From Mesorhizobium australicum (GTDB taxonomy: Bacteria > Pseudomonadota > Alphaproteobacteria > Rhizobiales > Rhizobiaceae), in contig NZ_FXBL01000004.1 in the NCBI RefSeq assembly GCF_900177325.1, positions 2,790,001-2,854,000 on the forward strand: a stretch of DNA of 64,000 nucleotides, read 5' to 3'. Each line of letters starts with the position of its first letter. Positions within the stretch are counted from its first letter, which is position 1. The notes below the pieces were generated by a model that ran no database searches, was not told the DNA's origin, and saw only the letters and a program-made list of their open reading frames with translations. The position numbers and the translations under genes are program-made. Below, piece after piece: positions 1 to 64,000 of the stretch.

Positions 1-2222
1 GCGGAGTAGCCGCCGTAGGAGTTGCCGGCATCCGCAACCTCGACATGGGCTTCCGGCAGCTCGTCGAGGAAGCGCGACGGGATGGTGGATTGCCACAGGC
101 CGTGGATGCGGCGGTTGGAGACGAACCAGATGTGCAGGTTCTTCTTGGCGCGGGTCAGCCCGACATAGGCCAGCCGGCGCTCCTCCTCCAGGCCGGTGCG
201 GCCGCCTTCGTCCAGCGCGCGCTGGTGGGGGAAGAGGCCTTCCTCCCAGCCGGGCAGGAAGACGGTCTCGAATTCGAGGCCCTTGGCCGAGTGCAGCGTC
301 ATGATCGAGACGGCGTCGAGCTCGGCATTCTGCTCCGCGTCCATGACCAGCGCGACATGCTCGAGGAACGAGCGCAGCGACTCGTAGTCCTCCATCGAGC
401 GGATAAGTTCCTTCAGGTTTTCGAGCCGGCCGGGCGCCTCGGCCGACTTGTCGGCCTTCCACATGTCGATATAGCCGCTCTCCTCAAGAATCTGCTCGGC
501 GAGTTCGGTGTGGGCGGTGGTCTCGATCGCCTCCTGCCAGCGGCCGAAATTGGCGCAGATCTCGCGAAGTGCCGCGCGCGGCTTCGGCTTCATCTCGTCG
601 CTCTCGGCGAGCTTGCCGGCGGCCTCCAGCATCGGGACGCGCAGAGCGCGCGCGGTGTCGTGGATCTGGCGGATGGCGCTCTCGCCCAGGCCGCGCTTCG
701 GCACATTGACGATGCGCTCGAAGGCGAGGTCGTCGGCGCCTTGGGCGACGACGCGAAAATAGGCCATCGCATCGCGGATCTCCTGCCGCTCGTAGAAGCG
801 CGGGCCGCCGATGACGCGGTAGTTGAGGCCGAGCGTGACGAAGCGGTCCTCGAACTCGCGCATCTGGAAGGAGGCGCGGACGAGGATCGCCATGTCGTTC
901 AACGCGTGGCCGCGGCGCTGCGCCTGCTCGATCTCCTCGCCGACGGCGCGGGCCTCTTCCTCGGAATCCCAGGCGGCGTGGACCTGGACGCGGGCGTCGT
1001 CCGGGTCGGCATGGTCGGTGAACAGCGTTTTTCCCAGCCGCCCCTCGTTGTGGGCGATGAGATGCGAGGCGGCGCCCAGGATGTGGGCGGTGGAACGGTA
1101 GTTCCGCTCCAGCCGGATGATGGTGGCGCCGGGAAAATCCTTGTCGAAGCGCAGGATGTTGTCGACCTCCGCCCCGCGCCAGCCGTAGATGGACTGGTCG
1201 TCGTCGCCGACGCAGCAAATGTTGACGGTGGGCCTTTCCTTCTCCCCGTTCACGGGGAGAAGGTGGTCCGAAGGACCGGATGAGGGGCCGGCGCCAGGCT
1301 CGGCAGGGTTTGCGCCGCCCCTCATCGGCCTACCGGCATCTTCTCCCCGTGAACGGGGAGAAGAACGCTCTCCGCCCGGCCGCTGCGCCAGGAGCCTGAG
1401 CCACATGTACTGCGCGGTGTTGGTGTCCTGGTATTCGTCGACGAGGATGTATCTGAACCGCCGGTGGTAGTCGGCCAGCACGTCCGGGTGGTCGCGGAAG
1501 ATGCGGATGGGGTGGAGGAGGAGGTCGCCGAAGTCGCAGGCATTCAGGCTCTTCAGCCGCTCCTGGTATGCGGCGTAGAGCTCGCGGCCCTTGCCGTTGG
1601 CAAAGGCGCGGGCGTCGCCCTCGGGGATGTCCTTCGGCGAAAGCCCCTTGTTCTTCCAGCCGTCGATCATCTGCGCGAACTGGCGGGCGGGCCAGCGCTT
1701 GTCGTCGAGGTTCTCGGCCTGGATGAGCTGCTTCAGGAGACGGATGACGTCGTCGGTGTCCAAAATGGTGAAGCCGGATTTCAGGCCGGCGAGCTCGGCG
1801 TGGCGGCGCAGGATTTTCACGCCGATCGAGTGGAAGGTGCCGAGCCAGGGCATGCCCTCGGCCGAGCCTTCGCCGATCAGCACCGCGATGCGCTGCTTCA
1901 TCTCGCGCGCGGCCTTGTTGGTGAAGGTGACGGCGAGGATCTGCGACGGAAAGGCGAGGCCCAGCGACAGGATGTGGGCGATGCGGGTGGTGAGCACGCG
2001 CGTCTTGCCGGTGCCGGCGCCCGCGAGCACCAGCACGGGCCCCTCGGTGGTCTCGACGGCCAGCCGCTGCTCCGGGTTCAGTCCCTTGAGATAGGCCGGC
2101 TCGGCCGCGTGGCCGCCGCGCGCAGCCATGGCGCGGGCCGCAAGCCCGCCGGCAGGCTTCGCCGGAGCGCCGCCTCTCGGCGCGTCGAAGAAGGGCATGT
2201 CGTCGTCAGGGTAGTCCACCAT
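1..2222 (-). CDS. uvrD: ATP-dependent DNA helicase UvrD/PcrA (3' end outside window)
   Basis: SF1A 3'-5' helicase of nucleotide excision and mismatch repair. The reading frame starts at the ATG at 2222 (MVDYPDDDMPFFDAPRG) and stays open to position 1, so about 740 residues are visible and the C-terminus lies outside the window. Seen: the Walker A region (LVLAGAGTGKTR) about 65 residues in, motif II (ILVDEYQDTNTAQYMW) near 1400-1450, and motif III (CCVGDDDQSIYGWRGAEVDN) just below 1232. Between motifs II and III the frame runs through a palindromic repeat (1238-1363) that adds about 40 residues without a stop or frameshift. The long open frames on the opposite strand here are high-GC shadows. 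Confidence 0.95.
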   Translation of the reverse strand, partial: MVDYPDDDMPFFDAPRGGAPAKPAGGLAARAMAARGGHAAEPAYLKGLNPEQRLAVETTEGPVLVLAGAGTGKTRVLTTRIAHILSLGLAFPSQILAVTFTNKAAREMKQRIAVLIGEGSAEGMPWLGTFHSIGVKILRRHAELAGLKSGFTILDTDDVIRLLKQLIQAENLDDKRWPARQFAQMIDGWKNKGLSPKDIPEGDARAFANGKGRELYAAYQERLKSLNACDFGDLLLHPIRIFRDHPDVLADYHRRFRYILVDEYQDTNTAQYMWLRLLAQRPGGERSSPRSRGEDAGRPMRGGANPAEPGAGPSSGPSDHLLPVNGEKERPTVNICCVGDDDQSIYGWRGAEVDNILRFDKDFPGATIIRLERNYRSTAHILGAASHLIAHNEGRLGKTLFTDHADPDDARVQVHAAWDSEEEARAVGEEIEQAQRRGHALNDMAILVRASFQMREFEDRFVTLGLNYRVIGGPRFYERQEIRDAMAYFRVVAQGADDLAFERIVNVPKRGLGESAIRQIHDTARALRVPMLEAAGKLAESDEMKPKPRAALREICANFGRWQEAIETTAHTELAEQILEESGYIDMWKADKSAEAPGRLENLKELIRSMEDYESLRSFLEHVALVMDAEQNAELDAVSIMTLHSAKGLEFETVFLPGWEEGLFPHQRALDEGGRTGLEEERRLAYVGLTRAKKNLHIWFVSNRRIHGLWQSTIPSRFLDELPEAHVEVADAGNSYGGYS
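1238..1363. repeat. Inverted pair of rhizobial palindromic repeat units inside uvrD
   Basis: Two near-identical hairpins, CCTTCTCCCCG-ttca-CGGGGAGAAGG (1238-1263) and CTTCTCCCCG-tgaa-CGGGGAGAAG (1340-1363), lie in inverted orientation. Between them are GATGAGGGG (1279-1287) and its complement CCCCTCATC (1318-1326), plus a small GTCC-GAA-GGAC hairpin. The whole is therefore a nested inverted pair like BIME/RIME elements. The same unit style recurs between genes at 43391-43510. Here it lies inside the uvrD coding sequence and is translated in frame. Confidence 0.9.
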
Positions 2223-2302
2223 TTGTTCCGAATGTAGTGATTCGGGACCGAAAGGCCAGAACAGGGGCGTGCGAGGCCGTGCGACGCACGCGCTGGCGCC
2301 AC

Positions 2303-2317
2303 TTTACACTTCTTTAC
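2303..2317 (-). promoter_or_regulatory. CpxR-type box (GTAAA-N5-GTAAA)
   Basis: The plus strand reads TTTAC-ACTTC-TTTAC, that is GTAAA-N5-GTAAA on the minus strand. This matches the enterobacterial CpxR consensus GTAAA-N(4-6)-GTAAA exactly. It sits about 90 bp before the CpxP/Spy-like gene at 2405, which starts an operon that also encodes an OmpR-family regulator and a CpxA-like kinase. Autoregulation is an inference. Confidence 0.6.
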
Positions 2318-2404
2318 ATTCGGCGCGAACGGCGGAAATGTCCGGACCCTAATGTGCCCCCATGCCAGCAGCGTCGCTGGACGAGATTCAAGAGGAGCAC
2401 GGAC

Positions 2405-2956
2405 ATGAGCAACCAGGACAATTCGAACGCCGGCTATGAAGGCCCGGTGATCGACCACGATCCGAACGAGCCGAAGCGCAGCGGGCCGTCCGGCCTGACC
2501 TTCGTCGTCGGCGTCGGCCTCGCGGCACTGATCGCCATCGGCGCGGGCGCTGCGATCGCGCAGGGGATCGGCAAGGGGCCGATGGGCGGATTTGGCGGCC
2601 ACATGGGCATGCGTTTCGCCGAGCATCGCTTCGAAAGCATCATGGACGAGATCGACGCCACCGACGAGCAGCAGGACAAGATCTGGGCGATCGTCGACCG
2701 GACCCGCGCCGAGATGCGGCCGATGGGCCGCGAGTTCCGCGGCATGCGCGAGGAGGTGGCGACGCTGCTTTCGGCGCCGACCATCGACAAGGCGGCGGTC
2801 GAGGCGCTGCGCGCCAAGCGGATCGCCGAGGTGGACGAGGCCTCGAAGAAGGCGGTGGCCGCGATCATCGAGGCGGCCGAGGTGCTGACGCCGGAGCAGC
2901 GCGCCAAGCTTGCCGAGGAAATGAAGGACAGGCATGAGGGTCGCGGCCGCTGGTGA
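2405..2956 (+). CDS. Spy/CpxP-like periplasmic stress sensor protein
   Basis: 183 residues. The ATG at 2405 is chosen because GAGGAG lies about 10 bases upstream; an upstream extension of the frame has no such signal. Residues about 30-52 form one hydrophobic segment (LTFVVGVGLAALIAIGAGAA) that anchors or exports a helical periplasmic domain. Near the end is LTPEQRAKL, the LTxxQ signature of the Spy/CpxP/heavy-metal sensor family. In that family the protein binds misfolded proteins or metals and represses the partner kinase. It is followed after 24 bp by the response regulator and then the kinase, and preceded by a CpxR-type box. Confidence 0.85.
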   Translation: MSNQDNSNAGYEGPVIDHDPNEPKRSGPSGLTFVVGVGLAALIAIGAGAAIAQGIGKGPMGGFGGHMGMRFAEHRFESIMDEIDATDEQQDKIWAIVDRTRAEMRPMGREFRGMREEVATLLSAPTIDKAAVEALRAKRIAEVDEASKKAVAAIIEAAEVLTPEQRAKLAEEMKDRHEGRGRW

Positions 2957-2980
2957 GCGGCCGGGACGAGAGGATGAGAC

Positions 2981-3673
2981 ATGGCGGACGAGGTTCTGAT
3001 CGTCGACGATGATGCGCGCCTCGCCGCCATGCTTTGCGAATATCTGTCCGGAAACGGGTTTTCCGTCGCGACCGCGGGCAGCGGCCGCGCGGGCGTCGAG
3101 GCGCTGCGGCGGCGACCTCCGGCCGCGGTGATCCTCGACGTCATGCTGCCCGATATCGACGGCTTCGAGGCCTGCCGGCAGATCCGCGCCTTTTCCGACG
3201 TGCCGGTGCTCATGCTGACCGCCAAGGGCGAGGAGACGGACCGGATCGTCGGCCTGGAGCTGGGCGCGGACGACTACCTGCCGAAGCCGTTCAATCCGCG
3301 CGAGCTGCTGGCGCGGCTGAAGGCGATCCTGCGCCGGCGTTCCGCGCCCGAGGACCGGCGCATCCTGCGTTTCGGCCGGCTGGAGATCGATCCTGGCTCG
3401 CGCGCCGTGCGCATCGACGGGGCGGACCGGCCGCTGACCAGCCACCAGTTCGACCTGCTCGTGGCGCTGGCCGAGAATGCCGGCCGCACGCTGTCGCGCG
3501 AACAGCTGATGGACAGGGTGAAGGGCGAGGAGCTGGAGGCGTTCGACCGCTCGATCGACGTGCACGTCTCGCGCATCCGCGCCGCGATCGAGACCGACCC
3601 GAAGAATCCGCGCCGGCTGATCACCGTGCGCGGCGCGGGCTACGTCTTTGCGCGCTACCAGGACGATGCGTGA
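2981..3673 (+). CDS. OmpR/CpxR-family response regulator
   Basis: 230 residues: receiver domain (about 1-115) followed by a winged-helix DNA-binding domain (about 128-225). The acidic pair D9/D10, phospho-acceptor D53 (ILDVMLPD), T80 and K102 (LPKPF) are all present, so it should be a phosphorylation-competent regulator. The C-terminal part carries SIDVHVSRIRAAIE and VRGAGYVF, typical of OmpR/PhoB DNA-binding domains. It is the middle gene of the CpxP-like/regulator/kinase operon; its stop overlaps the start region of the kinase. By context it is probably a CpxR counterpart. Confidence 0.93.
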   Translation: MADEVLIVDDDARLAAMLCEYLSGNGFSVATAGSGRAGVEALRRRPPAAVILDVMLPDIDGFEACRQIRAFSDVPVLMLTAKGEETDRIVGLELGADDYLPKPFNPRELLARLKAILRRRSAPEDRRILRFGRLEIDPGSRAVRIDGADRPLTSHQFDLLVALAENAGRTLSREQLMDRVKGEELEAFDRSIDVHVSRIRAAIETDPKNPRRLITVRGAGYVFARYQDDA

Positions 3674-4994
3674 GATGAGGATCTTCCGCATCCTGCGCGG
3701 CCGCCTCTTTGTCCGTATCTACCTGACGGTGCTTCTGTCGCTGGCGGCCGTCGCGGTGGCGAGCGGGCTCTACTGGGTCTCCGCGATCGATCGCGAGGAG
3801 GTGGGCTGGACGCAACGCCGCGACCGGTTCATCGCCGAGATGCTGCCGACGGGCGAGGACCCGGTGCTGACGCAGGCGACGGTCGAGCGTTTCGCCAGAG
3901 CCTTCCACGCCGACATCGCGCTCTATTCCGCCGACCGCCGGCTGCTCGCCGCGGCCGGCGACCAGCTTCCGCCGCCGCCGCGCCGGGGCTGGTTCGACGA
4001 TAAGGACGACGATGACGACGGCGGCTGGTTCGACGACGCCGAGCGCAGGAAGCCGTTCGTGCTCGACCTGCCGGACGGGCGGGCGCTGGTGGCGCGCATC
4101 GACGCGCCGTGGGACGGACCCAAGCGCGGCGCGCTCGGCTATCTGGCGCTGATCGCGGCGGTGATCGCGCTTGTGGCCTACCCGTTCGTACGGCAGTTGA
4201 CGCGGCGGCTGGAGAGCCTGCGCGCCGGCGTGGAGGCGTTCGGCAAGGGCGACCTCGTCACACGCGTGCCGGTGAAGGGCAGGGACGAGGTGGCGGCCGT
4301 GGCAAAGAGTTTCAATGCCGCTGCCGAGCGGATCGAACGGCTGGTCGGCGCCCACCGCGCGTTGCTGGCCAACGCCAGCCACGAGCTGAGGTCGCCGGTG
4401 ACGCGGCTGAGGATGGCGATGGACCTCTACGAGAACCCGCAGGACGGAGTCTCGATGGACGGCCGGGCGCGCGACGAGATGCTGCGCAATCTCGGCGAGA
4501 TCGACCAGCTGGTGGACGAGATCCTGCTCGCAAGCCGCCTCGACCACGTGAAGGGGCTGGAGCGGGCGGAGCCGCTCGACCTGTTCGCGCTGGTGGCGGA
4601 GGAATGCGCCCGGCACGGCATCGAGGCGACGGGCGCGCCGGCGGAGGTGAAGGGCGATGCGCGGCTTTTGACGCGGCTGACGCGCAACCTCGTGGTCAAT
4701 GCGCTGCGGCATGGACGCCCGCCGGTGGAGGTCGAGGTGAGGGCGCGGGGAACGCGTGTCGAGCTCTCCGTCCGCGATCATGGCGACGGCCTGCCGAAGG
4801 GCGAGGAAACGCGCGTGTTCGAGCCGTTCTACCGTCCGGCTGGACGCAGCGAGGCGGCTGGCGGCTGGGGACTGGGCCTCGCGCTGGTGCGCCAGATCGC
4901 GGAACACCATGGCGGGACCGTGGGGGTGGAGGCGGCGGAGGGCGGCGGAGCGCGCTTCGTCGTAGACCTGCCGCTTGCGACCGCGCGAAGGTGA
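3666..4994 (+). CDS. CpxA-like sensor histidine kinase
   Basis: About 442 residues from the ATG at 3666, which overlaps the regulator stop (TGA 3671-3673); the ATG at 3675 is equally possible. Order: TM1 (about 15-37), a periplasmic domain of about 120 residues, TM2 (about 156-175), HAMP, HisKA with NASHELRSPVTRLRMAMDLY (phospho-acceptor H239), then HATPase_c with NALRHG, HGDGLP and GWGLGLALV. The periplasmic domain holds an unusual aromatic/acidic patch, GWFDDKDDDDDGGWFDD (about 108-124), which could bind cations. Context pairs it with the CpxR-like regulator and CpxP-like protein. Confidence 0.92.
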   Translation: MREMRIFRILRGRLFVRIYLTVLLSLAAVAVASGLYWVSAIDREEVGWTQRRDRFIAEMLPTGEDPVLTQATVERFARAFHADIALYSADRRLLAAAGDQLPPPPRRGWFDDKDDDDDGGWFDDAERRKPFVLDLPDGRALVARIDAPWDGPKRGALGYLALIAAVIALVAYPFVRQLTRRLESLRAGVEAFGKGDLVTRVPVKGRDEVAAVAKSFNAAAERIERLVGAHRALLANASHELRSPVTRLRMAMDLYENPQDGVSMDGRARDEMLRNLGEIDQLVDEILLASRLDHVKGLERAEPLDLFALVAEECARHGIEATGAPAEVKGDARLLTRLTRNLVVNALRHGRPPVEVEVRARGTRVELSVRDHGDGLPKGEETRVFEPFYRPAGRSEAAGGWGLGLALVRQIAEHHGGTVGVEAAEGGGARFVVDLPLATARR

Positions 4995-5022
4995 AGCAAG
5001 GACACGTGCGGCCTGTGCGCGC

Positions 5023-5132
5023 CGTCATCCTCGGGCTTGTTCCGAAGATCTACAACTTCTTCCGGCAATGCTCTGAAATTACGTGACAATTTTCAAAGCC
5101 GGCAGATCCTCGGGACAAGCCCGAGGATGACG
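5023..5132. repeat. Long inverted repeat after the kinase operon
   Basis: The arms CGTCATCCTCGGGCTTGT (5023-5040) and ACAAGCCCGAGGATGACG (5115-5132) are perfect 18-bp complements. The right arm overlaps a local hairpin, CCTCGGG-acaag-CCCGAGG (5108-5126). It is an alphaproteobacterial intergenic palindrome type, different from the CTTCTCCCCG type in uvrD. It lies between the convergent kinase gene and the gene at 5167 and may act as a bidirectional transcript end. Confidence 0.8.
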
Positions 5133-5166
5133 ACCACGCAGAGTGCCGCCGCGCCAAGGCTCTTTC

Positions 5167-5484
5167 TCAGAGCGTGTCGATCCTGACCATCCGGCAGGCG
5201 TCGGCGCCGTTCTCCAGCGTCAGCTTGACGCTTGAGCCCTTGAGCGTGCCGAACACGACCATCCGGTCATTGGCGACCTGCTCGACGCGGCCTTGCCGGA
5301 TGCCGTGGGCTGCCGCCAGGCTGAGGGATGCGTAACGCGTGCACCATTCAGCCTGGCGGTCCCGACCGCCGGCGCCGCCCAGGCCGCCGGCCGTCTGTGC
5401 GAAGGCCACGGTGGCCGTGGCGCCCGCCGCGACGAGCGCCAGGGTGGCCAGGCCTCTCCAACGCTTGCGTCGCGTGCGCGCCAT
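5167..5484 (-). CDS. Small secreted hypothetical protein (paralogue of the 5495-5878 product)
   Basis: 105 residues with a basic start (MARTRRKRWRG) and a hydrophobic signal ending near AFA. The mature part has two cysteines (EWCTRY, DACRMV) and a middle segment, VANDRMVVFGTLKGSSVKLT. It aligns along its length with the C-terminal 60 residues of the next protein upstream (YCSKG, VSENRISVRG, KGKPVKVT, DGCAVR). The two genes are 10 bp apart in the same direction and look like a tandem duplication. I know no function; a periplasmic or surface role is inferred from the signal. Confidence 0.75.
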   Translation of the reverse strand: MARTRRKRWRGLATLALVAAGATATVAFAQTAGGLGGAGGRDRQAEWCTRYASLSLAAAHGIRQGRVEQVANDRMVVFGTLKGSSVKLTLENGADACRMVRIDTL

Positions 5485-5494
5485 GGCTGCGCCC

Positions 5495-5878
5495 TCAGAG
5501 ATAGTTGAAGGAGCGGACGGCGCAGCCGTCGCTGTGGCGATACATCGTCACCTTGACCGGCTTGCCCTTGTGGCTGCCGCGCACCGAGATGCGGTTCTCG
5601 GACACGCCGGAGACGTAGCGCTTCTTCACGCCCATCGAGGCGGCGCGGCCGAGGGCCTCGCCCTTCGAGCAGTAGCCGGCATAGTCGCCGTAATAGCCGT
5701 AGCCGTGATAGGCCGGGCCGACGCCGATACCGACGCCCACACCCACGCCGACACCGCCGATGCCGACACCGACGCCGGGGCCGAACCAGATCGAGTCGGC
5801 CTTGGCCGGAGCGAGCGAGCCGGCGAGCGCGGCGATGGCGATCGAGGCGGCGGCGAGGGAGGTCTTGAGAGAGGTCAT
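5495..5878 (-). CDS. Small secreted Gly/Val-repeat hypothetical protein
   Basis: 127 residues: signal peptide (MTSLKTSLAAASIAIAALAGSLAPAKA), then a low-complexity stretch of alternating Gly and Val/Ile (GVGIGGVGVGVGVGIGVG), a Tyr/Gly-rich patch (YHGYGYYGDYAGY) and a C-terminal domain with two cysteines. That domain is shared with the neighbouring 105-residue protein. It probably heads a two-gene transcript. TTGTTGC...GCAACAA (about 5899-5929) lies upstream as a loose inverted repeat of unknown meaning. Function unknown. Confidence 0.78.
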   Translation of the reverse strand: MTSLKTSLAAASIAIAALAGSLAPAKADSIWFGPGVGVGIGGVGVGVGVGIGVGPAYHGYGYYGDYAGYCSKGEALGRAASMGVKKRYVSGVSENRISVRGSHKGKPVKVTMYRHSDGCAVRSFNYL

Positions 5879-6067
5879 TGGGAAGTCCTTTCGAAACTTT
5901 GTTGCTGATGGAGCGTCTTATCTGGCAACAATGTTTCGTCATCTTGCCGCTGCGAACGGCGCTGCGTTTCAGGACCGTCTCGATGATGTTGCACGACCTC
6001 ACGCAACCGTGAACGTGCGCGGTCGTGGCTGGATCGCTATCTAGCGCGCGAAGAGAAGGAGAAGACC

Positions 6068-6355
6068 ATGGCGAGATCGACCGTCCTCGTGCCCACCGAA
6101 CATGCCTCGAAATATCTGCAGCAGCTCTGCAAGCACTGGACCCACCGCCTCGACGTCACGTTCGACACTCAGCATGGGACGGTGAAGTTCGAGGGTTCCG
6201 TCGCGACGCTGGATGCCAGGGACAGTGGCCTCGAAGTGACCCTGGAAGCCACCGACGCCGAGACGCTGGAGCGGATCAAGGGCGCGGTGTCGTCCCATCT
6301 CGACCGCTTCGCGTTCCGAGAGGCGCCGCTGAAGTTCGAATGGGTCGATGGATAA
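6068..6355 (+). CDS. DUF2218 family protein
   Basis: 95 residues; the start is supported by AAGGAGAAG just upstream of the ATG at 6068. It opens with MARSTVLVPTEHASKYLQQL and contains HWTHRLDV and a final LKFEW, as in small DUF2218 proteins, which are often found near metal- or siderophore-related genes. No catalytic motif is visible, and the neighbours (secreted proteins, LOV kinase) give no functional clue. Confidence 0.8.
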   Translation: MARSTVLVPTEHASKYLQQLCKHWTHRLDVTFDTQHGTVKFEGSVATLDARDSGLEVTLEATDAETLERIKGAVSSHLDRFAFREAPLKFEWVDG

Positions 6356-6432
6356 CGCTCCCTCGCGCAGCCGGAGGCCGTCAAAGCTCGCGTTGTTTCG
6401 TTTGGGTTTGGGTCTCGCGGTTCAATCCGGGC

Positions 6433-6879
6433 CTATTCGGCCCAGGCCGAACGGTAGCTGGGCGACAGGGTGAAACCCACGGGGAGCGCCGATACGGGCG
6501 GCGGACGGCGCACCCCCTCGTGCAGATAGCGCAACGCCGCCGTCACGCCGTGCATGGTGTACGGCTTAACGATCACGCCGATCGCGCCGGCGAAATTGTC
6601 CGGAATGCGCTTCGGATTGGCGGTCATGAATACCACCATCGAACTCTTCTTTTCGGCGATGTATCGGGCCACGTCCACTCCGGTCGGACCGTCGGTCAGA
6701 TGAACGTCGACGAAGGCAATGTCCGCCGTCAGACCATCGACCATCTCGCGAGCCTGACTGGAGGAGGTGGCCCACCCGACGACAGCGTGGCCCGCATCCT
6801 CAACCAGCGCCTCGAGTTCCATGGCAAGAAGGGCCTCGTCCTCGACGATCAGCACCTTCAGCGGTTCGTTTTCGCTCAT
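6433..6879 (-). CDS. Single-domain response regulator paired with the LOV kinase
   Basis: 148 residues from the ATG at 6879 (MSENEPLKVLIVEDEALLAM); an upstream extension would run back into the kinase gene. It is a receiver domain only, with E13/D14, phospho-acceptor D58 (IAFVDVHLTD), a T in VVFMTANP and K in VIVKPYT. No output domain follows. The gene starts 5 bp after the kinase stop, so they are cotranscribed and probably coupled. Such stand-alone receivers pass phosphate on or compete for the kinase. Confidence 0.9.
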   Translation of the reverse strand: MSENEPLKVLIVEDEALLAMELEALVEDAGHAVVGWATSSSQAREMVDGLTADIAFVDVHLTDGPTGVDVARYIAEKKSSMVVFMTANPKRIPDNFAGAIGVIVKPYTMHGVTAALRYLHEGVRRPPPVSALPVGFTLSPSYRSAWAE

Positions 6880-6884
6880 TTGAC

Positions 6885-8009
6885 CTATTCCTTCGGTGCG
6901 GGGATGGAGACGACGACGCGCGTGCCTGGCGCGCCGTCGCGCCATTCGATCGTGGCGTCGAGCTGGCGGGTGAGGGACCTGACGAGCCGCGTCCCGAAGG
7001 TCCCGCCGCCGAGTGCCGTAATTCCCCTGCCGTTGTCTGATATCTCGATCGTGTAGCGGTCGCCTCGATGCTCGATTGCAGTACGGATCAGGTGTTCCGC
7101 GCCATTTCTTCGGCCGTCGAAGGCGTGCTTGATGGCATTCGTGACGAGCTCGTTGACCATCAGCGCAACCGGCGTTGCCCACTGGGCCGGGATCGCGATC
7201 TTCTCGAGGTCGAACTCGGTGCGGATATCTCCCCGCCCGGACGCGTCAACCAGGTCGGTGACCAGGTCACGGGCGAACTCTGCCAGATCGAAACTCCGCA
7301 CGTCGTCCGACTGATAGAGCCGGCGGTGAACGGTACTGACCGCCTCGATGCGCTCCAGCATGTTGGAGAGCGACTTGCGAATGTTCTCGTCCGGGATCGA
7401 ACGGGACTGCATGACGATCAGCGAGGAAATCATCTGCAGATTGTTCTTCACCCGGTGATCGACCTCGTGAACCAGCATCTTCTGGGCATCGAGGGCCGCC
7501 TGCAGCTCGGCGGTGCGTTCGCGAACGGCTCGCTCGAAGCGGTCCTTGTCGGCGACAAGGGCATGCTCCGACTCCTTGCGGTCGGTCACGTCGAGCTGGG
7601 ATGCAAAGAAGAACTGCAGGTCGCCGTCCTCGTTGGAGACCGGGCTGACGAACAGCGCATTCCAGAACGGCGAGCCGTCTCGCTTGTAGTTGAGAATATC
7701 GATGGCGATGTCGCTGCGGGTGGCGACGGCGTCGCGGATCTTGTCAATCGCCAGCGAATCCGTCTCGGGGCCTTGCAGAAAGCGGCAATTCCGTCCCAGC
7801 ACCTCTTCGCGAGCGTATCCGGTGAGCCTCAGGAAGGCGTCGTTCGCAAACACGATTGGATTGTCGAACTGGCGCGGATCGGTGATCAGCATCGGCATGC
7901 GTGTGGCGCGGATCGCCGCGGCGAAAGGGTCGCCCTTGCCGTGTTCCGCATGCAAGCTGTCGGTCATGCGCCAAGCATCGACCGGCTCCCTGGTCGGCTT
8001 CGTATCCAT
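6885..8009 (-). CDS. LOV-domain (blue-light) HisKA_2 histidine kinase
   Basis: 374 residues. The N-terminal PAS/LOV domain (about 28-145) has the flavin-adduct motif GRNCRFLQG with C75, plus FVSPV and [11 protein letters not shown] helical linker leads to a HisKA_2 domain, [17 protein letters not shown] (phospho-acceptor probably H185), and a C-terminal ATPase with [12 protein letters not shown] and ISDNGRG. Domain order and length resemble the Brucella LOV histidine kinase, a light-activated soluble kinase. No membrane segment is seen. The partner receiver follows 5 bp downstream. Confidence 0.93.
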
Positions 8010-8190
8010 TCAATCATCTCTCACTCGTCGGCGTTGGGGCATTAACGGGCGGGATCGGCAAAAGGTTCAAATGCCGTCGATCCGGTCGCCGGACGGAGAG
8101 ATGCGCGAGATACGGATTTTTGCCGATATTGCCGCGCGTTGCACTCGGGGAATTATCGCCTAGAGGCTGATCCCGAGAGCTTTCGCGCAG

Positions 8191-8667
8191 TTATTTCCGC
8201 TTGATGCCGATCGAGCGGCCGGCGCGCGCCGGCATCGGCAGGCTCTCATGCGCGGCGCGCATCGCCTTGACCTTGTCGAAGACGTCGGGCGGGAAGGGGG
8301 CGACTTTCGGGCCTGACATATCGATGTGGAGCGTCAGCGTCTCCGACGTGGCAGCCAGCCAGCCGTCGATGTGGTGGAGCTCCTGGTAGGAACGCAGCCG
8401 CTTCTCGTCGTGATCGAGGAGATGGAAGGTCGCGCGCACCGCGTCGCCCAGATGCAGCTCGCGGACGTAGCAGATATGCGCCTCGGCCGTGTAGACGGTG
8501 AGCTTGCGCTCCTTCGCATAGGCCGGCCCCATGCCCAGCAGCTCGAAGGCATCGTCCGAGCACTTGTCGAACAGGACATTGTAATAGGCCATGTTGAGAT
8601 GGCCGTTGTAGTCGATCCAGTCCTTCTGAATGTCCATGACCTTGGAGACGAAAGGGGCGGCGATCAT
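8191..8667 (-). CDS. Hot-dog fold acyl-CoA thioesterase
   Basis: 158 residues from the ATG at 8667, chosen for the GGAGGAA just upstream; the frame extends further 5' without a ribosome site. The motif DWIDYNGHLNMAYYNVLFD near residue 15 is the 4-hydroxybenzoyl-CoA thioesterase-type active-site loop (Asp with a Tyr-Asn-Gly-His-Leu-Asn signature). The substrate cannot be read from sequence; betainyl-CoA or other short acyl-CoA thioesterases look similar. It is transcribed divergently from the FAD dehydrogenase gene. Confidence 0.85.
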   Translation of the reverse strand: MIAAPFVSKVMDIQKDWIDYNGHLNMAYYNVLFDKCSDDAFELLGMGPAYAKERKLTVYTAEAHICYVRELHLGDAVRATFHLLDHDEKRLRSYQELHHIDGWLAATSETLTLHIDMSGPKVAPFPPDVFDKVKAMRAAHESLPMPARAGRSIGIKRK

Positions 8668-8783
8668 AGTTCCTCCGGAAGGGTGGTTGCAGGCTGGAAT
8701 GGCCGGTTCTAAAAGCCGAGGCACTCTACAGTCGCAACGGGCATTCACAAGGGCCGCCCAACGGTCCAGACCGGGAGGAAAGC

Positions 8784-10196
8784 ATGGCTCTGACCGATCT
8801 CGTCGCCGTGAGGCGCAACGAGGAGGGGATCGCGGCGGTGGTCGGCATCCTCAAGCAGCGTTTCGGCGAGCGGTTCCAGACCAATGCCGACGTGCGCGCG
8901 GTGCACAGTCACACCACGACCTACATCCCGGCGCAGCTTCCCGACGGCGTGGCCTTTCCGGACAGCCGGGAGGAGGTGGAGGAGATCGTGCGCACCTGCG
9001 CCGCGCACCGGGTGCCGGTGATCCCGTTCGGCATCGGCTCCTCGCTCGAAGGCCATGTGAATGCGCCCGGCGGCGGCATCTCGATCGACACGTCGCGGAT
9101 GAACCGCATCCTTGACGTGCATGCCGATGATCTCGACTGCACGGTGGAAGCCGGCGTGACGCGCGAGCAGTTGAACAGCTATCTGCGCGACACCGGCCTG
9201 TTCTTCCCGATCGATCCCGGCGCCAACGCGACGCTGGGCGGCATGGCGGCAACGCGCGCTTCGGGCACGAACGCGGTGCGGTATCTGACGATGCGCGAGA
9301 ACGTGCTGTCGTTGACGGCCGTGATGGCCGACGGGCGCTCCATCACCACGGCGAGCCGGGCGAGGAAGAGCTCGGCCGGATACGACCTGACCCGGCTTTT
9401 GGTGGGCTCGGAGGGGACGCTCGGCGTCATCACCTCGCTGACGCTGAAGCTGCAGGGCATCCCGCAGGCGATCTCGGGCGGCGTGTGTCCGTTTCCAAGC
9501 CTTGAGGCGGCGTGCCGCGCGGTGATCGCGACGATCCAGATGGGCATCCCGGTGGCGCGGATCGAGCTGGTGAATGCGCTGCAGATGCGGGCGATGATCA
9601 ATTATTCCAAGCTCGACTATCCGGAGAGCCCGTGCCTCTTCGTCGAGTTCCACGGCTCGGAGGCGGGCGTGGTGGAGCAGGCGGAACTGTTCGGCGAGAT
9701 CACGGCCGAATATGGCGGCGGGCCGTTCCTGTGGACCAAGGTGGCGGAGGAGCGCGCCAAGCTGTGGAAGGCACGGCACGAGGCCTACTGGTCGTCGCTG
9801 ACGCTGCGGCCGGGCGCGAAGGGCCTGTCGACCGACGTTTGCGTGCCGATCTCGCGGCTGGCCGACTGCATCGCCGAGACCGAGGCCGACATCGCCGAGA
9901 TGGGGCTGATCGCGCCGATCGTCGGCCATGCCGGCGACGGCAATTTCCATGTTCTGGTGCTGCTCGACCCGGACGTGCCGGCCGAGATCGCGAGGACGGA
10001 GGAATTCGTCGGTCGGCTGAACCGGCGGGCGATCAGCATGGAGGGCACCTGCACCGGCGAGCACGGCATCGGCCAGGGCAAGATGGGCTTCCTCCGACTG
10101 GAGCACGGCGACGGCGTCGACTACATGCGCATGATCAAGCAGGCGCTCGACCCGCAGGACATCATGAATCCGGGCAAGATCATTCCCTTGTCCTGA
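8784..10196 (+). CDS. FAD-binding oxidase, D-lactate dehydrogenase (cytochrome) type
   Basis: 470 residues, GGAGGAAAGC before the ATG. The N-terminal PCMH FAD-binding domain has [41 protein letters not shown]-like glycine runs and [12 protein letters not shown]. The C-terminal FAD-oxidase domain contains [14 protein letters not shown] and ends GEHGIGQGK...[11 protein letters not shown]. This layout fits the mitochondrial-type D-lactate dehydrogenase/GlcD superfamily, which oxidises a 2-hydroxy acid and passes electrons to cytochrome c or quinone. The exact substrate (D-lactate, D-2-hydroxyglutarate or glycolate) is not determined. Confidence 0.88.
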   Translation: [470 protein letters not shown]

Positions 10197-10244
10197 ACGG
10201 AATGAGCCGGACCGCCACTTTATCGACAGACTGCACCTGTTAGA

Positions 10245-13200
10245 TTGGGCGTCCTCGAAAGGCGGAGCGGGACACTGGCGAGACTGTTTGTCATCTTCGG
10301 CGGGCTTGTCGTCCTGGTGCTGACGGCAGCGCTGGTCGGACCCTACTTTGTCGACTGGACGAGCTATCGCGGCGATTTCGAGCGCGAGGCGAGCCGCATC
10401 CTCGGCCGCGAGGTCAAGGTGGCGGGCAGCGCGACAGCGCGCATCCTGCCGTTCCCCTCCGTGACCTTCACCGACGTGCGCGTGGCCGGCACCGGATCCG
10501 AGCCGGCGCTGACGGCGGAAAAATTCTCGATGGACGCAGAGCTGGCGCCCTTCCTGCGCGGCGAGGTGCTGATCTTCGACATGCGGCTGGAGCGACCGAA
10601 GGCGGTGATCCATGTCGGCAATGACGGCGCGGTCGACTGGGCGGTGCGGCCGGACGCGCCGTTCGATCCCGGCAATGTCACGATCGAGAAACTGACGGTG
10701 ACGGAAGGCTCCGTGCGCATCGAGCACGCCGCGAGCGGACGCACCCACATGCTCTCCGAGATCAATACGGACGTCGCCGCCACCACGCTCGCCGGCCCCT
10801 GGCGGCTGACCGGCTCGATGCGGCTCGACGGGGCGCTGACCGATTTCGACTTGTCGACTGGCCGCGTCGAGGACACTGGCGGCATGCGGGTGAGGGTGCG
10901 CGCCAAGCCGCGGCGCTATCCGTTCTCGGTCGAGACCGACGGCATGGCCCGGCTCGACCTCGGCGCGCCGAAATACCAGGCCGGCTTCAAGCTGTCGGCC
11001 TACGATGCCGAACCTTCGCTGCGCGGCGTGGACGGCGCGACCTTCGCGCTGAACGGCACGGCCGATGCGTCGAAGGGACCGCCCGACTATCGCATGAGCG
11101 GAAAACTGGAGCTTGACCACCGGCGGCTGGCGGCAACCGAATTCCTGTTCGAGACCGGGCCGCTCGCCGATCCGTATACGGCGGAAGGCAGGGCCGACAT
11201 CGACCTTGGCGGCGAGCCGCGATTCTCGGTCGAGGCGACCGGGGCGCAGTTCCGCTTCGACGACCGCATCGGCGACGAGGCGGCCGGCGGTGTCACGCTG
11301 GAGCGACGGATCGCGGCGCTGAAATCCTTCGTGGTGGCGCTGCCGAGACCGTCGATCCCGGGTTCCGTCGAGGTGAACCTTCCGGCCGTGGTTGCCGGAG
11401 ACACGACCTTCCGCGACGTGCGCCTCTCGGCCGAGCCGGCCGAAGGTGGCTGGAAGGTCGCGGACTTCGCCGTCTCGATGCCCGGCCGCGCGACGCTGGA
11501 GGCGGACGGGTTCGTCGCGACCAGCGAGGAAGATGCGCGCTTTGCCGGCGACATGGTGCTGGCGGTCGGCCAGCCATCGGGCTTCGCCTCCTGGCTGTCG
11601 AAAGATGTCGACGACGCGATCAGGCGGCTGCCGCGCGCGGGTTTTTCGGCCAAGGTGGATCTTGCCAGCGACCGGCAGACCTTCGGAGGGCTGCAGTTGC
11701 AGCTCGGGAACGCCCGTTTCGCCGGCCGGCTGGAGAGCATGACGCCGGACGATGCCAAGCCGTCGCTGCTGCTGGCGCTCGACGGCGGCGCCCTCGACGT
11801 CGAAGGGTTGGCCGCCTTTGCTTCACTGTTCGTGACCGATGCCGGCCAGACGCGGATCGAGGGGCGCGACCTCGACCTGAAGGTTTCGGCCGGCCCGGTG
11901 AGCGCCGGCGGCCTGACGGCCGGGCGGCTGGAGACGGCGTTCCGGCTGAAGGACGGCAAGCTCGACATCGACAGGCTGACGCTGACTGACGTGTCGGGCG
12001 CCAATGTCAGCGCCACCGGCACGATCGACGGTTTCCCGGCGGCTCCGTCCGGCAGCCTCGACGCGGCGATCGTCTCGGACGATCTGGCCCCGCTCGTCGC
12101 GGAACTGGGCGAACGCTATCCGGACAACCGCGTGGCAGCCGCGTTCGCCCGGCGCTTTTCCGGCCTGTCCGGGCTCGGCCGCGACGCCCGCATCAACCTG
12201 GTGGCAAATGCGACCGCGACCGGCGGCGCGCCCCACTACGCGATCAGCGCGGGCGGGACGATGGGCGGCGGCGAATTCACCCTGGCCTATTCCGCGACCG
12301 GCTCGCCCTTTGCGCCCGAGACGCTGGATGTCGACCTGACCGCCAGCAATGAGGATGGCTCAGCGCTGCTCGCGCTCTACGGGGTGCCGACATTGCCGCT
12401 GGTTGGGGCGGGACCGGCGACGACCGAGCTGACGTTGAAGGGCGCGCCGGCCAAAGGGCTGGAGACGCATGGCACGCTGACCGGCGACACCGCGACGGCG
12501 CGCTTCGACGGCACCGTGACCGTATTGGCCGACGCGGTGACGGCGAGCGGCAAGGGCAGGATCGAGGGCGCGGACCTGGAGCCGTGGCTGGGCGCCGCGG
12601 GCGTAACGCTGCCGGGCATGGGCCTCGGCATGCCGGCCGAGCTCGCCGCCGACCTGACCCTGTCGCCGCAGGACCTGAAGATCGCAAAGCTGGACGGATC
12701 GATCGGCGAGGTGGCGCTGTCGGGCGACCTGACCGCGACGCTTGCCGACGGCGTCCCGCATCTGGCAGGCGCGATGAGCACGGATTTCCTGCCGCTCGAC
12801 TATGCGCTGGCGCTGGTGCTGGGCGAGGGGGCTTTGCAGGGCGACGCGGACGGATGGGCGAATGCGGCCTTCCCGCCGCGCGCCAACGCGCCGTTCAGCG
12901 CCGAACTGGAGTTGAAGGCCGGTGCGGTGGGCTGGGGCACGGAGACGGTGGCAACGGATGCGACGATGCAGGCGCGGCTCAGCCGCGAGGGCCTGTCGGT
13001 GGCGAACCTGTCGGCCGAGGTCGACGATGGCAAACTCGCCGGCCTGTTCGACGTCAAGAACAATGACGGCACCGGCGTGGTGACCGGCCAGGCGACGCTC
13101 ACTGGAATGGATATCGCAACGCTGCCGGGTGCCGCCGCGCTGTCGGGCAGGGCGAACCTGTCGGCGAGCCTCAACGGCAGCGGCAAGTCGGTAGAGGCAC

Positions 13201-14285
13201 TCGTCGCCTCGCTGTCCGGCACGGGTACCGCGGCGCTGTCCGACCTCGGCATACGCGGCATCAATCCCAATGCGCTGCCGGCGTTGATCGCGGAGGCTGA
13301 TCGGGTCGGACGCGACATCAAGGAGGCGGCGGTGGCCGCGTTCGCGCCGGCGATTGCGGGCGAGGGCAGCTTTATGGGCGGGGCGGCGGAGCTGTCCTTC
13401 ACGGTGGCGGGCGGCGTGCTGCGCACCTCGCCGGTGACATTGGCCGACGGCTCGACGCGGCTGACGGGCGAGCTTCGCGCCGACCTGCCGGCCTGGACCT
13501 TCGAGACCAAGGGCGAGATCGCCTACGATCCGGGCAACGAGGCTCTCGTCGGCTCGCAGCCCTCGATCAGCTTCTCCGCGGCCGGCGCGCCGGGGGAGGC
13601 GCAACTCGTCTTCGACGCGCAGCCGATGGCGCAGTTCCTCACCCAGCGCGCGCTGGAGATCGAACAGGCGCGGGTGGAGGCGATGCAGGCCTTGCTGCTC
13701 GAAAAGCAGCGCCTGCGGCGCGAGGTGCGCTATTACGCGGCCGTGCAGGAAGAGCGCGCCGAGCGCCTGCGGCTGGAGGAGGAGGCGCGGCTGAAAGCCG
13801 AGGAGGAGGCCCGTCGGAAGGCGGAGGAAGAAGCGAAGGCCCGCGCGGAAGAAGAGGCGCGCATCAGGGCCGAGGAAGAGGCGAAGCGGAAGGCCGAGGA
13901 AGAGGCGAAGGCCAAAGCGGATGCCGAGGCGAAGCGCCAGGCGGACGAGGCCGCACGTCTCGAGGCCGAAGCGGCGGCGAAGGCGGAGCGCGAGGCGCAG
14001 GCGAAGGCCGAGGAGGAGCGCCGCGCCCGGCTTGAGGCGGACGCCAAGCTGAAGGCGGCGCAGGATGCCCAGGCGGCGGAGGCGGAAGCGCGCCGGCAGA
14101 CGCAAAGCGAGACTGCGGCGCCCTCTCTTGCGAAGCCTGACCCGCTCGTCGACATGGCCGGACGGCCGCAGGTGAACGGCGATGCGCCGCGCCCCCAGGC
14201 CATCGTGCCGAGCGATCCGCCGTCTCAGAAACAGGACGGCTTCACGCTCGACCGCCTGCTCAAGACCCTGGGAGGTGGGGGCTGA
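10245..14285 (+). CDS. AsmA family protein with a long charged C-terminal coil
   Basis: 1346 residues from a TTG start at 10245; no ATG or GTG gives the conserved N-terminus LARLFVIFGGLVVLVLTAALVGPYFVDWTSYR, which is one membrane anchor. The large body consists of AsmA-type beta repeats, a family of periplasm-spanning proteins linked to lipid transport and outer-membrane assembly. From about residue 1160 to 1285 it becomes an almost uninterrupted E/A/K/R helix (repeats such as AEEEARRKAEEEAKARAEEE), followed by a Pro-rich tail ending LDRLLKTLGGGG. The stop overlaps the convergent permease gene by 26 bp. Confidence 0.88.
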   Translation: MGVLERRSGTLARLFVIFGGLVVLVLTAALVGPYFVDWTSYRGDFEREASRILGREVKVAGSATARILPFPSVTFTDVRVAGTGSEPALTAEKFSMDAELAPFLRGEVLIFDMRLERPKAVIHVGNDGAVDWAVRPDAPFDPGNVTIEKLTVTEGSVRIEHAASGRTHMLSEINTDVAATTLAGPWRLTGSMRLDGALTDFDLSTGRVEDTGGMRVRVRAKPRRYPFSVETDGMARLDLGAPKYQAGFKLSAYDAEPSLRGVDGATFALNGTADASKGPPDYRMSGKLELDHRRLAATEFLFETGPLADPYTAEGRADIDLGGEPRFSVEATGAQFRFDDRIGDEAAGGVTLERRIAALKSFVVALPRPSIPGSVEVNLPAVVAGDTTFRDVRLSAEPAEGGWKVADFAVSMPGRATLEADGFVATSEEDARFAGDMVLAVGQPSGFASWLSKDVDDAIRRLPRAGFSAKVDLASDRQTFGGLQLQLGNARFAGRLESMTPDDAKPSLLLALDGGALDVEGLAAFASLFVTDAGQTRIEGRDLDLKVSAGPVSAGGLTAGRLETAFRLKDGKLDIDRLTLTDVSGANVSATGTIDGFPAAPSGSLDAAIVSDDLAPLVAELGERYPDNRVAAAFARRFSGLSGLGRDARINLVANATATGGAPHYAISAGGTMGGGEFTLAYSATGSPFAPETLDVDLTASNEDGSALLALYGVPTLPLVGAGPATTELTLKGAPAKGLETHGTLTGDTATARFDGTVTVLADAVTASGKGRIEGADLEPWLGAAGVTLPGMGLGMPAELAADLTLSPQDLKIAKLDGSIGEVALSGDLTATLADGVPHLAGAMSTDFLPLDYALALVLGEGALQGDADGWANAAFPPRANAPFSAELELKAGAVGWGTETVATDATMQARLSREGLSVANLSAEVDDGKLAGLFDVKNNDGTGVVTGQATLTGMDIATLPGAAALSGRANLSASLNGSGKSVEALVASLSGTGTAALSDLGIRGINPNALPALIAEADRVGRDIKEAAVAAFAPAIAGEGSFMGGAAELSFTVAGGVLRTSPVTLADGSTRLTGELRADLPAWTFETKGEIAYDPGNEALVGSQPSISFSAAGAPGEAQLVFDAQPMAQFLTQRALEIEQARVEAMQALLLEKQRLRREVRYYAAVQEERAERLRLEEEARLKAEEEARRKAEEEAKARAEEEARIRAEEEAKRKAEEEAKAKADAEAKRQADEAARLEAEAAAKAEREAQAKAEEERRARLEADAKLKAAQDAQAAEAEARRQTQSETAAPSLAKPDPLVDMAGRPQVNGDAPRPQAIVPSDPPSQKQDGFTLDRLLKTLGGGG

Positions 14286-15378
14286 CGGCCTCTTCGGCCT
14301 GCTCTATGGGAGTGGGCTGCTCTAGGTTCGGAAAAGGCGTGTCGTTCAGCCGGGCCGACCAGATCTCCATGACGAGCATCGTCACCGTCACCGCGAGCGG
14401 GCCGAGGATGACGCCCGGCGCGCCGAAAAGCGTGAGACCGCCGATCATCGAGATGAAGGCCGGCACGGTGTGCAGCCGCAGCCGGTTGCCGACGAGGATT
14501 GGCCGCAGGACGTTGTCGATGCTGCCGACGACGATCGCGCCCCAGAGCGCCAGGATGATCGCCTTGCCATAGCTTCCGTTGAGGGCGAGGATGAGCGAGG
14601 CCGGAATCCACACCACGAAGGCGCCGAGGACCGGCACGACCGACAGGAGGCCCATGACGAGCCCCCACAGCAGCGGTGCCGGCAGGCCGAGCGCCCAGAA
14701 CATCAGCCCGCCGAGCGTTCCCTGCACGGCGGCGACGGCGAGCGTGCCGTAGACGGTGGCGTGCACCGTGTCGAACACGCGGGCGAACAGGCGCTCGTCC
14801 TCGGCCGGGGTCAGCGGCAGCCATGAACGGATGATCGTCTTCGCGGCCTGCCTGTCCCTGAGGAAATAGAACAGCAGGTAGAAGGTGAGCGCCACTTCCA
14901 CCACCTGCAGCACCGAGCCGCGGACGAAGGTGGCGCCGATGTTGCTGAGCCAGGTGGCGAGGCTCGCCGCCAGTGCCGGCAGGTCGAGCTGGTGCTCGAT
15001 CCACGCCCCGATGGGCGCGAGCCGCGGATAGGAATCGAGCATTGTCCTGAGTTCGCCCGCGGCAACCCGCCGCTGAAGAGACGTTGCGCCCGAGGCCGCC
15101 TCGCTCATCAGCCGCTCGATGACGAAGACGGCCGGCACTGCAACGACGATGACGAGGATCGCCACGGAAATCAGCGCTGCGACGGTGGGATTGCCGATCC
15201 GCCGCTCGATCCGGACATGCACGGGCACGAAGAGGATCGCCAGCGCCAGCGCCCAGGTGATCGCGCCGACGAACGGCCAGATCATGAGGATGCAGAGCGC
15301 GGCCCCGGCGATCGCGGTCGCGGCAAGCACGATCGGGCCGAGGCGGCCACCGGGCGGCACGTCGGGCTTGGCGTTCAA
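14260..15378 (-). CDS. AI-2E family transporter (PerM/TqsA-like permease)
   Basis: About 372 residues from the TTG at 15378 (LNAKPDVPPGG), chosen because GAGG lies at a suitable distance; an ATG at 15465 in the same frame would add 29 residues and overlap the RHH gene. It has paired N-terminal membrane segments, a soluble middle (GELRTMLDSYPRLAPIGAWIE), then more membrane segments with GLVMGLLSVVPVLGAFVVWIP and FGAPGVILGPL, typical of the AI-2E family. Family roles include autoinducer export or Na+/H+ exchange; the substrate here is unknown. Its 3' end overlaps asmA. Confidence 0.88.
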   Translation of the reverse strand: MNAKPDVPPGGRLGPIVLAATAIAGAALCILMIWPFVGAITWALALAILFVPVHVRIERRIGNPTVAALISVAILVIVVAVPAVFVIERLMSEAASGATSLQRRVAAGELRTMLDSYPRLAPIGAWIEHQLDLPALAASLATWLSNIGATFVRGSVLQVVEVALTFYLLFYFLRDRQAAKTIIRSWLPLTPAEDERLFARVFDTVHATVYGTLAVAAVQGTLGGLMFWALGLPAPLLWGLVMGLLSVVPVLGAFVVWIPASLILALNGSYGKAIILALWGAIVVGSIDNVLRPILVGNRLRLHTVPAFISMIGGLTLFGAPGVILGPLAVTVTMLVMEIWSARLNDTPFPNLEQPTPIEQAEEAVSPHLPGS

Positions 15379-15445
15379 GGTGGCATCCTCGCAGGTGGAT
15401 CTGGCGGCAAGGGGAGCATGTTTTGCCTGCCGGCGGCAACGGGGA

Positions 15446-15694
15446 TTACTCGACAAGCCCATCATCGACAGCGGCCGGATGACCCGCCTGTGCCTGCCTC
15501 AGCGCATAAACGCGCAGGGCGGAGGAGAGGTTGGCGTCGCGCGGGCGCGCTGCGTCCACCTCCGCCACCAGCGCTGCGAAGCTGATGCCGCGGGCGGATG
15601 CGATTTCCTCGAGCGCGTCGAAGAATTCCTGTTCGACCGAGAAGGAGGTGCGGTGGCCGCGGATCGACACGGAGCGCTTGCGCACCGAACTCAT
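15446..15694 (-). CDS. Ribbon-helix-helix domain protein
   Basis: 82 residues. The short basic start and segment RKRSVSIRGHRTSFSVEQEFFDALEEIASARG match the RHH_4 family: a beta strand that contacts DNA followed by two helices. It starts inside the end of the DUF4169 gene (4-bp ATGA overlap), so the two are translationally coupled. No toxin partner is nearby, so it is not an obvious antitoxin. The same small cluster with DUF4169 and sspB is common in Rhizobiales. Confidence 0.85.
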   Translation of the reverse strand: MSSVRKRSVSIRGHRTSFSVEQEFFDALEEIASARGISFAALVAEVDAARPRDANLSSALRVYALRQAQAGHPAAVDDGLVE

Positions 15695-15888
15695 CGCTGC
15701 CCGTCGGTATCGGGTTTGCCGAGACGATGGCCGTCGAGGAGGGTCTTGTCGCGCTCGCGGCTGGATTTCTGCTCCGCCTTCTCGGCTTTGCTGCGGCCGT
15801 GAAGCGCGCGGCTGGCGGCGGCGGCAGCGTCGTGCTCGGCGCGCGCCTTGCGCTTGCGGGCGAGACGGAGGTTGACGACCTCGCCCAT
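15691..15888 (-). CDS. DUF4169 family protein
   Basis: 65 residues, very basic and helical: MGEVVNLRLARKRKARAE, then an A/K/E-rich middle and a short Asp/Gly tail. It matches the small DUF4169 family of alphaproteobacteria. It lies 8 bp after sspB and overlaps the RHH gene by 4 bp, so sspB, DUF4169 and RHH form one operon. Function unknown. Confidence 0.82.
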   Translation of the reverse strand: MGEVVNLRLARKRKARAEHDAAAAASRALHGRSKAEKAEQKSSRERDKTLLDGHRLGKPDTDGQR

Positions 15889-15896
15889 CGCGGCGG

Positions 15897-16457
15897 CTAC
15901 TTCTTGCGGAAGGCGTCGAGCGAGACCACGTCCGCGCCCTTGCCTTCGCCCTCGGCGGGCTTGTCGGCGTCGGCGGGCGCCTTTTCCAGCGCGGGCTCCG
16001 GCTTCTTGGCCGACGGCTTCGGCGTGGAGCGGGGCGCGGCCTGCGGCTTCGGCGTCTCGGCCTTCGGCAGCGGTGTCACGTCGCCCGCGACCGGCTCGTC
16101 GGTGCGCACGTCGAATTCGAGCTCGAAATTGACCGACGGATCGTAGAAGCCGCGCACGGCGGCGAACGGCACTTCGAGCTTTTCCGGCACGTCGGAGAAG
16201 GACAGGCCGACCTCGAAGCCGACATCGGTGACCTTCAGGTCCCAGTACTGGTACTGGAGGACGATGGTCATCTGCTCCGGATAACGCTCCTTCAGCCGCG
16301 TCGAGACGCGCACGCCGGGCGCGCCGGTCAGGAAGGTGATGAAGAAGTGGTGGTTGCCGGGCAGGCCGGTCCGCTGCACTTCCTGCAGCACCTTGCGCAT
16401 GACGCCGCGCAGGGCTTCCTGCGCGAGGATGTCATAGCGGATGTGGTCTTCGGCCAT
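15897..16457 (-). CDS. sspB: SspB (alpha type), ClpXP adaptor for ssrA-tagged proteins
   Basis: 186 residues. The tag-binding core (about 1-125) contains IRYDILAQEALRGVMRKVL, HHFFITFLTGAPGV and LQYQYWDL, as in Caulobacter/Rhizobium SspB. A Pro/Ala/Lys linker follows, and the C-terminus VVSLDAFRKK is the ClpX-docking peptide. SspB captures proteins carrying the tmRNA tag and hands them to ClpXP. The tmRNA gene lies less than 1 kb upstream on the same strand, separated only by an AAA ATPase gene. Confidence 0.93.
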   Translation of the reverse strand: MAEDHIRYDILAQEALRGVMRKVLQEVQRTGLPGNHHFFITFLTGAPGVRVSTRLKERYPEQMTIVLQYQYWDLKVTDVGFEVGLSFSDVPEKLEVPFAAVRGFYDPSVNFELEFDVRTDEPVAGDVTPLPKAETPKPQAAPRSTPKPSAKKPEPALEKAPADADKPAEGEGKGADVVSLDAFRKK

Positions 16458-16558
16458 CAGCCGTCATTCCCCGATTCAATTCCGGTACCTTTAATGAACA
16501 GCCTGCCGGACGTAAACGGGATATGAGGCTTGCGACCACGAAGCAAGGCGTTGCGCGG

Positions 16559-17101
16559 TCACGTTGCGAGGATCCGGGCGAGGATGAAGTCGACGCGGCG
16601 CTCGACCGTGTCTGTCGGCACCTCGCACAGGTCGTAGCCGAAGCCGGCATAGGTTTGTCGCATCGTCTCGCAGGTGGCCCTGGCTTCCGCAGGAGACTGT
16701 TTGCGTTCCGCGTCCGCATGGAAGATGTCGGCCCAGAAGGGCAGGACGAACACGCGCGGCGCGTAGCGAACCGTTTCGGCTGCCCGGATTACATGGCCGG
16801 GGATGGCGAGGCCGGACAGGCGCAGATAGCCGGCGACGTCCGGCACGCCGCGGTCGAACCAGATCGGGCCCGCGGTCAAGGCAGCCTCGGCGTGCGAGCG
16901 CAGCTCCCAGCCGAGCATCAGTTCGGCGAAGAGGGCGCGGTCGGCCCAAGGCAATGCCTGGCCGCCGATGGCGATCTGCTGGCGGATGATGGCGCGGCCC
17001 GCCTCCGGCATGACCGGGAAGCCACGCCGGGCGAGCGCGTCGAGAAGCGTGGTCTTGCCGGCGCCGGGGCCGCCGGTGACGATATGGAATCGATCTGACA
17101 T
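16559..17101 (-). CDS. AAA_28-type small P-loop ATPase
   Basis: 180 residues from the ATG at 17101 with a GGAG site 7 bases upstream. Walker A is FHIVTGGPGAGKTTLLDAL at the N-terminus; later IWFDRGVPDVAGYLRL resembles the NTP-binding lid of predicted nucleoside/NTP kinases. It matches stand-alone AAA_28 proteins found in many Rhizobiales. Substrate unknown. It sits between ssrA and sspB on the same strand. Confidence 0.82.
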   Translation of the reverse strand: MSDRFHIVTGGPGAGKTTLLDALARRGFPVMPEAGRAIIRQQIAIGGQALPWADRALFAELMLGWELRSHAEAALTAGPIWFDRGVPDVAGYLRLSGLAIPGHVIRAAETVRYAPRVFVLPFWADIFHADAERKQSPAEARATCETMRQTYAGFGYDLCEVPTDTVERRVDFILARILAT

Positions 17102-17164
17102 GGAAAAGCTCCGCCGCCGGCGAAGAACTCGCGCGGACGCATCGAAGTTGGAGTGCAAGGGGGA

Positions 17165-17520
17165 GGGAAGGTGGAGGTTTCTGTTGCCAGGTACCTCCGA
17201 ACCCCGCCTGAAGGTGCTAACCCACAGGGCTTGATTCGAGACTATCGCACTGCTTACGCAGCGAGACGTGCCTCAGCATAGTTGTCGTTGGCAACTATAG
17301 GTTTGACCCGATAACGGCGGTATCATGCCGGGCAAAAGCGCGATCTTTACACCCTCGTCGATCCTATTTCGCCCCCATCAGAAGATGCCGTGGCCGGCAG
17401 CTTGTGGTGGAGGCGCCGGGTACCGCCCCCGGGTCCGAATGGCTTATTTCATCGGCCGTTTATCGCCATAGCCGGACAAGCCGGCACGCCGAATATAGGT
17501 AGAGCGAAGGAGAAAGGGAA
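17165..17520 (-). ncRNA. ssrA: Transfer-messenger RNA, two-piece (circularly permuted)
   Basis: On the minus strand the acceptor piece comes first: a T-arm and acceptor 3' half (CGGACCC...ACCCGGCGCCTCCACCA) with the encoded CCA ending at 17405. A spacer of about 28 nt is removed. The coding piece begins GGGGGCGAAATAGGATCGAC at 17376. The tag frame 17292-17254 reads GCC AAC GAC AAC TAT GCT GAG GCA CGT CTC GCT GCG TAA, giving ANDNYAEARLAA. A stem (GGAGGT...AACCTCC) closes the coding piece near 17170. The outer ends are approximate. The RNA rescues stalled ribosomes; the tag is the SspB/ClpXP ligand. Confidence 0.95.
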
Positions 17521-17617
17521 GGCCGTTCGGGTCGACGTTTCTGTGGAGAGGCCTGAGACGTCATATTCGCGCCGCGCCACACTTCTAGCCGTGCGGGCTC
17601 ATGGAGAAACCTGCCTC

Positions 17618-18583
17618 ATGCGATATCTCGTCGGCCTGCTCGCACTGGCTCTGGCTGCGCTCTATCTTGGGAACGCGTCGTGGCGCGCATCACTGCCGCA
17701 GGACAATCTCAGGCTGATCGCGCATCGCGGCGTCCACCAGACGTTCAACCGCGACAACCTCGAGAACGACACGTGCACGGCCGAGCGGATGGATCCGCCG
17801 ACGCACGAATTCCTCGAGAACACGATCCCGTCGATGAAGGCGGCCTTCGCGGCCGGCGCCGACATCGTCGAGCTGGACGTGCATCCCACCACGGATGGCC
17901 GCTTCGCCGTGCTGCACGACTGGACGGTCGATTGCCGCACCGAGGGCAAGGGCGTGACGCGCGAGCAGAGCCTCGCCGCGCTCAAGGCGCTCGACATCGG
18001 CTACGGCTATACGGCCGACGGCGGCAGAACGTTTCCGTTCCGAGGCAAGGGCGTCGGCCTGATGCCGTCGCTGGAAGAGGTGTTCGAGGCGGTTCCCGAA
18101 GGTCGTTTCCTCGTCAACTTCAAGAGCAAGGAGGAGCGGGAAGGGCGCATGCTGGCGGACCTGATCGCGGCGCGGCCGGCGTGGCGGGCCGCGGTGTGGG
18201 GCGTCTATGGCGGCGATCCGCCGACCCGGGCGGCCGCGCAGCTGATGCCGCAGGCGAAGAGCTGGACGCGGAGCAGCCTGGTCGACTGCCTCGGCCGCTA
18301 TATTGCGCTCGGCTGGAGCGGATACATGCCGCCAGCGTGCCGCGATACCACGGTGATGCTGCCCGTCAACGTCGCGCCCTGGCTGTGGGGCTGGCCGAAC
18401 CTGTTCCAGGAACGGATGCGCGCGGCCGGCACCGGCATTATTCTCCTCGGCCCATATTCATCGGGCGACATGGGCACCGCGGGCATCGACACGGCCGAGG
18501 ACGCGGAGCGCATCCCCGCGCCGTTCGACGGCTATGTCTGGACGAACCGGATCGAGACGATCGGCCCGATGCTGCGGCGGTGA
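17618..18583 (+). CDS. Glycerophosphodiester phosphodiesterase-like secreted protein
   Basis: 321 residues from the ATG at 17618; a longer open frame upstream would run through the tmRNA gene and is rejected. Signal peptide or anchor: MRYLVGLLALALAALYLG. The catalytic region of the GDPD TIM barrel is visible as LRLIAHRGVHQTF, then a long insertion with two cysteines, EFLENTIPSMKAAF, and IVELDVHPTTDGRFAVLHDWTVDC. The H-R-G, E-N-T and E-L-D-V...H-D metal and catalytic residues are all present. It probably hydrolyses glycerophosphodiesters in the periplasm. Confidence 0.85.
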   Translation: MRYLVGLLALALAALYLGNASWRASLPQDNLRLIAHRGVHQTFNRDNLENDTCTAERMDPPTHEFLENTIPSMKAAFAAGADIVELDVHPTTDGRFAVLHDWTVDCRTEGKGVTREQSLAALKALDIGYGYTADGGRTFPFRGKGVGLMPSLEEVFEAVPEGRFLVNFKSKEEREGRMLADLIAARPAWRAAVWGVYGGDPPTRAAAQLMPQAKSWTRSSLVDCLGRYIALGWSGYMPPACRDTTVMLPVNVAPWLWGWPNLFQERMRAAGTGIILLGPYSSGDMGTAGIDTAEDAERIPAPFDGYVWTNRIETIGPMLRR

Positions 18584-18667
18584 CGCCGCGCTGGGGAAAG
18601 CCGAGGATCGGACGTGCCTCCGGAGCCGCCTTGCTGTAGGATGGCGCGACAAGAATCGGCGGCCCTC

Positions 18668-19462
18668 ATGAAGCAGTATCTCGACCTTCTCAGCCATGTG
18701 CTCGACAACGGCCTCGACCGGGGCGACCGGACCGGAACCGGCACGCGCGGCGTGTTCGGCTACCAGATGCGCTTCGACCTCGCGGACGGCTTTCCGGTCA
18801 CGACGACCAAGAAGCTGCACCTGAAGTCGATCATCCACGAACTGTTGTGGTTCCTGAAGGGCGAGACCAATGTCGGCTACCTGCGCGACAACGGCGTCAC
18901 GATCTGGGACGAATGGGCCGACGAGAACGGCGACCTGGGCCCGGTCTATGGCGCGCAGTGGCGGTCTTGGCCGGACGGCAAGGGCGGCACGATCGACCAG
19001 ATCGCCAACGTGGTCGAGCAGATCCGCAACAACCCGAATTCACGCCGGCTGATCGTGTCGGCCTGGAACCCGGCCGAGGTGGACGAGATGGCGCTGCCGC
19101 CGTGCCACTGCCTGTTCCAGTTCTACGTGTCCGACGGCAAGCTCTCCTGCCAGCTCTACCAGCGCTCGGCCGACATCTTCCTCGGTGTGCCGTTCAACAT
19201 CGCCTCCTATGCGCTGCTGACCATGATGGTGGCGCAGGTGACGGATCTGAAGCCCGGCGAATTCGTCCATACGCTGGGCGACGCGCACATCTACCAGAAT
19301 CATTTCATGCAGGCGCGGCTTCAGCTGACCCGCACGCCGAAGCCGCTGCCGACGATGTGGATCAATCCGGCAAGGACGGACCTCTTCGACTTCGTCTACG
19401 ACGACTTCCGGCTGGAAGGGTACGAGGCGGAGCCGAACATCAAGGCGCCGATCGCGGTGTAA
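18668..19462 (+). CDS. thyA: Thymidylate synthase
   Basis: 264 residues, the same length as E. coli ThyA, from the ATG at 18668. It methylates dUMP using methylene-THF and releases dihydrofolate. Seen: [11 protein letters not shown] (phosphate-binding Arg), WDEWAD, the catalytic [11 protein letters not shown] with C146, [18 protein letters not shown], and the C-terminal APIAV. folA, which recycles the dihydrofolate, is the second gene downstream on the same strand. Confidence 0.97.
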
Positions 19463-19585
19463 CCGTCCGGGGCGGCGCGTTTCCGCGCCGAAACCTGCAT
19501 GCTCCGTCATGAAAGCGAAGCGTCTGTCGGCGAAGCGATTTCAGGTCTATCGTCGCTTCGGACCCAACCATCGGGACACATATTC

Positions 19586-20590
19586 ATGCGCAAGCTTCTC
19601 GCCGCCGCTTTCCTGTCCGTCGTGCTTCCAGCATCGGCCCTCGCCAACGACACCAGCGCGCATTTCGCGGCCGGCGGGCTGATCTTCGTCCGCACAGATT
19701 CGATCTCGATGGAGAGCGAGGATCTCTACATCTCGCCCAGCGAGGTGCGCGTGGCCTACAAGTTCCGCAACATTTCGGACGTCGACGTGGAAAGCGTGGT
19801 GGCGTTCCCGATGCCGGACATCGCCGCCGATCCGCATTCGGAAGTCTCGATCCCTGACATGGCTTCGGACAATTTCCTCGACTTCACCGTGACGGTCGAC
19901 GGCAAGGCGGTCGAGCCGACGCTCGACCAGCGCGTCTTCGCGGCCGAGGTCGACGTCACGGACGAGCTCAAGGCGGCCGGCATCCCGCTTTTTCCCTATG
20001 GCGACGCGGCCGAGCAGGCTCTGGCCAAGGTAGAGCAGGACAAGCTGGACGACTGGGTCGCGCGCGGCGTCGTGATGATCGACACCTATGACGTTGGCGA
20101 GGGGATGAAGGACCATTACGTTCCCTCCTGGACGCTGAAGTCGACCTATTGGTGGAAGATGAACTTTCCGAAGGGGCAGCAAATCGACGTGCGCCACAGC
20201 TACAAGCCGAGCGTCGGCGGGACGGTCGGGCTGACCTTTGTGACCGATGGTGCGGTCCAAGGCGAGCAGCGCGACCTCTACCGGCAGAAATACTGCATGG
20301 ACGCTGCCTTTGAGAAAGCGGTGCAGAAGGCAGTCAACGCGGCGGAGGAGAACGTCACGCCCTATTACGAGAACTGGATCTCCTACGTGCTGACCACGGG
20401 CGGGAACTGGGCGACCAATATCGGCACGTTCAAGCTCACCATCGACAAGGGCAAGCCGGATTCGCTGGTCAGCTTCTGCGGCGAGGGCGTGAAAAAGACC
20501 GGCCCGACCACCTTCGAGATGACCGCGGAGGATTTCTATCCGGAGAAGGACATCGAGATCCTGATCCTCGACAAGCCGGCGGCGCAGTAG
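19586..20590 (+). CDS. DUF4424 family secreted protein
   Basis: 334 residues from the ATG at 19586; signal peptide MRKLLAAAFLSVVLPASALA followed by NDTSAHFAAGGLIFVRTDSISMESEDLYIS, the DUF4424 start pattern. The rest is predicted beta-rich, with VSFCGEGVKKTGPTTFEM near the end. It lies between thyA and folA and ends 2 bp before folA, so it is probably cotranscribed with folA, though a link to folate metabolism is not evident. Function unknown. Confidence 0.85.
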   Translation: MRKLLAAAFLSVVLPASALANDTSAHFAAGGLIFVRTDSISMESEDLYISPSEVRVAYKFRNISDVDVESVVAFPMPDIAADPHSEVSIPDMASDNFLDFTVTVDGKAVEPTLDQRVFAAEVDVTDELKAAGIPLFPYGDAAEQALAKVEQDKLDDWVARGVVMIDTYDVGEGMKDHYVPSWTLKSTYWWKMNFPKGQQIDVRHSYKPSVGGTVGLTFVTDGAVQGEQRDLYRQKYCMDAAFEKAVQKAVNAAEENVTPYYENWISYVLTTGGNWATNIGTFKLTIDKGKPDSLVSFCGEGVKKTGPTTFEMTAEDFYPEKDIEILILDKPAAQ

Positions 20591-20592
20591 GC

Positions 20593-21105
20593 ATGGACGT
20601 CGTCATCCATGCAGCGGTTGCCGAAAACGGCGTGATCGGTGCCGACGGCGGCCTGCCGTGGCGGCTGTCCAGCGATCTCAAGCGCTTCAAGGCCGGCACG
20701 ATGGGCCGTCCGGTGATCATGGGTCGCAAGACGTTCGAGGGAATCGGCAAGCCGTTGCCGGGCCGCCTGAACATCGTTGTCACGCGCGACCGCGGCTGGT
20801 CGCATGAAGGCGTCGAGACGGCGGGATCGCTGGACGAGGCGATCCGCCTGGCGACGGCGCGCGCCCGCTGCATGACAGGCGTCGACGAGATCGCGGTGAT
20901 CGGCGGCGGCGAGATCTATGCCCAGGCGCTGCCGCTCGCCGACCGGCTGCACATCACGCACGTGCTCGCCGAGCCCGCCGGAGACACGCGCTTTCCGGCG
21001 ATCGACGCTTCAGTATGGACGGCGAAAACCTGTGAGGACGTTCCCGCCGGGGAGCGCGACAGCCATGCGACGCGGTATTGCGTCTACGAACGCAAACAGG
21101 GGTGA
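20593..21105 (+). CDS. folA: Dihydrofolate reductase
   Basis: 170 residues. It reduces dihydrofolate to tetrahydrofolate with NADPH. Motifs: VAENGVIGADGGLPWRLSSDLKRFK (substrate pocket with the W and acidic D), PVIMGRKTFEGIGKPLPGR (NADPH binding), IAVIGGGEIYAQALP. The start is 2 bp after the DUF4424 stop. With thyA two genes upstream it completes a dTMP/folate cycle unit. Confidence 0.96.
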   Translation: MDVVIHAAVAENGVIGADGGLPWRLSSDLKRFKAGTMGRPVIMGRKTFEGIGKPLPGRLNIVVTRDRGWSHEGVETAGSLDEAIRLATARARCMTGVDEIAVIGGGEIYAQALPLADRLHITHVLAEPAGDTRFPAIDASVWTAKTCEDVPAGERDSHATRYCVYERKQG

Positions 21106-21297
21106 GTGGGGGCGGGAAACCGCCCGTCTGGCCCGTTGTATTAACTTCGCAATCGCTTTTAGCGAAGTGTCGCACCGGAAATCCGCCGTAATTGGCCGGC
21201 TCGCGTTGAAAGCCAGGCACCGCATCCCTATAACCGTGCCAACAGAACTAGCTGCGGAACCAACCGCTGCGCGTGGTTTCGCAACAAGAGGAATTTC

Positions 21298-22389
21298 ATG
21301 CCCTGGAACAATCAGAGCGGTGGCGGCGGCGGCCCATGGGGCGGCGGCGGTAACGGCGGTGGCCCGTGGGGCCAGGGTCCGCGTGGACCCGGGGGACCAC
21401 AGAACACGCCGCCCGATCTCGAGGAGATCATCCGGCGCGGCCAGGACCGCCTGAAGAACGCGCTTCCGGGCGGAGGCGGCTTCAATCCGGCCTTCATCGC
21501 GCTGGGTATCGCCGCGCTGGTGGCGCTCTGGGGCTTCCAGTCGATCTACACTGTCCAGCCCGACGAGGTGGCCGTCGAACTCCGATTCGGCAAGCCGAAG
21601 GAAGAGCTGTCGCGGCCGGGCCTGCATTTTCACTGGTGGCCGATCGAAACGGTCGAGATTGCCAAGACGGCTGAGCGGCTGGTGAACATCGGCGAGGATC
21701 GCGGCAACAATGCCTCCGGCCTGATGCTTTCGGGCGACCAGAACATCGTCAACGTCAAGTTCTCGGTTGCCTACCAGGTGGCCGATCCGCGCCAGTTCCT
21801 GTTCAACGTCGCCGAGCCCGAGGAAATGATCCGGCAGGTGGCCGAGAGCGCGATGCGCGAGGCCGTCGGCCGCCGCCCGGCGCAGGACATTTTCCGCGAC
21901 GACCGCCAGGGCATCGCCGATTCCGTGCGCACCATCATTCAGGGGACGCTCGACCAGTATCAGTCGGGCCTGGTGGTCAACGCCATCTCGATCGAGGACG
22001 CCGCACCTCCGCGCGAGGTTGCCGACGCGTTCGACGAGGTGCAGCGCGCCGAACAGGACGAGGACCGCTTCGTCGAGGAATCGAACCAGTATTCCAACCA
22101 GAAGCTCGGCCAGGCACGCGGCGAGGCGGCGCAGGTCCGCGAAGAGGCAGCCGCCTACAAGAACCGGGTCGTCCAGGAGGCCGAGGGTGAGGCGCAGCGC
22201 TTCATCTCCGTCTACGACGAATACGCCAAGGCGCCCGACGTGACGCGCAAGCGCCTCTTCCTCGAGACGATGGAGAAGGTCTATGGCGGCGCGAACAAGG
22301 TGATCGTCGAGCAGGGCAGCGGGCAGGGCGTCGTGCCCTATCTGCCGTTGCCTGAGCTGCAGAAGCGCGCGACGGGAGGAAACAACTGA
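21298..22389 (+). CDS. hflK: HflK, modulator of FtsH protease
   Basis: 363 residues. Gly/Trp-rich N-terminus (PWNNQSGGGGGPWGGGG), a membrane anchor at about residues 66-85, then an SPFH/band-7 domain facing the periplasm (LRFGKPKEELSRPGLHFHWWPI) and a helical C-terminus. With HflC it forms a large cage around FtsH and controls degradation of membrane proteins. Its TGA overlaps the hflC ATG (TGATG), so the two are coupled. DUF2065 and degP follow. Confidence 0.96.
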   Translation: MPWNNQSGGGGGPWGGGGNGGGPWGQGPRGPGGPQNTPPDLEEIIRRGQDRLKNALPGGGGFNPAFIALGIAALVALWGFQSIYTVQPDEVAVELRFGKPKEELSRPGLHFHWWPIETVEIAKTAERLVNIGEDRGNNASGLMLSGDQNIVNVKFSVAYQVADPRQFLFNVAEPEEMIRQVAESAMREAVGRRPAQDIFRDDRQGIADSVRTIIQGTLDQYQSGLVVNAISIEDAAPPREVADAFDEVQRAEQDEDRFVEESNQYSNQKLGQARGEAAQVREEAAAYKNRVVQEAEGEAQRFISVYDEYAKAPDVTRKRLFLETMEKVYGGANKVIVEQGSGQGVVPYLPLPELQKRATGGNN

Positions 22390-23336
22390 TGGCCAACCGT
22401 CTCACGATAATCGCGGTCGCAGCCGTCATCGTGCTGCTCATCGCGTTTTCCTCCTTCTTCATCGTCAACGAGCGCCAGCAGGCGATCGTGCTGCGCTTCG
22501 GCGAGATCGTCGACGTCAAGCGGGAGCCGGGCATCTACTTCAAGGCGCCGTTCGGCTTCCTCGACGCCGATACGGTGCAGATCATCGACGACCGGCTGCT
22601 GCGCTTCGACCTCGACGACATCCGCGTCCAGGTCTCGGGCGGCAAGTTCTACGAGGTCGACGCCTTCGTCGCGTTCCGCATCCAGGATCCGAGGGTGTTC
22701 CGTCAGGCCGTGTCCGGCGACGTGCAGCTGGCCGAACAGCGGCTGCGCACGCGTCTCGACGCGGCGCTGCGTCGGGTCTACGGTTTGCGCGGCTTCGAAT
22801 CGGCGCTTTCGGAAGAGCGCGCCTCGATGATGCGCGAGGTGCGCGACCAGCTTCGTCCCGACGCCACGTCGCTCGGCCTCGCGATCGAGGACGTGCGCAT
22901 CCGCCGGACCGACCTCACCCAGGAAGTCTCGCAGCAGACCTACGACCGCATGAAGGCCGAGCGTCTGGCCGAGGCCGAGCGGTTGCGGGCTCGCGGCCGC
23001 GAGGCGGCGCAGCGCATCCGCGCCCGCGCCGACCGTGAGGTGGTCGAGATCGTCGCCGAGGCCAACAAGGAATCCGAGATCCTGCGCGGCGAGGGCGAAG
23101 CCCAGCGCAACGCGGTCTTCGCGGACGCCTTCCAGCGCGATCCGGCCTTCTTCGAGTTCTACCGCTCGATGTCGGCCTACTCGGCGGCCCTGCAGAATTC
23201 CGGCACGACGATGGTGCTGTCGCCGGACTCGGAATTCTTCAAATACTTCCAGGATTCGAACGGCGGTCCCGCCGCCCCGGCGCCGGCTCCCGCACCGGGC
23301 GCCACGAGCGCCATCCCCGCGCCGGCCGCCCAGTAA
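22389..23336 (+). CDS. hflC: HflC, modulator of FtsH protease
   Basis: 315 residues: N-terminal membrane segment (TIIAVAAVIVLLIAFSSFFIV), SPFH domain starting NERQQAIVLRFGEIV, Arg/Glu-rich helix (ERLRARGREAAQRIRARADRE) and an Ala/Pro tail. It is the partner subunit of HflK in the FtsH complex. The start codon overlaps the hflK stop. Confidence 0.96.
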   Translation: MANRLTIIAVAAVIVLLIAFSSFFIVNERQQAIVLRFGEIVDVKREPGIYFKAPFGFLDADTVQIIDDRLLRFDLDDIRVQVSGGKFYEVDAFVAFRIQDPRVFRQAVSGDVQLAEQRLRTRLDAALRRVYGLRGFESALSEERASMMREVRDQLRPDATSLGLAIEDVRIRRTDLTQEVSQQTYDRMKAERLAEAERLRARGREAAQRIRARADREVVEIVAEANKESEILRGEGEAQRNAVFADAFQRDPAFFEFYRSMSAYSAALQNSGTTMVLSPDSEFFKYFQDSNGGPAAPAPAPAPGATSAIPAPAAQ

Positions 23337-23345
23337 GCGGCCGAC

Positions 23346-23531
23346 GTGCAGGATTTCCTGGCAGCCGTCGGGCTTGTGCTCGTCATAGAAGGCCTCCTTT
23401 ACGGAGGCTTTCCTGCTTTTGCGAAGCGGGTGGCCGCGGAGGCCACCCAGGCGCCGGAGAATCTGCTACGGATCACCGGTCTTCTCGCGATCGCCGCCGG
23501 TGTCTTCATCGTCTGGCTGGTGCGCGGGTAA
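23346..23531 (+). CDS. DUF2065 family membrane protein
   Basis: 61 residues from a GTG at 23346, 9 bp after hflC. Two hydrophobic helices (FLAAVGLVLVIEGLLYGGFPAF and ITGLLAIAAGVFIVWLV) joined by a short charged loop, typical of DUF2065 (YjeT-like) proteins found after hflC. Function unknown; linkage suggests a role with the HflKC/FtsH complex. Confidence 0.88.
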   Translation: MQDFLAAVGLVLVIEGLLYGGFPAFAKRVAAEATQAPENLLRITGLLAIAAGVFIVWLVRG

Positions 23532-23697
23532 CGCAGGATTTACGGCAAGCGGGCGGCTCCGCCGCCGTGGACGGGTGACCGAGCCGCAAACGCGCCGTAT
23601 TTCTTACGGACAACATGCCCTATTTCTCATCGACGACATGCCGGCCCGTCCCCGGTCAGATCCTTGCCCCGAACGGAAGCCCACGGAAGGCACCCAG

Positions 23698-25221
23698 ATG
23701 AACGCAGCCACCTCCTTCATCCGCATCCGTCGCGCCGTCGGCGCTTCGCTGATGGCGGGCGCCCTCGGCCTCGCAGCGCTTCCGGCCGCGGTGGCACCTG
23801 CCGAAGCGCAGCAGCTCGCCGCCCAGCCGCAGGGGCCAGCCTCGGTCGCCGACCTTGCCGAGCGGCTGCTCGAATCGGTCGTGAATATCTCGACCTCGCA
23901 GACGGTGGCCGGCAGCGACGAGCCGGGCGTGAAGCCGCCGGAACTGCCCGAAGGCTCTCCGTTCCAGGATTTCTTCGACGACTATTTCAAGAACCGCCGC
24001 GGCGAGGGCGGCGGCAGCCAGAAGGTGCAGTCGCTCGGCTCCGGCTTCGTGCTCGATGCCGAGGCCGGCATCATCGTGACCAACAACCACGTCATCGCGG
24101 ATGCCGACGAGATCGAGGTCAATTTCTCCGACGGTTCGAAACTCAAGGCAACGCTGAAGGGCCGCGACACCAAGACCGACCTCGCGGTGCTGGAGGTGGA
24201 CCCGAAGCTGAAGAAGCTCAAGGCCGTGAGCTTCGGCGATTCCGACAAGGTGCGCGTCGGCGACTGGGTGATGGCGATCGGCAATCCGTTCGGCCTCGGC
24301 GGCACGGTGACCGTCGGCATCGTCTCGGCGCGCAACCGCGACATCAATGCCGGCCCCTATGACGACTTCATCCAGACGGACGCGGCGATCAACCGCGGCA
24401 ATTCCGGCGGCCCGCTGTTCAACATGCAGGGCGAGGTCATCGGCATCAACACCGCGATCATCTCGCCGTCGGGCGGCTCGATCGGCATCGGCTTCTCGAT
24501 CCCTGCGAAAATGGCGTCGGGCGTGGTGAGCCAGCTGCGCGAGTTCGGCCAGACTTCCCGCGGCTGGCTGGGCGTGCGCATCCAGGAAGTGTCGGACGAG
24601 ATCGCCGAGAGCCTCGGCATGGACAGCGCCAAGGGCGCGCTGGTCTCCGGCGTGATCAAGGGTGGGCCGGTCGACAACGGCTCGGTCCAGGCCGGCGACG
24701 TGATCGTGAAGTTCGACGGCCGTGACATCAAGGCGATGAACGACCTGCCGCGCGCCGTGGCCGAAAGCCCGGTCGGCAAGACGGTCGAGATCGTCATCGT
24801 CCGCGAGGGCAAGGAGCAGACCGTCCAGGTGACGCTCGGCCGGCTCGAGGACGGCGAGAAGCTCGCCTCGAACGACGAGAGCGCCGGCAAGCTGGAGCAG
24901 GGCGAGGACGCGCCCGTGTCCACCGCAAGCGTGCTCGGCATGACGGTGGGCGAGCTGGACGACGAGCTGCGCGCGAAGTTCGGCATTTCGGAAGACGTGA
25001 CCGGCGTGGTGGTGACCGAGGTGAACCCGAATTCGCCGGCGGCCGAGAAGGGTGTGATGGCCGGCGACGTGATCGCCGAGATCGCGCAGGAATCGGTGTC
25101 GACGCCGAAGGACGTGCTCGACCGGATCAACACGCTGAAGGGCCAGGGCCGCAAGAGCGCGCTTCTGATGCTGGCGTCGAAATCAGGCGAACTGCGCTTC
25201 GTGCCGGTGCCGATGAACTGA
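23698..25221 (+). CDS. degP: Do-family periplasmic serine protease (DegP/MucD-like)
   Basis: 507 residues from the ATG at 23698; signal peptide with an Ala-rich core ending near PAEAQQ. The trypsin-like domain has the triad H131 (TNNHVIAD), D161 (TKTDLAVLEV) and S236 (GNSGGPL). Two PDZ domains follow (about 275-365 and 405-500; GWLGVRIQEV, GVVVTEVNPNSPAAEKG). It degrades or refolds misfolded periplasmic proteins. It closes the hflK-hflC-DUF2065-degP order common in Rhizobiales; the CpxP/CpxRA-like system 20 kb away is a candidate regulator by analogy only. Confidence 0.94.
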   Translation: MNAATSFIRIRRAVGASLMAGALGLAALPAAVAPAEAQQLAAQPQGPASVADLAERLLESVVNISTSQTVAGSDEPGVKPPELPEGSPFQDFFDDYFKNRRGEGGGSQKVQSLGSGFVLDAEAGIIVTNNHVIADADEIEVNFSDGSKLKATLKGRDTKTDLAVLEVDPKLKKLKAVSFGDSDKVRVGDWVMAIGNPFGLGGTVTVGIVSARNRDINAGPYDDFIQTDAAINRGNSGGPLFNMQGEVIGINTAIISPSGGSIGIGFSIPAKMASGVVSQLREFGQTSRGWLGVRIQEVSDEIAESLGMDSAKGALVSGVIKGGPVDNGSVQAGDVIVKFDGRDIKAMNDLPRAVAESPVGKTVEIVIVREGKEQTVQVTLGRLEDGEKLASNDESAGKLEQGEDAPVSTASVLGMTVGELDDELRAKFGISEDVTGVVVTEVNPNSPAAEKGVMAGDVIAEIAQESVSTPKDVLDRINTLKGQGRKSALLMLASKSGELRFVPVPMN

Positions 25222-25389
25222 GCGGGGACGCGTTTCGCACGTTGAGGGCGGCCGCGGCCCATGACCGGGGGCGTGTCCGTCAGGAAGGTTGCCTCTCGCG
25301 GGCGATCAATGGATACATGTGTGGTCTTGGGCTACCCTGAACCATGCCGAAGGCAGGGAACAGGGAATGCCCGATCCAGGTGTATTCCG

Positions 25390-25719
25390 ATGAGAGTTAC
25401 GACCTTAACCGAGAGAAAGGCCGCCGAGGCGGCACGCCGCAAGCGTGCTGCCGACGATGTGGTCCGCGAACTTGACGAATACGCCCGGAAGCATGGCGGC
25501 CGGTTCGTCATTTTCGGCTCGTACGCGACGGACACGATGCGCTTCGACAGCGACCTGGATGTGCTGATCGATTTTCCCGCCGACCGCACAGCGGATGCCT
25601 GGCGGTTTGTGGAGGATGCCTGCGCGAGGCTTGCAGTCCCTCTGGACGTCCATGATGCCCGTACCACGAAGGCGAGCTTCGTCGAACGTGTTCATGCGCA
25701 GGGGCTTGTCCTGTCATGA
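25390..25719 (+). CDS. MNT-type minimal nucleotidyltransferase (putative antitoxin)
   Basis: 109 residues from the ATG at 25390 (MRVTTLTERKAAEAARRKRA). Motif GSYATDTMRFDSDLDV (G43, S44, D55, D57) is exactly the GS-X10-DXD signature of MntA-type nucleotidyltransferases that AMPylate HEPN toxins. The stop overlaps the next ATG by 4 bp (25716-25719). In most described pairs the HEPN gene comes first; here the MNT gene is first. An antitoxin role is inferred from motif and pairing. Confidence 0.85.
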   Translation: MRVTTLTERKAAEAARRKRAADDVVRELDEYARKHGGRFVIFGSYATDTMRFDSDLDVLIDFPADRTADAWRFVEDACARLAVPLDVHDARTTKASFVERVHAQGLVLS

Positions 25720-26210
25720 CGGACGCCCGGTGGATCGAAGTCGAGGATGACCTCAATTCCGCCTGCCGCCACTTCGGCAATGCGGCGCAGCTCTACGATG
25801 AGGGCGGGTTCGATGCCGATGACATCACGGGATATCGAGCCACCATGGCGTTCCTCCATGCCATGCAATCCGCCCACAATTCCCTCGAAGGCGCTTTAAG
25901 GCGAATACTGGAGATACTGGGGGAGGAAGTGCCCGTCGGCGAGAATTCACATGCGGATCTCGTTAGACGGGTCTCCAGGGAGGTCAAGACACCCGGCCAT
26001 GTTCGTCCGGCAATCCTTCCGCCTGAAGTTGCCCGAGACGTCGACGAGACCAGGCGGTTCAGGCACCGGGCAACCCACAACTACGACAACTTCGACCCTG
26101 CTCTCGCCGTCGCGTCGATCGAGGCCGCCCGCCGGCTGGCGGCAGAGTTGAAACCGTGCGTTCTGGTTTTCCGGGACAAGGTCGACCCACCGGCTGGAAC
26201 TCCCGGTTAG
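25716..26210 (+). CDS. HEPN-domain protein (HepT-like putative RNase toxin)
   Basis: 164 residues, all-helical. Near the C-terminus RHRATHNY gives the R-X4-H-X-Y motif (R116, H121, Y123), the nuclease signature of HepT toxins whose tyrosine is AMPylated by MntA. It is longer than the usual 110-140 residue HepT; residues 1-60 include a FLHAMQSAHNSLEGALRRIL helix found in nucleotidyltransferase-linked HEPN proteins. Coupled by ATGA overlap to the MNT gene. A two-gene toxin-antitoxin or defence unit is likely but unproven. Confidence 0.82.
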   Translation: MTDARWIEVEDDLNSACRHFGNAAQLYDEGGFDADDITGYRATMAFLHAMQSAHNSLEGALRRILEILGEEVPVGENSHADLVRRVSREVKTPGHVRPAILPPEVARDVDETRRFRHRATHNYDNFDPALAVASIEAARRLAAELKPCVLVFRDKVDPPAGTPG

Positions 26211-26257
26211 CGGCGGACGCAAGGAAGAGCCCGCCAGCGCATTGTGCGTCGGCGAGA

Positions 26258-27148
26258 TCAATCGCGGAAATCGGAGCGGCGGTAGCCTTGCAGGTAGAGC
26301 AGGGCGGTAAGGTCGCCGTGGTCGATGCGGATTTTCGCCTGCGCGGCGACCGCGGGCTTGGCGTGCAGCGCGACGCCGGTGCCGGCCAGCTGGAGCATGT
26401 CGAGATCGTTGGCGCCGTCGCCGACGGCGATGGCCTCGGCCGGTGTGATGCCCAGGCGCGCCGAGATCGACGTCAGGGCCTCGGCCTTGGCAGCACGGCC
26501 GAGGATCGGCTCGGCGACGGTGCCGGCGAGCTTGCCGTCGGCCTCGTGCAATATGTTGGCGATGTTCTCGTCGAAGCCGATCATCGCGGCGACCGGACCG
26601 GTAAAGACGGTGAAGCCGCCAGAGACGAGCGCGGTCCATGCGCCGTGGGCGCGCATGGTTCGAACCAGCGCGGTGCCGCCCGAGGCGAGCGTGATGCGCT
26701 TTTCGATCACATCGCCGACGACGCTCGCCGGCAGGCCTTTCAGAAGCGCGACGCGCTCGCGCAGCGCCGGCTCGAAGGCGATCTCGCCATTCATCGACCG
26801 GGCGGTGATGGCCGCTACATGCTCTTTCACGCCGACAAGGTCGGCGAGCTCGTCAATGCACTCCTGGTCGATCATGGTCGAATCCATGTCGGCAATCAGA
26901 AGTTGCTTGCGGCGATTGTGCACCTCCTGCACCGCGATATCGATACCGGCGCCGGACAGAGCGTTTGCCAGGGCTGCGGTTGCATCAGCGGCGGAAAGGC
27001 CTTCGGGAAGCGGGATATCGCAGGCGACGCCATCGGCCAGCCAGTCGGCCGCGCTTGCGCCGACGGCGCGACAGGCGCTATTCGCGAGGTCCGCTGTGAG
27101 CGCGGGCCGCGAGGGATGCGAGATCAAGGTGGCAACGAGAGAGGTCAT
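26258..27148 (-). CDS. serB: Phosphoserine phosphatase
   Basis: 296 residues from the ATG at 27148 (MTSLVATLISHPSRPAL). Last step of serine synthesis. HAD motifs: I, LLIADMDSTMIDQEC (D87 nucleophile, D89); II, TALVSGGFTVFTG; and GDGANDLDML near the C-terminus. The N-terminal ~75 residues form the ACT-like domain of rhizobial SerB. Its start codon overlaps that of the divergent miaA by 2 bp. Confidence 0.95.
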   Translation of the reverse strand: MTSLVATLISHPSRPALTADLANSACRAVGASAADWLADGVACDIPLPEGLSAADATAALANALSGAGIDIAVQEVHNRRKQLLIADMDSTMIDQECIDELADLVGVKEHVAAITARSMNGEIAFEPALRERVALLKGLPASVVGDVIEKRITLASGGTALVRTMRAHGAWTALVSGGFTVFTGPVAAMIGFDENIANILHEADGKLAGTVAEPILGRAAKAEALTSISARLGITPAEAIAVGDGANDLDMLQLAGTGVALHAKPAVAAQAKIRIDHGDLTALLYLQGYRRSDFRD

Positions 27149-28097
27149 GGAGGATTCCGGCGCGTCGGGCGGCGGACTGCCGCTCAGGGGCGCGGTCCTG
27201 ATAGCGGGACCGACGGCGAGCGGCAAGTCGGCGCTGGCGCTCGAGGTGGCCCGGCGGATCGGCGGCGCGATCGTCAATGCGGATTCCATGCAGGTTTACG
27301 ACGTGCTGCGGGTGCTGACCGCGCGACCGGACGCGGCGGACCTGACCGCTGCTCCCCATCACCTCTATGGCCATGTCGACCCCGCCACGTCCTATTCGAC
27401 GGGGGAATGGACCCGCGATGTCGAGGGGCTCGCCGCAAGCGGCGCGCTGGAAGGACGCCGGCCGATTTTCGTTGGCGGGACCGGGCTTTATTTCCGCGCG
27501 CTGCTCGGCGGCCTGTCCGAGATGCCGCAAATTCCCGCCGCGATCAGGGAAGGCTGGCGCGAGCGTCTGGTGCGCGAGGGGCCCGGGCGGTTGCATGAGA
27601 TTCTCACGGAGCGGGATGCTGAGGCAGCAGCGGGCCTGCGCCCGACGGACGGCCAGCGGATCGCCCGTGCGCTGGAAGTGCTGGACGCGTCGGGCCGTTC
27701 GATCCGGCACTGGCAGTCGCAGACGGCACCGCCGTTGGTCGATCCCGCTAGCGTCACACGCATCGTGCTCGACATCGACCGGGCGGTGCTGCACCGGCGG
27801 ATCGACGCGCGGGTCGAGCGGATGGTCGAGGAGGGCGCAGTGGAGGAGGTGCGGCGTTTGCGCAGGCTCAGGCTCGATCCGGCCCTGCCGGCCATGAAGG
27901 CGATCGGCGTGCCGGAGTTCGCGGACGTGCTGGACGATACGTGCGGGCTTGCCGACGCCATTCCGCGGGTCCAGGCGGCGACGCGGCAATATGCCAAGCG
28001 ACAGCTGACCTGGTTCCGCAACCAGCTAGGCCCCGAATGGAGGCGGCTCGCGGCCCTCGATGGCGACTGTTTTGCGGCCGATTTCGCCGCGGGATAA
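27147..28097 (+). CDS. miaA: tRNA dimethylallyltransferase
   Basis: 316 residues from the ATG at 27147. It adds the isopentenyl group to A37 of tRNAs reading UNN codons. Seen: P-loop GPTASGKSAL (21-30), NADSMQVYDVL, FVGGTGLYFRALLGGLSEMP, and the C-terminal TRQYAKRQLTWFRNQ. GAGAGAGG lies very close to the ATG. A long upstream extension of the frame covers serB on the other strand and is rejected. The start overlaps the serB start. Confidence 0.95.
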   Translation: MEDSGASGGGLPLRGAVLIAGPTASGKSALALEVARRIGGAIVNADSMQVYDVLRVLTARPDAADLTAAPHHLYGHVDPATSYSTGEWTRDVEGLAASGALEGRRPIFVGGTGLYFRALLGGLSEMPQIPAAIREGWRERLVREGPGRLHEILTERDAEAAAGLRPTDGQRIARALEVLDASGRSIRHWQSQTAPPLVDPASVTRIVLDIDRAVLHRRIDARVERMVEEGAVEEVRRLRRLRLDPALPAMKAIGVPEFADVLDDTCGLADAIPRVQAATRQYAKRQLTWFRNQLGPEWRRLAALDGDCFAADFAAG

Positions 28098-28194
28098 AGC
28101 TTTGTTGACCTAAGGGCCGTATTCAAGTGGAGGTTGTGGCGATAGGTGTTGCGATCATCCGGGTTTGAACTAGAAGGGGCGGCAACCTGAGGGG

Positions 28195-28989
28195 ATGATG
28201 CGCTTCCACAAATCGGAATCGGCGTTCTTCGTGTTCATCGTGCTGGTGCTCGCCGCCGGCGCGTGCCTTGCTTATGCCAATTCCGTGCTCGGCTATACGG
28301 GCGAATCGCGCGACCCGGGGGAACTGGCCGGCAATCTGGGCCTGCTTGCGCAGCTGATCTTCGGCACTGGCGTGCTGCTCGCGACGGCGAGCATCTTCGG
28401 CGTCTTCTTCATCTATCCGCTGATCCGCAAGCAGGTGCGCGAGGAGGGCAAGCTGAGGGCGATGACCGAATCGCTCAGCGCCCGCTCCGAGACGCTGGAG
28501 CACGCGGCTCTGACGGACGGCCTGACGGGCATGCAGAACCGGCGCTATTTCGACGACGCGCTGCGCGAATATCTGGGCGAGTTCCGCCGCATCGGCAAGC
28601 CCGTGGGGCTGTTGATCCTCGACCTCGATCATTTCAAGACGGTCAACGACACGCACGGCCACGATGTCGGCGACGAGGTGCTGCGGGTCGTGGCTGGGTG
28701 CCTGCGCGAGTTCACCCGCTATCACGACGTGGTCGCGCGGCTGGGCGGCGAGGAATTCGCCGTCGTCGCGCCCAACATGGACACCGACATGCTGATCAAG
28801 CTCGCCGAGCGCATCCGCAAGGCGATCGCGGCACTGACGGTCACGACCGGCAACATCCGGCTCAGGGTGACGACCAGCATCGGCATCGCGATCTGGGACG
28901 GCAAGGAAAGCGCCGAGCAGTTCTACCGCCGGGCAGACCGCATGCTCTACGAGGCCAAGCGCCTGGGGCGGAACAGGGTCTGTGCGTGA
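28195..28989 (+). CDS. Membrane-bound diguanylate cyclase (GGDEF)
   Basis: 264 residues. Two membrane helices (FFVFIVLVLAAGACLAYA and LIFGTGVLLATASIFGVFFIY), a short coiled linker (LRAMTESLSARSETLEHAA), then a GGDEF domain with DLDHFKTVNDTHGHDVGDEVL and the active-site RLGGEEFAVV (GGEEF). No RxxD inhibitory site is evident before the domain. It makes c-di-GMP; the two PilZ genes at 47.4-48.0 kb are possible receivers in the same window. The ATG at 28198 is an alternative start. Confidence 0.93.
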   Translation: MMRFHKSESAFFVFIVLVLAAGACLAYANSVLGYTGESRDPGELAGNLGLLAQLIFGTGVLLATASIFGVFFIYPLIRKQVREEGKLRAMTESLSARSETLEHAALTDGLTGMQNRRYFDDALREYLGEFRRIGKPVGLLILDLDHFKTVNDTHGHDVGDEVLRVVAGCLREFTRYHDVVARLGGEEFAVVAPNMDTDMLIKLAERIRKAIAALTVTTGNIRLRVTTSIGIAIWDGKESAEQFYRRADRMLYEAKRLGRNRVCA

Positions 28990-28993
28990 GGTG

Positions 28994-30933
<1,940 letters not shown>

Positions 30934-31062
30934 CGCTCGTCTCCGGCCCCAACCGGGATTTCTAGCGCGTCGCGGTTAAGGCGGCGTGTGACGGGATGGT
31001 TGACGGTGGGTTTATGGAAAAGGCGGCATTTGAAACAACGCGAAAAAAGGAGACGGGCCTGC

Positions 31063-31087
31063 AAAGGCTCCCATTGTGGGAGCCTTT
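31063..31087. terminator. Hairpin terminator candidate between convergent-side gene ends
   Basis: AAAGGCTCCCA-TTG-TGGGAGCCTTT forms a perfect 11-bp stem with a 3-nt loop, 20 bp past the stop of the flavin monooxygenase gene on the minus strand. The A/T ends of the stem give a short U tract at the end of the hairpin on that strand. Confidence 0.75.
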
Positions 31088-31107
31088 GGTCCGTGTGCCG
31101 TCTTGCC

Positions 31108-32907
31108 TCAGCGCAGGTGATGCACCTTCTGCAGCCCGTAGACCGGCGTCGGGATCCCTTCCATACGGGCTTTGAGCTGTAGCGCCAGGAACTGCGAGTA
31201 GTGGCGCGACTGGTGCAGGTTGCCACCGTGGAACCAGAGCGCCTCCTGCTGCGTCGGCTTCCACATGTTGCGCTGCTCGCCTTCCCACGGGCCGGGGTCT
31301 TTGGTGGTGGCAGAGCCCAGGCCCCAGCATTTTCCCACCTTGTCGGCGACCTCCTGTGAGATCAACTCGGCGGCCCAGCCGTTCATGGAGCCGTAGCCGG
31401 TGGCGTAGACGATGACGTCCGCCGGGATCTTCGTGCCGTCCTCCAGGACGACCGCGTCCTCGGTGATTTCGGCGACCTGGCCGCTCTTCAGCTTGATCTC
31501 GCCGTCGATGATCAGCTGCGAGGCGCCGATGTCGATGTAGTAGCCCGAGCCGCGCCTGAGGTATTTCATGAACAGGCCCGAGCCGTCGTCGCCCCAGTCG
31601 AGCTTGAAGCCGGCCTTCTCCAGGCCCTTGTAGAACTCCGCGTCACGCTCCTTCATCTGCTGATAGAGCGGAATCTGGAACTCGTGCAGGATCTTGTAGG
31701 GCAGGGAGGCGAAGATCAGGTCGGCCTTGGCGGTCGTGATGCCCGACCGTACCGCCTGTTCGGAATAGAGCGCACCGAGGCCGATCTCCATCAGCGTGTC
31801 GGAGCGCACGATGTGGGTGGAGGAGCGCTGCACCATCGTCACGTCGACGCCGGCCTCCCAAAGTGCTGCGCAGATGTCGTGGGCGGAGTTGTTGGAGCCG
31901 ATCACGACCACCTTCTTGCCCTTATAGGCGTCGGGTCCCGGATGCTTGGACGAATGGTGCTGTTCGCCCTTGAATGTCTCCATGCCCTTGAATTTCGGGA
32001 TGTTCGGCTTGGCGGACATGCCTGTGGCGAGCACGAGCTGCTTCGGACGTAGTGTGATCTCCTTGCCGTCGCGGGTGACGACGACGGTCCATTCCTTCTT
32101 CTTCTCGTCGTAGGATGCGCTCTTGGCCTCGGTCGAGGTCCAGTAGTTGAGCTCCATCACCTTGGCGTACATTTCGAGCCAGTCGCCAATCTTGTCCTTG
32201 GGCGAGAAGATCGGCCAGTTTTTCGGGAAGTCGATATAGGGGAGGTGATCGTACCAGACCGGATCGTGCAGGCAGAGCGACTTGTAGCGCTTGCGCCATG
32301 AATCGCCGGGGCGCTCGTTCTTCTCGACGATGATCGTCGGGACGCCGAGCTGCCTGAGGCGGGCGCCAAGCGCGATACCGCCCTGGCCGCCGCCGATGAT
32401 GAGGCAATAGGGCTGGCGCGTGTAGCCGAGTTCGGCGGCCTCTGCCTCGCGCTCTTCCTTCCAGGTCGGGCGGTTCCTCGCAGCCCCGTGCTTCGCGCCC
32501 AACGGTCGGTCGAAGCCGGCGGGCTCCTCGAAGCCCTTCAGCTCGACCATCGTGGTCAAAAGCGTCCAGATCAGGCCGTTCCTGACACGGATCTGACCAA
32601 AGCCGCGTGCGACCTTGGTCTCGAACTGGATCCAGCCTTCAAGCAGCCCGTCCGTCTCGGTCGCATCCTCGCCGTCGGCGATCCGCCAGCCGGAGGGGCC
32701 GGTGAGCGCGAGCTGGCTCTCCAGCATGTCGCGGACCTGGTCGCGGCCTTCCATGGTCTTGATGTTCCAGGTGAAGGCGACGAGGTCGCGCCAGTAGCAA
32801 TCTTCCTGAAAGCAGGCGACGGCCGCCTCGACATCGCCGGACGACAGGGCGCCGCCGAACCTGTCCAGAAGATCGGCGAGCCGTTTGTTGGGTGCCTTGT
32901 CGAGCAT
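31108..32907 (-). CDS. Flavin-containing monooxygenase with N-terminal NTF2-like domain
   Basis: 599 residues from the ATG at 32907 (MLDKAPNKRL), chosen for GGAGG eight bases upstream; ATG 32913 and GTG 33000 are alternatives. Residues about 1-140 look like an SnoaL/NTF2 fold (FGGALSSGDVEAAVACFQED). The FMO part begins with LIIGGGQGGIALGARLRQLG (FAD), has the FMO signature FKGEQHHSSKH, and a second dinucleotide site VVVIGSNNSAHDICAALW. The family hydroxylates small substrates with NADPH and O2; YUCCA-like auxin, amine or Baeyer-Villiger activity cannot be separated from sequence. Confidence 0.88.
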   Translation of the reverse strand: MLDKAPNKRLADLLDRFGGALSSGDVEAAVACFQEDCYWRDLVAFTWNIKTMEGRDQVRDMLESQLALTGPSGWRIADGEDATETDGLLEGWIQFETKVARGFGQIRVRNGLIWTLLTTMVELKGFEEPAGFDRPLGAKHGAARNRPTWKEEREAEAAELGYTRQPYCLIIGGGQGGIALGARLRQLGVPTIIVEKNERPGDSWRKRYKSLCLHDPVWYDHLPYIDFPKNWPIFSPKDKIGDWLEMYAKVMELNYWTSTEAKSASYDEKKKEWTVVVTRDGKEITLRPKQLVLATGMSAKPNIPKFKGMETFKGEQHHSSKHPGPDAYKGKKVVVIGSNNSAHDICAALWEAGVDVTMVQRSSTHIVRSDTLMEIGLGALYSEQAVRSGITTAKADLIFASLPYKILHEFQIPLYQQMKERDAEFYKGLEKAGFKLDWGDDGSGLFMKYLRRGSGYYIDIGASQLIIDGEIKLKSGQVAEITEDAVVLEDGTKIPADVIVYATGYGSMNGWAAELISQEVADKVGKCWGLGSATTKDPGPWEGEQRNMWKPTQQEALWFHGGNLHQSRHYSQFLALQLKARMEGIPTPVYGLQKVHHLR

Positions 32908-33076
32908 GTGCATCTCCTCCCTGAGAACGCGTAGATCTTCCGCCCGCGCCTCCCAGGCGGACGGCGAGAGGAGTATGCGGGTGCTGGCAGGGGGCGTCAC
33001 GCCGTACTAAAGACAGTCGCCGCATCAAGCGTTTAGCGCGTTCCGGCGCTCGCCCGCCGATGCGCGGGAATTGCGG

Positions 33077-33105
33077 TTGACGCCGCGGGATGAGCGCACT
33101 ATGGT
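33077..33105 (+). promoter_or_regulatory. Putative sigma-70 promoter of the ilv leader
   Basis: TTGACG (33077-33082) and TATGGT (33100-33105) are separated by exactly 17 bp. Transcription would begin about 33111-33114, at or within 3 nt of the leader-peptide ATG at 33114, so the leader mRNA may have almost no 5' untranslated sequence. Confidence 0.55.
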
Positions 33106-33113
33106 CCCGCACC

Positions 33114-33167
33114 ATGAAGACGGTTCTCATTCTCGTAGTAGGAAGGCGCATGGGCAAGGCGGTGTAA
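33114..33167 (+). CDS. ilv operon leader peptide
   Basis: 17 codons, MKTVLILVVGRRMGKAV then TAA. Residues 4-9 are all Val, Leu or Ile (V-L-I-L-V-V), the regulatory amino acids of the operon. It is followed by a terminator and then by ilvB, the standard layout of branched-chain amino-acid attenuation. Too short for most gene finders. No Shine-Dalgarno is apparent upstream, consistent with leaderless initiation. Confidence 0.85.
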   Translation: MKTVLILVVGRRMGKAV

Positions 33168-33223
33168 CCGCCGGGCGAGAGCACCCCATGCGCCAGACAG
33201 GCTCCCTTCCGGGGGCCTTTTTT
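33145..33223 (+). terminator. Attenuator RNA structure before ilvB
   Basis: GGCGCATGGG (33145-33154) pairs perfectly with CCCATGCGCC (33185-33194) around an inner hairpin GGCGGT-gta-ACCGCC (33158-33172). Downstream is an intrinsic terminator: GGCTCCC (33200-33206), loop TTCC, GGGGGCC (33211-33217), then six T (33218-33223). A ribosome stalled on the Val/Leu/Ile codons would cover the first arm and change the folding; I did not resolve the exact antiterminator pairing. Confidence 0.82.
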
Positions 33224-33288
33224 ATTGCCTTCGATACCGATAAACGACCCACGCGCCGCATGAGACGGCAAACAGACGGAAGACGACG

Positions 33289-35076
33289 ATGAACAAGGCG
33301 ACGCAGGAAACCGGCCGGCGGGAGATGACGGGCGCGGAGATGGTGGTCCAGGCGCTGAAGGACAATGGCGTCGAGCACATGTTCGGCTATCCGGGCGGCG
33401 CGGTCCTTCCGATCTATGACGAGCTCTTCCAGCAGGACGCGGTCCAGCACATTCTGGTGCGCCACGAGCAGGGGGCAGGCCATGCCGCCGAGGGCTATGC
33501 GCGCTCGACCGGCAAGCCCGGGGTGATGCTGGTGACCTCCGGCCCGGGCGCGACCAATGCGGTGACGCCGCTGCAGGACGCGCTTATGGATTCCATTCCG
33601 CTGGTCTGCATCACCGGCCAGGTTCCGACCACGCTGATCGGCTCCGACGCCTTCCAGGAATGCGACACCGTGGGCATCACGCGGCCTTGCACCAAGCACA
33701 ACTGGCTGGTGAAGGACGTGAACGAGCTGGCCGGGATCCTGCACGAGGCCTTCCACGTCGCGACAACCGGTCGTCCGGGGCCGGTCGTGGTCGACGTGCC
33801 GAAGGACGTGCAGTTCGCGAAAGGCATCTACACGCCGCCGCAGACCGCACCGCGCACATCGTATCAGCCGAAGCTGCAGGGCGACCTGGAGAAGATCAAG
33901 GCGGCGGTCGCGCTGATGGCGGGTGCGAAGAAGCCGATCATCTATTCGGGCGGCGGCGTGATCAATTCAGGCCCGGAAGCGAGCCATCTGCTGCGCGAAC
34001 TGGTCGACCTGACCGGCTTCCCGATCACCTCGACGCTGATGGGGCTGGGCGCCTATCCGGCCTCGGGCAAGAACTGGCTCGGCATGCTGGGCATGCACGG
34101 CTCGTACGAAGCGAACATGGCGATGCACGACTGCGACGTGATGCTGTGCATCGGCGCGCGCTTCGACGATCGCATCACCGGCCGGCTGAACGCCTTCTCG
34201 CCCAACTCGCGCAAAATCCACATCGACATCGATCCGTCGTCGATCAACAAGAACGTGCCGGCGGACATCGGCATCCTCGGCGATGTCGGCCGCGTGCTGG
34301 AGGACATGGTTCGGCTGTGGCGGGCGAGCGCCAGGACGGACAAGAAGGAGCTCTATCCCTGGTGGGAGCAGATCGCCCGCTGGCGCGCGCGCGACAGTTT
34401 CGCGTTCAAGAACAGCAACGACGTGATCATGCCGCAATTTGCGATCCAGCGGCTCTACGAGCTGACCAAGGGCCGCGACACCTACATCACCACCGAGGTC
34501 GGCCAGCACCAGATGTGGGCGGCGCAGCACTTCCACTTCGACAAGCCGAACCGCTGGATGACGTCGGGTGGGCTCGGCACCATGGGCTACGGCCTGCCGG
34601 CCGCACTCGGCGTGCAGATCGCGCACCCCGACGCGCTGGTGATCGACATCGCCGGCGACGCCTCGGTGCAGATGACCATGCAGGAGATGTCGACTGCGGT
34701 GCAATATAACGCGCCAATCAAGATCTTCATCCTGAACAACCACTACATGGGCATGGTGCGCCAGTGGCAGCAGCTCTTGCACGGCAACCGCATGTCGCAC
34801 TCCTATACCGAGGCGATGCCCGACTTCGTGCTGATGGCGAAGGCCTTCGGCGCGCACGGCATCCGCTGCGAGAAGCCGGGCGACCTCGACGACGCGATCA
34901 AGGAGATGATCGACGTGAAGCAGCCGGTGCTGTTCGACTGCTGCGTGGCCAACCTCGCCAACTGCTTCCCGATGATCCCCTCCGGCAAGGCGCATAACGA
35001 GATGCTGCTGCCGGACGAAGCGACGGACGAGGCGGTTGCGAATGCCATCGATGCGAAGGGCCGGGAGCTGGTGTGA
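33289..35076 (+). CDS. ilvB: Acetolactate synthase large subunit
   Basis: 595 residues. TPP enzyme that condenses two pyruvates, or pyruvate plus 2-ketobutyrate, in branched-chain amino-acid synthesis. Seen: VEHMFGYPGGAVLPIYDEL, catalytic Glu in RHEQGAGHAAEGYARSTG, central FAD-binding segment, and TPP/Mg motif GDASVQMTMQE...NNHYMGMVRQW. The start is supported by GGAAG seven bases upstream. It follows the leader and attenuator and precedes ilvN by 55 bp. Confidence 0.97.
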   Translation: MNKATQETGRREMTGAEMVVQALKDNGVEHMFGYPGGAVLPIYDELFQQDAVQHILVRHEQGAGHAAEGYARSTGKPGVMLVTSGPGATNAVTPLQDALMDSIPLVCITGQVPTTLIGSDAFQECDTVGITRPCTKHNWLVKDVNELAGILHEAFHVATTGRPGPVVVDVPKDVQFAKGIYTPPQTAPRTSYQPKLQGDLEKIKAAVALMAGAKKPIIYSGGGVINSGPEASHLLRELVDLTGFPITSTLMGLGAYPASGKNWLGMLGMHGSYEANMAMHDCDVMLCIGARFDDRITGRLNAFSPNSRKIHIDIDPSSINKNVPADIGILGDVGRVLEDMVRLWRASARTDKKELYPWWEQIARWRARDSFAFKNSNDVIMPQFAIQRLYELTKGRDTYITTEVGQHQMWAAQHFHFDKPNRWMTSGGLGTMGYGLPAALGVQIAHPDALVIDIAGDASVQMTMQEMSTAVQYNAPIKIFILNNHYMGMVRQWQQLLHGNRMSHSYTEAMPDFVLMAKAFGAHGIRCEKPGDLDDAIKEMIDVKQPVLFDCCVANLANCFPMIPSGKAHNEMLLPDEATDEAVANAIDAKGRELV

Positions 35077-35131
35077 TCACCAGCTTCCACCGCCAACCCG
35101 ACCAGAACGCAGCAAATTCGAGTAGCCAGAC

Positions 35132-35704
35132 ATGAACGCTCAGCTTCAGCCCACCGGCTCCGCCTACTTCATCGCCAAGGACACCGCGCTGCCGGAGAGC
35201 CATACGCTGTCTGTGCTCGTCGACAACGAGCCGGGCGTGCTCGCGCGGGTGATCGGCCTGTTCTCGGGCCGCGCCTACAACATCGACAGCCTGACCGTGT
35301 CGGAGACCGAACACGAGCAGCACCTGTCGCGCATCACCATCCAGACGCGCGGCACGCCGCATGTGCTGGAGCAGATCAAGCACCAGCTCGAGCGGATCGT
35401 GCCGGTGCATCGCGTGGTCGACCTCACGGTGGTGGCGCGCGAGCGCGGCCACGAGCGGCCGCTGGAGCGCGAGCTGGCGCTGGTGAAGGTCGCGGGCAAG
35501 GGCGAGGAGCGGGTCGAGGCGCTGCGGCTCGCCGAAGCCTTTCACGCCAAGGTGTCGGACGCGACCACCGAGCATTTCATCTTCGAGATCACCGGCAAGA
35601 GCACGAAGATCGACCAGTTCATCGCCATCATGAAACCGCTCGGCCTGATCGAGATCTGCCGCACCGGCATCGCCGCAATGAACCGCGGACCGGAGGGGAT
35701 GTGA
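35132..35704 (+). CDS. ilvN: Acetolactate synthase small (regulatory) subunit
   Basis: 190 residues: ACT domain (HTLSVLVDNEPGVLARVIGLFSGRAYNIDSLTV) that binds valine for feedback inhibition, then the ALS small-subunit C-terminal domain (RELALVKVAGKG, FEITGKSTKIDQFI). A 30-residue N-terminal extension precedes the ACT domain, as in rhizobial IlvN/IlvH. Cotranscribed with ilvB. Confidence 0.96.
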   Translation: MNAQLQPTGSAYFIAKDTALPESHTLSVLVDNEPGVLARVIGLFSGRAYNIDSLTVSETEHEQHLSRITIQTRGTPHVLEQIKHQLERIVPVHRVVDLTVVARERGHERPLERELALVKVAGKGEERVEALRLAEAFHAKVSDATTEHFIFEITGKSTKIDQFIAIMKPLGLIEICRTGIAAMNRGPEGM

Positions 35705-35762
35705 TCCCCTTCTTCTGAGCCAACCGCAGGACGGTACTGGATCAGGGAGGTTGCGCCAATAA

Positions 35763-35781
35763 ATGTCAGCATTGCTGACAT
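35763..35781. promoter_or_regulatory. Perfect palindromic operator before the LysE gene
   Basis: ATGTCAGCA-T-TGCTGACAT is a perfect 9-1-9 palindrome ending 24 bp before the ATG at 35806, in an otherwise AT-rich patch. It is a good candidate binding site for a dimeric regulator; the regulator is not encoded next to it and I do not recognise the site. Confidence 0.6.
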
Positions 35782-35805
35782 AATAATCATACCGGGAAAC
35801 GCCCC

Positions 35806-36399
35806 ATGTCCGCCGACCTTTTCCTCGCGCTCGTCGTCTTTGCCTTCGTCACGTCGATCACGCCGGGCCCGAACAATTTCATGCTGCTGGCCTCGGGCGT
35901 GAACTTCGGCTTCTGGCGCACGGTGCCGCACATGTGCGGCATCGGCGTCGGCTTCTTCACGCTGCTGGTCGGCGTGGGGTTCGGGCTTGGCGCGATGCTG
36001 ACCGCCTATCCGCAGCTTCACCTCGCGCTGAAGGTCGCGGGCGGCGCCTATCTTCTCTACCTCGCCTGGAAGATCGCGATGTCTCGGTCGCTCGGCGAAA
36101 AGGAGGGCGGCACGCGGCCGATGACCTTCCTGGAGGCGGCCGCGTTCCAGTGGGTCAATCCGAAGGCTTGGGTGATGGCAGTGACGGCGATGGCGGTCTA
36201 CACCGATCCGGCGCGTCCGTTCCTGACCATGCTGCTCGTCGCAACCGCCTTCGCGCTGGTCAATTTCCCGAGCGTCTCATGCTGGGCCGGTTTCGGCGTC
36301 GCCCTGCGCGGCTTCCTCGCCGACCCGGTGCGGCTGAAATGGTTCAATGTCGCAATGGGCGTTCTGCTCGCGGCGACGCTGGTGCCGATGCTGCGGTAG
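35806..36399 (+). CDS. LysE family amino-acid exporter
   Basis: 197 residues, about six membrane helices. The N-terminal FVTSITPGPNNFMLLASGVNFG is the LysE/RhtB signature (TPGPNN), and FQWVNPKAWVMAV is the second conserved segment. The family exports amino acids or homoserine lactones. A palindromic operator directly upstream suggests substrate-induced control. It is located just after ilvBN but is probably a separate transcript. Confidence 0.92.
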   Translation: MSADLFLALVVFAFVTSITPGPNNFMLLASGVNFGFWRTVPHMCGIGVGFFTLLVGVGFGLGAMLTAYPQLHLALKVAGGAYLLYLAWKIAMSRSLGEKEGGTRPMTFLEAAAFQWVNPKAWVMAVTAMAVYTDPARPFLTMLLVATAFALVNFPSVSCWAGFGVALRGFLADPVRLKWFNVAMGVLLAATLVPMLR

Positions 36400-36452
36400 G
36401 GCTGGAGCTCTCCATCCTTGCCCCGAGAGCCCGAATCCTGCCAGTCAGGGGC

Positions 36453-37580
36453 ATGGACCTCTCACCCCAACAGGATGCCGCGCTGAAGGCTGTCGACCGC
36501 TGGCTGAAGGCCGGCAGGCCGCAGGTGTTCCGGCTGTTCGGTTATGCCGGCACGGGCAAGACGACGCTTGCGCGATATTTCGCCGAGCATGTCGAGGGCC
36601 AGGTACAGTTCGCCGCCTTCACCGGCAAGGCGGCGCAGGTGCTGCGGTCGAAGGGCGCGACCAATGCGCGGACGATCCATTCGCTAATCTACCGGCCGAA
36701 GGGCGAGGAAGCGGTGGAGGACGAGACGACCGGCAAGACCTCGATGTCGCCGACCTTCTCGCTCAACCGCCAGAGCCCGATCGCCAAGGCCAAACTCGTC
36801 ATCATCGACGAATGCTCGATGGTCGACGAGCAACTGGGGCGCGACCTGTTGTCCTTCGGCACGCCCGTGCTGGTGCTGGGCGACCCGGCGCAGCTGCCGC
36901 CGATCTCGGGCGGCGGCTTCTTCACCGAGCACGAACCGGATCACCTGCTGACCGAGATCCACCGGCAGGCGCAGGACAATCCGATCATTCGCCTCGCGCT
37001 CGACGTGCGCGAGGGACGCGAGTTCATGCATGGCGACTACGGCACGGCGCAAGTGATCGGCAAGGATCAGGTGACGCAGGACCTGGTGCTCGAGGCGGAC
37101 CAGGTTCTGGTGGGGACAAACCGCACGCGGCGCCGCTACAATGCGCGGCTGCGCGAGTTGAAAGGTTTCACCGCCGACTATCCGCAGGCGGGCGACAAGC
37201 TGGTGTGCCTGCGCAATGACCCGGCCAAGGGTTTGCTCAACGGCTCGCTGTGGAAGGTGATGACCTCGTCGCGCGAGACGGTGAAACCGGGCATCAATCT
37301 GCTCGTCTCGCCGGAGGAGGACGATCCCGACCGGGGCGTGGCCAAGATCAAGCTGCTCAAGGCCGCGTTCGAAAGCCCGGAAGAGGAAATTCCCTGGCAG
37401 CAGAAGAAGCGCTTCGACGACTTCGACTACGGCTATGCGCTGACCGTGCACAAGGCGCAGGGCTCGCAGTGGGACAATGTCGTGCTGTTCGACGAAAGCT
37501 GGGCGTTCAAGGATACGCGCCAGCGCTGGCTCTACACCGCGATCACGCGCGCGGCGAAGACGCTGACTATCGTGCGCTGA
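36453..37580 (+). CDS. RecD-like SF1B DNA helicase (Dda/RecD2 type)
   Basis: 375 residues from the ATG at 36453 (MDLSPQQDAALKAV). Motifs: I GYAGTGKTTLARYF, Ia AAFTGKAAQVLRSKGA, II LVIIDECSMVDEQLG, III VLVLGDPAQLPPISG, V-VI GYALTVHKAQGSQWDNVVLFDE and YTAITRAAKTL. It is a compact 5'-3' helicase with no long N-terminal extension. It meets the convergent SpoIIAA-like gene with no bases between the two stops. Confidence 0.92.
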   Translation: MDLSPQQDAALKAVDRWLKAGRPQVFRLFGYAGTGKTTLARYFAEHVEGQVQFAAFTGKAAQVLRSKGATNARTIHSLIYRPKGEEAVEDETTGKTSMSPTFSLNRQSPIAKAKLVIIDECSMVDEQLGRDLLSFGTPVLVLGDPAQLPPISGGGFFTEHEPDHLLTEIHRQAQDNPIIRLALDVREGREFMHGDYGTAQVIGKDQVTQDLVLEADQVLVGTNRTRRRYNARLRELKGFTADYPQAGDKLVCLRNDPAKGLLNGSLWKVMTSSRETVKPGINLLVSPEEDDPDRGVAKIKLLKAAFESPEEEIPWQQKKRFDDFDYGYALTVHKAQGSQWDNVVLFDESWAFKDTRQRWLYTAITRAAKTLTIVR

Positions 37581-37988
37581 TCACAGGCGCTGGCGGATCT
37601 CGCGCGCGTCGAGCCAGGACCATGCGTCCTGCTCCCGCTCCGGCGGGAAATAGCGCAGCTCGACCGGGATGTCGGCCGAGAAGAAACCTCCGATGCGGGT
37701 GGTCCAGTCCGGTCCGCCGACGACGGCACAGCGGCGCACATGTTCTTCCGCATGTCTGCGGCCCTCTGCCACGGTGCGTTGGCTGATCTCGCCCCAGTCC
37801 GCGCCTTCATAATCCGTCGCGCGCACCAGGATGTCGATGCGATCGTGAAGCGCATAGGCGCCTTCGAGCAAGCCGAAGAGATTTTCCGCGTCGGCCGACG
37901 TCGTGCGGCCGTAAATCTCGATCGCGAAGACCTGGTCATTGTCGGTCTCCAGCCGGCGGACGGTCGGGATGGGGTCGAGCGCGTGCAT
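37581..37988 (-). CDS. SpoIIAA/STAS-like domain protein
   Basis: 135 residues from the ATG at 37988 ([14 protein letters not shown]), chosen because AGGAG lies seven bases upstream; an ATG at 38012 is in frame too. The pattern [22 protein letters not shown]...[13 protein letters not shown] resembles SpoIIAA-like (CRAL-TRIO/STAS-type) proteins. No enzymatic motif. Function unknown. Confidence 0.75.
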
Positions 37989-38097
37989 CCATGAGCTCCT
38001 TCGGATGGTCATGTCGCAACTGGAACACTCGAATGGCCCTGTCTGTTCCGTCGAAAGGCTCTATAAGGCTGCGTCGAATTCGCGATGTGGACCTGCC

Positions 38098-38838
38098 ATG
38101 CCGTCCAAGCTTTCTGTCAATCTCAACGCCATCGCCATGCTGCGCAACCGGCGCGACCTGCCGTGGCCGAGCGTCACCGGGCTCGGCCGCATCGCGCTCG
38201 CCGCCGGCGCGCACGGATTGACGGTGCATCCGCGCCCGGACGAGCGACACATCCGCTTCTCCGACCTGGCTCCGATCCGGGCGCTGATCGACGACGAGTT
38301 CCCGCAGGCGGAGTTCAACATCGAAGGCTATCCGAGCGAGGATTTCCTCGAACTGGTGGAAAAGCACCAGCCGGAGCAGGTGACGCTGGTGCCGGACGAT
38401 CCGTCGCAGGCGACGTCCGATCACGGCTGGGACTTTGTCGGCAAGTGTGAGATGCTGAAGCCGATCGTGGCGCGGCTAAAGAAGGGCGGCATGCGCGTGT
38501 CGCTGTTCGCGGATGCGGATCCGGCGCAGATCGCGGCCGCGAAGGCGACCGGAGCGGACCGCATCGAGCTCTACACCGGCCCGTATGGCGGTTCATACGA
38601 CGATCCGAAAAAGGCAGGCAAGTGCCTGGAACTGCTTGGAAAGACGGCCGACGCGGCTCTCGCCGCCGGGCTTGGAGTCAATGGCGGGCACGACCTGACC
38701 GTGGCCAACCTGCCGCCGCTGGCGAAACGAATTCCGAAGCTGGCGGAGGTGTCGATCGGGCACGGGCTGACGGCGGATGCGCTGGAATTCGGTATGGAAC
38801 AGACCGTCAAGCGCTTCCTCGCCTCTTGCGGGTGGTGA
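38098..38838 (+). CDS. pdxJ: Pyridoxine 5'-phosphate synthase
   Basis: 246 residues from the ATG at 38098 ([19 protein letters not shown]). It joins 1-deoxyxylulose 5-phosphate and 3-amino-2-oxopropyl phosphate to give PNP, the last ring-forming step of vitamin B6 synthesis. Seen: [26 protein letters not shown] (active-site His and Arg), [23 protein letters not shown], and [12 protein letters not shown]. Confidence 0.95.
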
Positions 38839-38913
38839 ACCGCGCGCCATCTCTCCGCAGGCGGGCGTTCGGTTCGAACGTGGCCATTGATGCTGCGATG
38901 CAACAGGAGTAAA

Positions 38914-38939
38914 AGCCCCGCCGCTCCCAAGGAGGGGCT
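38914..38939 (+). promoter_or_regulatory. Hairpin overlapping the kup ribosome binding site
   Basis: AGCCCC (38914-38919) can pair with GGGGCT (38934-38939), and CTCC with GGAG inside. The 3' arm contains the kup Shine-Dalgarno (AAGGAGGGG, 38929-38937), so folding would hide it. It could also serve as the pdxJ transcript end. Regulation is speculative. Confidence 0.35.
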
Positions 38940-38942
38940 GTC

Positions 38943-40874
38943 ATGGTTGTTGCGAATGACGAGGGCGGCGTGAAGCCGTCCCATGGCGGCCCTGCCGTTG
39001 CGGATGCAGCCCCTCAAGTCGATCACGGAATGCTGGCGCTGACGCTCGGCGCGCTGGGTGTCGTCTATGGCGATATCGGCACCAGCCCGATCTATGCCTT
39101 CCGCGAGGCGCTCGTCGCCTCGTCCGGCGGCAATGTCGCCGAGCGCGAAGATATCCTTGGCGTCCTGTCGCTGATCATCTGGGCGCTGACGATCATCGTC
39201 ACGATCAAATACATCCTGTTCGTGCTGCGCGCCGACAACAAGGGCGAGGGCGGAACGCTGTCGTTGATGGCGCTGGCGCGCGGCGCCTTCGCTCACCGTC
39301 CGCGCTGGATATTGTTGCTGGGCATGCTGGGCGCGTCGCTGTTCTATGGCGACGCGGTGATCACGCCGGCGATCTCGGTGCTGTCGGCCGTCGAGGGACT
39401 GAATGTCGTCACGCCGACGTTCGAGCCGTACGTGGTGCCGCTGACGCTCGTGATCCTTGCGGCGGTCTTTGCCGTCCAGAGGTTCGGAACGGCGAGCGTC
39501 GCATCGGTCTTCGGTCCGGTCACCGCCCTGTGGTTCCTCTCGATCGGGGCATCGGGCGTGGTGCATATCGTCGACGATCCCGAAATCCTGCTCGCGATCA
39601 ACCCGGTCTATATCGTCTATTTCCTCGCCAACTCGCCTGAGGTGGCGTTCGTGACCATCGGAGCGATCTTCCTGGCGGTCACCGGGGCTGAAGCGCTCTA
39701 TGCGGACCTCGGCCATTTCGGCCGGCGGCCGATCGTGCTGGCCTGGCTTGCCATCGTCTTCCCCTGCCTGCTCCTGAACTATGTCGGGCAGGGCGCTTTC
39801 GTCCTGTCGCATGGCGGCATCGTCGGCCATCCGTTCTTCGAGATGAACGAGGGCTGGGCGCTGCTGCCGATGGTGGCGCTCGCGACCGCGGCCACCGTCA
39901 TCGCCAGCCAGGCGGTGATCTCCGGCGCCTTCTCGCTGACGCGGCAGGCTGTGCAGCTCAACCTCCTGCCGCGGCTGGAGATCCTGCACACGTCCGAGAC
40001 GCAGTCGGGTCAGATTTATATGCCGCGCGTCAATATGCTGCTCGGCATCGTCGTGTTCATGCTGGTTATCGGTTTCCAGGAATCGACCAACCTCGCCGCC
40101 GCCTACGGCATTTCGGTCACCGGCAACATGCTGATGACGACGCTGCTGTTGGCGGTGGTTATGCTGAAAATCTGGAAATGGCCGCTCGTCGCGGTCGTGG
40201 CGCTGACGTCGATGTTCGCGGTGATCGACATCGGCTTCTTTGTCTCGAATATCGTCAAGGTTCTGGACGGCGGCTGGGCGTCGCTGGCCATTGCGTTCAC
40301 GATGGCGCTGATCATCTCCACCTGGATGCGCGGCAGCCGCTATCTGTTCGAGAAGACGCGCAAGAACGAGATGCCGCTCGGCTTCCTGACCGAACAGCTG
40401 GCGAAGAAGAAGCCGCAGCTCGTCCCGGGCACGGCCGTCTTCCTGACCGGCGACCCGCTGAGCGCGCCGACGGCGCTGCTGCACAGTCTGAAGCACTACA
40501 AGGTGCTGCACGAGCAGAACGTCATCCTGTCGGTGGTGACGGCGCAGCAGCCGAAGGTGCCGGACCAAGAGCGGGCGCGTATCGAGAAGCTGAACGACCT
40601 CTTCATGCGCGTGACGGTGACATTCGGCTACATGGAGCAGCCGAACATTCCGCGTGCGCTGGCGATCTGCCGCAAGCAGGGCTGGAAGTTCGACATCATG
40701 ACGACGTCGTTCTTCCTGTCGCGGCGCTCGCTCAAGGCCTCGCCGACATCGGGCATGCCGCTCTGGCAGGACAAGCTGTTCATCGCCCTGGCGAAGAGCG
40801 CGTCCGACGCCACGGAATACTTCCAGATTCCCACCGGCCGCGTGGTCGAGATCGGCACGCAGGTGGCAATCTGA
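38943..40874 (+). CDS. kup: KUP-type potassium transporter
   Basis: 643 residues, about 12 membrane helices followed by a cytoplasmic C-terminal domain. Near the start [23 protein letters not shown] is the KUP signature; also [18 protein letters not shown] and [18 protein letters not shown]. It imports K+ with H+. The SD AAGGAGG lies seven bases before the ATG at 38943. Confidence 0.95.
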
Positions 40875-40916
40875 GGAACGCCGGCGCGGCCGGCGTTCCT
40901 GCGCTGTCGGAGAGTG

Positions 40917-41804
40917 TCAGCCGGCGAGCGCGGCTTTGTTGGCGGCGAGGAAGTCGCGCAGCGTCTGCAGCTTGCGGCCGGAGAGCTTCGCGGTGTCGCC
41001 GGTGACGGCGCCGAGGCCGCCGGTGCGGGTGGCGGTGTCGAAGGAGACCAGGGTCGGGATGATGGCCTCCGGCACGCCCGCCGCCTTCATGCCGCCTGCG
41101 AGTTGCTCGTCGGTGAGGTGCACGACCTGGAGCGGCTTGCCGGTGATCTCGGAAACGAGCGCGGCGATCTGGTCATTGGTGTAGGCTTCGTCGCCGGTGA
41201 GCGTGTAGGTGGCGTTGCCGGCCGGCGGATTGGCGAGGGCGCCGGCGATCGCGGCCGCGATATCGTCACGCGCGACGAAGGAGGTCTTGCCGTCGGCGGC
41301 GGAGGTGTACCACTGGCCGGACTTCAGCGCGTTCGGCAGGCTCATGAACAGGTTTTCAAGATACCAGCTGTCGCGGAAGAGCAGGTAGGGAATGCCGGTG
41401 GCCTTGATCGTTTCCTCGGTTCCGAGATGGTCGGGCGCGAAGCTGACCTTCGAGGTCTCGGGCACGGGAAGCGAGGTGTAGGCGAGGCGCGCAACGCCGG
41501 CCTTCTTGGCGGCGGCGACGGCGGCCTTGTGCTGGCGCAGGCGCGTGCCGGCGCCGTCGAGCGCGTCGGTCGAGACGATCAGCACCGTGCCGACGCCGGC
41601 GAAGGCTTTTTCGAGCCCGGCGGCGTCGTCGAAATCGACCTTGCGGAGCGCGACACCTTTGGCGGCGAGGGCGGACAGCTTGTCGGTATTACGCGTGCCG
41701 GCGATGATGCGCGACGGCGCGACGCCCTGGCTGTCGAGGAGATGGGTGATGACGGCCTGGCCGAGATGGCCGGAGGCGCCGGTGATGAGAATCGTGTCGG
41801 ACAT
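40917..41804 (-). CDS. NmrA/SDR-family NAD(P)H quinone oxidoreductase (QorB/YtfG-like)
   Basis: 295 residues from the ATG at 41804. N-terminal Rossmann motif ILITGASGHLGQAVITHLL, LRKVDFDDAAGLEKAFAGVGTVLIVST and YLENLFMSLPNAL fit atypical SDRs of the NmrA/QOR2 group, which reduce quinones with NADPH. It is divergent from an HxlR-family regulator, the same arrangement as E. coli ytfG/ytfH. Confidence 0.88.
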   Translation of the reverse strand: MSDTILITGASGHLGQAVITHLLDSQGVAPSRIIAGTRNTDKLSALAAKGVALRKVDFDDAAGLEKAFAGVGTVLIVSTDALDGAGTRLRQHKAAVAAAKKAGVARLAYTSLPVPETSKVSFAPDHLGTEETIKATGIPYLLFRDSWYLENLFMSLPNALKSGQWYTSAADGKTSFVARDDIAAAIAGALANPPAGNATYTLTGDEAYTNDQIAALVSEITGKPLQVVHLTDEQLAGGMKAAGVPEAIIPTLVSFDTATRTGGLGAVTGDTAKLSGRKLQTLRDFLAANKAALAG

Positions 41805-41917
41805 TGCTGGCTCCTGTGAAACATGCTCTCTTTTCGAGACCAGCTCTAAATTGTATATATTGGATGCTGCGTAAAGAAGGCAGTTTGAACTACCCTGGTT
41901 ACCTGAAAGGAACCACC

Positions 41918-42328
41918 ATGGACGCACGCATCGCCTCCGCCCGTCAGAAGATCGAGATCTATCGTGCCGGCGTCGCCACGGGCGGGCTCGCGAACTGCCC
42001 GATCCGCAACGTCGTGCAGAACATCTTCGGCAAGTGGAGTTCGCTGCTGCTGATGGCGCTGGCCGAGAAGCCGTATCGCTTCGGCGAGCTGCGACGGCTG
42101 GTGCCGGACATCTCGCAGCGGATGCTGACCGAGACGCTGCGCGACCTGCAGCGGGACGGCTATGTGCACCGCGAGGTGTTTCCGACCAAGCCGCCCAGCG
42201 TCGAGTACAGCCTGACCGATCTCGGCCTGTCGATGTACGATTCGCTTCAGCACCTGCTGATGTGGGCGGAGACCAATTTCGAACGCGTGCGAGTGGCGCG
42301 CGAAAAGTTCGACGCCGAAGATGCGTGA
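41918..42328 (+). CDS. HxlR family redox-type transcriptional regulator (YtfH-like)
   Basis: 136 residues from the ATG at 41918 with AAGG upstream. Winged helix: CPIRNVVQNIFGKWSSLLLMALAEKPYRFGELRRLVPDISQRMLTETLRDLQRDGYVHR. C27 in the conserved N-terminal position (LANCPIR) is where HxlR/DUF24 regulators such as QorR and HypR sense oxidants or quinones. It probably controls the divergent quinone reductase. Only 6 bp separate it from the downstream reductase gene. Confidence 0.9.
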   Translation: MDARIASARQKIEIYRAGVATGGLANCPIRNVVQNIFGKWSSLLLMALAEKPYRFGELRRLVPDISQRMLTETLRDLQRDGYVHREVFPTKPPSVEYSLTDLGLSMYDSLQHLLMWAETNFERVRVAREKFDAEDA

Positions 42329-42334
42329 GGCAGG

Positions 42335-43366
42335 ATGAGCGGGCTTGTCCTCGTCACCGGCGGCTCCGGCTTCATCGGCGCGCATTGCATCGTGAGGCTG
42401 ATCGCCGCGGGATACCGGGTGCGCACGACGGTGCGCTCGCTGGCGCGTGAAGGCGACGTGCGGGCGATGCTGAGGGAGGGCGGCTGCGAGGCGGGCGACC
42501 GGCTGGCGTTCGCCGAAGCTGATCTCACGCGCGACGCGGGATGGCCTGAGGCTGCGGCCGGCTGCGACTACGTGCTGCATGTCGCCTCGCCACTACCGGT
42601 CGCGCAGCCGAAGGACGCGGACGAACTGATGCGGCCGGCGCGCGACGGCGCGCTGAGGGTGCTGCGGGCGGCGCGCGACGCCGGCGTGAAGCGCGTGGTG
42701 ATGACCTCGTCCTTCGCGGCGATCGGCTACGGCAACACGCCCTTGGACGGCGTCTATACGGAGAAGGACTGGACCGACACCGACAGGCCGATCGGCGCCT
42801 ATGTGAAGTCGAAGGCACTGGCCGAACGCGCCGCCTGGGAGTTCGTCGCGCGCGAGGGCAACGGGCTGGAACTGGCGACGGTCAATCCGGTGGTCGTGTT
42901 CGGCCCGGTGCTGGGAAGGGACTATTCCGCCTCTGTCGTCCTCATCGAGACGCTGCTCAAGGGCGGTGCGCCGGCGGTGCCGAAGCTGATGTTCGGCGTC
43001 GTGGACGTGCGCGACGTGGCCGAGCTGCACCTCCTGGCGATGACGCGCCCGGAGGCGAAGGGCGAGCGGTTCCTGGCGGTGGCGGGCGATTTCCTCAGCG
43101 TGCGGGAGATTGCGCTGGCGCTGAAGGCCGGCATGGGGCCGGCAGCCGCGAAAGTGCCGACGCGAGTGGCGCCGAACTGGGTGATCCGGCTCGGCGCGCT
43201 GTTCAGCCCGACATTGAGGACGGTTGCAGGCCCCGAGCTCGGCAGGGTGAAGAACGCGTCGAGCGCCAAGGCCCGGCAGATGCTGGGCTGGTCGCCGCGC
43301 CCGCCGCAGGAGGCGATCGTCGCCACGGGCGAGAGCCTGGTGCGGCTAGGGCTGATCAAGGCGTGA
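42335..43366 (+). CDS. NAD-dependent epimerase / dihydroflavonol-reductase-like SDR
   Basis: 343 residues. Extended SDR: VLVTGGSGFIGAHCIVRLIAAGY at the N-terminus, DYVLHVASPLP, KRVVMTSSFAAIGYG and the catalytic YVKSKALAERAAW (YxxxK). It resembles bacterial dihydroflavonol 4-reductase-like aldehyde or ketone reductases. The gene starts 6 bp after the HxlR regulator, so it probably shares its quinone/electrophile response. Confidence 0.88.
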   Translation: MSGLVLVTGGSGFIGAHCIVRLIAAGYRVRTTVRSLAREGDVRAMLREGGCEAGDRLAFAEADLTRDAGWPEAAAGCDYVLHVASPLPVAQPKDADELMRPARDGALRVLRAARDAGVKRVVMTSSFAAIGYGNTPLDGVYTEKDWTDTDRPIGAYVKSKALAERAAWEFVAREGNGLELATVNPVVVFGPVLGRDYSASVVLIETLLKGGAPAVPKLMFGVVDVRDVAELHLLAMTRPEAKGERFLAVAGDFLSVREIALALKAGMGPAAAKVPTRVAPNWVIRLGALFSPTLRTVAGPELGRVKNASSAKARQMLGWSPRPPQEAIVATGESLVRLGLIKA

Positions 43367-43390
43367 GATTCGCGCTGATTTTTCTCTCAT

Positions 43391-43510
43391 GCCCCCCTCA
43401 TCCGGCCGCTTCGCGGCCACCTTCCCCGAGGGGGGAAGGGGAGCGTCGCCGATGACCTCCTCTCCCTTGGGGAGAGCGTGGCGAGGTGGCGCCGAGCCGG
43501 GTGAGGGGGC
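43391..43510. repeat. Intergenic rhizobial palindromic repeat, inverted pair
   Basis: GCCCCCCTCATCCGGCC-gcttcgc-GGCC, then CCTTCCCC-gagg-GGGGAAGG; it is followed by CTCTCCC-tt-GGGGAGAG and the reverse-oriented end GGGTGAGGGGGC. The outer ends (GCCCCCCTCA and TGAGGGGGC) are complementary. The modules CCCTCATCCGG and CACCTTC-CCCC match the element inside uvrD, so this is another copy of that family in its usual intergenic place. Confidence 0.85.
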
Positions 43511-43593
43511 TTCCAAAATCGGTCTGCTGCGCGCCGATGTCCGGTTGATTTGGCGGCCGGCAGCGCCGATGGTCGCCGCCGAAAGGGCAGAGC

Positions 43594-44853
43594 ATGGCAC
43601 AACTTCTTCGCATCGCGATCGTGGGCGCGGGGCCGGCAGGGTTGGCCGCGGCACTTCTGCTCACGCGCGACGGGCATCGGGTGGAGATCCTCGAGCGCTA
43701 CGAGGCGCCGAAGCCGCTGGGCTCGGGCCTGATTCTGCAGCCGACGGGACTGTGCGTGCTGTCCTCGCTCGGCCTGATGCCGGCGATGCTGGCGCAGGGC
43801 GCGCGGATCGAGCGGCTCTTCGGCGCCGATGCCAGGACCGGCCGTACCGTTCTGGACGTGCGGTACAACGCGCTGCCGGGCGGGCGGTTCGGCCTCGCCG
43901 TCCATCGCGCGGCGCTCTTCAACGTGCTGCATGATGCCGTCGTTGCCGCAGGCATTGCGATCCGCACCTCGACCGAGGCGGCGACGATCGAGGTCTCGGC
44001 GCCGGGCGCGACGCTGTTCGGCGACAAGGGTGGATCGCTCGGCACCTGGGATCTGGTGGTCGATGCGAGCGGCTCGAAATCGCGGCTCAAGGCGTCGTCC
44101 TACAGGCCGGCCGAGCCGAAGCCGCTCGCCTATGGCGCGTTCTGGGCCTCGCTCGGCTGGCATGGCGACGGCTTCGACCGCAACGCGCTGCAGCAGCGCT
44201 ACGATAGGGCGCGGGTGATGATCGGCGTGCTGCCGATCGGCCGCATCGCGCCGGCCGGCGACGAGATGGCCGCCTTCTTCTGGAGCCTGAAGCCGGCGCA
44301 GGTGGAGGAGGTGAGGGCGCGCGGAATCGACGCCTGGAAGGACGAGGTGGCGCGGCACTGGCCGCAATGCGCGCCCTATCTCGACCAGATCGCGTCCTTC
44401 GACGACCTGACGCTGGCGCGCTACGGCCACCACACGCTGAAGATGCCGGCCGGCCGAAACCTTGCCGTCATCGGCGACGCGGCGCATTCGACCAGCCCGC
44501 AGCTGGGGCAGGGCGCGAACATGGCGCTGCTGGATGCGGCGGCGCTCGCGCATGCGCTGCGCGCCTATTCCGACATCCCGAATGCGCTGTCGGCCTATGC
44601 GGCGACGCGGCGCTTTCATGTGCGGCTGTTCCAGGCGCTGTCCTATTTCCTCACGCCATTCTACCAGTCGGACTCCGTCCTGGTGCCCTATCTGCGCGAC
44701 ACGCTGGTCTCGACCGTGGCCAAGGTGCCGCCCGCGCCTCGCATCCTGGCGCTGATGGTGTCCGGCATGCTGGCGCGTCCGCTCGCATCGACCGGTCTGA
44801 TCGAGGCTGATTGGGCGAAGTTCTCCTCGGCCGGCGAGCCGCGGCTGGGATGA
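43594..44853 (+). CDS. FAD-dependent aromatic monooxygenase (UbiH/PHBH family)
   Basis: 419 residues. FAD site IAIVGAGPAGLAAALLLTRDGHRVEILER, and later NLAVIGDAAHSTSPQLGQGANMALLDA, the GD motif of class A flavoprotein hydroxylases; WDLVVDASGSKSRLK is the DG-like region. It is expected to hydroxylate an aromatic or quinone-like substrate using NAD(P)H and O2. Substrate unknown. A repeat pair separates it from the preceding gene. Confidence 0.9.
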   Translation: MAQLLRIAIVGAGPAGLAAALLLTRDGHRVEILERYEAPKPLGSGLILQPTGLCVLSSLGLMPAMLAQGARIERLFGADARTGRTVLDVRYNALPGGRFGLAVHRAALFNVLHDAVVAAGIAIRTSTEAATIEVSAPGATLFGDKGGSLGTWDLVVDASGSKSRLKASSYRPAEPKPLAYGAFWASLGWHGDGFDRNALQQRYDRARVMIGVLPIGRIAPAGDEMAAFFWSLKPAQVEEVRARGIDAWKDEVARHWPQCAPYLDQIASFDDLTLARYGHHTLKMPAGRNLAVIGDAAHSTSPQLGQGANMALLDAAALAHALRAYSDIPNALSAYAATRRFHVRLFQALSYFLTPFYQSDSVLVPYLRDTLVSTVAKVPPAPRILALMVSGMLARPLASTGLIEADWAKFSSAGEPRLG

Positions 44854-44925
44854 TGCGCCGGGATTGCGCATTTCCGGCGATTTGCCGCTTGCTTCGGTTG
44901 CGCCGATGGATTATCCGCTCCGAAC

Positions 44926-44941
44926 CGTAACGTTCGTTACG
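44926..44941. promoter_or_regulatory. Palindromic operator at the TetR gene start
   Basis: CGTAACG-tt-CGTTACG is a perfect 7-2-7 inverted repeat located 10 bp before the GTG start at 44952. Position and symmetry fit an autoregulatory TetR operator. Confidence 0.7.
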
Positions 44942-44951
44942 CCTTCGGAGC

Positions 44952-46663
<1,712 letters not shown>

Positions 46664-46705
46664 GATCGCACGTCTACCCGGATCGTTTCTCGGGCTCTGT
46701 GAATC

Positions 46706-46733
46706 GAAAAGGGCGCCAGTGGGCGCCCTTTTC
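46706..46733 (+). terminator. Intrinsic terminator of ilvC
   Basis: GAAAAGGGCGCC (46706-46717), loop AGTG, GGCGCCCTTTTC (46722-46733): a 12-bp perfect stem ending in a T run, 43 bp after the ilvC stop. The symmetric A and T tracts let it also stop transcription of the convergent gene at 46759. Confidence 0.9.
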
Positions 46734-46758
46734 ATGTCTCCCGTCGGTGTCGGCAGCC

Positions 46759-47244
46759 TTACTGGTAGCTGTCCTTGACGTAGACCCCGATGAACGTCGC
46801 GATGCAGGCGAGGCCGCCGGGGTCGTCAAAGGGGCGCCTGATCTGGCCGCGGATGGTCACGATTTCCGTGGCTGCCGTTATCGCGGTGATCGCCGGAGCG
46901 TAGCTGACGATGCGGATCTGCGATTCGGCCGTCGTCGGCCGCATATAGGGATCGCCCCAGCCGACACCGCCGGTTTTGACGGTGCGGAACGTCGCGTCGA
47001 AGTTCGCGCCGTACAGGCCGTGTCCGCGCGAATTGCCGGGCCACACCCATGACAGGCCGGCGACGCGGGAGTTCGATCCGACGATCGGATGAAACGAGGA
47101 GTCGGCGAAGTCCTTCACACGGACGTTGCGACACTGCGACGTGACAGCCGTGAACTTGATCTTGCCCGAGAAGACAATCTCCGCGCCGGCGCTCTGCGCC
47201 CCGGCAGCGAGCAGGATTGCCGAAAATATCGTTCGCCGCAGCAT
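46759..47244 (-). CDS. Secreted hypothetical protein
   Basis: 161 residues from the ATG at 47244, which has GGAGG five bases upstream. Signal peptide MLRRTIFSAILLAAGAQSAGA; the mature part is predicted beta-rich with two cysteines (SQCRNV and GLACIA), GHGLYGANFDATFRTVKTGGVGWGDPYM in the middle. I do not recognise a family. Confidence 0.75.
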   Translation of the reverse strand: MLRRTIFSAILLAAGAQSAGAEIVFSGKIKFTAVTSQCRNVRVKDFADSSFHPIVGSNSRVAGLSWVWPGNSRGHGLYGANFDATFRTVKTGGVGWGDPYMRPTTAESQIRIVSYAPAITAITAATEIVTIRGQIRRPFDDPGGLACIATFIGVYVKDSYQ

Positions 47245-47394
47245 CTCGACCTCCAATAAACGTGTCCGCCCGCGGGCATTCGACCATTACACGCGAGGAT
47301 GTCGATCGGCAAATCGCCGAAAGCAGCTGTGCCATGACGACACACCTTCGCTGGTATGGCGCTTGCTACTCGACCTCCGGAAGGAGGCTCGGCC

Positions 47395-47679
47395 ATGACA
47401 CATGCACTCCCTGACGTTTCACACGACACCCAGGAACGACGCCTTGCGCAGCGCCGTCGCGCCTACAAGGGCATCGTCATCAACTTCAACGGCGGCACCA
47501 GCACGTTCGAAGGCGTGGCGCGCAATTTGTCGGAGACGGGCGCACGGCTCTCGTTCTGCGAGACCTTCGCGATTCCGCCCGAGTTCCTCGTCCGGTTCAG
47601 CGGCGACATGGCATGGCGGCCGGCGGTCGTGCGATGGCGGTCGATGTCCGACATCGGCGTGGCCTTCCACAGGCCCTGA
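47395..47679 (+). CDS. PilZ domain protein (c-di-GMP receptor motif intact)
   Basis: 94 residues from the ATG at 47395 (AAGGAGG upstream). PilZ motifs: basic RRLAQRR (RxxxR) near residue 15 and NLSETGARLSF (N-x-S-x-x-G), both needed for c-di-GMP binding in the family. Single-domain protein. It is tail-to-tail with a second PilZ gene at 47722. Confidence 0.88.
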   Translation: MTHALPDVSHDTQERRLAQRRRAYKGIVINFNGGTSTFEGVARNLSETGARLSFCETFAIPPEFLVRFSGDMAWRPAVVRWRSMSDIGVAFHRP

Positions 47680-47721
47680 GCCGTATCCGACCGTGGAGAT
47701 GAGCGGCTGTCGCCGGCCGGC

Positions 47722-48015
47722 TCAGCCATAATGCCAGTGAGGCTTGGGTTCGGTGCCGCCGAAGCGCACGCCGACGCGTTCGCCCGCGCGCCAGACGAGC
47801 GTCGCCCTGTAGGCGACGCCATCCACCGGGACGTAGAGCAGGAATTCCTCCGGCACGCGCGATTCCATGGCGACGCGCAACTCCGCGCCGCCCTTGTTCA
47901 TGTTGCGCACCATGCAGGCGACTTCGGAATTGTTGATGCCGTTGAGGATCGACGCGCCCTTGAGCACGCGCTGGCGATGCTCCCTGCGGCTCTCTGCCTC
48001 TGCCGGAATGGCCAT
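47722..48015 (-). CDS. PilZ domain protein (degenerate second motif)
   Basis: 97 residues. The N-terminal RREHRQR is present, but the second motif reads NMNKGGAELRV, lacking the Ser of N-x-S-x-x-G. So binding of c-di-GMP may be weak or lost. Otherwise the fold pattern (GVAYRATLVWRAGERVGVRF) matches the neighbouring PilZ protein, from which it may derive by inverted duplication. Confidence 0.85.
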   Translation of the reverse strand: MAIPAEAESRREHRQRVLKGASILNGINNSEVACMVRNMNKGGAELRVAMESRVPEEFLLYVPVDGVAYRATLVWRAGERVGVRFGGTEPKPHWHYG

Positions 48016-48111
48016 CCCCGTCTCCCCGGCGTGCTCGACAGCCCGCCAAATAGATACGCGGGAGAGTAGTCCCGGCAGCTTAACGGCTGCTTAACTCTTG
48101 CGGCGAGTGGT

Positions 48112-48591
48112 TCAGAACGGCGAGACGCAGGGCTGGCGCGGTCCGTCGAAGGGCTGGAACGTGTTGTCCGACGCACGGTAGGAGCGGTAGCGCGTCGAGC
48201 ACCATTCGGAATGGCTGGATGCCTCGCCCAGCCGGCTCGACCCGCCGATCGCCGGGTTGCCGCCGACGCGGCGCTGGCCGGAATAGCGCGGGGTCGGCAC
48301 GTCGAAATAGTTGTCGTAGTAGCGGCGATGGGCCGGACGGTTCTGGTAATTGCCCGGCGCGCAGTTGACGACGGTGCGGCAGCCGTCCTGTGGGCGGACC
48401 ACGACTCCGGTGTCGAAGCCGGGCCCGTAGGGCGGGGTATTGCCGCTGATGACGGGGCTCGGGATGACGACGTAGTTGTCCGCCGCGGCCGGAGCCGCGC
48501 CGGCCATGATTGCGAACAGCGAAAGTGCCGCGGCGATCCTGCGGGCTGCGTGGTTCGTCTTGCCGTCGATGCTGGCGGTTCTCGGGTTCAT
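48112..48591 (-). CDS. BA14K family secreted protein
   Basis: 159 residues from the ATG at 48591. Signal peptide ends after AAPAAA; the mature part is Pro/Tyr/Asn-rich, and the C-terminus [28 protein letters not shown] is the BA14K signature (WC..RYRSY...T(Y/F)...G.R..C). In Brucella the family includes an immunoreactive 14-kDa lectin-like protein. Cell-envelope role likely. Confidence 0.88.
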
Positions 48592-48698
48592 GGTTCGAAT
48601 ATAGTGCAGCGTGGCCGGGTCGTCATTGGCATTGCTCGGCGATTTCGAAACATGCCGCGGCCTTGTGTTTCGGGCGGCCTGCGGGCAAACGTTCTGCC

Positions 48699-49817
48699 AT
48701 GTCGCTTCGCCTTGCAACGTTCAATGTCGAGAACCTGATGAGCAGGTTCGATTTCTCCGGCTTCCGGAACGAACTGTGGAAGGACCGTGCGCTCGCCCTC
48801 TACGAGATCAAGACCGAGGCAGAATACCAGTCGCTGGAGCGCGCTCGCGCCATCGCGCACACCGACGACACCCGCCAGCTCAGCGCGCTGGCGATCGCGG
48901 CGACGCGGGCCGACATCATCGTCATGCAGGAGGTCGACAACCTCGAGGCGCTGAAGGCGTTCGAATACGGCTATCTGTTCAAGATGATCGGCGAGGGCTA
49001 TCGCAACAAATATTCAAGCACCGGCAATGACACGCGCGGCATCGACGTGGCGGTGATGATGCGGCCGGAGACGGCCGACGGCGAGCCGATCGAGTTCGTG
49101 CGCATGACGAGCCACGCGCATGTGACCTTCGACGAGCTCGGCCTGTGGGACCCGTTGCTGGCGCAGGTCGGCATCGAGCGCCACGAGCGCATCTTCCGGC
49201 GCGACTGCCTGGAGATCGACGTGCGGATCGGCGGCAGGCCTCTGACCATCTACGGCGTGCATTTCAAGTCGATGGGTAGCCCCCGCAACGGCCAGGACGG
49301 CCGCACCTCGACCATGCCGCTGAGGATAGCCGAGGCGCGCGCCGTGCGGGCGATCATCGAGCAGCGGTTCGGCCGCGATCATGCCGGCTCGAAGCGCTGG
49401 GCGATCTGCGGCGACATGAACGACTATGCCGAGCGCGTCGTGATCGGCGGCGACCAATGGTCCGGCTTCACCTTTCAGCCGGTGAAGGAGGAGCATTCGG
49501 CCCTGGACGTGCTGACGGGGGACGGCTTCGCCTTCAACCCGATGTCGCTGCGGCCCGAGCTCGACCGCTGGACGCTGTTCCACACGCGTGGGCCGCAGGA
49601 GCGGCACCTGTGCCAGCTAGACTACATCCTGTTGTCTCCCGCGCTGCAACGGGAGAACCCGCGCGCGGTGCCCGACGTGATCAGAAACGGGCAGCCATGG
49701 CGCACGCCGTTTCCGCCCGGCCTGGAGGTCGAGCGCTTTCCCCGCGCGGGCTGGGACCGGCCGAAGGCCTCCGATCATTGTCCTGTCGTGATCCCGCTGC
49801 ATATCTCCGCCGCATGA
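48699..49817 (+). CDS. Endonuclease/exonuclease/phosphatase family protein
   Basis: 372 residues from the ATG at 48699 ([19 protein letters not shown]); a longer frame upstream overlaps the BA14K gene. EEP motifs: [35 protein letters not shown] and [12 protein letters not shown]. Metal-dependent phosphodiesterase; substrate (DNA, RNA, lipid or phosphate ester) not determined. Stop and the Nudix start overlap (ATGA). Confidence 0.88.
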
Positions 49818-50524
49818 GCTTCGATATCCCCCGCAACCGCATCTTGCCGATCGCCGAAGCCGAGCTGGTGGTCGATCCCGCGCCGCATCCCTACGAGCTT
49901 GCCCATCGCGAGGCGATTGTCGCGAACTGGGATCTGGAGAAGGCGGAAAAGCCGGCGCTGTTCAACGGCAAGGTGATGCTCTTCTCGTCCATCCGCTGGG
50001 CGGACGGGCGGCTGGATGCGCGCTGCCACGTGGCAAACTACGCAACCTTCATGCACTGGCGCAGGATGCGGCCCGACACGTCGGCGGAACATCTTTACGC
50101 GCATGCGATGCCGGTCTCGTCCGACGGCGCGCTGATCGCGATCCGCATGGCCGGGCATACGGTCAATGCCGGCCGGGTCTATTTCGCCGCCGGCTCGCTG
50201 GAGCCGGAAGACATAACAGGCGACCGTATCGATCTCGCGGCGAACATGGCGCGCGAGGTCCGTGAGGAGACGGGGCTCGACCTCGGCGCCGCCCGGGCGG
50301 AGGCGGGCTATCACGGCTGGTCGTCCGACAGTGGCACCGTGCTGGTGCGGCGCTATTTCCTCGACCGGAGCGCCGATGAACTGGTCGAGGATATACGCCG
50401 GCACATCGCGACTGACCCTGATCCCGAGATCGACGAGGCGATCGTCATTCGCAACGCCGACGACTTGCCCGAGGGGCTCATGGCGCACATGCCGCCGCTG
50501 GTGAAGTGGCATTTCGGGGGATGA
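49814..50524 (+). CDS. Nudix hydrolase
   Basis: 236 residues. The Nudix core REVREETGL is present, but the first Glu of the full GX5EX7REUXEEXGU box is not in place, so the box is diverged. The N-terminus (about 1-110) is an extension without a known motif. It overlaps the EEP gene by 4 bp, so the two hydrolases are coupled. Substrate unknown; a nucleoside diphosphate derivative is expected from the family. Confidence 0.82.
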   Translation: MSFDIPRNRILPIAEAELVVDPAPHPYELAHREAIVANWDLEKAEKPALFNGKVMLFSSIRWADGRLDARCHVANYATFMHWRRMRPDTSAEHLYAHAMPVSSDGALIAIRMAGHTVNAGRVYFAAGSLEPEDITGDRIDLAANMAREVREETGLDLGAARAEAGYHGWSSDSGTVLVRRYFLDRSADELVEDIRRHIATDPDPEIDEAIVIRNADDLPEGLMAHMPPLVKWHFGG

Positions 50525-50589
50525 GGCGGGCAGGGTTCGCGGAGAGGCCTTGATGTTGAACGGCGAAATCCTGCCGATTTCGTCGAATG

Positions 50590-51450
50590 TCAGGAGTTGC
50601 GCAGCACGACGTCGACAGGCTCGCCTTGCGGGAAGCTGACAATCCGCGTTGGCAAAGGCCAGTCCGCCAAAGCTTCAGGCTCGCCGTCCGCGTCGAGATC
50701 AGCGTTCTCAAGCCGTGAAGCGAGTTGTTCGAACGTTGTCCGCGCCTGCTGCGACAACTCGGTCGAAACGGGGGAAAGGTCCTTTGATAGTCCCCAGTAG
50801 TCCCACGGCTTAAGCTCAAGCCTCCGCAGGGCCGCGATTTCTCGCAGCAGGCTGCCCGCCACGAACCACTCCCCACCAAGGCCGAGGCTCGAAACGCCAA
50901 ATCGCTTGGCGATCTCCGGTTCGTCTTTGATCCGATACCATGCCTCGCCTACTGTCAGGAACCGCTCGCGCGGCACATCCAATGTATCGAAGGAAACTCC
51001 GCCGATAGCCGCGAACTCCACATCAAGCCGTTTCCAACGTCCGCCGTCACGCCATTCGCAAAGCCAATGATCTTCCCAACAGCCAGGCACCAGATAGTCG
51101 GCAAACCCGACGCGCAGGCGAGCCGGGATGCCGCGCTGACGAAATCGGCTGACCGCCAGCAGAGCGAAATCCCGGCATACGCCGCCGACCTTGGGCTGGG
51201 CGGAATGCCCCTCAAGCAGATCGCGTTGTACGACGACAGACAGAATTTCTTCCACCGAGCGAAGCCCCAGATCGGCGACCTGTTCAGGTCTGAAGCCTCG
51301 TTCTTTCGACTCGGCCCCGCGAGGATGCTGCATGAATGAGCTGACCCAACGGGCGGTCGACCTAGGCTCGACGCCGCCACGCATCAATATTTCGCGATAC
51401 GGCCCAGGTTCGGAATAGATACTTTGGAAAGCATAGAAGGATTTGCGCAT
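50590..51450 (-). CDS. Transglutaminase-like domain protein
   Basis: 286 residues. The papain-like triad is visible: C92 in GGVCRDFALLAVSRFRQRGIPARLR, H128 in EDHWLCEW and D143 in WKRLDVEF. This is the microbial transglutaminase/protease superfamily; the C-terminal 100 residues are predicted helical without a known domain. Its base composition looks less GC-rich than neighbouring genes, which may mean recent acquisition. Substrate unknown. Confidence 0.8.
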   Translation of the reverse strand: MRKSFYAFQSIYSEPGPYREILMRGGVEPRSTARWVSSFMQHPRGAESKERGFRPEQVADLGLRSVEEILSVVVQRDLLEGHSAQPKVGGVCRDFALLAVSRFRQRGIPARLRVGFADYLVPGCWEDHWLCEWRDGGRWKRLDVEFAAIGGVSFDTLDVPRERFLTVGEAWYRIKDEPEIAKRFGVSSLGLGGEWFVAGSLLREIAALRRLELKPWDYWGLSKDLSPVSTELSQQARTTFEQLASRLENADLDADGEPEALADWPLPTRIVSFPQGEPVDVVLRNS

Positions 51451-51573
51451 TGCTGTCTCTTTCTTTTCAGATTGAGACAGGACACGAAGGGCAAATTTTC
51501 AAAAATTGTCAATCGGGCGCTTGCCGGACGCATTGCCGCCGTTTCCGACAGGCGATTTGCGCCTCCAGCCCGC

Positions 51574-52782
<1,209 letters not shown>

Positions 52783-52784
52783 TG

Positions 52785-53486
52785 TCAGGCCGCTTCCAGG
52801 TTGAGTTCGTCGGAGGCGATGTGGCCGTCGACGAAGGTCAGGATGCGCCCGGCATGCGCCGCGATGTCGGCCTCATGCGTTACCATGGCGATGGTCAGTC
52901 CCTGGTCGCGGTTGAGGCCGGTCAGCAGATCCATGATCTCGTGGCTGCGCGCGGTGTCGAGATTGCCGGTCGGCTCGTCGGCGACGAGCAGGGTGGGGTT
53001 GGTCACGATGGCGCGCGCGATCGCCACACGCTGCTGCTGGCCGCCGGAAAGCTCGGCGGGCGTGTGGCCCTCGCGCCCGGCGAGGCCGACCTTGGCGAGC
53101 GCTTCGAGCGCAAGGCGCCGGCGCTCCCGCGACGGCACGCCGCGATAGATCAGCGGCAGCTCGACGTTTTCCGCCGCCGTGGTGCGGGCGAGTAGGTTGT
53201 AACCCTGGAAGACGAAGCCGATGTAGAGGTTGCGCAGCAGCGCGCGCCGCGACCTGTCGAGCCCGCCGGCATCGACATCCCCGAACAAGTAGCGGCCGCG
53301 CGTCGGCGTATCGAGGCAGCCGATGATGTTCATCGCGGTCGACTTGCCGGAGCCCGACGGTCCCATGATCGCGACGAACTCGCCTGTCTCGATCGTGAGG
53401 TCCACACCCGCGAGCGCATCGACGCGGGCCTCGCCCGAGCCGTAGGTCTTCCAGACCTGTTCGAAGGTGACGAGCGGCTGTGCCAC
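52785..53486 (-). CDS. MacB/LolD-type ABC transporter ATPase
   Basis: 233 residues: Walker A MGPSGSGKSTAMNIIG, signature AELSGGQQQRVAIARAI, Walker B LLVADEPTGNLD, switch His in MVTHEAD. It ends 2 bp before the permease ATG on the transcribed strand and starts 2 bp after the adaptor stop, so adaptor-ATPase-permease form one operon. Confidence 0.95.
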   Translation of the reverse strand: MAQPLVTFEQVWKTYGSGEARVDALAGVDLTIETGEFVAIMGPSGSGKSTAMNIIGCLDTPTRGRYLFGDVDAGGLDRSRRALLRNLYIGFVFQGYNLLARTTAAENVELPLIYRGVPSRERRRLALEALAKVGLAGREGHTPAELSGGQQQRVAIARAIVTNPTLLVADEPTGNLDTARSHEIMDLLTGLNRDQGLTIAMVTHEADIAAHAGRILTFVDGHIASDELNLEAA

Positions 53487-53488
53487 GC

Positions 53489-54772
53489 TCAGGACCTCCG
53501 CTGCCTGGTCGAGACGATCACCTGGTCGCCTTCCTCGAGGCCCGAGACGATCTCCGTCTTGCGGCCGTCCGTCGAACCCGTCCGGACCCGCACCTCGGCC
53601 GGCGCGCCGTCGCGCAGGACATAGAGCGTGCGGCTGCCGTCGGCCGGCTGCGCCGTCTGGGGCGCGCGGTTGCGCGGCGGCCGCGGCATGAACATGGTCT
53701 GCAGGTTGAAGCCGCGCGAGGTCTCGACCGCCGGCGGGCGGAAGCGGAACGCTTCGGAGGGCACGGTGAGCACGCCCTTCGCCTCTCTGGTGACGACCGA
53801 GACCGTGGCGGTCATGCCCGGCCGCAGGATCAGGTCGTCGTTGGCGACGGCGAGCTTCGCCTCATAGGTGACAACGCCGTCGGTGGTGACGGAGGCATAG
53901 GCGAGGTCGCTGATCGCCGCGTCGAAGGTTCTGCCGGGAAAGGCGTCGACGGTGAAGCTCGCCTTCTGGCCCTTCTCGACCGTGCCGATGTCGGCCTCGT
54001 CGATGGCGGCTTCAAGCTCCATGTGGGCGAGGTCGGCGGCGATGACGAACAGGACCGGGGCCGACAGCGACGAGGCGACCGTCTGGCCAGGATCGACGTC
54101 GCGCGTCAGCACGACGCCGTCGATCGGCGCATAGATGGTGCTCTGCGCGAGATCGGCCTGCTGCAGCTTGAGATCCGCCTCGGCAATCGAAAGGTTAGCC
54201 TGAGCCGACGAGACGGCGCTCGCTGCGCGGTCGCGCGCCGCGGTCGCGGTCTCCAGCGCCTGGTCGGCGACCATGCCGCGCCGCGACAGGCTGAGCGTGC
54301 GGTCGTAGGTGAGCTCGGTTTCCTTCAGCGTCACGCGCGCATCGTCGACCTTGGCGCGCGCCGCCTCCACTGAGGCTTCCGCGCGCTCGACCTGGGCGAC
54401 GCGGCGCGTCGTGTCGAGGGTAAGTAGCACGTCGCCCTTGGCGATCGTCTGGTTCTCGCTCACCTCGACGGTGCGCACGACGCCGGACAGCTCGCTCGAC
54501 ACGTCGACCTGGGTGACAGGCTGGAGGGTGCCGGTGGCCGTGATCGTGGTGGTGATGTCGCCGCGCTCCGCCGCGGAAGTGACATAGACAGGTGCCGTCG
54601 ACGAGCTGGAGGACGACCAGTACCACAAGCCGCCCGCCGCGACGGCGGCAAGAACCAGCACGGCGACGATCCAGCGCCCGGGCCCGCGGCGCGGCGCCTG
54701 CTTGCCGAGAGCCAGCGATGTCGCGACCTGCGGTGTCTGGTCTGCCTTGGGGCGGCTGACGATCTGATCCAT
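53489..54772 (-). CDS. MacA-like periplasmic adaptor (HlyD/RND-MFP family)
   Basis: 427 residues from the ATG at 54772. One N-terminal membrane helix (WIVAVLVLAAVAAGGLWYW) then a Ser-rich linker, lipoyl halves (GTLQPVTQVDVSSELSGVVRTV and IYAPIDGVVLTRDV), a coiled-coil hairpin rich in Ala/Glu, and beta-barrel. It links the inner-membrane permease to an outer-membrane channel, which is not encoded nearby. Confidence 0.93.
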   Translation of the reverse strand: MDQIVSRPKADQTPQVATSLALGKQAPRRGPGRWIVAVLVLAAVAAGGLWYWSSSSSSTAPVYVTSAAERGDITTTITATGTLQPVTQVDVSSELSGVVRTVEVSENQTIAKGDVLLTLDTTRRVAQVERAEASVEAARAKVDDARVTLKETELTYDRTLSLSRRGMVADQALETATAARDRAASAVSSAQANLSIAEADLKLQQADLAQSTIYAPIDGVVLTRDVDPGQTVASSLSAPVLFVIAADLAHMELEAAIDEADIGTVEKGQKASFTVDAFPGRTFDAAISDLAYASVTTDGVVTYEAKLAVANDDLILRPGMTATVSVVTREAKGVLTVPSEAFRFRPPAVETSRGFNLQTMFMPRPPRNRAPQTAQPADGSRTLYVLRDGAPAEVRVRTGSTDGRKTEIVSGLEEGDQVIVSTRQRRS

Positions 54773-54987
54773 GTCGGGCGCTCTTCCTGCTTCCGCGATG
54801 CGTCCCAATGTCTGTCTTTGTATGTCTTTTCGACACAGATCAGCCCTGACGCGGCGCAATACAAATTAATTCTCGTTCATATTGCCCTGTCGCTGGGCGG
54901 CAAAGCGCGGGATTGTTGCTGTGCACAGCCATTGAGACGAGGGCCGGGCGTGCGCTATGCCTTGTCGTCCGGATCAGGGAGACCATC

Positions 54988-55896
54988 ATGGCCGCACGCC
55001 GCTATCTCTTGCTCGACGTCTTTGCCGGCACGGCGCTGGAAGGCAATCCGCTGGCTGTCGTGCTCGACGCCGAGGGGCTGGATGCGGCGCGGATGCAGGC
55101 GATCACCCGCGAGTTCAACCTGTCGGAGACGGTTTTCGTGCTGCGGCCGGAGAATGCCGCGCACGCGGCGCGGATCCGGATCTTCTGCCCGGAATACGAG
55201 ATGCCCTTCGCCGGGCACCCGACGGTCGGCACGGCAGTGGCGCTGTGGCGCGAGCGCGGCCATGGCGACGGCGAGATCCTGGTGCTCGAAGAAAACATCG
55301 GCCCGGTGCGCTGCATCGTCAGCGGCGGGGAGGGGGCGGCCTTCGCCGAGTTCGACGTGCCGCAACTGTCCGCCGCCCTGCCGTTCACGCCCGATCCCGC
55401 CCGAATCGCGGCAGCCCTTGGGCTCGACGCCTCGGATATCGGCTTCGACGCGCATGCGCCCGGAGCCTGGTCGGCGGGCGTGCCCTATGTGACGGTGCCG
55501 GTGAAGGGGCTCGACGCGATCGGGCGCGTGCGCTTCGATCCGCACGCATGGAGCGCATTCGCGCCGGCCAAGGGCGACAACGCAAGGGCGTCGGCCTATG
55601 TCTATTGCCGCGAGACGGCCCTGAGCGGCAGCTCCTTCCATGCCCGCATGTTCGTCGCAGCAAGCCCTTCCTACGAAGACCCGGCGACGGGCTCGGCGGC
55701 GGCCGCCTTCGTCGGAGCCGTCGTCGCCAATGAGCGGCCGGGCGACGGCAGCCGGGAGATCTGGATCGAGCAGGGCATGGAGATGGGCCGGCCCTCGCGC
55801 ATCCGGCTCGAGATCGACGTCGAGGGCGGCAAGGCCACCGCCGCGCGCATCGGCGGCGAGGCGGTGATCGTCGGGCGCGGCGAGATTTATGTGTGA
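54988..55896 (+). CDS. PhzF family isomerase-like protein
   Basis: 302 residues from the ATG at 54988 (AGGGAGACC upstream). Seen: LLDVFAGTALEGNPLAVVLDA, the catalytic Glu in FNLSETVFVLRP, MPFAGHPTVGTA and DPATGSAAAAFVG, all PhzF signatures. The family isomerises or epimerises small metabolites such as the phenazine precursor; no phenazine genes are present, so the substrate is unknown. Confidence 0.92.
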   Translation: MAARRYLLLDVFAGTALEGNPLAVVLDAEGLDAARMQAITREFNLSETVFVLRPENAAHAARIRIFCPEYEMPFAGHPTVGTAVALWRERGHGDGEILVLEENIGPVRCIVSGGEGAAFAEFDVPQLSAALPFTPDPARIAAALGLDASDIGFDAHAPGAWSAGVPYVTVPVKGLDAIGRVRFDPHAWSAFAPAKGDNARASAYVYCRETALSGSSFHARMFVAASPSYEDPATGSAAAAFVGAVVANERPGDGSREIWIEQGMEMGRPSRIRLEIDVEGGKATAARIGGEAVIVGRGEIYV

Positions 55897-55940
55897 ATCC
55901 ACAGCCCGCCGGCGCACGACAAATTTCGCTCGATTGTGGG

Positions 55941-55969
55941 TGGACACCCGGGGTCCGGTTGGCTATAGA
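55941..55969 (+). promoter_or_regulatory. Putative sigma-70 promoter of tRNA-Lys
   Basis: TGGACA (55941-55946), 17-bp spacer, TATAGA (55964-55969), 35 bp upstream of the mature tRNA 5' end. Confidence 0.55.
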
Positions 55970-56004
55970 GCCGCACCTGACGCGGTTGCCGCGTCATCTG
56001 GCCC

Positions 56005-56080
<76 letters not shown>

Positions 56081-56474
56081 GCCACTTCCTACGCTATTGA
56101 AATCAAAAAAACTCTTTGATTTTCAACGGCTCCCGCGCTTATCGTGCTACACAACGGTGCTACACAAGCGGAGAACCCGTGTCTCGTCGACAGCTCTATG
56201 TCAGCCTTCGCGATCGCTGTCACCAGCAACTCACCCTTGCGCGAGCGGGCGCTTGGGCTGCGGTTGAGCTAGGCATGGAAGCCCGAACGAGAGACATCCA
56301 GCGCCGGCCAATGTACGGATTGAAGGGGCATCCTCGGCGATAAGCAACAACTCGTCAGTTGGCTGGCAAGAGCTGCAAATTCAGCTAACCGAGTTGTTCC
56401 GGTCCTCATCCGGCATAGATCGAATGACTCTCATGGTGCCGACGCTCTGATCTAGGCTCCGTCTCGCGCCCGTG
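56081..56474 (+). other. Intergenic stretch after tRNA-Lys, possible decayed integration site
   Basis: About 400 bp without a recognisable gene. It contains two short direct copies of GTGCTACACAA (near 56142 and 56153) and a weak 75-codon frame (56116-56343) with no homology I can name. It is AT-richer than the rest. These features resemble integrase-adjacent DNA, but no integrase or second tRNA end is seen, so this is only suggestive. Confidence 0.35.
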
Positions 56475-56490
56475 TTTGATGCGCATCAAA
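56475..56490. promoter_or_regulatory. FNR/FixK/ANR-type anaerobox of the arc operon
   Basis: TTTGATGCGCATCAAA is perfectly palindromic and contains TTGAT-N4-ATCAA, the FNR/FixK/FnrN consensus. Its centre is 68 bp before the GTG of the antiporter gene, a suitable place for activation of the arginine deiminase operon under low oxygen. Confidence 0.85.
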
Positions 56491-56550
56491 GCCGCGCGGT
56501 CAGATCCGGCTCACTGTGTTCGCAATTGGCCGAACTCTGGGAGACGCATC

Positions 56551-58020
56551 GTGGCCGCTACGGATATCTCTTCTGCACCCTCGACATCTGTTTCAAATCC
56601 AAGCGGAACCAGGCTGCGACTGGGCGCACTCACTGCCCTTGTCATCGGCTCGATGGTCGGTTCGGGCGTCTTCAGCCTGCCGCAGAACATGGCTGCAGGG
56701 GCCGGTCCGCTCGCCATCATCATCGGCTGGGGCATCACGGCGGTCGGCATGCTTGCGCTGGTCTTCGTCTACCAGTCGCTGGCCACCCGCAAGCCGGAAC
56801 TTGACGCCGGACCTTATGCCTACGCCAAGGCCGGCTTCGGCCCCTTCGTCGGCTTCAACGCCGCCTGGGGCTACTGGATCAGTGCCTGGGTTGGCAACGT
56901 CTCATACGCGGTGATCGTCTTCAGCGCGCTGTCCTACTTCTTTCCTGCCTTCGGCGACGGCAACACCTGGCAGGCCGTGCTCGGCGCTTCCGTCCTGCTC
57001 TGGGTCATTCATTTCCTGGTCATGGCAGGCGTCCGTCAGGCGGCGATCGTGAATATGATCGTCACGATCGCCAAGATCGCACCTATCGTCCTCTTTATCG
57101 GCATCGTGGTCGTGGCGTTCAAGGTGGACGTCTTCAGCGCGGACTTCACCGGTCTCGGCAATGCCAGCCTCGGTTCGATCATGAACCAGGTGAAGAGCAC
57201 CATGCTGGTGACCTTGTGGGTGTTCATCGGCATCGAAGGCGCCAGCGTGTTCTCGGCACGGGCCGAACGGCGCAAAGACATCGCCACGGCAACCGTGCTC
57301 GGCTTCTTCACCTGCCTTGCGCTCTATGCGCTTGTGTCGCTGCTGTCACTCGGCATCATCAGCCAGCCCGAACTGGCCGCGTTGAAGAACCCGTCGATGG
57401 CAGGCGTGCTTGAGGCCGTCGTCGGGCCGTGGGGCGCCATCCTGATCAACCTGGCGCTCGTCGTTTCCGTCGTCGGCGCGTTCCTCAGCTGGACCCTGCT
57501 GGCTGCCGAAGTTCCCCATGTGTCCGGCAAGGACGGCACCATGCCTGCCTTCTTCGGCTTCGAGAACGAGCGAGGCGTGCCCTCGACCTCGCTCCTGATC
57601 ACGAACATACTGGTCCAGATCTTCCTGATCATCACGCTGTTCGCACAGAGCACCTATCAGGCGCTGTTCTTCATCGCCTCCACGGCCATCCTGGTGCCTT
57701 ACATCTTCTCCGGCGCCTACGCGGCCAAGCTGGCGATCACCGGCGAAAGCTATGGCGGAGGGCAGAATCGCGCTGTCCCGATGCTCACCGGATTGGTCGC
57801 GACCATCTACGGCCTGTGGCTCGTCTACGCCGCCGGCCTGTCATATCTGTTCATGTGCGCCATCCTCTACGCACCGGGCATCATCTTCTATGTCTGGGCA
57901 CGCCGCGAGAATGGCCAGCGCCTCTTCCACCCGGTGGAGGCAGTGCTGGCCATCGCCCTCGTCGCGGTCGGCCTCTACGCCGGCTACGAGATGTGGACCG
58001 GCGCGGTCAGCGCGCTCTGA
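56551..58020 (+). CDS. arcD: Arginine/ornithine antiporter-like APC transporter (ArcD type)
   Basis: 489 residues from the GTG at 56551, chosen for GGGAG seven bases upstream; the frame extends to 56476 across the FNR box. About 12-13 helices; starts [31 protein letters not shown], the basic amino-acid/polyamine antiporter signature, and has [22 protein letters not shown]. It swaps external arginine for internal ornithine. First gene of arcD-arcA-arcB-arcC. Confidence 0.92.
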
Positions 58021-58046
58021 ACCCGCAAGTCTTGAAAGGATCCGTC

Positions 58047-59264
58047 ATGGCTGCCCTCGGCGTCCATTCCGAAGTCGGCCGGTTGCACGAAGTGATCGTG
58101 CACCGGCCTGATCTCAGCCTTCGTCGGCTGACGCCCGACAACTGCAAGGCGCTGCTGTTCGACGACGTGCTGTGGGTGAAGCGCGCACGCCAGGAACACG
58201 ACGTCTTCGTCGATGCGCTTCGCGAGCGCGGCGTCGTCGTACACCTGTTCGGCGAACTGCTTGCCGAAACCATGGCGAACGCCGAAGCGCGCGACTGGCT
58301 GCTCGACCGGAGGGTCGATGCCTCGGTCGTCGGCTATGACATGGTCGGCGAGTTGCGCGGCTGGCTCGATGAAATGCCGGCTGACCAGCTTTCGGCGCTT
58401 CTCGTCGGCGGCATCGCCCGCGCGGAGTTGCCCTTTCAGCCGGCCGGCCTCACGGGCAAGACGCTGCTGCCCCAGGACTTTGTGCTGCCGCCGCTGCCCA
58501 ACCAGCTCTTCACCCGCGACTCGTCGTGCTGGATCTATCGTTCCGTGTCGGTCAACGCCATGTACTGGCCGGCCCGTAAGCCGGAGGCTGCCAATGTGGA
58601 AGCGGTATACCGTTTTCATCCGCGGTTCCGGGAAGCCGGACTGCCGTTCGTCTCGCCGGACAATCCAGGCCCCGGCGTTAGCCTGGAAGGTGGCGACGTC
58701 ATGCCGGTCGGCGGCGGGGTCGTGCTGGTCGGCATGGGCGAACGCACGACGCCGCAGGCTGTCGGTGGTCTTGCCCGCAGCCTGTTTGCGGCCGGCGAGG
58801 CAACCAGGGTCATCGCCGCCCTGATGCCGCGCGACCGTTCTTTCATGCATCTCGATACGATCTTCACCTTCTGCAACCGCGATCTGGCGACGATGTATCC
58901 GCCAGTGGTCGAGCGACTACGCACCTTTTCGCTGAGGCCTGGCGAAGGAGAAGCTCCCGTTGACGTCGTGGAAGAGACGAAGCCCTTCATCGAGGTCGTG
59001 AAGGAAGCGCTCGGATTGAAGACGCTGCGCATCGTCGCGACGGGTGGCGATTCCTATGAATCCGAACGGGAGCAGTGGGACGACGGCAACAACGTCATCG
59101 CCGTCGAGCCGGGCGTGGTCATCGGCTACGACCGCAACGTCTACACCAATACGCTCCTGCGGCGCGCTGGCGTCGAGGTCATTACGGTCGAAGGCGCAGA
59201 GCTCAGCCGCGGCCGGGGCGGCGGCCATTGCATGACCTGCCCGATCGCCCGCGATCCAGTTTGA
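58047..59264 (+). CDS. arcA: Arginine deiminase
   Basis: 405 residues from the ATG at 58047. It converts arginine to citrulline and ammonia. Seen: [54 protein letters not shown] and the catalytic GGGHCMTCP with H394 and C395. Starts 26 bp after arcD and is followed by arcB. Confidence 0.96.
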
Positions 59265-59292
59265 ACCGACCTGGCGAATGAGGAGTATGGAT

Positions 59293-60294
59293 ATGCCTGT
59301 CAATCTTCACGGCCGCGACGTGCTGACGCTCGACGATTTCTCCGGATCGGAGATCCGCTACCTGCTGCGCCTTGCCGGTGACCTGAAGGCCGCGAAGCAG
59401 GCGGGCACAGAGGTGCCGCGGCTGATCCGCAAGAACATCGCCCTCATCTTCGAGAAGGATTCCACCCGCACCCGTTCCGGTTTCGAGGTGGCTGCCTACG
59501 ACCAGGGCGCACACGTGACCTATATTGGCCCGTCGGGCAGCCATATCGGTCACAAGGAATCGATGAAGGATACCGCCCGCGTGCTCGGGCGCATGTATGA
59601 CGCGATCGAGTATCGGGGCTTCGGCCAGCGCCAGGCCGAGTTGTTGGCGACCTATGCCGGCGTGCCGGTCTACAACGGGCTGACCAATGAGGCGCATCCC
59701 ACTCAGATTCTCGCGGATTTCATGACGATGCGCGAGTTTACGCACAAGCATCTGTCGGACATGACGGTCACCTTCGTCGGCGAAGGGCGGGATAATGTCG
59801 CCCAGTCGCTCGCCATCGGTGCGGCCAAGCTTGGCATGGATATGCGCATAGCCTCGCCGCGCGAACTTTGGCCGGAAGACCAGTTCGTCGCCCACGTCAG
59901 GGGACTTGCGGAGCGCAGCGGTGGCCGCTTCAGGCTCGACGAGGACGTGAAGGCAAGCGTCGAGGGCGCCGACTTCATCTATACGGACGTGTGGCTCTCC
60001 ATGGGAGAGGATGAGAGCGGCTGGGGCGAGCGCATCAAGCTGCTCACGCCCTATCGCGTCACGCGCGAACTGATGGCGGCCACCGGAAATCCGTTCACCA
60101 AATTCATGCACTGCCTGCCCGCCTTCCATGACACCGAGACGGAGGTCGGACAGCACATCGCGAGCAAGTACGGCATCGATTGCATGGAGGTGGAAGACGC
60201 GGTCTTCGAGTCGGAGGCCTCGATCGTCTTCGATCAGGCCGAAAACCGCATGCACACGATCAAGGCGATCCTCGTCGCCACGATCGGCGGCTGA
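59293..60294 (+). CDS. arcB: Ornithine carbamoyltransferase, catabolic
   Basis: 333 residues from the ATG at 59293 ([18 protein letters not shown]), chosen because GGAG lies seven bases upstream; ATGs at 59278 and 59287 are less well spaced. It splits citrulline to ornithine and carbamoyl phosphate in the ADI direction. Carbamoyl-phosphate site [37 protein letters not shown] for ornithine. Catabolic role follows from the operon. Confidence 0.96.
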
Positions 60295-60295
60295 G

Positions 60296-61201
60296 ATGCG
60301 CATCGTCGCGGCGCTCGGTGGCAATGCCCTGCTCAAGCGGGGCGAGCCAATGACAGCCGAAAGACAGCGCGCCAACATCAGGAAGGCTGCGTCGGTGCTC
60401 GCCGAACTTGTCGGCCTTGGCCACTCGTTGGTGATCACACACGGCAACGGCCCGCAGGTGGGTCTGCTTGCCCTCCAGGCGGCGGCTTCCCCCGAACCAG
60501 CCTTTCCGCTCGACGTGCTCGATGCCGAAAGCGCCGGAATGATCGGCTACGTCCTTCAGCAGGAGCTTGCCAATGTCATCAAGGACCGGCTCTTCGCCAC
60601 ACTGCTGACGCAGGTGAAGGTCGACCCGCACGATCCAGCGTTCGGCAGGCCGACGAAGCCCATCGGGCCCGTCTATGACGAAGCCACGGCACGGAAGCTC
60701 GCGGCCGAACGAGGCTGGCAGATCGCGCCGGACAACGACAAATGGCGCCGTGTCGTCGCTTCGCCGAAGCCGGAGACGATCCTCGAGGCCCAGGTGCTCA
60801 CCTTCCTGATCGACCACCGCGTGATTGTCATCTGTGCGGGCGGCGGCGGCATCCCCGTCGTCGAGCTGGACAATGGCAGCATCACCGGGGTCGAGGCAGT
60901 CATCGATAAGGATCTCGCCTCGTCGCTCCTGGCGCGGCAGATCGAAGCGGACTTTCTCCTCATGCTGACCGATGTGGACGCTGTCTATATCGATTGGGGT
61001 AAGCCGAACGCCCACGCGCTTGGTCATGTGAAGGCCTCCGATCTGTCGGTAGTCGAATTCGCGGCCGGCTCCATGCGGCCGAAGATCGAAGCGGCGGTCG
61101 AGTTCGCAAGCATGGCCGGCAAGCCCGCTGCCATCGGAAGGCTCGAAGATGCCGTGGCGATCGTCGCCGGGACGCAAGGCACCCGAATTGAAGCGGGTTG
61201 A
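60296..61201 (+). CDS. arcC: Carbamate kinase
   Basis: 301 residues; ATG 1 bp after the arcB stop. Transfers phosphate from carbamoyl phosphate to ADP, the ATP-yielding step. Seen: MRIVAALGGNALLKRGEPMT, LVITHGNGPQVGLLALQ, VVASPKPETILE, ICAGGGGIPVV and VIDKDLASSLLARQIEADFLLMLTDVDAVY. Last gene of the arc operon. Confidence 0.96.
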   Translation: MRIVAALGGNALLKRGEPMTAERQRANIRKAASVLAELVGLGHSLVITHGNGPQVGLLALQAAASPEPAFPLDVLDAESAGMIGYVLQQELANVIKDRLFATLLTQVKVDPHDPAFGRPTKPIGPVYDEATARKLAAERGWQIAPDNDKWRRVVASPKPETILEAQVLTFLIDHRVIVICAGGGGIPVVELDNGSITGVEAVIDKDLASSLLARQIEADFLLMLTDVDAVYIDWGKPNAHALGHVKASDLSVVEFAAGSMRPKIEAAVEFASMAGKPAAIGRLEDAVAIVAGTQGTRIEAG

Positions 61202-61227
61202 GCCTGCCCAATCGCGGCAAGCCATTT

Positions 61228-61241
61228 TTGATCGGCGTCAA
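61228..61241. promoter_or_regulatory. Second FNR/FixK-type box, before the universal stress gene
   Basis: TTGATCGGCGTCAA fits TTGA-N6-TCAA. It lies 58 bp before the ATG at 61299, between arcC and the stress-protein gene, so that gene may have its own oxygen-controlled promoter. Confidence 0.75.
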
Positions 61242-61298
61242 GGTGCTTTTGTCGGCACCTTCTATCGTTTTCACAGCGTGTGCATTGAGGGCATTCAC

Positions 61299-62120
61299 AT
61301 GACCTACAGATCCATTCTCGTGAACATCGATATTGACGGTCCAGTCGCGCCGATCGTGAGGGCGGCAACAGACCTGGCGAAGCGCTCGAACGCTACTCTG
61401 ATCGGCTTCTGTGCTGCCGACGCGCCCTTGCCGATATCCGGACCGGGAGGCGAAGGACTGGTGATGGAAGCGTGGCAGCAGATGAGGGACGAGATCGAGA
61501 GCAGTTTCAAGGAGCTGCGCGAGGAATTCGAGGCTCTTGTTGCCGGCGCGATCAAAACGGAATGGCGCAACGCCCTCGAAAGCCCGACGCGCGCCTTGGC
61601 CCGTTGGTCGCGAATGGCCGACCTCGTCGTCATGGCGGCGCAAGAGGGAGCGGCCACGGGCAATACATATCGTGTGTCCGACCCCGGAAGCGTCGTCCTG
61701 CAGGCGGGACGTCCACTGCTGGTCGTGGCCGGAGGTGCCGAACAGATAGCGGCCAGAAAGATCGTCGTTGCCTGGAAGGACACACGGGAAGCGCGTCGCG
61801 CGGTCGCGGATGCGGTGCCGCTGCTTCTGTCAGCTGACGAAGTGACCGTGGTCACTGTGGCCGCCGAGGGCATCGAGTGGGCTCGCGATGGGGTGGCGGA
61901 CGTGGTCGCCTTCCTCGCGCGACATGGCATAAAGGCACGGTGCGAAGTGATCGTGGGTTCCGATGACAGCGGAAAGTTGCTCGAGTTCTTCGGCTCCTGC
62001 CAGGCAGATCTGGTCGTATCCGGCGCCTTTGGGCACAGCCGGCTGCGGGAATGGGCATTCGGAGGGGTGACACGGTCGCTGCTCGACGAAGTCGGACGCA
62101 ATCGTTTCATGTCGAGCTGA
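61299..62120 (+). CDS. Tandem universal stress protein (UspA family)
   Basis: 273 residues from the ATG at 61299 (GAGGGC upstream): two Usp folds in one chain. First half begins YRSILVNIDIDGP, second half begins KIVVAWKDTREARRAVADAVPLL and ends with a G-x2-G-x8-G pattern (VVSGAFGHSRLREWAFGGVTRSLL), which binds ATP in the family. Double Usp proteins are frequent members of hypoxia regulons; the FNR-type box upstream agrees. Confidence 0.92.
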   Translation: MTYRSILVNIDIDGPVAPIVRAATDLAKRSNATLIGFCAADAPLPISGPGGEGLVMEAWQQMRDEIESSFKELREEFEALVAGAIKTEWRNALESPTRALARWSRMADLVVMAAQEGAATGNTYRVSDPGSVVLQAGRPLLVVAGGAEQIAARKIVVAWKDTREARRAVADAVPLLLSADEVTVVTVAAEGIEWARDGVADVVAFLARHGIKARCEVIVGSDDSGKLLEFFGSCQADLVVSGAFGHSRLREWAFGGVTRSLLDEVGRNRFMSS

Positions 62121-62201
62121 CGACAGCCTCGGACTTTTCTTCCGGATGTGTGCGGATAGGTTGCGGAAGAAGACCACGAAAGTCCGCCCTGAGAGAGGCC
62201 G

Positions 62202-64000
62202 ATGCAGTCCGGACTTTCATCGCGACAGACAGGACATGCCGGGTCGTCCTACTGGTCGATACCGTCGAAGAAGCTCCTGACGGATCTGCGATCTCAGCCC
62301 AAAGGGCTTTCTGCCGACGAGGCAGGCCTCCGATTGCGGGAAGCGGGCCTGAACAGGATCGGCACCAGAGGCGCCGGCACGGCGGTCGGCACGTTCATAC
62401 GGCAGTTCCGCAGCCCGCTTGTCCTGATCCTGATCTTCGCGGCGGTCGTCTCCGCTTTCGTCGGCGAAGGCAGCGAAGCCGCCATCATCGGGGTGATCGT
62501 GCTGGCGAGCTGCATTCTCTCCTTCACCCAGGAGCATGGGGCCTCGCGCGCCATGGAGGCGCTGAAGGCTCGGATCGGGCGCAAGGCCCTTGTGCTTCGC
62601 GACGGACACGAGACGCAGGTCGCAGCCGAGGAGATCGTGCCCGGCGACGTGGTCAGGCTTTCCGCAGGCAATCTCGTGCCTGCCGACGGCATCCTGCTCG
62701 AAGCGCGCGATTTCAACGTCAGCGAGTCGGCGCTCACGGGCGAGACGTTCCCGGTCGTCAAGGCGCCGGGGGTCTCTGCGCCGGACGCGCAGATCGGCCA
62801 GCGCAGCAATGCGGTCTTCACCGGCACGTCGGTGCGCAGTGGTACCGCTACGATGCTCGCAGTGGCCACCGGATCGAATACGGAATTCGCCGGCATCGCC
62901 GCCACGATCGCCCATACGGCGCCCGAGACCGAATTCGCGCGGGGCATCCGCCGGTTCGGCTATTTGATGACCGAGATCATGCTGGCGATCGTGATCCTGG
63001 TCTTCTTCGCCAACCTCCTGCTCGACCGGCCGGCAGTGGACTCGCTTCTGTTTTCGCTCGCCCTCGCCGTCGGCCTGACCCCCGAACTGCTGCCCGCGAT
63101 CATCAGCGTCACGCTGGCGCGGGGCGCCCGCACCATGGCGGCGAACGGCGTCATCGTGCGGCGGCTCGACGCGATCGAGAACCTCGGCAGCATGGACCTT
63201 CTGTGCACCGACAAGACCGGCACGCTGACCGAGGGCGTCATCCGGCTCGACGGCTGCATGGACGCCGACGGGGCGAACTCGGCGCAGGTCCGGCTCTGGG
63301 CGCTGCTCAATGCGACGCTGCAGGCGGGAATGGCCAACCCGCTGGACGAAGCCATCTCCTCCGGCAAGACGGACGGCGACCGCTTGGGCGACTACGTCAA
63401 GGTCGACGAGATTCCCTACGATTTCGTCCGCAAGCGGTTGTCTATCATAGTGCGCGAACCTTCGTCGCCGGAGGTGTTGATGATCTGCAAGGGCGCTGTG
63501 TCAAACGTTCTAGAGGTCTGCTCGTCCGTGGTCGGAGAGGGTGGAACCCGGCCTTTGGACGAGACACGGGCCAAGGCGATCGACGATCGGATGCGCAGCT
63601 GGAGCACGCAAGGCTACCGCGTGCTTGGGCTCGCGATCCGCCATCTGTCGGCGAAAAGCTCCTACGGCCGCGACGACGAGCGCGAGCTTTCGTTCGCGGG
63701 TTTCCTCCTCTTCCTCGATCCGCCGAAGACCGGCATGGCCGAGACGCTTAAGGCGCTCGACGCACGGGGCATCAAGGTGAAGATGATCACCGGCGACAAC
63801 TGCTACGTCGCCGCGCACCTGGCAGAGACCATCGGCCTGCCGCATCACAACCTTCTAACAGGCGACGAGCTTGCGAAGCTCACCAAGGAAGGCCTGTTCG
63901 GCCGCGCCGCGCGAACCGACATCTTCGCGGAGATCGACCCGAACCAGAAGGAACGGATCATCGCGGCGCTGCGGCGGCGAGGCCATGTCGTCGGCTATCT
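62202..64000 (+). CDS. mgtA: MgtA-type P-type Mg2+ transporting ATPase (3' end outside window)
   Basis: Visible: 599 codons from the ATG at 62202 (GAGAGAGG upstream), then cut by the window edge. N-terminal cation-ATPase domain, TM1-2, actuator TGE in ESALTGETFPVVKAPG, M4 motif VGLTPELLPAIISVTLARGA (PELLP, as in MgtA/MgtB), phosphorylation site LLCTDKTGTLTEG, nucleotide domain and KMITGDNCYVA. It takes up Mg2+. It follows the stress gene, in a block common to FixK regulons of rhizobia. Confidence 0.92.
   Translation, partial: MQSGLSSRQTGHAGSSYWSIPSKKLLTDLRSQPKGLSADEAGLRLREAGLNRIGTRGAGTAVGTFIRQFRSPLVLILIFAAVVSAFVGEGSEAAIIGVIVLASCILSFTQEHGASRAMEALKARIGRKALVLRDGHETQVAAEEIVPGDVVRLSAGNLVPADGILLEARDFNVSESALTGETFPVVKAPGVSAPDAQIGQRSNAVFTGTSVRSGTATMLAVATGSNTEFAGIAATIAHTAPETEFARGIRRFGYLMTEIMLAIVILVFFANLLLDRPAVDSLLFSLALAVGLTPELLPAIISVTLARGARTMAANGVIVRRLDAIENLGSMDLLCTDKTGTLTEGVIRLDGCMDADGANSAQVRLWALLNATLQAGMANPLDEAISSGKTDGDRLGDYVKVDEIPYDFVRKRLSIIVREPSSPEVLMICKGAVSNVLEVCSSVVGEGGTRPLDETRAKAIDDRMRSWSTQGYRVLGLAIRHLSAKSSYGRDDERELSFAGFLLFLDPPKTGMAETLKALDARGIKVKMITGDNCYVAAHLAETIGLPHHNLLTGDELAKLTKEGLFGRAARTDIFAEIDPNQKERIIAALRRRGHVVGY

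Follow-up and report, generated by a model that had tools for sequence, protein, structure and literature searches.

The classic example of palindromes that are translated into protein is that of the Rickettsia palindromic elements, which occur within a single genus in a large number of unrelated genes. They are described as hairpin elements of about 150 bp that are read in frame inside genes (PMC10969869). Another precedent is provided by the REP sequences bearing GTAG or CGTC tags: the account in PMC3733652 places these repeats inside genes, many of them for replication or repair and with a UvrD/Rep helicase among those named, and suggests a mutator role. According to this source, two Xanthomonas species have their recB repeats at approximately one site, and the other genes of the category have theirs at different sites. 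Enterobacterial MITE-like intergenic repeats also carry open frames within annotated genes (PMC2759123). RIMEs are named as repeats of S. meliloti (PMC2573895) and Bru-RS is listed as an intergenic family (PMC2267715).

The locus considered here belongs to this known kind, because the REPs of PMC3733652 and the Rickettsia elements already show palindromes that are translated inside genes, and like those REPs it concerns palindromic repeats translated within the replication and repair category. What is added, as far as the account in PMC3733652 extends, is the serial occupancy of one UvrD loop by many repeat families in several genera. Unlike the REPs of that account, the repeats described below have one UvrD loop in common across many species and many families, and the element termed family A bears neither tag; two Bradyrhizobium loop types (I and J), which open with GTCATTCC or CGTCATTGCC and close with the complement, do look like the CGTC dimers of PMC3733652. 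The parallel with the Rickettsia elements, drawn in an earlier note on this DNA, is a fair one for the kind of event, the likeness being one of event and not of sequence; unlike those elements, many families here enter one loop of one gene in several genera. The enterobacterial units differ in that they occupy scattered genes, and the abstract of PMC2759123 describes no repeated occupancy of one protein loop. Likened by description only, family A resembles RIME of Rhizobium and Bru-RS of Brucella, which are intergenic palindromic repeats of similar size in related bacteria.

More than 100 uvrD loci with long loops constitute a natural series: a single loop of a conserved motor protein, filled anew by various repeats that are largely non-coding. 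Swapping or deleting these loops offers a direct test of an old question, whether repeats inserted into proteins are neutral or of use, and the movement of short palindromic repeats can be studied on a clean collection of insertions. It also carries a caution, namely that rhizobial UvrD sequences include repeat-derived stretches.

A palindromic element inside the uvrD gene

The window, by which we mean the whole 64,000-nucleotide stretch analysed (G000:C4:2790001-2854000), lies in a 5.86 Mb genome, G000. Its left edge cuts a uvrD gene on the reverse strand (3..2222; whole gene at genome positions 2789496-2792222), recognized from its ORF and from matches to Pfam PF00580, PF13361 and PF21196. 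The product is a UvrD/PcrA-type helicase of 908 residues, 740 of which are encoded in the window and the remainder to the left of its edge. The top NCBIfam match is pcrA, under the cut-off of that model; the SF1A core is present on both sides of the insert by alignment with E. coli UvrD, by Pfam and by motifs, which places the protein in the UvrD/PcrA group. The best Pfam stretches are UvrD-helicase at residues 48-281, before the insert, and UvrD_C at residues 369-700, after it. In the alignment with E. coli UvrD (3lfu), residues 45-282 correspond to 7-240 and residues 333-728 to 241-642, the alignment being interrupted precisely at the insert. Residues 283-332 (codons at 1227..1376, reverse strand) have no counterpart and fall between E. 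coli residues 240 and 241.

The insert separates DEYQDTN (residues 262-268; 1419..1439, reverse strand) from GDDDQSIYG (residues 339-347; 1182..1208, reverse strand), which we take to be helicase motifs II and III, respectively. The earlier note had proposed about 40 added residues at this place; the position stands, and the excess is somewhat greater, since the loop between the motifs measures 70 residues against 24 in most of the Rhizobium and Agrobacterium sequences listed, or about 46 extra. As also proposed there, the frame stays open throughout the element, with no stop in the 908-residue ORF and with Pfam domains on both sides, although the peptide quoted as SSPRSGED in fact reads SSPRSRGED. 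The chain of a RecA-like fold passes from the helix behind motif II into the strand that leads to motif III at the edge of the sheet facing away from the nucleotide, so that a long exposed loop is plausible here, and the alignment with E. coli UvrD is consistent with a surface position for the insert.

The element itself, family A, is a 125-bp palindromic repeat (1239..1363, residues 286-330; this and its parts are given without strand) delimited by its repeats, its predicted fold and its genomic copies. A palindrome search located two 24-bp outer hairpins, CTTCTCCCCGTTCACGGGGAGAAG at 1239..1262 and its inverted partner at 1340..1363, with arms of 27 nt that are 96% complementary. These facing palindromes enclose an inner complementary pair, in which GATGAGGGGC (1279..1288) is predicted to pair with GCCCCTCATC (1317..1326), and both inner arms are mostly conserved among 14 aligned copies. 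Chance matching of the palindrome is excluded: with up to three mismatches allowed, the pattern has 2 matches in the window against a mean of 0.00 over 100 dinucleotide shuffles. Folded as the uvrD-sense strand, the element reaches -102.8 kcal/mol (z -7.67), and none of 200 shuffles was equally stable. The inverted pair of hairpins that had been read between motifs II and III is thereby borne out. An assembly error at the insert is unlikely, because a second genome, G005, bears the same insert at the identical place.

A search of G000 with family A (E <= 1e-3) returned at least 49 match rows over both strands, judged from the best 40 of 71 candidates. The 14 near-full-length copies that were aligned, that in uvrD included, have unlike flanks; inspected by eye, they offered no evident target-site duplication, and no shared GTAG or CGTC tag adjoins the family A ends, CTTCTCCCC...GGGGAGAAG. 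No Rfam family reached its gathering score at the element site. Beyond this genome, family A matched 178 plasmid records, chiefly from Rhizobium, Sinorhizobium and Shinella, and no annotated feature lay beneath the matches among the 25 listed, for which the gene table is incomplete. A RAYT-type transposase was considered as the local mobilizer and set aside, the Y1 transposase domain PF01797 being absent from the G000 results and present in three of eight genomes examined.

A palindromic repeat in the intergenic region at 43391..43510 (genome 2833391-2833510; without strand) had been assigned to the same family. No family A match lies there among the matches listed (best 40 of 71 candidates); the repeat instead matches the uvrD insert of a same-genus sister genome, G006 (E 4.9e-21, 80% identity), and is placed in another family, called F. 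The suggested search for further in-frame copies covered 37 element loci in G000, uvrD included (17 of family A and 20 from the listed matches of the family to which the G006 insert belongs), and Pfam was run on each ORF that spans an element with at least 60 residues on either side, plus five others. Only uvrD has Pfam domains on both sides of the element, and two loci (L007 and L027) have a domain on one side, a result that applies to one genome and part of its repeats and that depends on Pfam.

Many repeat families at one place

Recurrent occupancy became apparent from a survey of 198 parsed loops, reduced to 185 distinct uvrD DNA loci by the removal of 13 duplicates (identical over the loop and the 240 nt to either side). 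Two loci were left unparsed, L053 (whose contig begins within the gene) and L138 (with a short loop), and in two long-loop loci (L263 and L272) motif III reads DDDQA. Loops of 20-32 residues occur at 59 loci, a loop of 39 residues at one and loops of 41-116 residues (median 67) at 125; since sampling favoured close matches of the window UvrD or of another UvrD, P0116, 125 of 185 is not a natural frequency. Most Mesorhizobium-type sequences have a long loop, and 24 residues is the usual length in the Rhizobium and Agrobacterium sequences listed. Across 228 aligned UvrD sequences, the motif II-III loop is the sole place between ORF residues 71 and 765 (protein numbering plus 27) with inserts of at least 10 residues, which are found at the main loop gap column in 167 of the sequences. 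Long-loop residues are on average 78% disorder-promoting, against 52% over ORF residues 101-500, a range that includes the loop.

Unusually stable hairpins (z <= -3) are formed by 55 of the 125 long loops (more than 40 residues). Single-linkage clustering joined 106 of the 125 through shared modules, and greedy clustering of the 55 strong-hairpin loops was used instead; at a coverage of 50% it gave 25 clusters, and at 30% it gave 18, which are not counts of unrelated families because some clusters share modules. About a dozen loop types are plainly distinct by eye. The window loop, of family A, runs SSPRSRGED...LLPVNGEKE; families B and C run SSPLEGEVPAKRAEG...GHPPLKGEG and ISPLEGEM...GDISPSRGEI, respectively. 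Relatives in Bradyrhizobium and Rhodopseudomonas have the types VIPGRVEDANPESR...HPGMT, LPGLTRQS...RRPGDD and SPRARGE...PHPDPL, and the loop of Ensifer sp. BR816 reads SPTPPHEGEG...SPSPLWGGVGEG. In a further class, the D-type loops (for example, L187-L200), small stems (CCCGACCGGG, TCCGACCGGA and GGCGACCGCC) seem by eye to vary with compensation.

The insert had been called rare, a description that cannot be kept because an insert of some kind, often from another repeat family, is found at this place in most of the close relatives examined. An unrelated loop in relatives had been named as the outcome that would refute the interpretation; it is half borne out, since different loops are indeed common here, but many of them are themselves repeats.

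Their repetitive nature was assessed by searching each genome with its own loop DNA, using joined queries (best 39-40 of 58-540 candidates, and best 22 of 99-375 in a second search). All 14 repeat-type loops tested recur elsewhere in their own genome, 12 of them among the matches listed in the first search and those of G003 and G066 in the second; the short matches are those of G003 (49 nt, E 1.6e-7), G066 (34 nt, E 5.6e-8) and G067 (49 nt). Three of 12 D-type or unclassified loops also recur (G013, G033 and G070), and for the other nine no second copy was found in the genome concerned at E <= 1e-6 (best 22 of 99-375 candidates). The C-terminal linker DNA of these genes served as a control, and in 10 of 12 genomes the search (best 25 of 86-324 candidates) returned nothing beyond the linker itself. 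In the two exceptions, G004 and G006, and likewise in several near relatives, a repeat is present in the linker as well. In each of these two genes (L038 and L037, respectively) the linker repeat is palindromic, read in frame and the second in the gene; it lies in a glycine-rich segment that precedes the Tudor domain. The linker is itself variable in length, with inserts of at least 10 residues in 70 of 228 UvrD sequences. Loops and linkers were folded in 19 pairs, and 24 further loops without linker controls: 17 repeat loops gave z values of -2.9 to -11.4 and the linkers of the same genes -2.3 to +2.0, and the hairpins of D-type and unclassified loops were mostly weak.

Some observations stand beside these comparisons. 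A same-genus search around G070 returned only G070 itself. In Mesorhizobium sp. L-8-3, the genome of L066, a 108-bp unit that contains a D-type UvrD loop motif is repeated 20 times in tandem with 98% matches (L276:442-2607). In a same-genus draft genome, a uvrD match starts at the first base of a contig (G001:C83), at a point equivalent to residue 343 of the window UvrD and just past the loop, as if a repeat had broken the assembly there.

Turnover, constraint and competing explanations

Different loops reside in near-identical helicases. Over 623 core residues, P0052 (family C) and P0119 (B), P0052 and P0099 (D), and P0082 (D) and P0116 (B) each differ at a single position, and yet their loops are different; the flanking DNA of L186 (B) departs from that of L187 (D) at 31 of 1440 nucleotides (about 2%), and the two have wholly different loops. 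The core of the window protein differs at 10 of 623 residues from P0002, which has a family C loop, and at 12 from that of G005, the other family A genome. In four loci (L057, L223, L227 and L266) the loop is stacked, a palindromic insert being followed by D-type sequence. Near-identical B, C and D loops are dispersed across the tree among near-identical cores, a distribution suggesting that, besides fresh insertion, loop alleles have been exchanged. Parsimony gave 70 changes of hand-made regex labels over 228 sequences and 17 changes between short and long loops over 185, which are not numbers of insertions because the scatter of B, C and D among near-identical cores points to allele exchange and to poor resolution of the tree.

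Constraint was compared between G000 and G005. Their 45 loop codons contain five nonsynonymous differences and one synonymous (dN/dS 1.85), against 18 and 100, respectively, in the core (dN/dS 0.05); in this one pair constraint is relaxed, and the loop codons appear unconstrained as amino-acid sequence. The term exaptation used previously is not supported, because the loop codons look unconstrained in this pair and one family takes the place of another between near-identical helicases. The loop DNA differs at 6 of 135 nucleotides, with the outer hairpins unchanged, against a core dS of 0.257. This low divergence hints at constraint on a DNA or RNA hairpin, at gene conversion or at a younger shared origin, among which one pair cannot decide.

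The reading we prefer, with a probability of roughly three in four, is that the loop is permissive, that short palindromic repeats have occupied it repeatedly and that loop alleles have been exchanged. The motif II-III loop would be a tolerant place in an otherwise insertion-poor motor core, filled repeatedly and independently in several Hyphomicrobiales lineages by non-autonomous repeats that happen to provide an open frame and a length of 3n. Insertion probably proceeds by transposition-like copying, and the inserts would end up as a tether, some 20-90 residues in length, that is rich in disorder-promoting residues and presumably exposed and disordered. Turnover may combine fresh insertion, stacking of insert upon insert and homologous recombination, which would use the conserved flanks to exchange one loop allele for another. 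Against this reading stands the divergence of the loop DNA between G000 and G005, which is far below the prediction of neutral drift. The nine D-type or unclassified loops for which no second copy appeared (best 22 of 99-375 candidates), and the weak hairpins of most such loops, also count against it. Nor does tolerance alone explain the bias towards the loop, because the C-terminal linker, which also varies in length, shows a repeat in only two of 12 genomes and their near relatives.

That same scarcity of recognizable repeats in the linker would be expected if the machinery that mobilizes the elements preferred the loop sequence and the open frame were a by-product, as might the starting points of different families, which in two distant clades lie no more than about 15 codons past LLAQ or LLSQ. 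We regard such a target preference as unlikely: a single target would have to suit many different families, the 14 aligned family A copies have unlike flanks with no target duplication evident by eye, and PF01797, found in three of eight genomes, was not found in G000. It is likewise improbable that a changeable long loop, or a hairpin in uvrD mRNA or DNA, has been selected because it tunes the activity or amount of UvrD, for example as heritable variation in mutation or recombination. Whole groups of related species do have long loops, in the one pair compared the loop DNA has diverged less than the synonymous sites of the core, and PMC3733652, in noting repeats in many repair genes, proposes a mutator role; the repeat families are interchangeable, however, that pair shows no amino-acid constraint, and Rhizobium and Agrobacterium usually have the short loop. 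A related and speculative proposal, to which we assign a small chance, is that the loop is a maintained cassette site, at which repeats are favoured and recombined between lineages and alternative loops or hairpins change the strength of repair or anti-recombination. A single old insertion with lineage-specific decay, its likeness to repeats being due to chance, could hold for some D-type or unclassified loops, in most of which there is little hairpin signal, and D-type loops are widespread. For repeat-type loops it is contradicted by own-genome matches in 14 of 14 against two of 12 linkers, by the 18-25 clusters and by the different families in near-identical cores, and as a general account it is barely credible.

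Elsewhere in the window, Rfam identified an alphaproteobacterial tmRNA at 17170-17524 and the sRNA Atu_C8 at 33113-33233.
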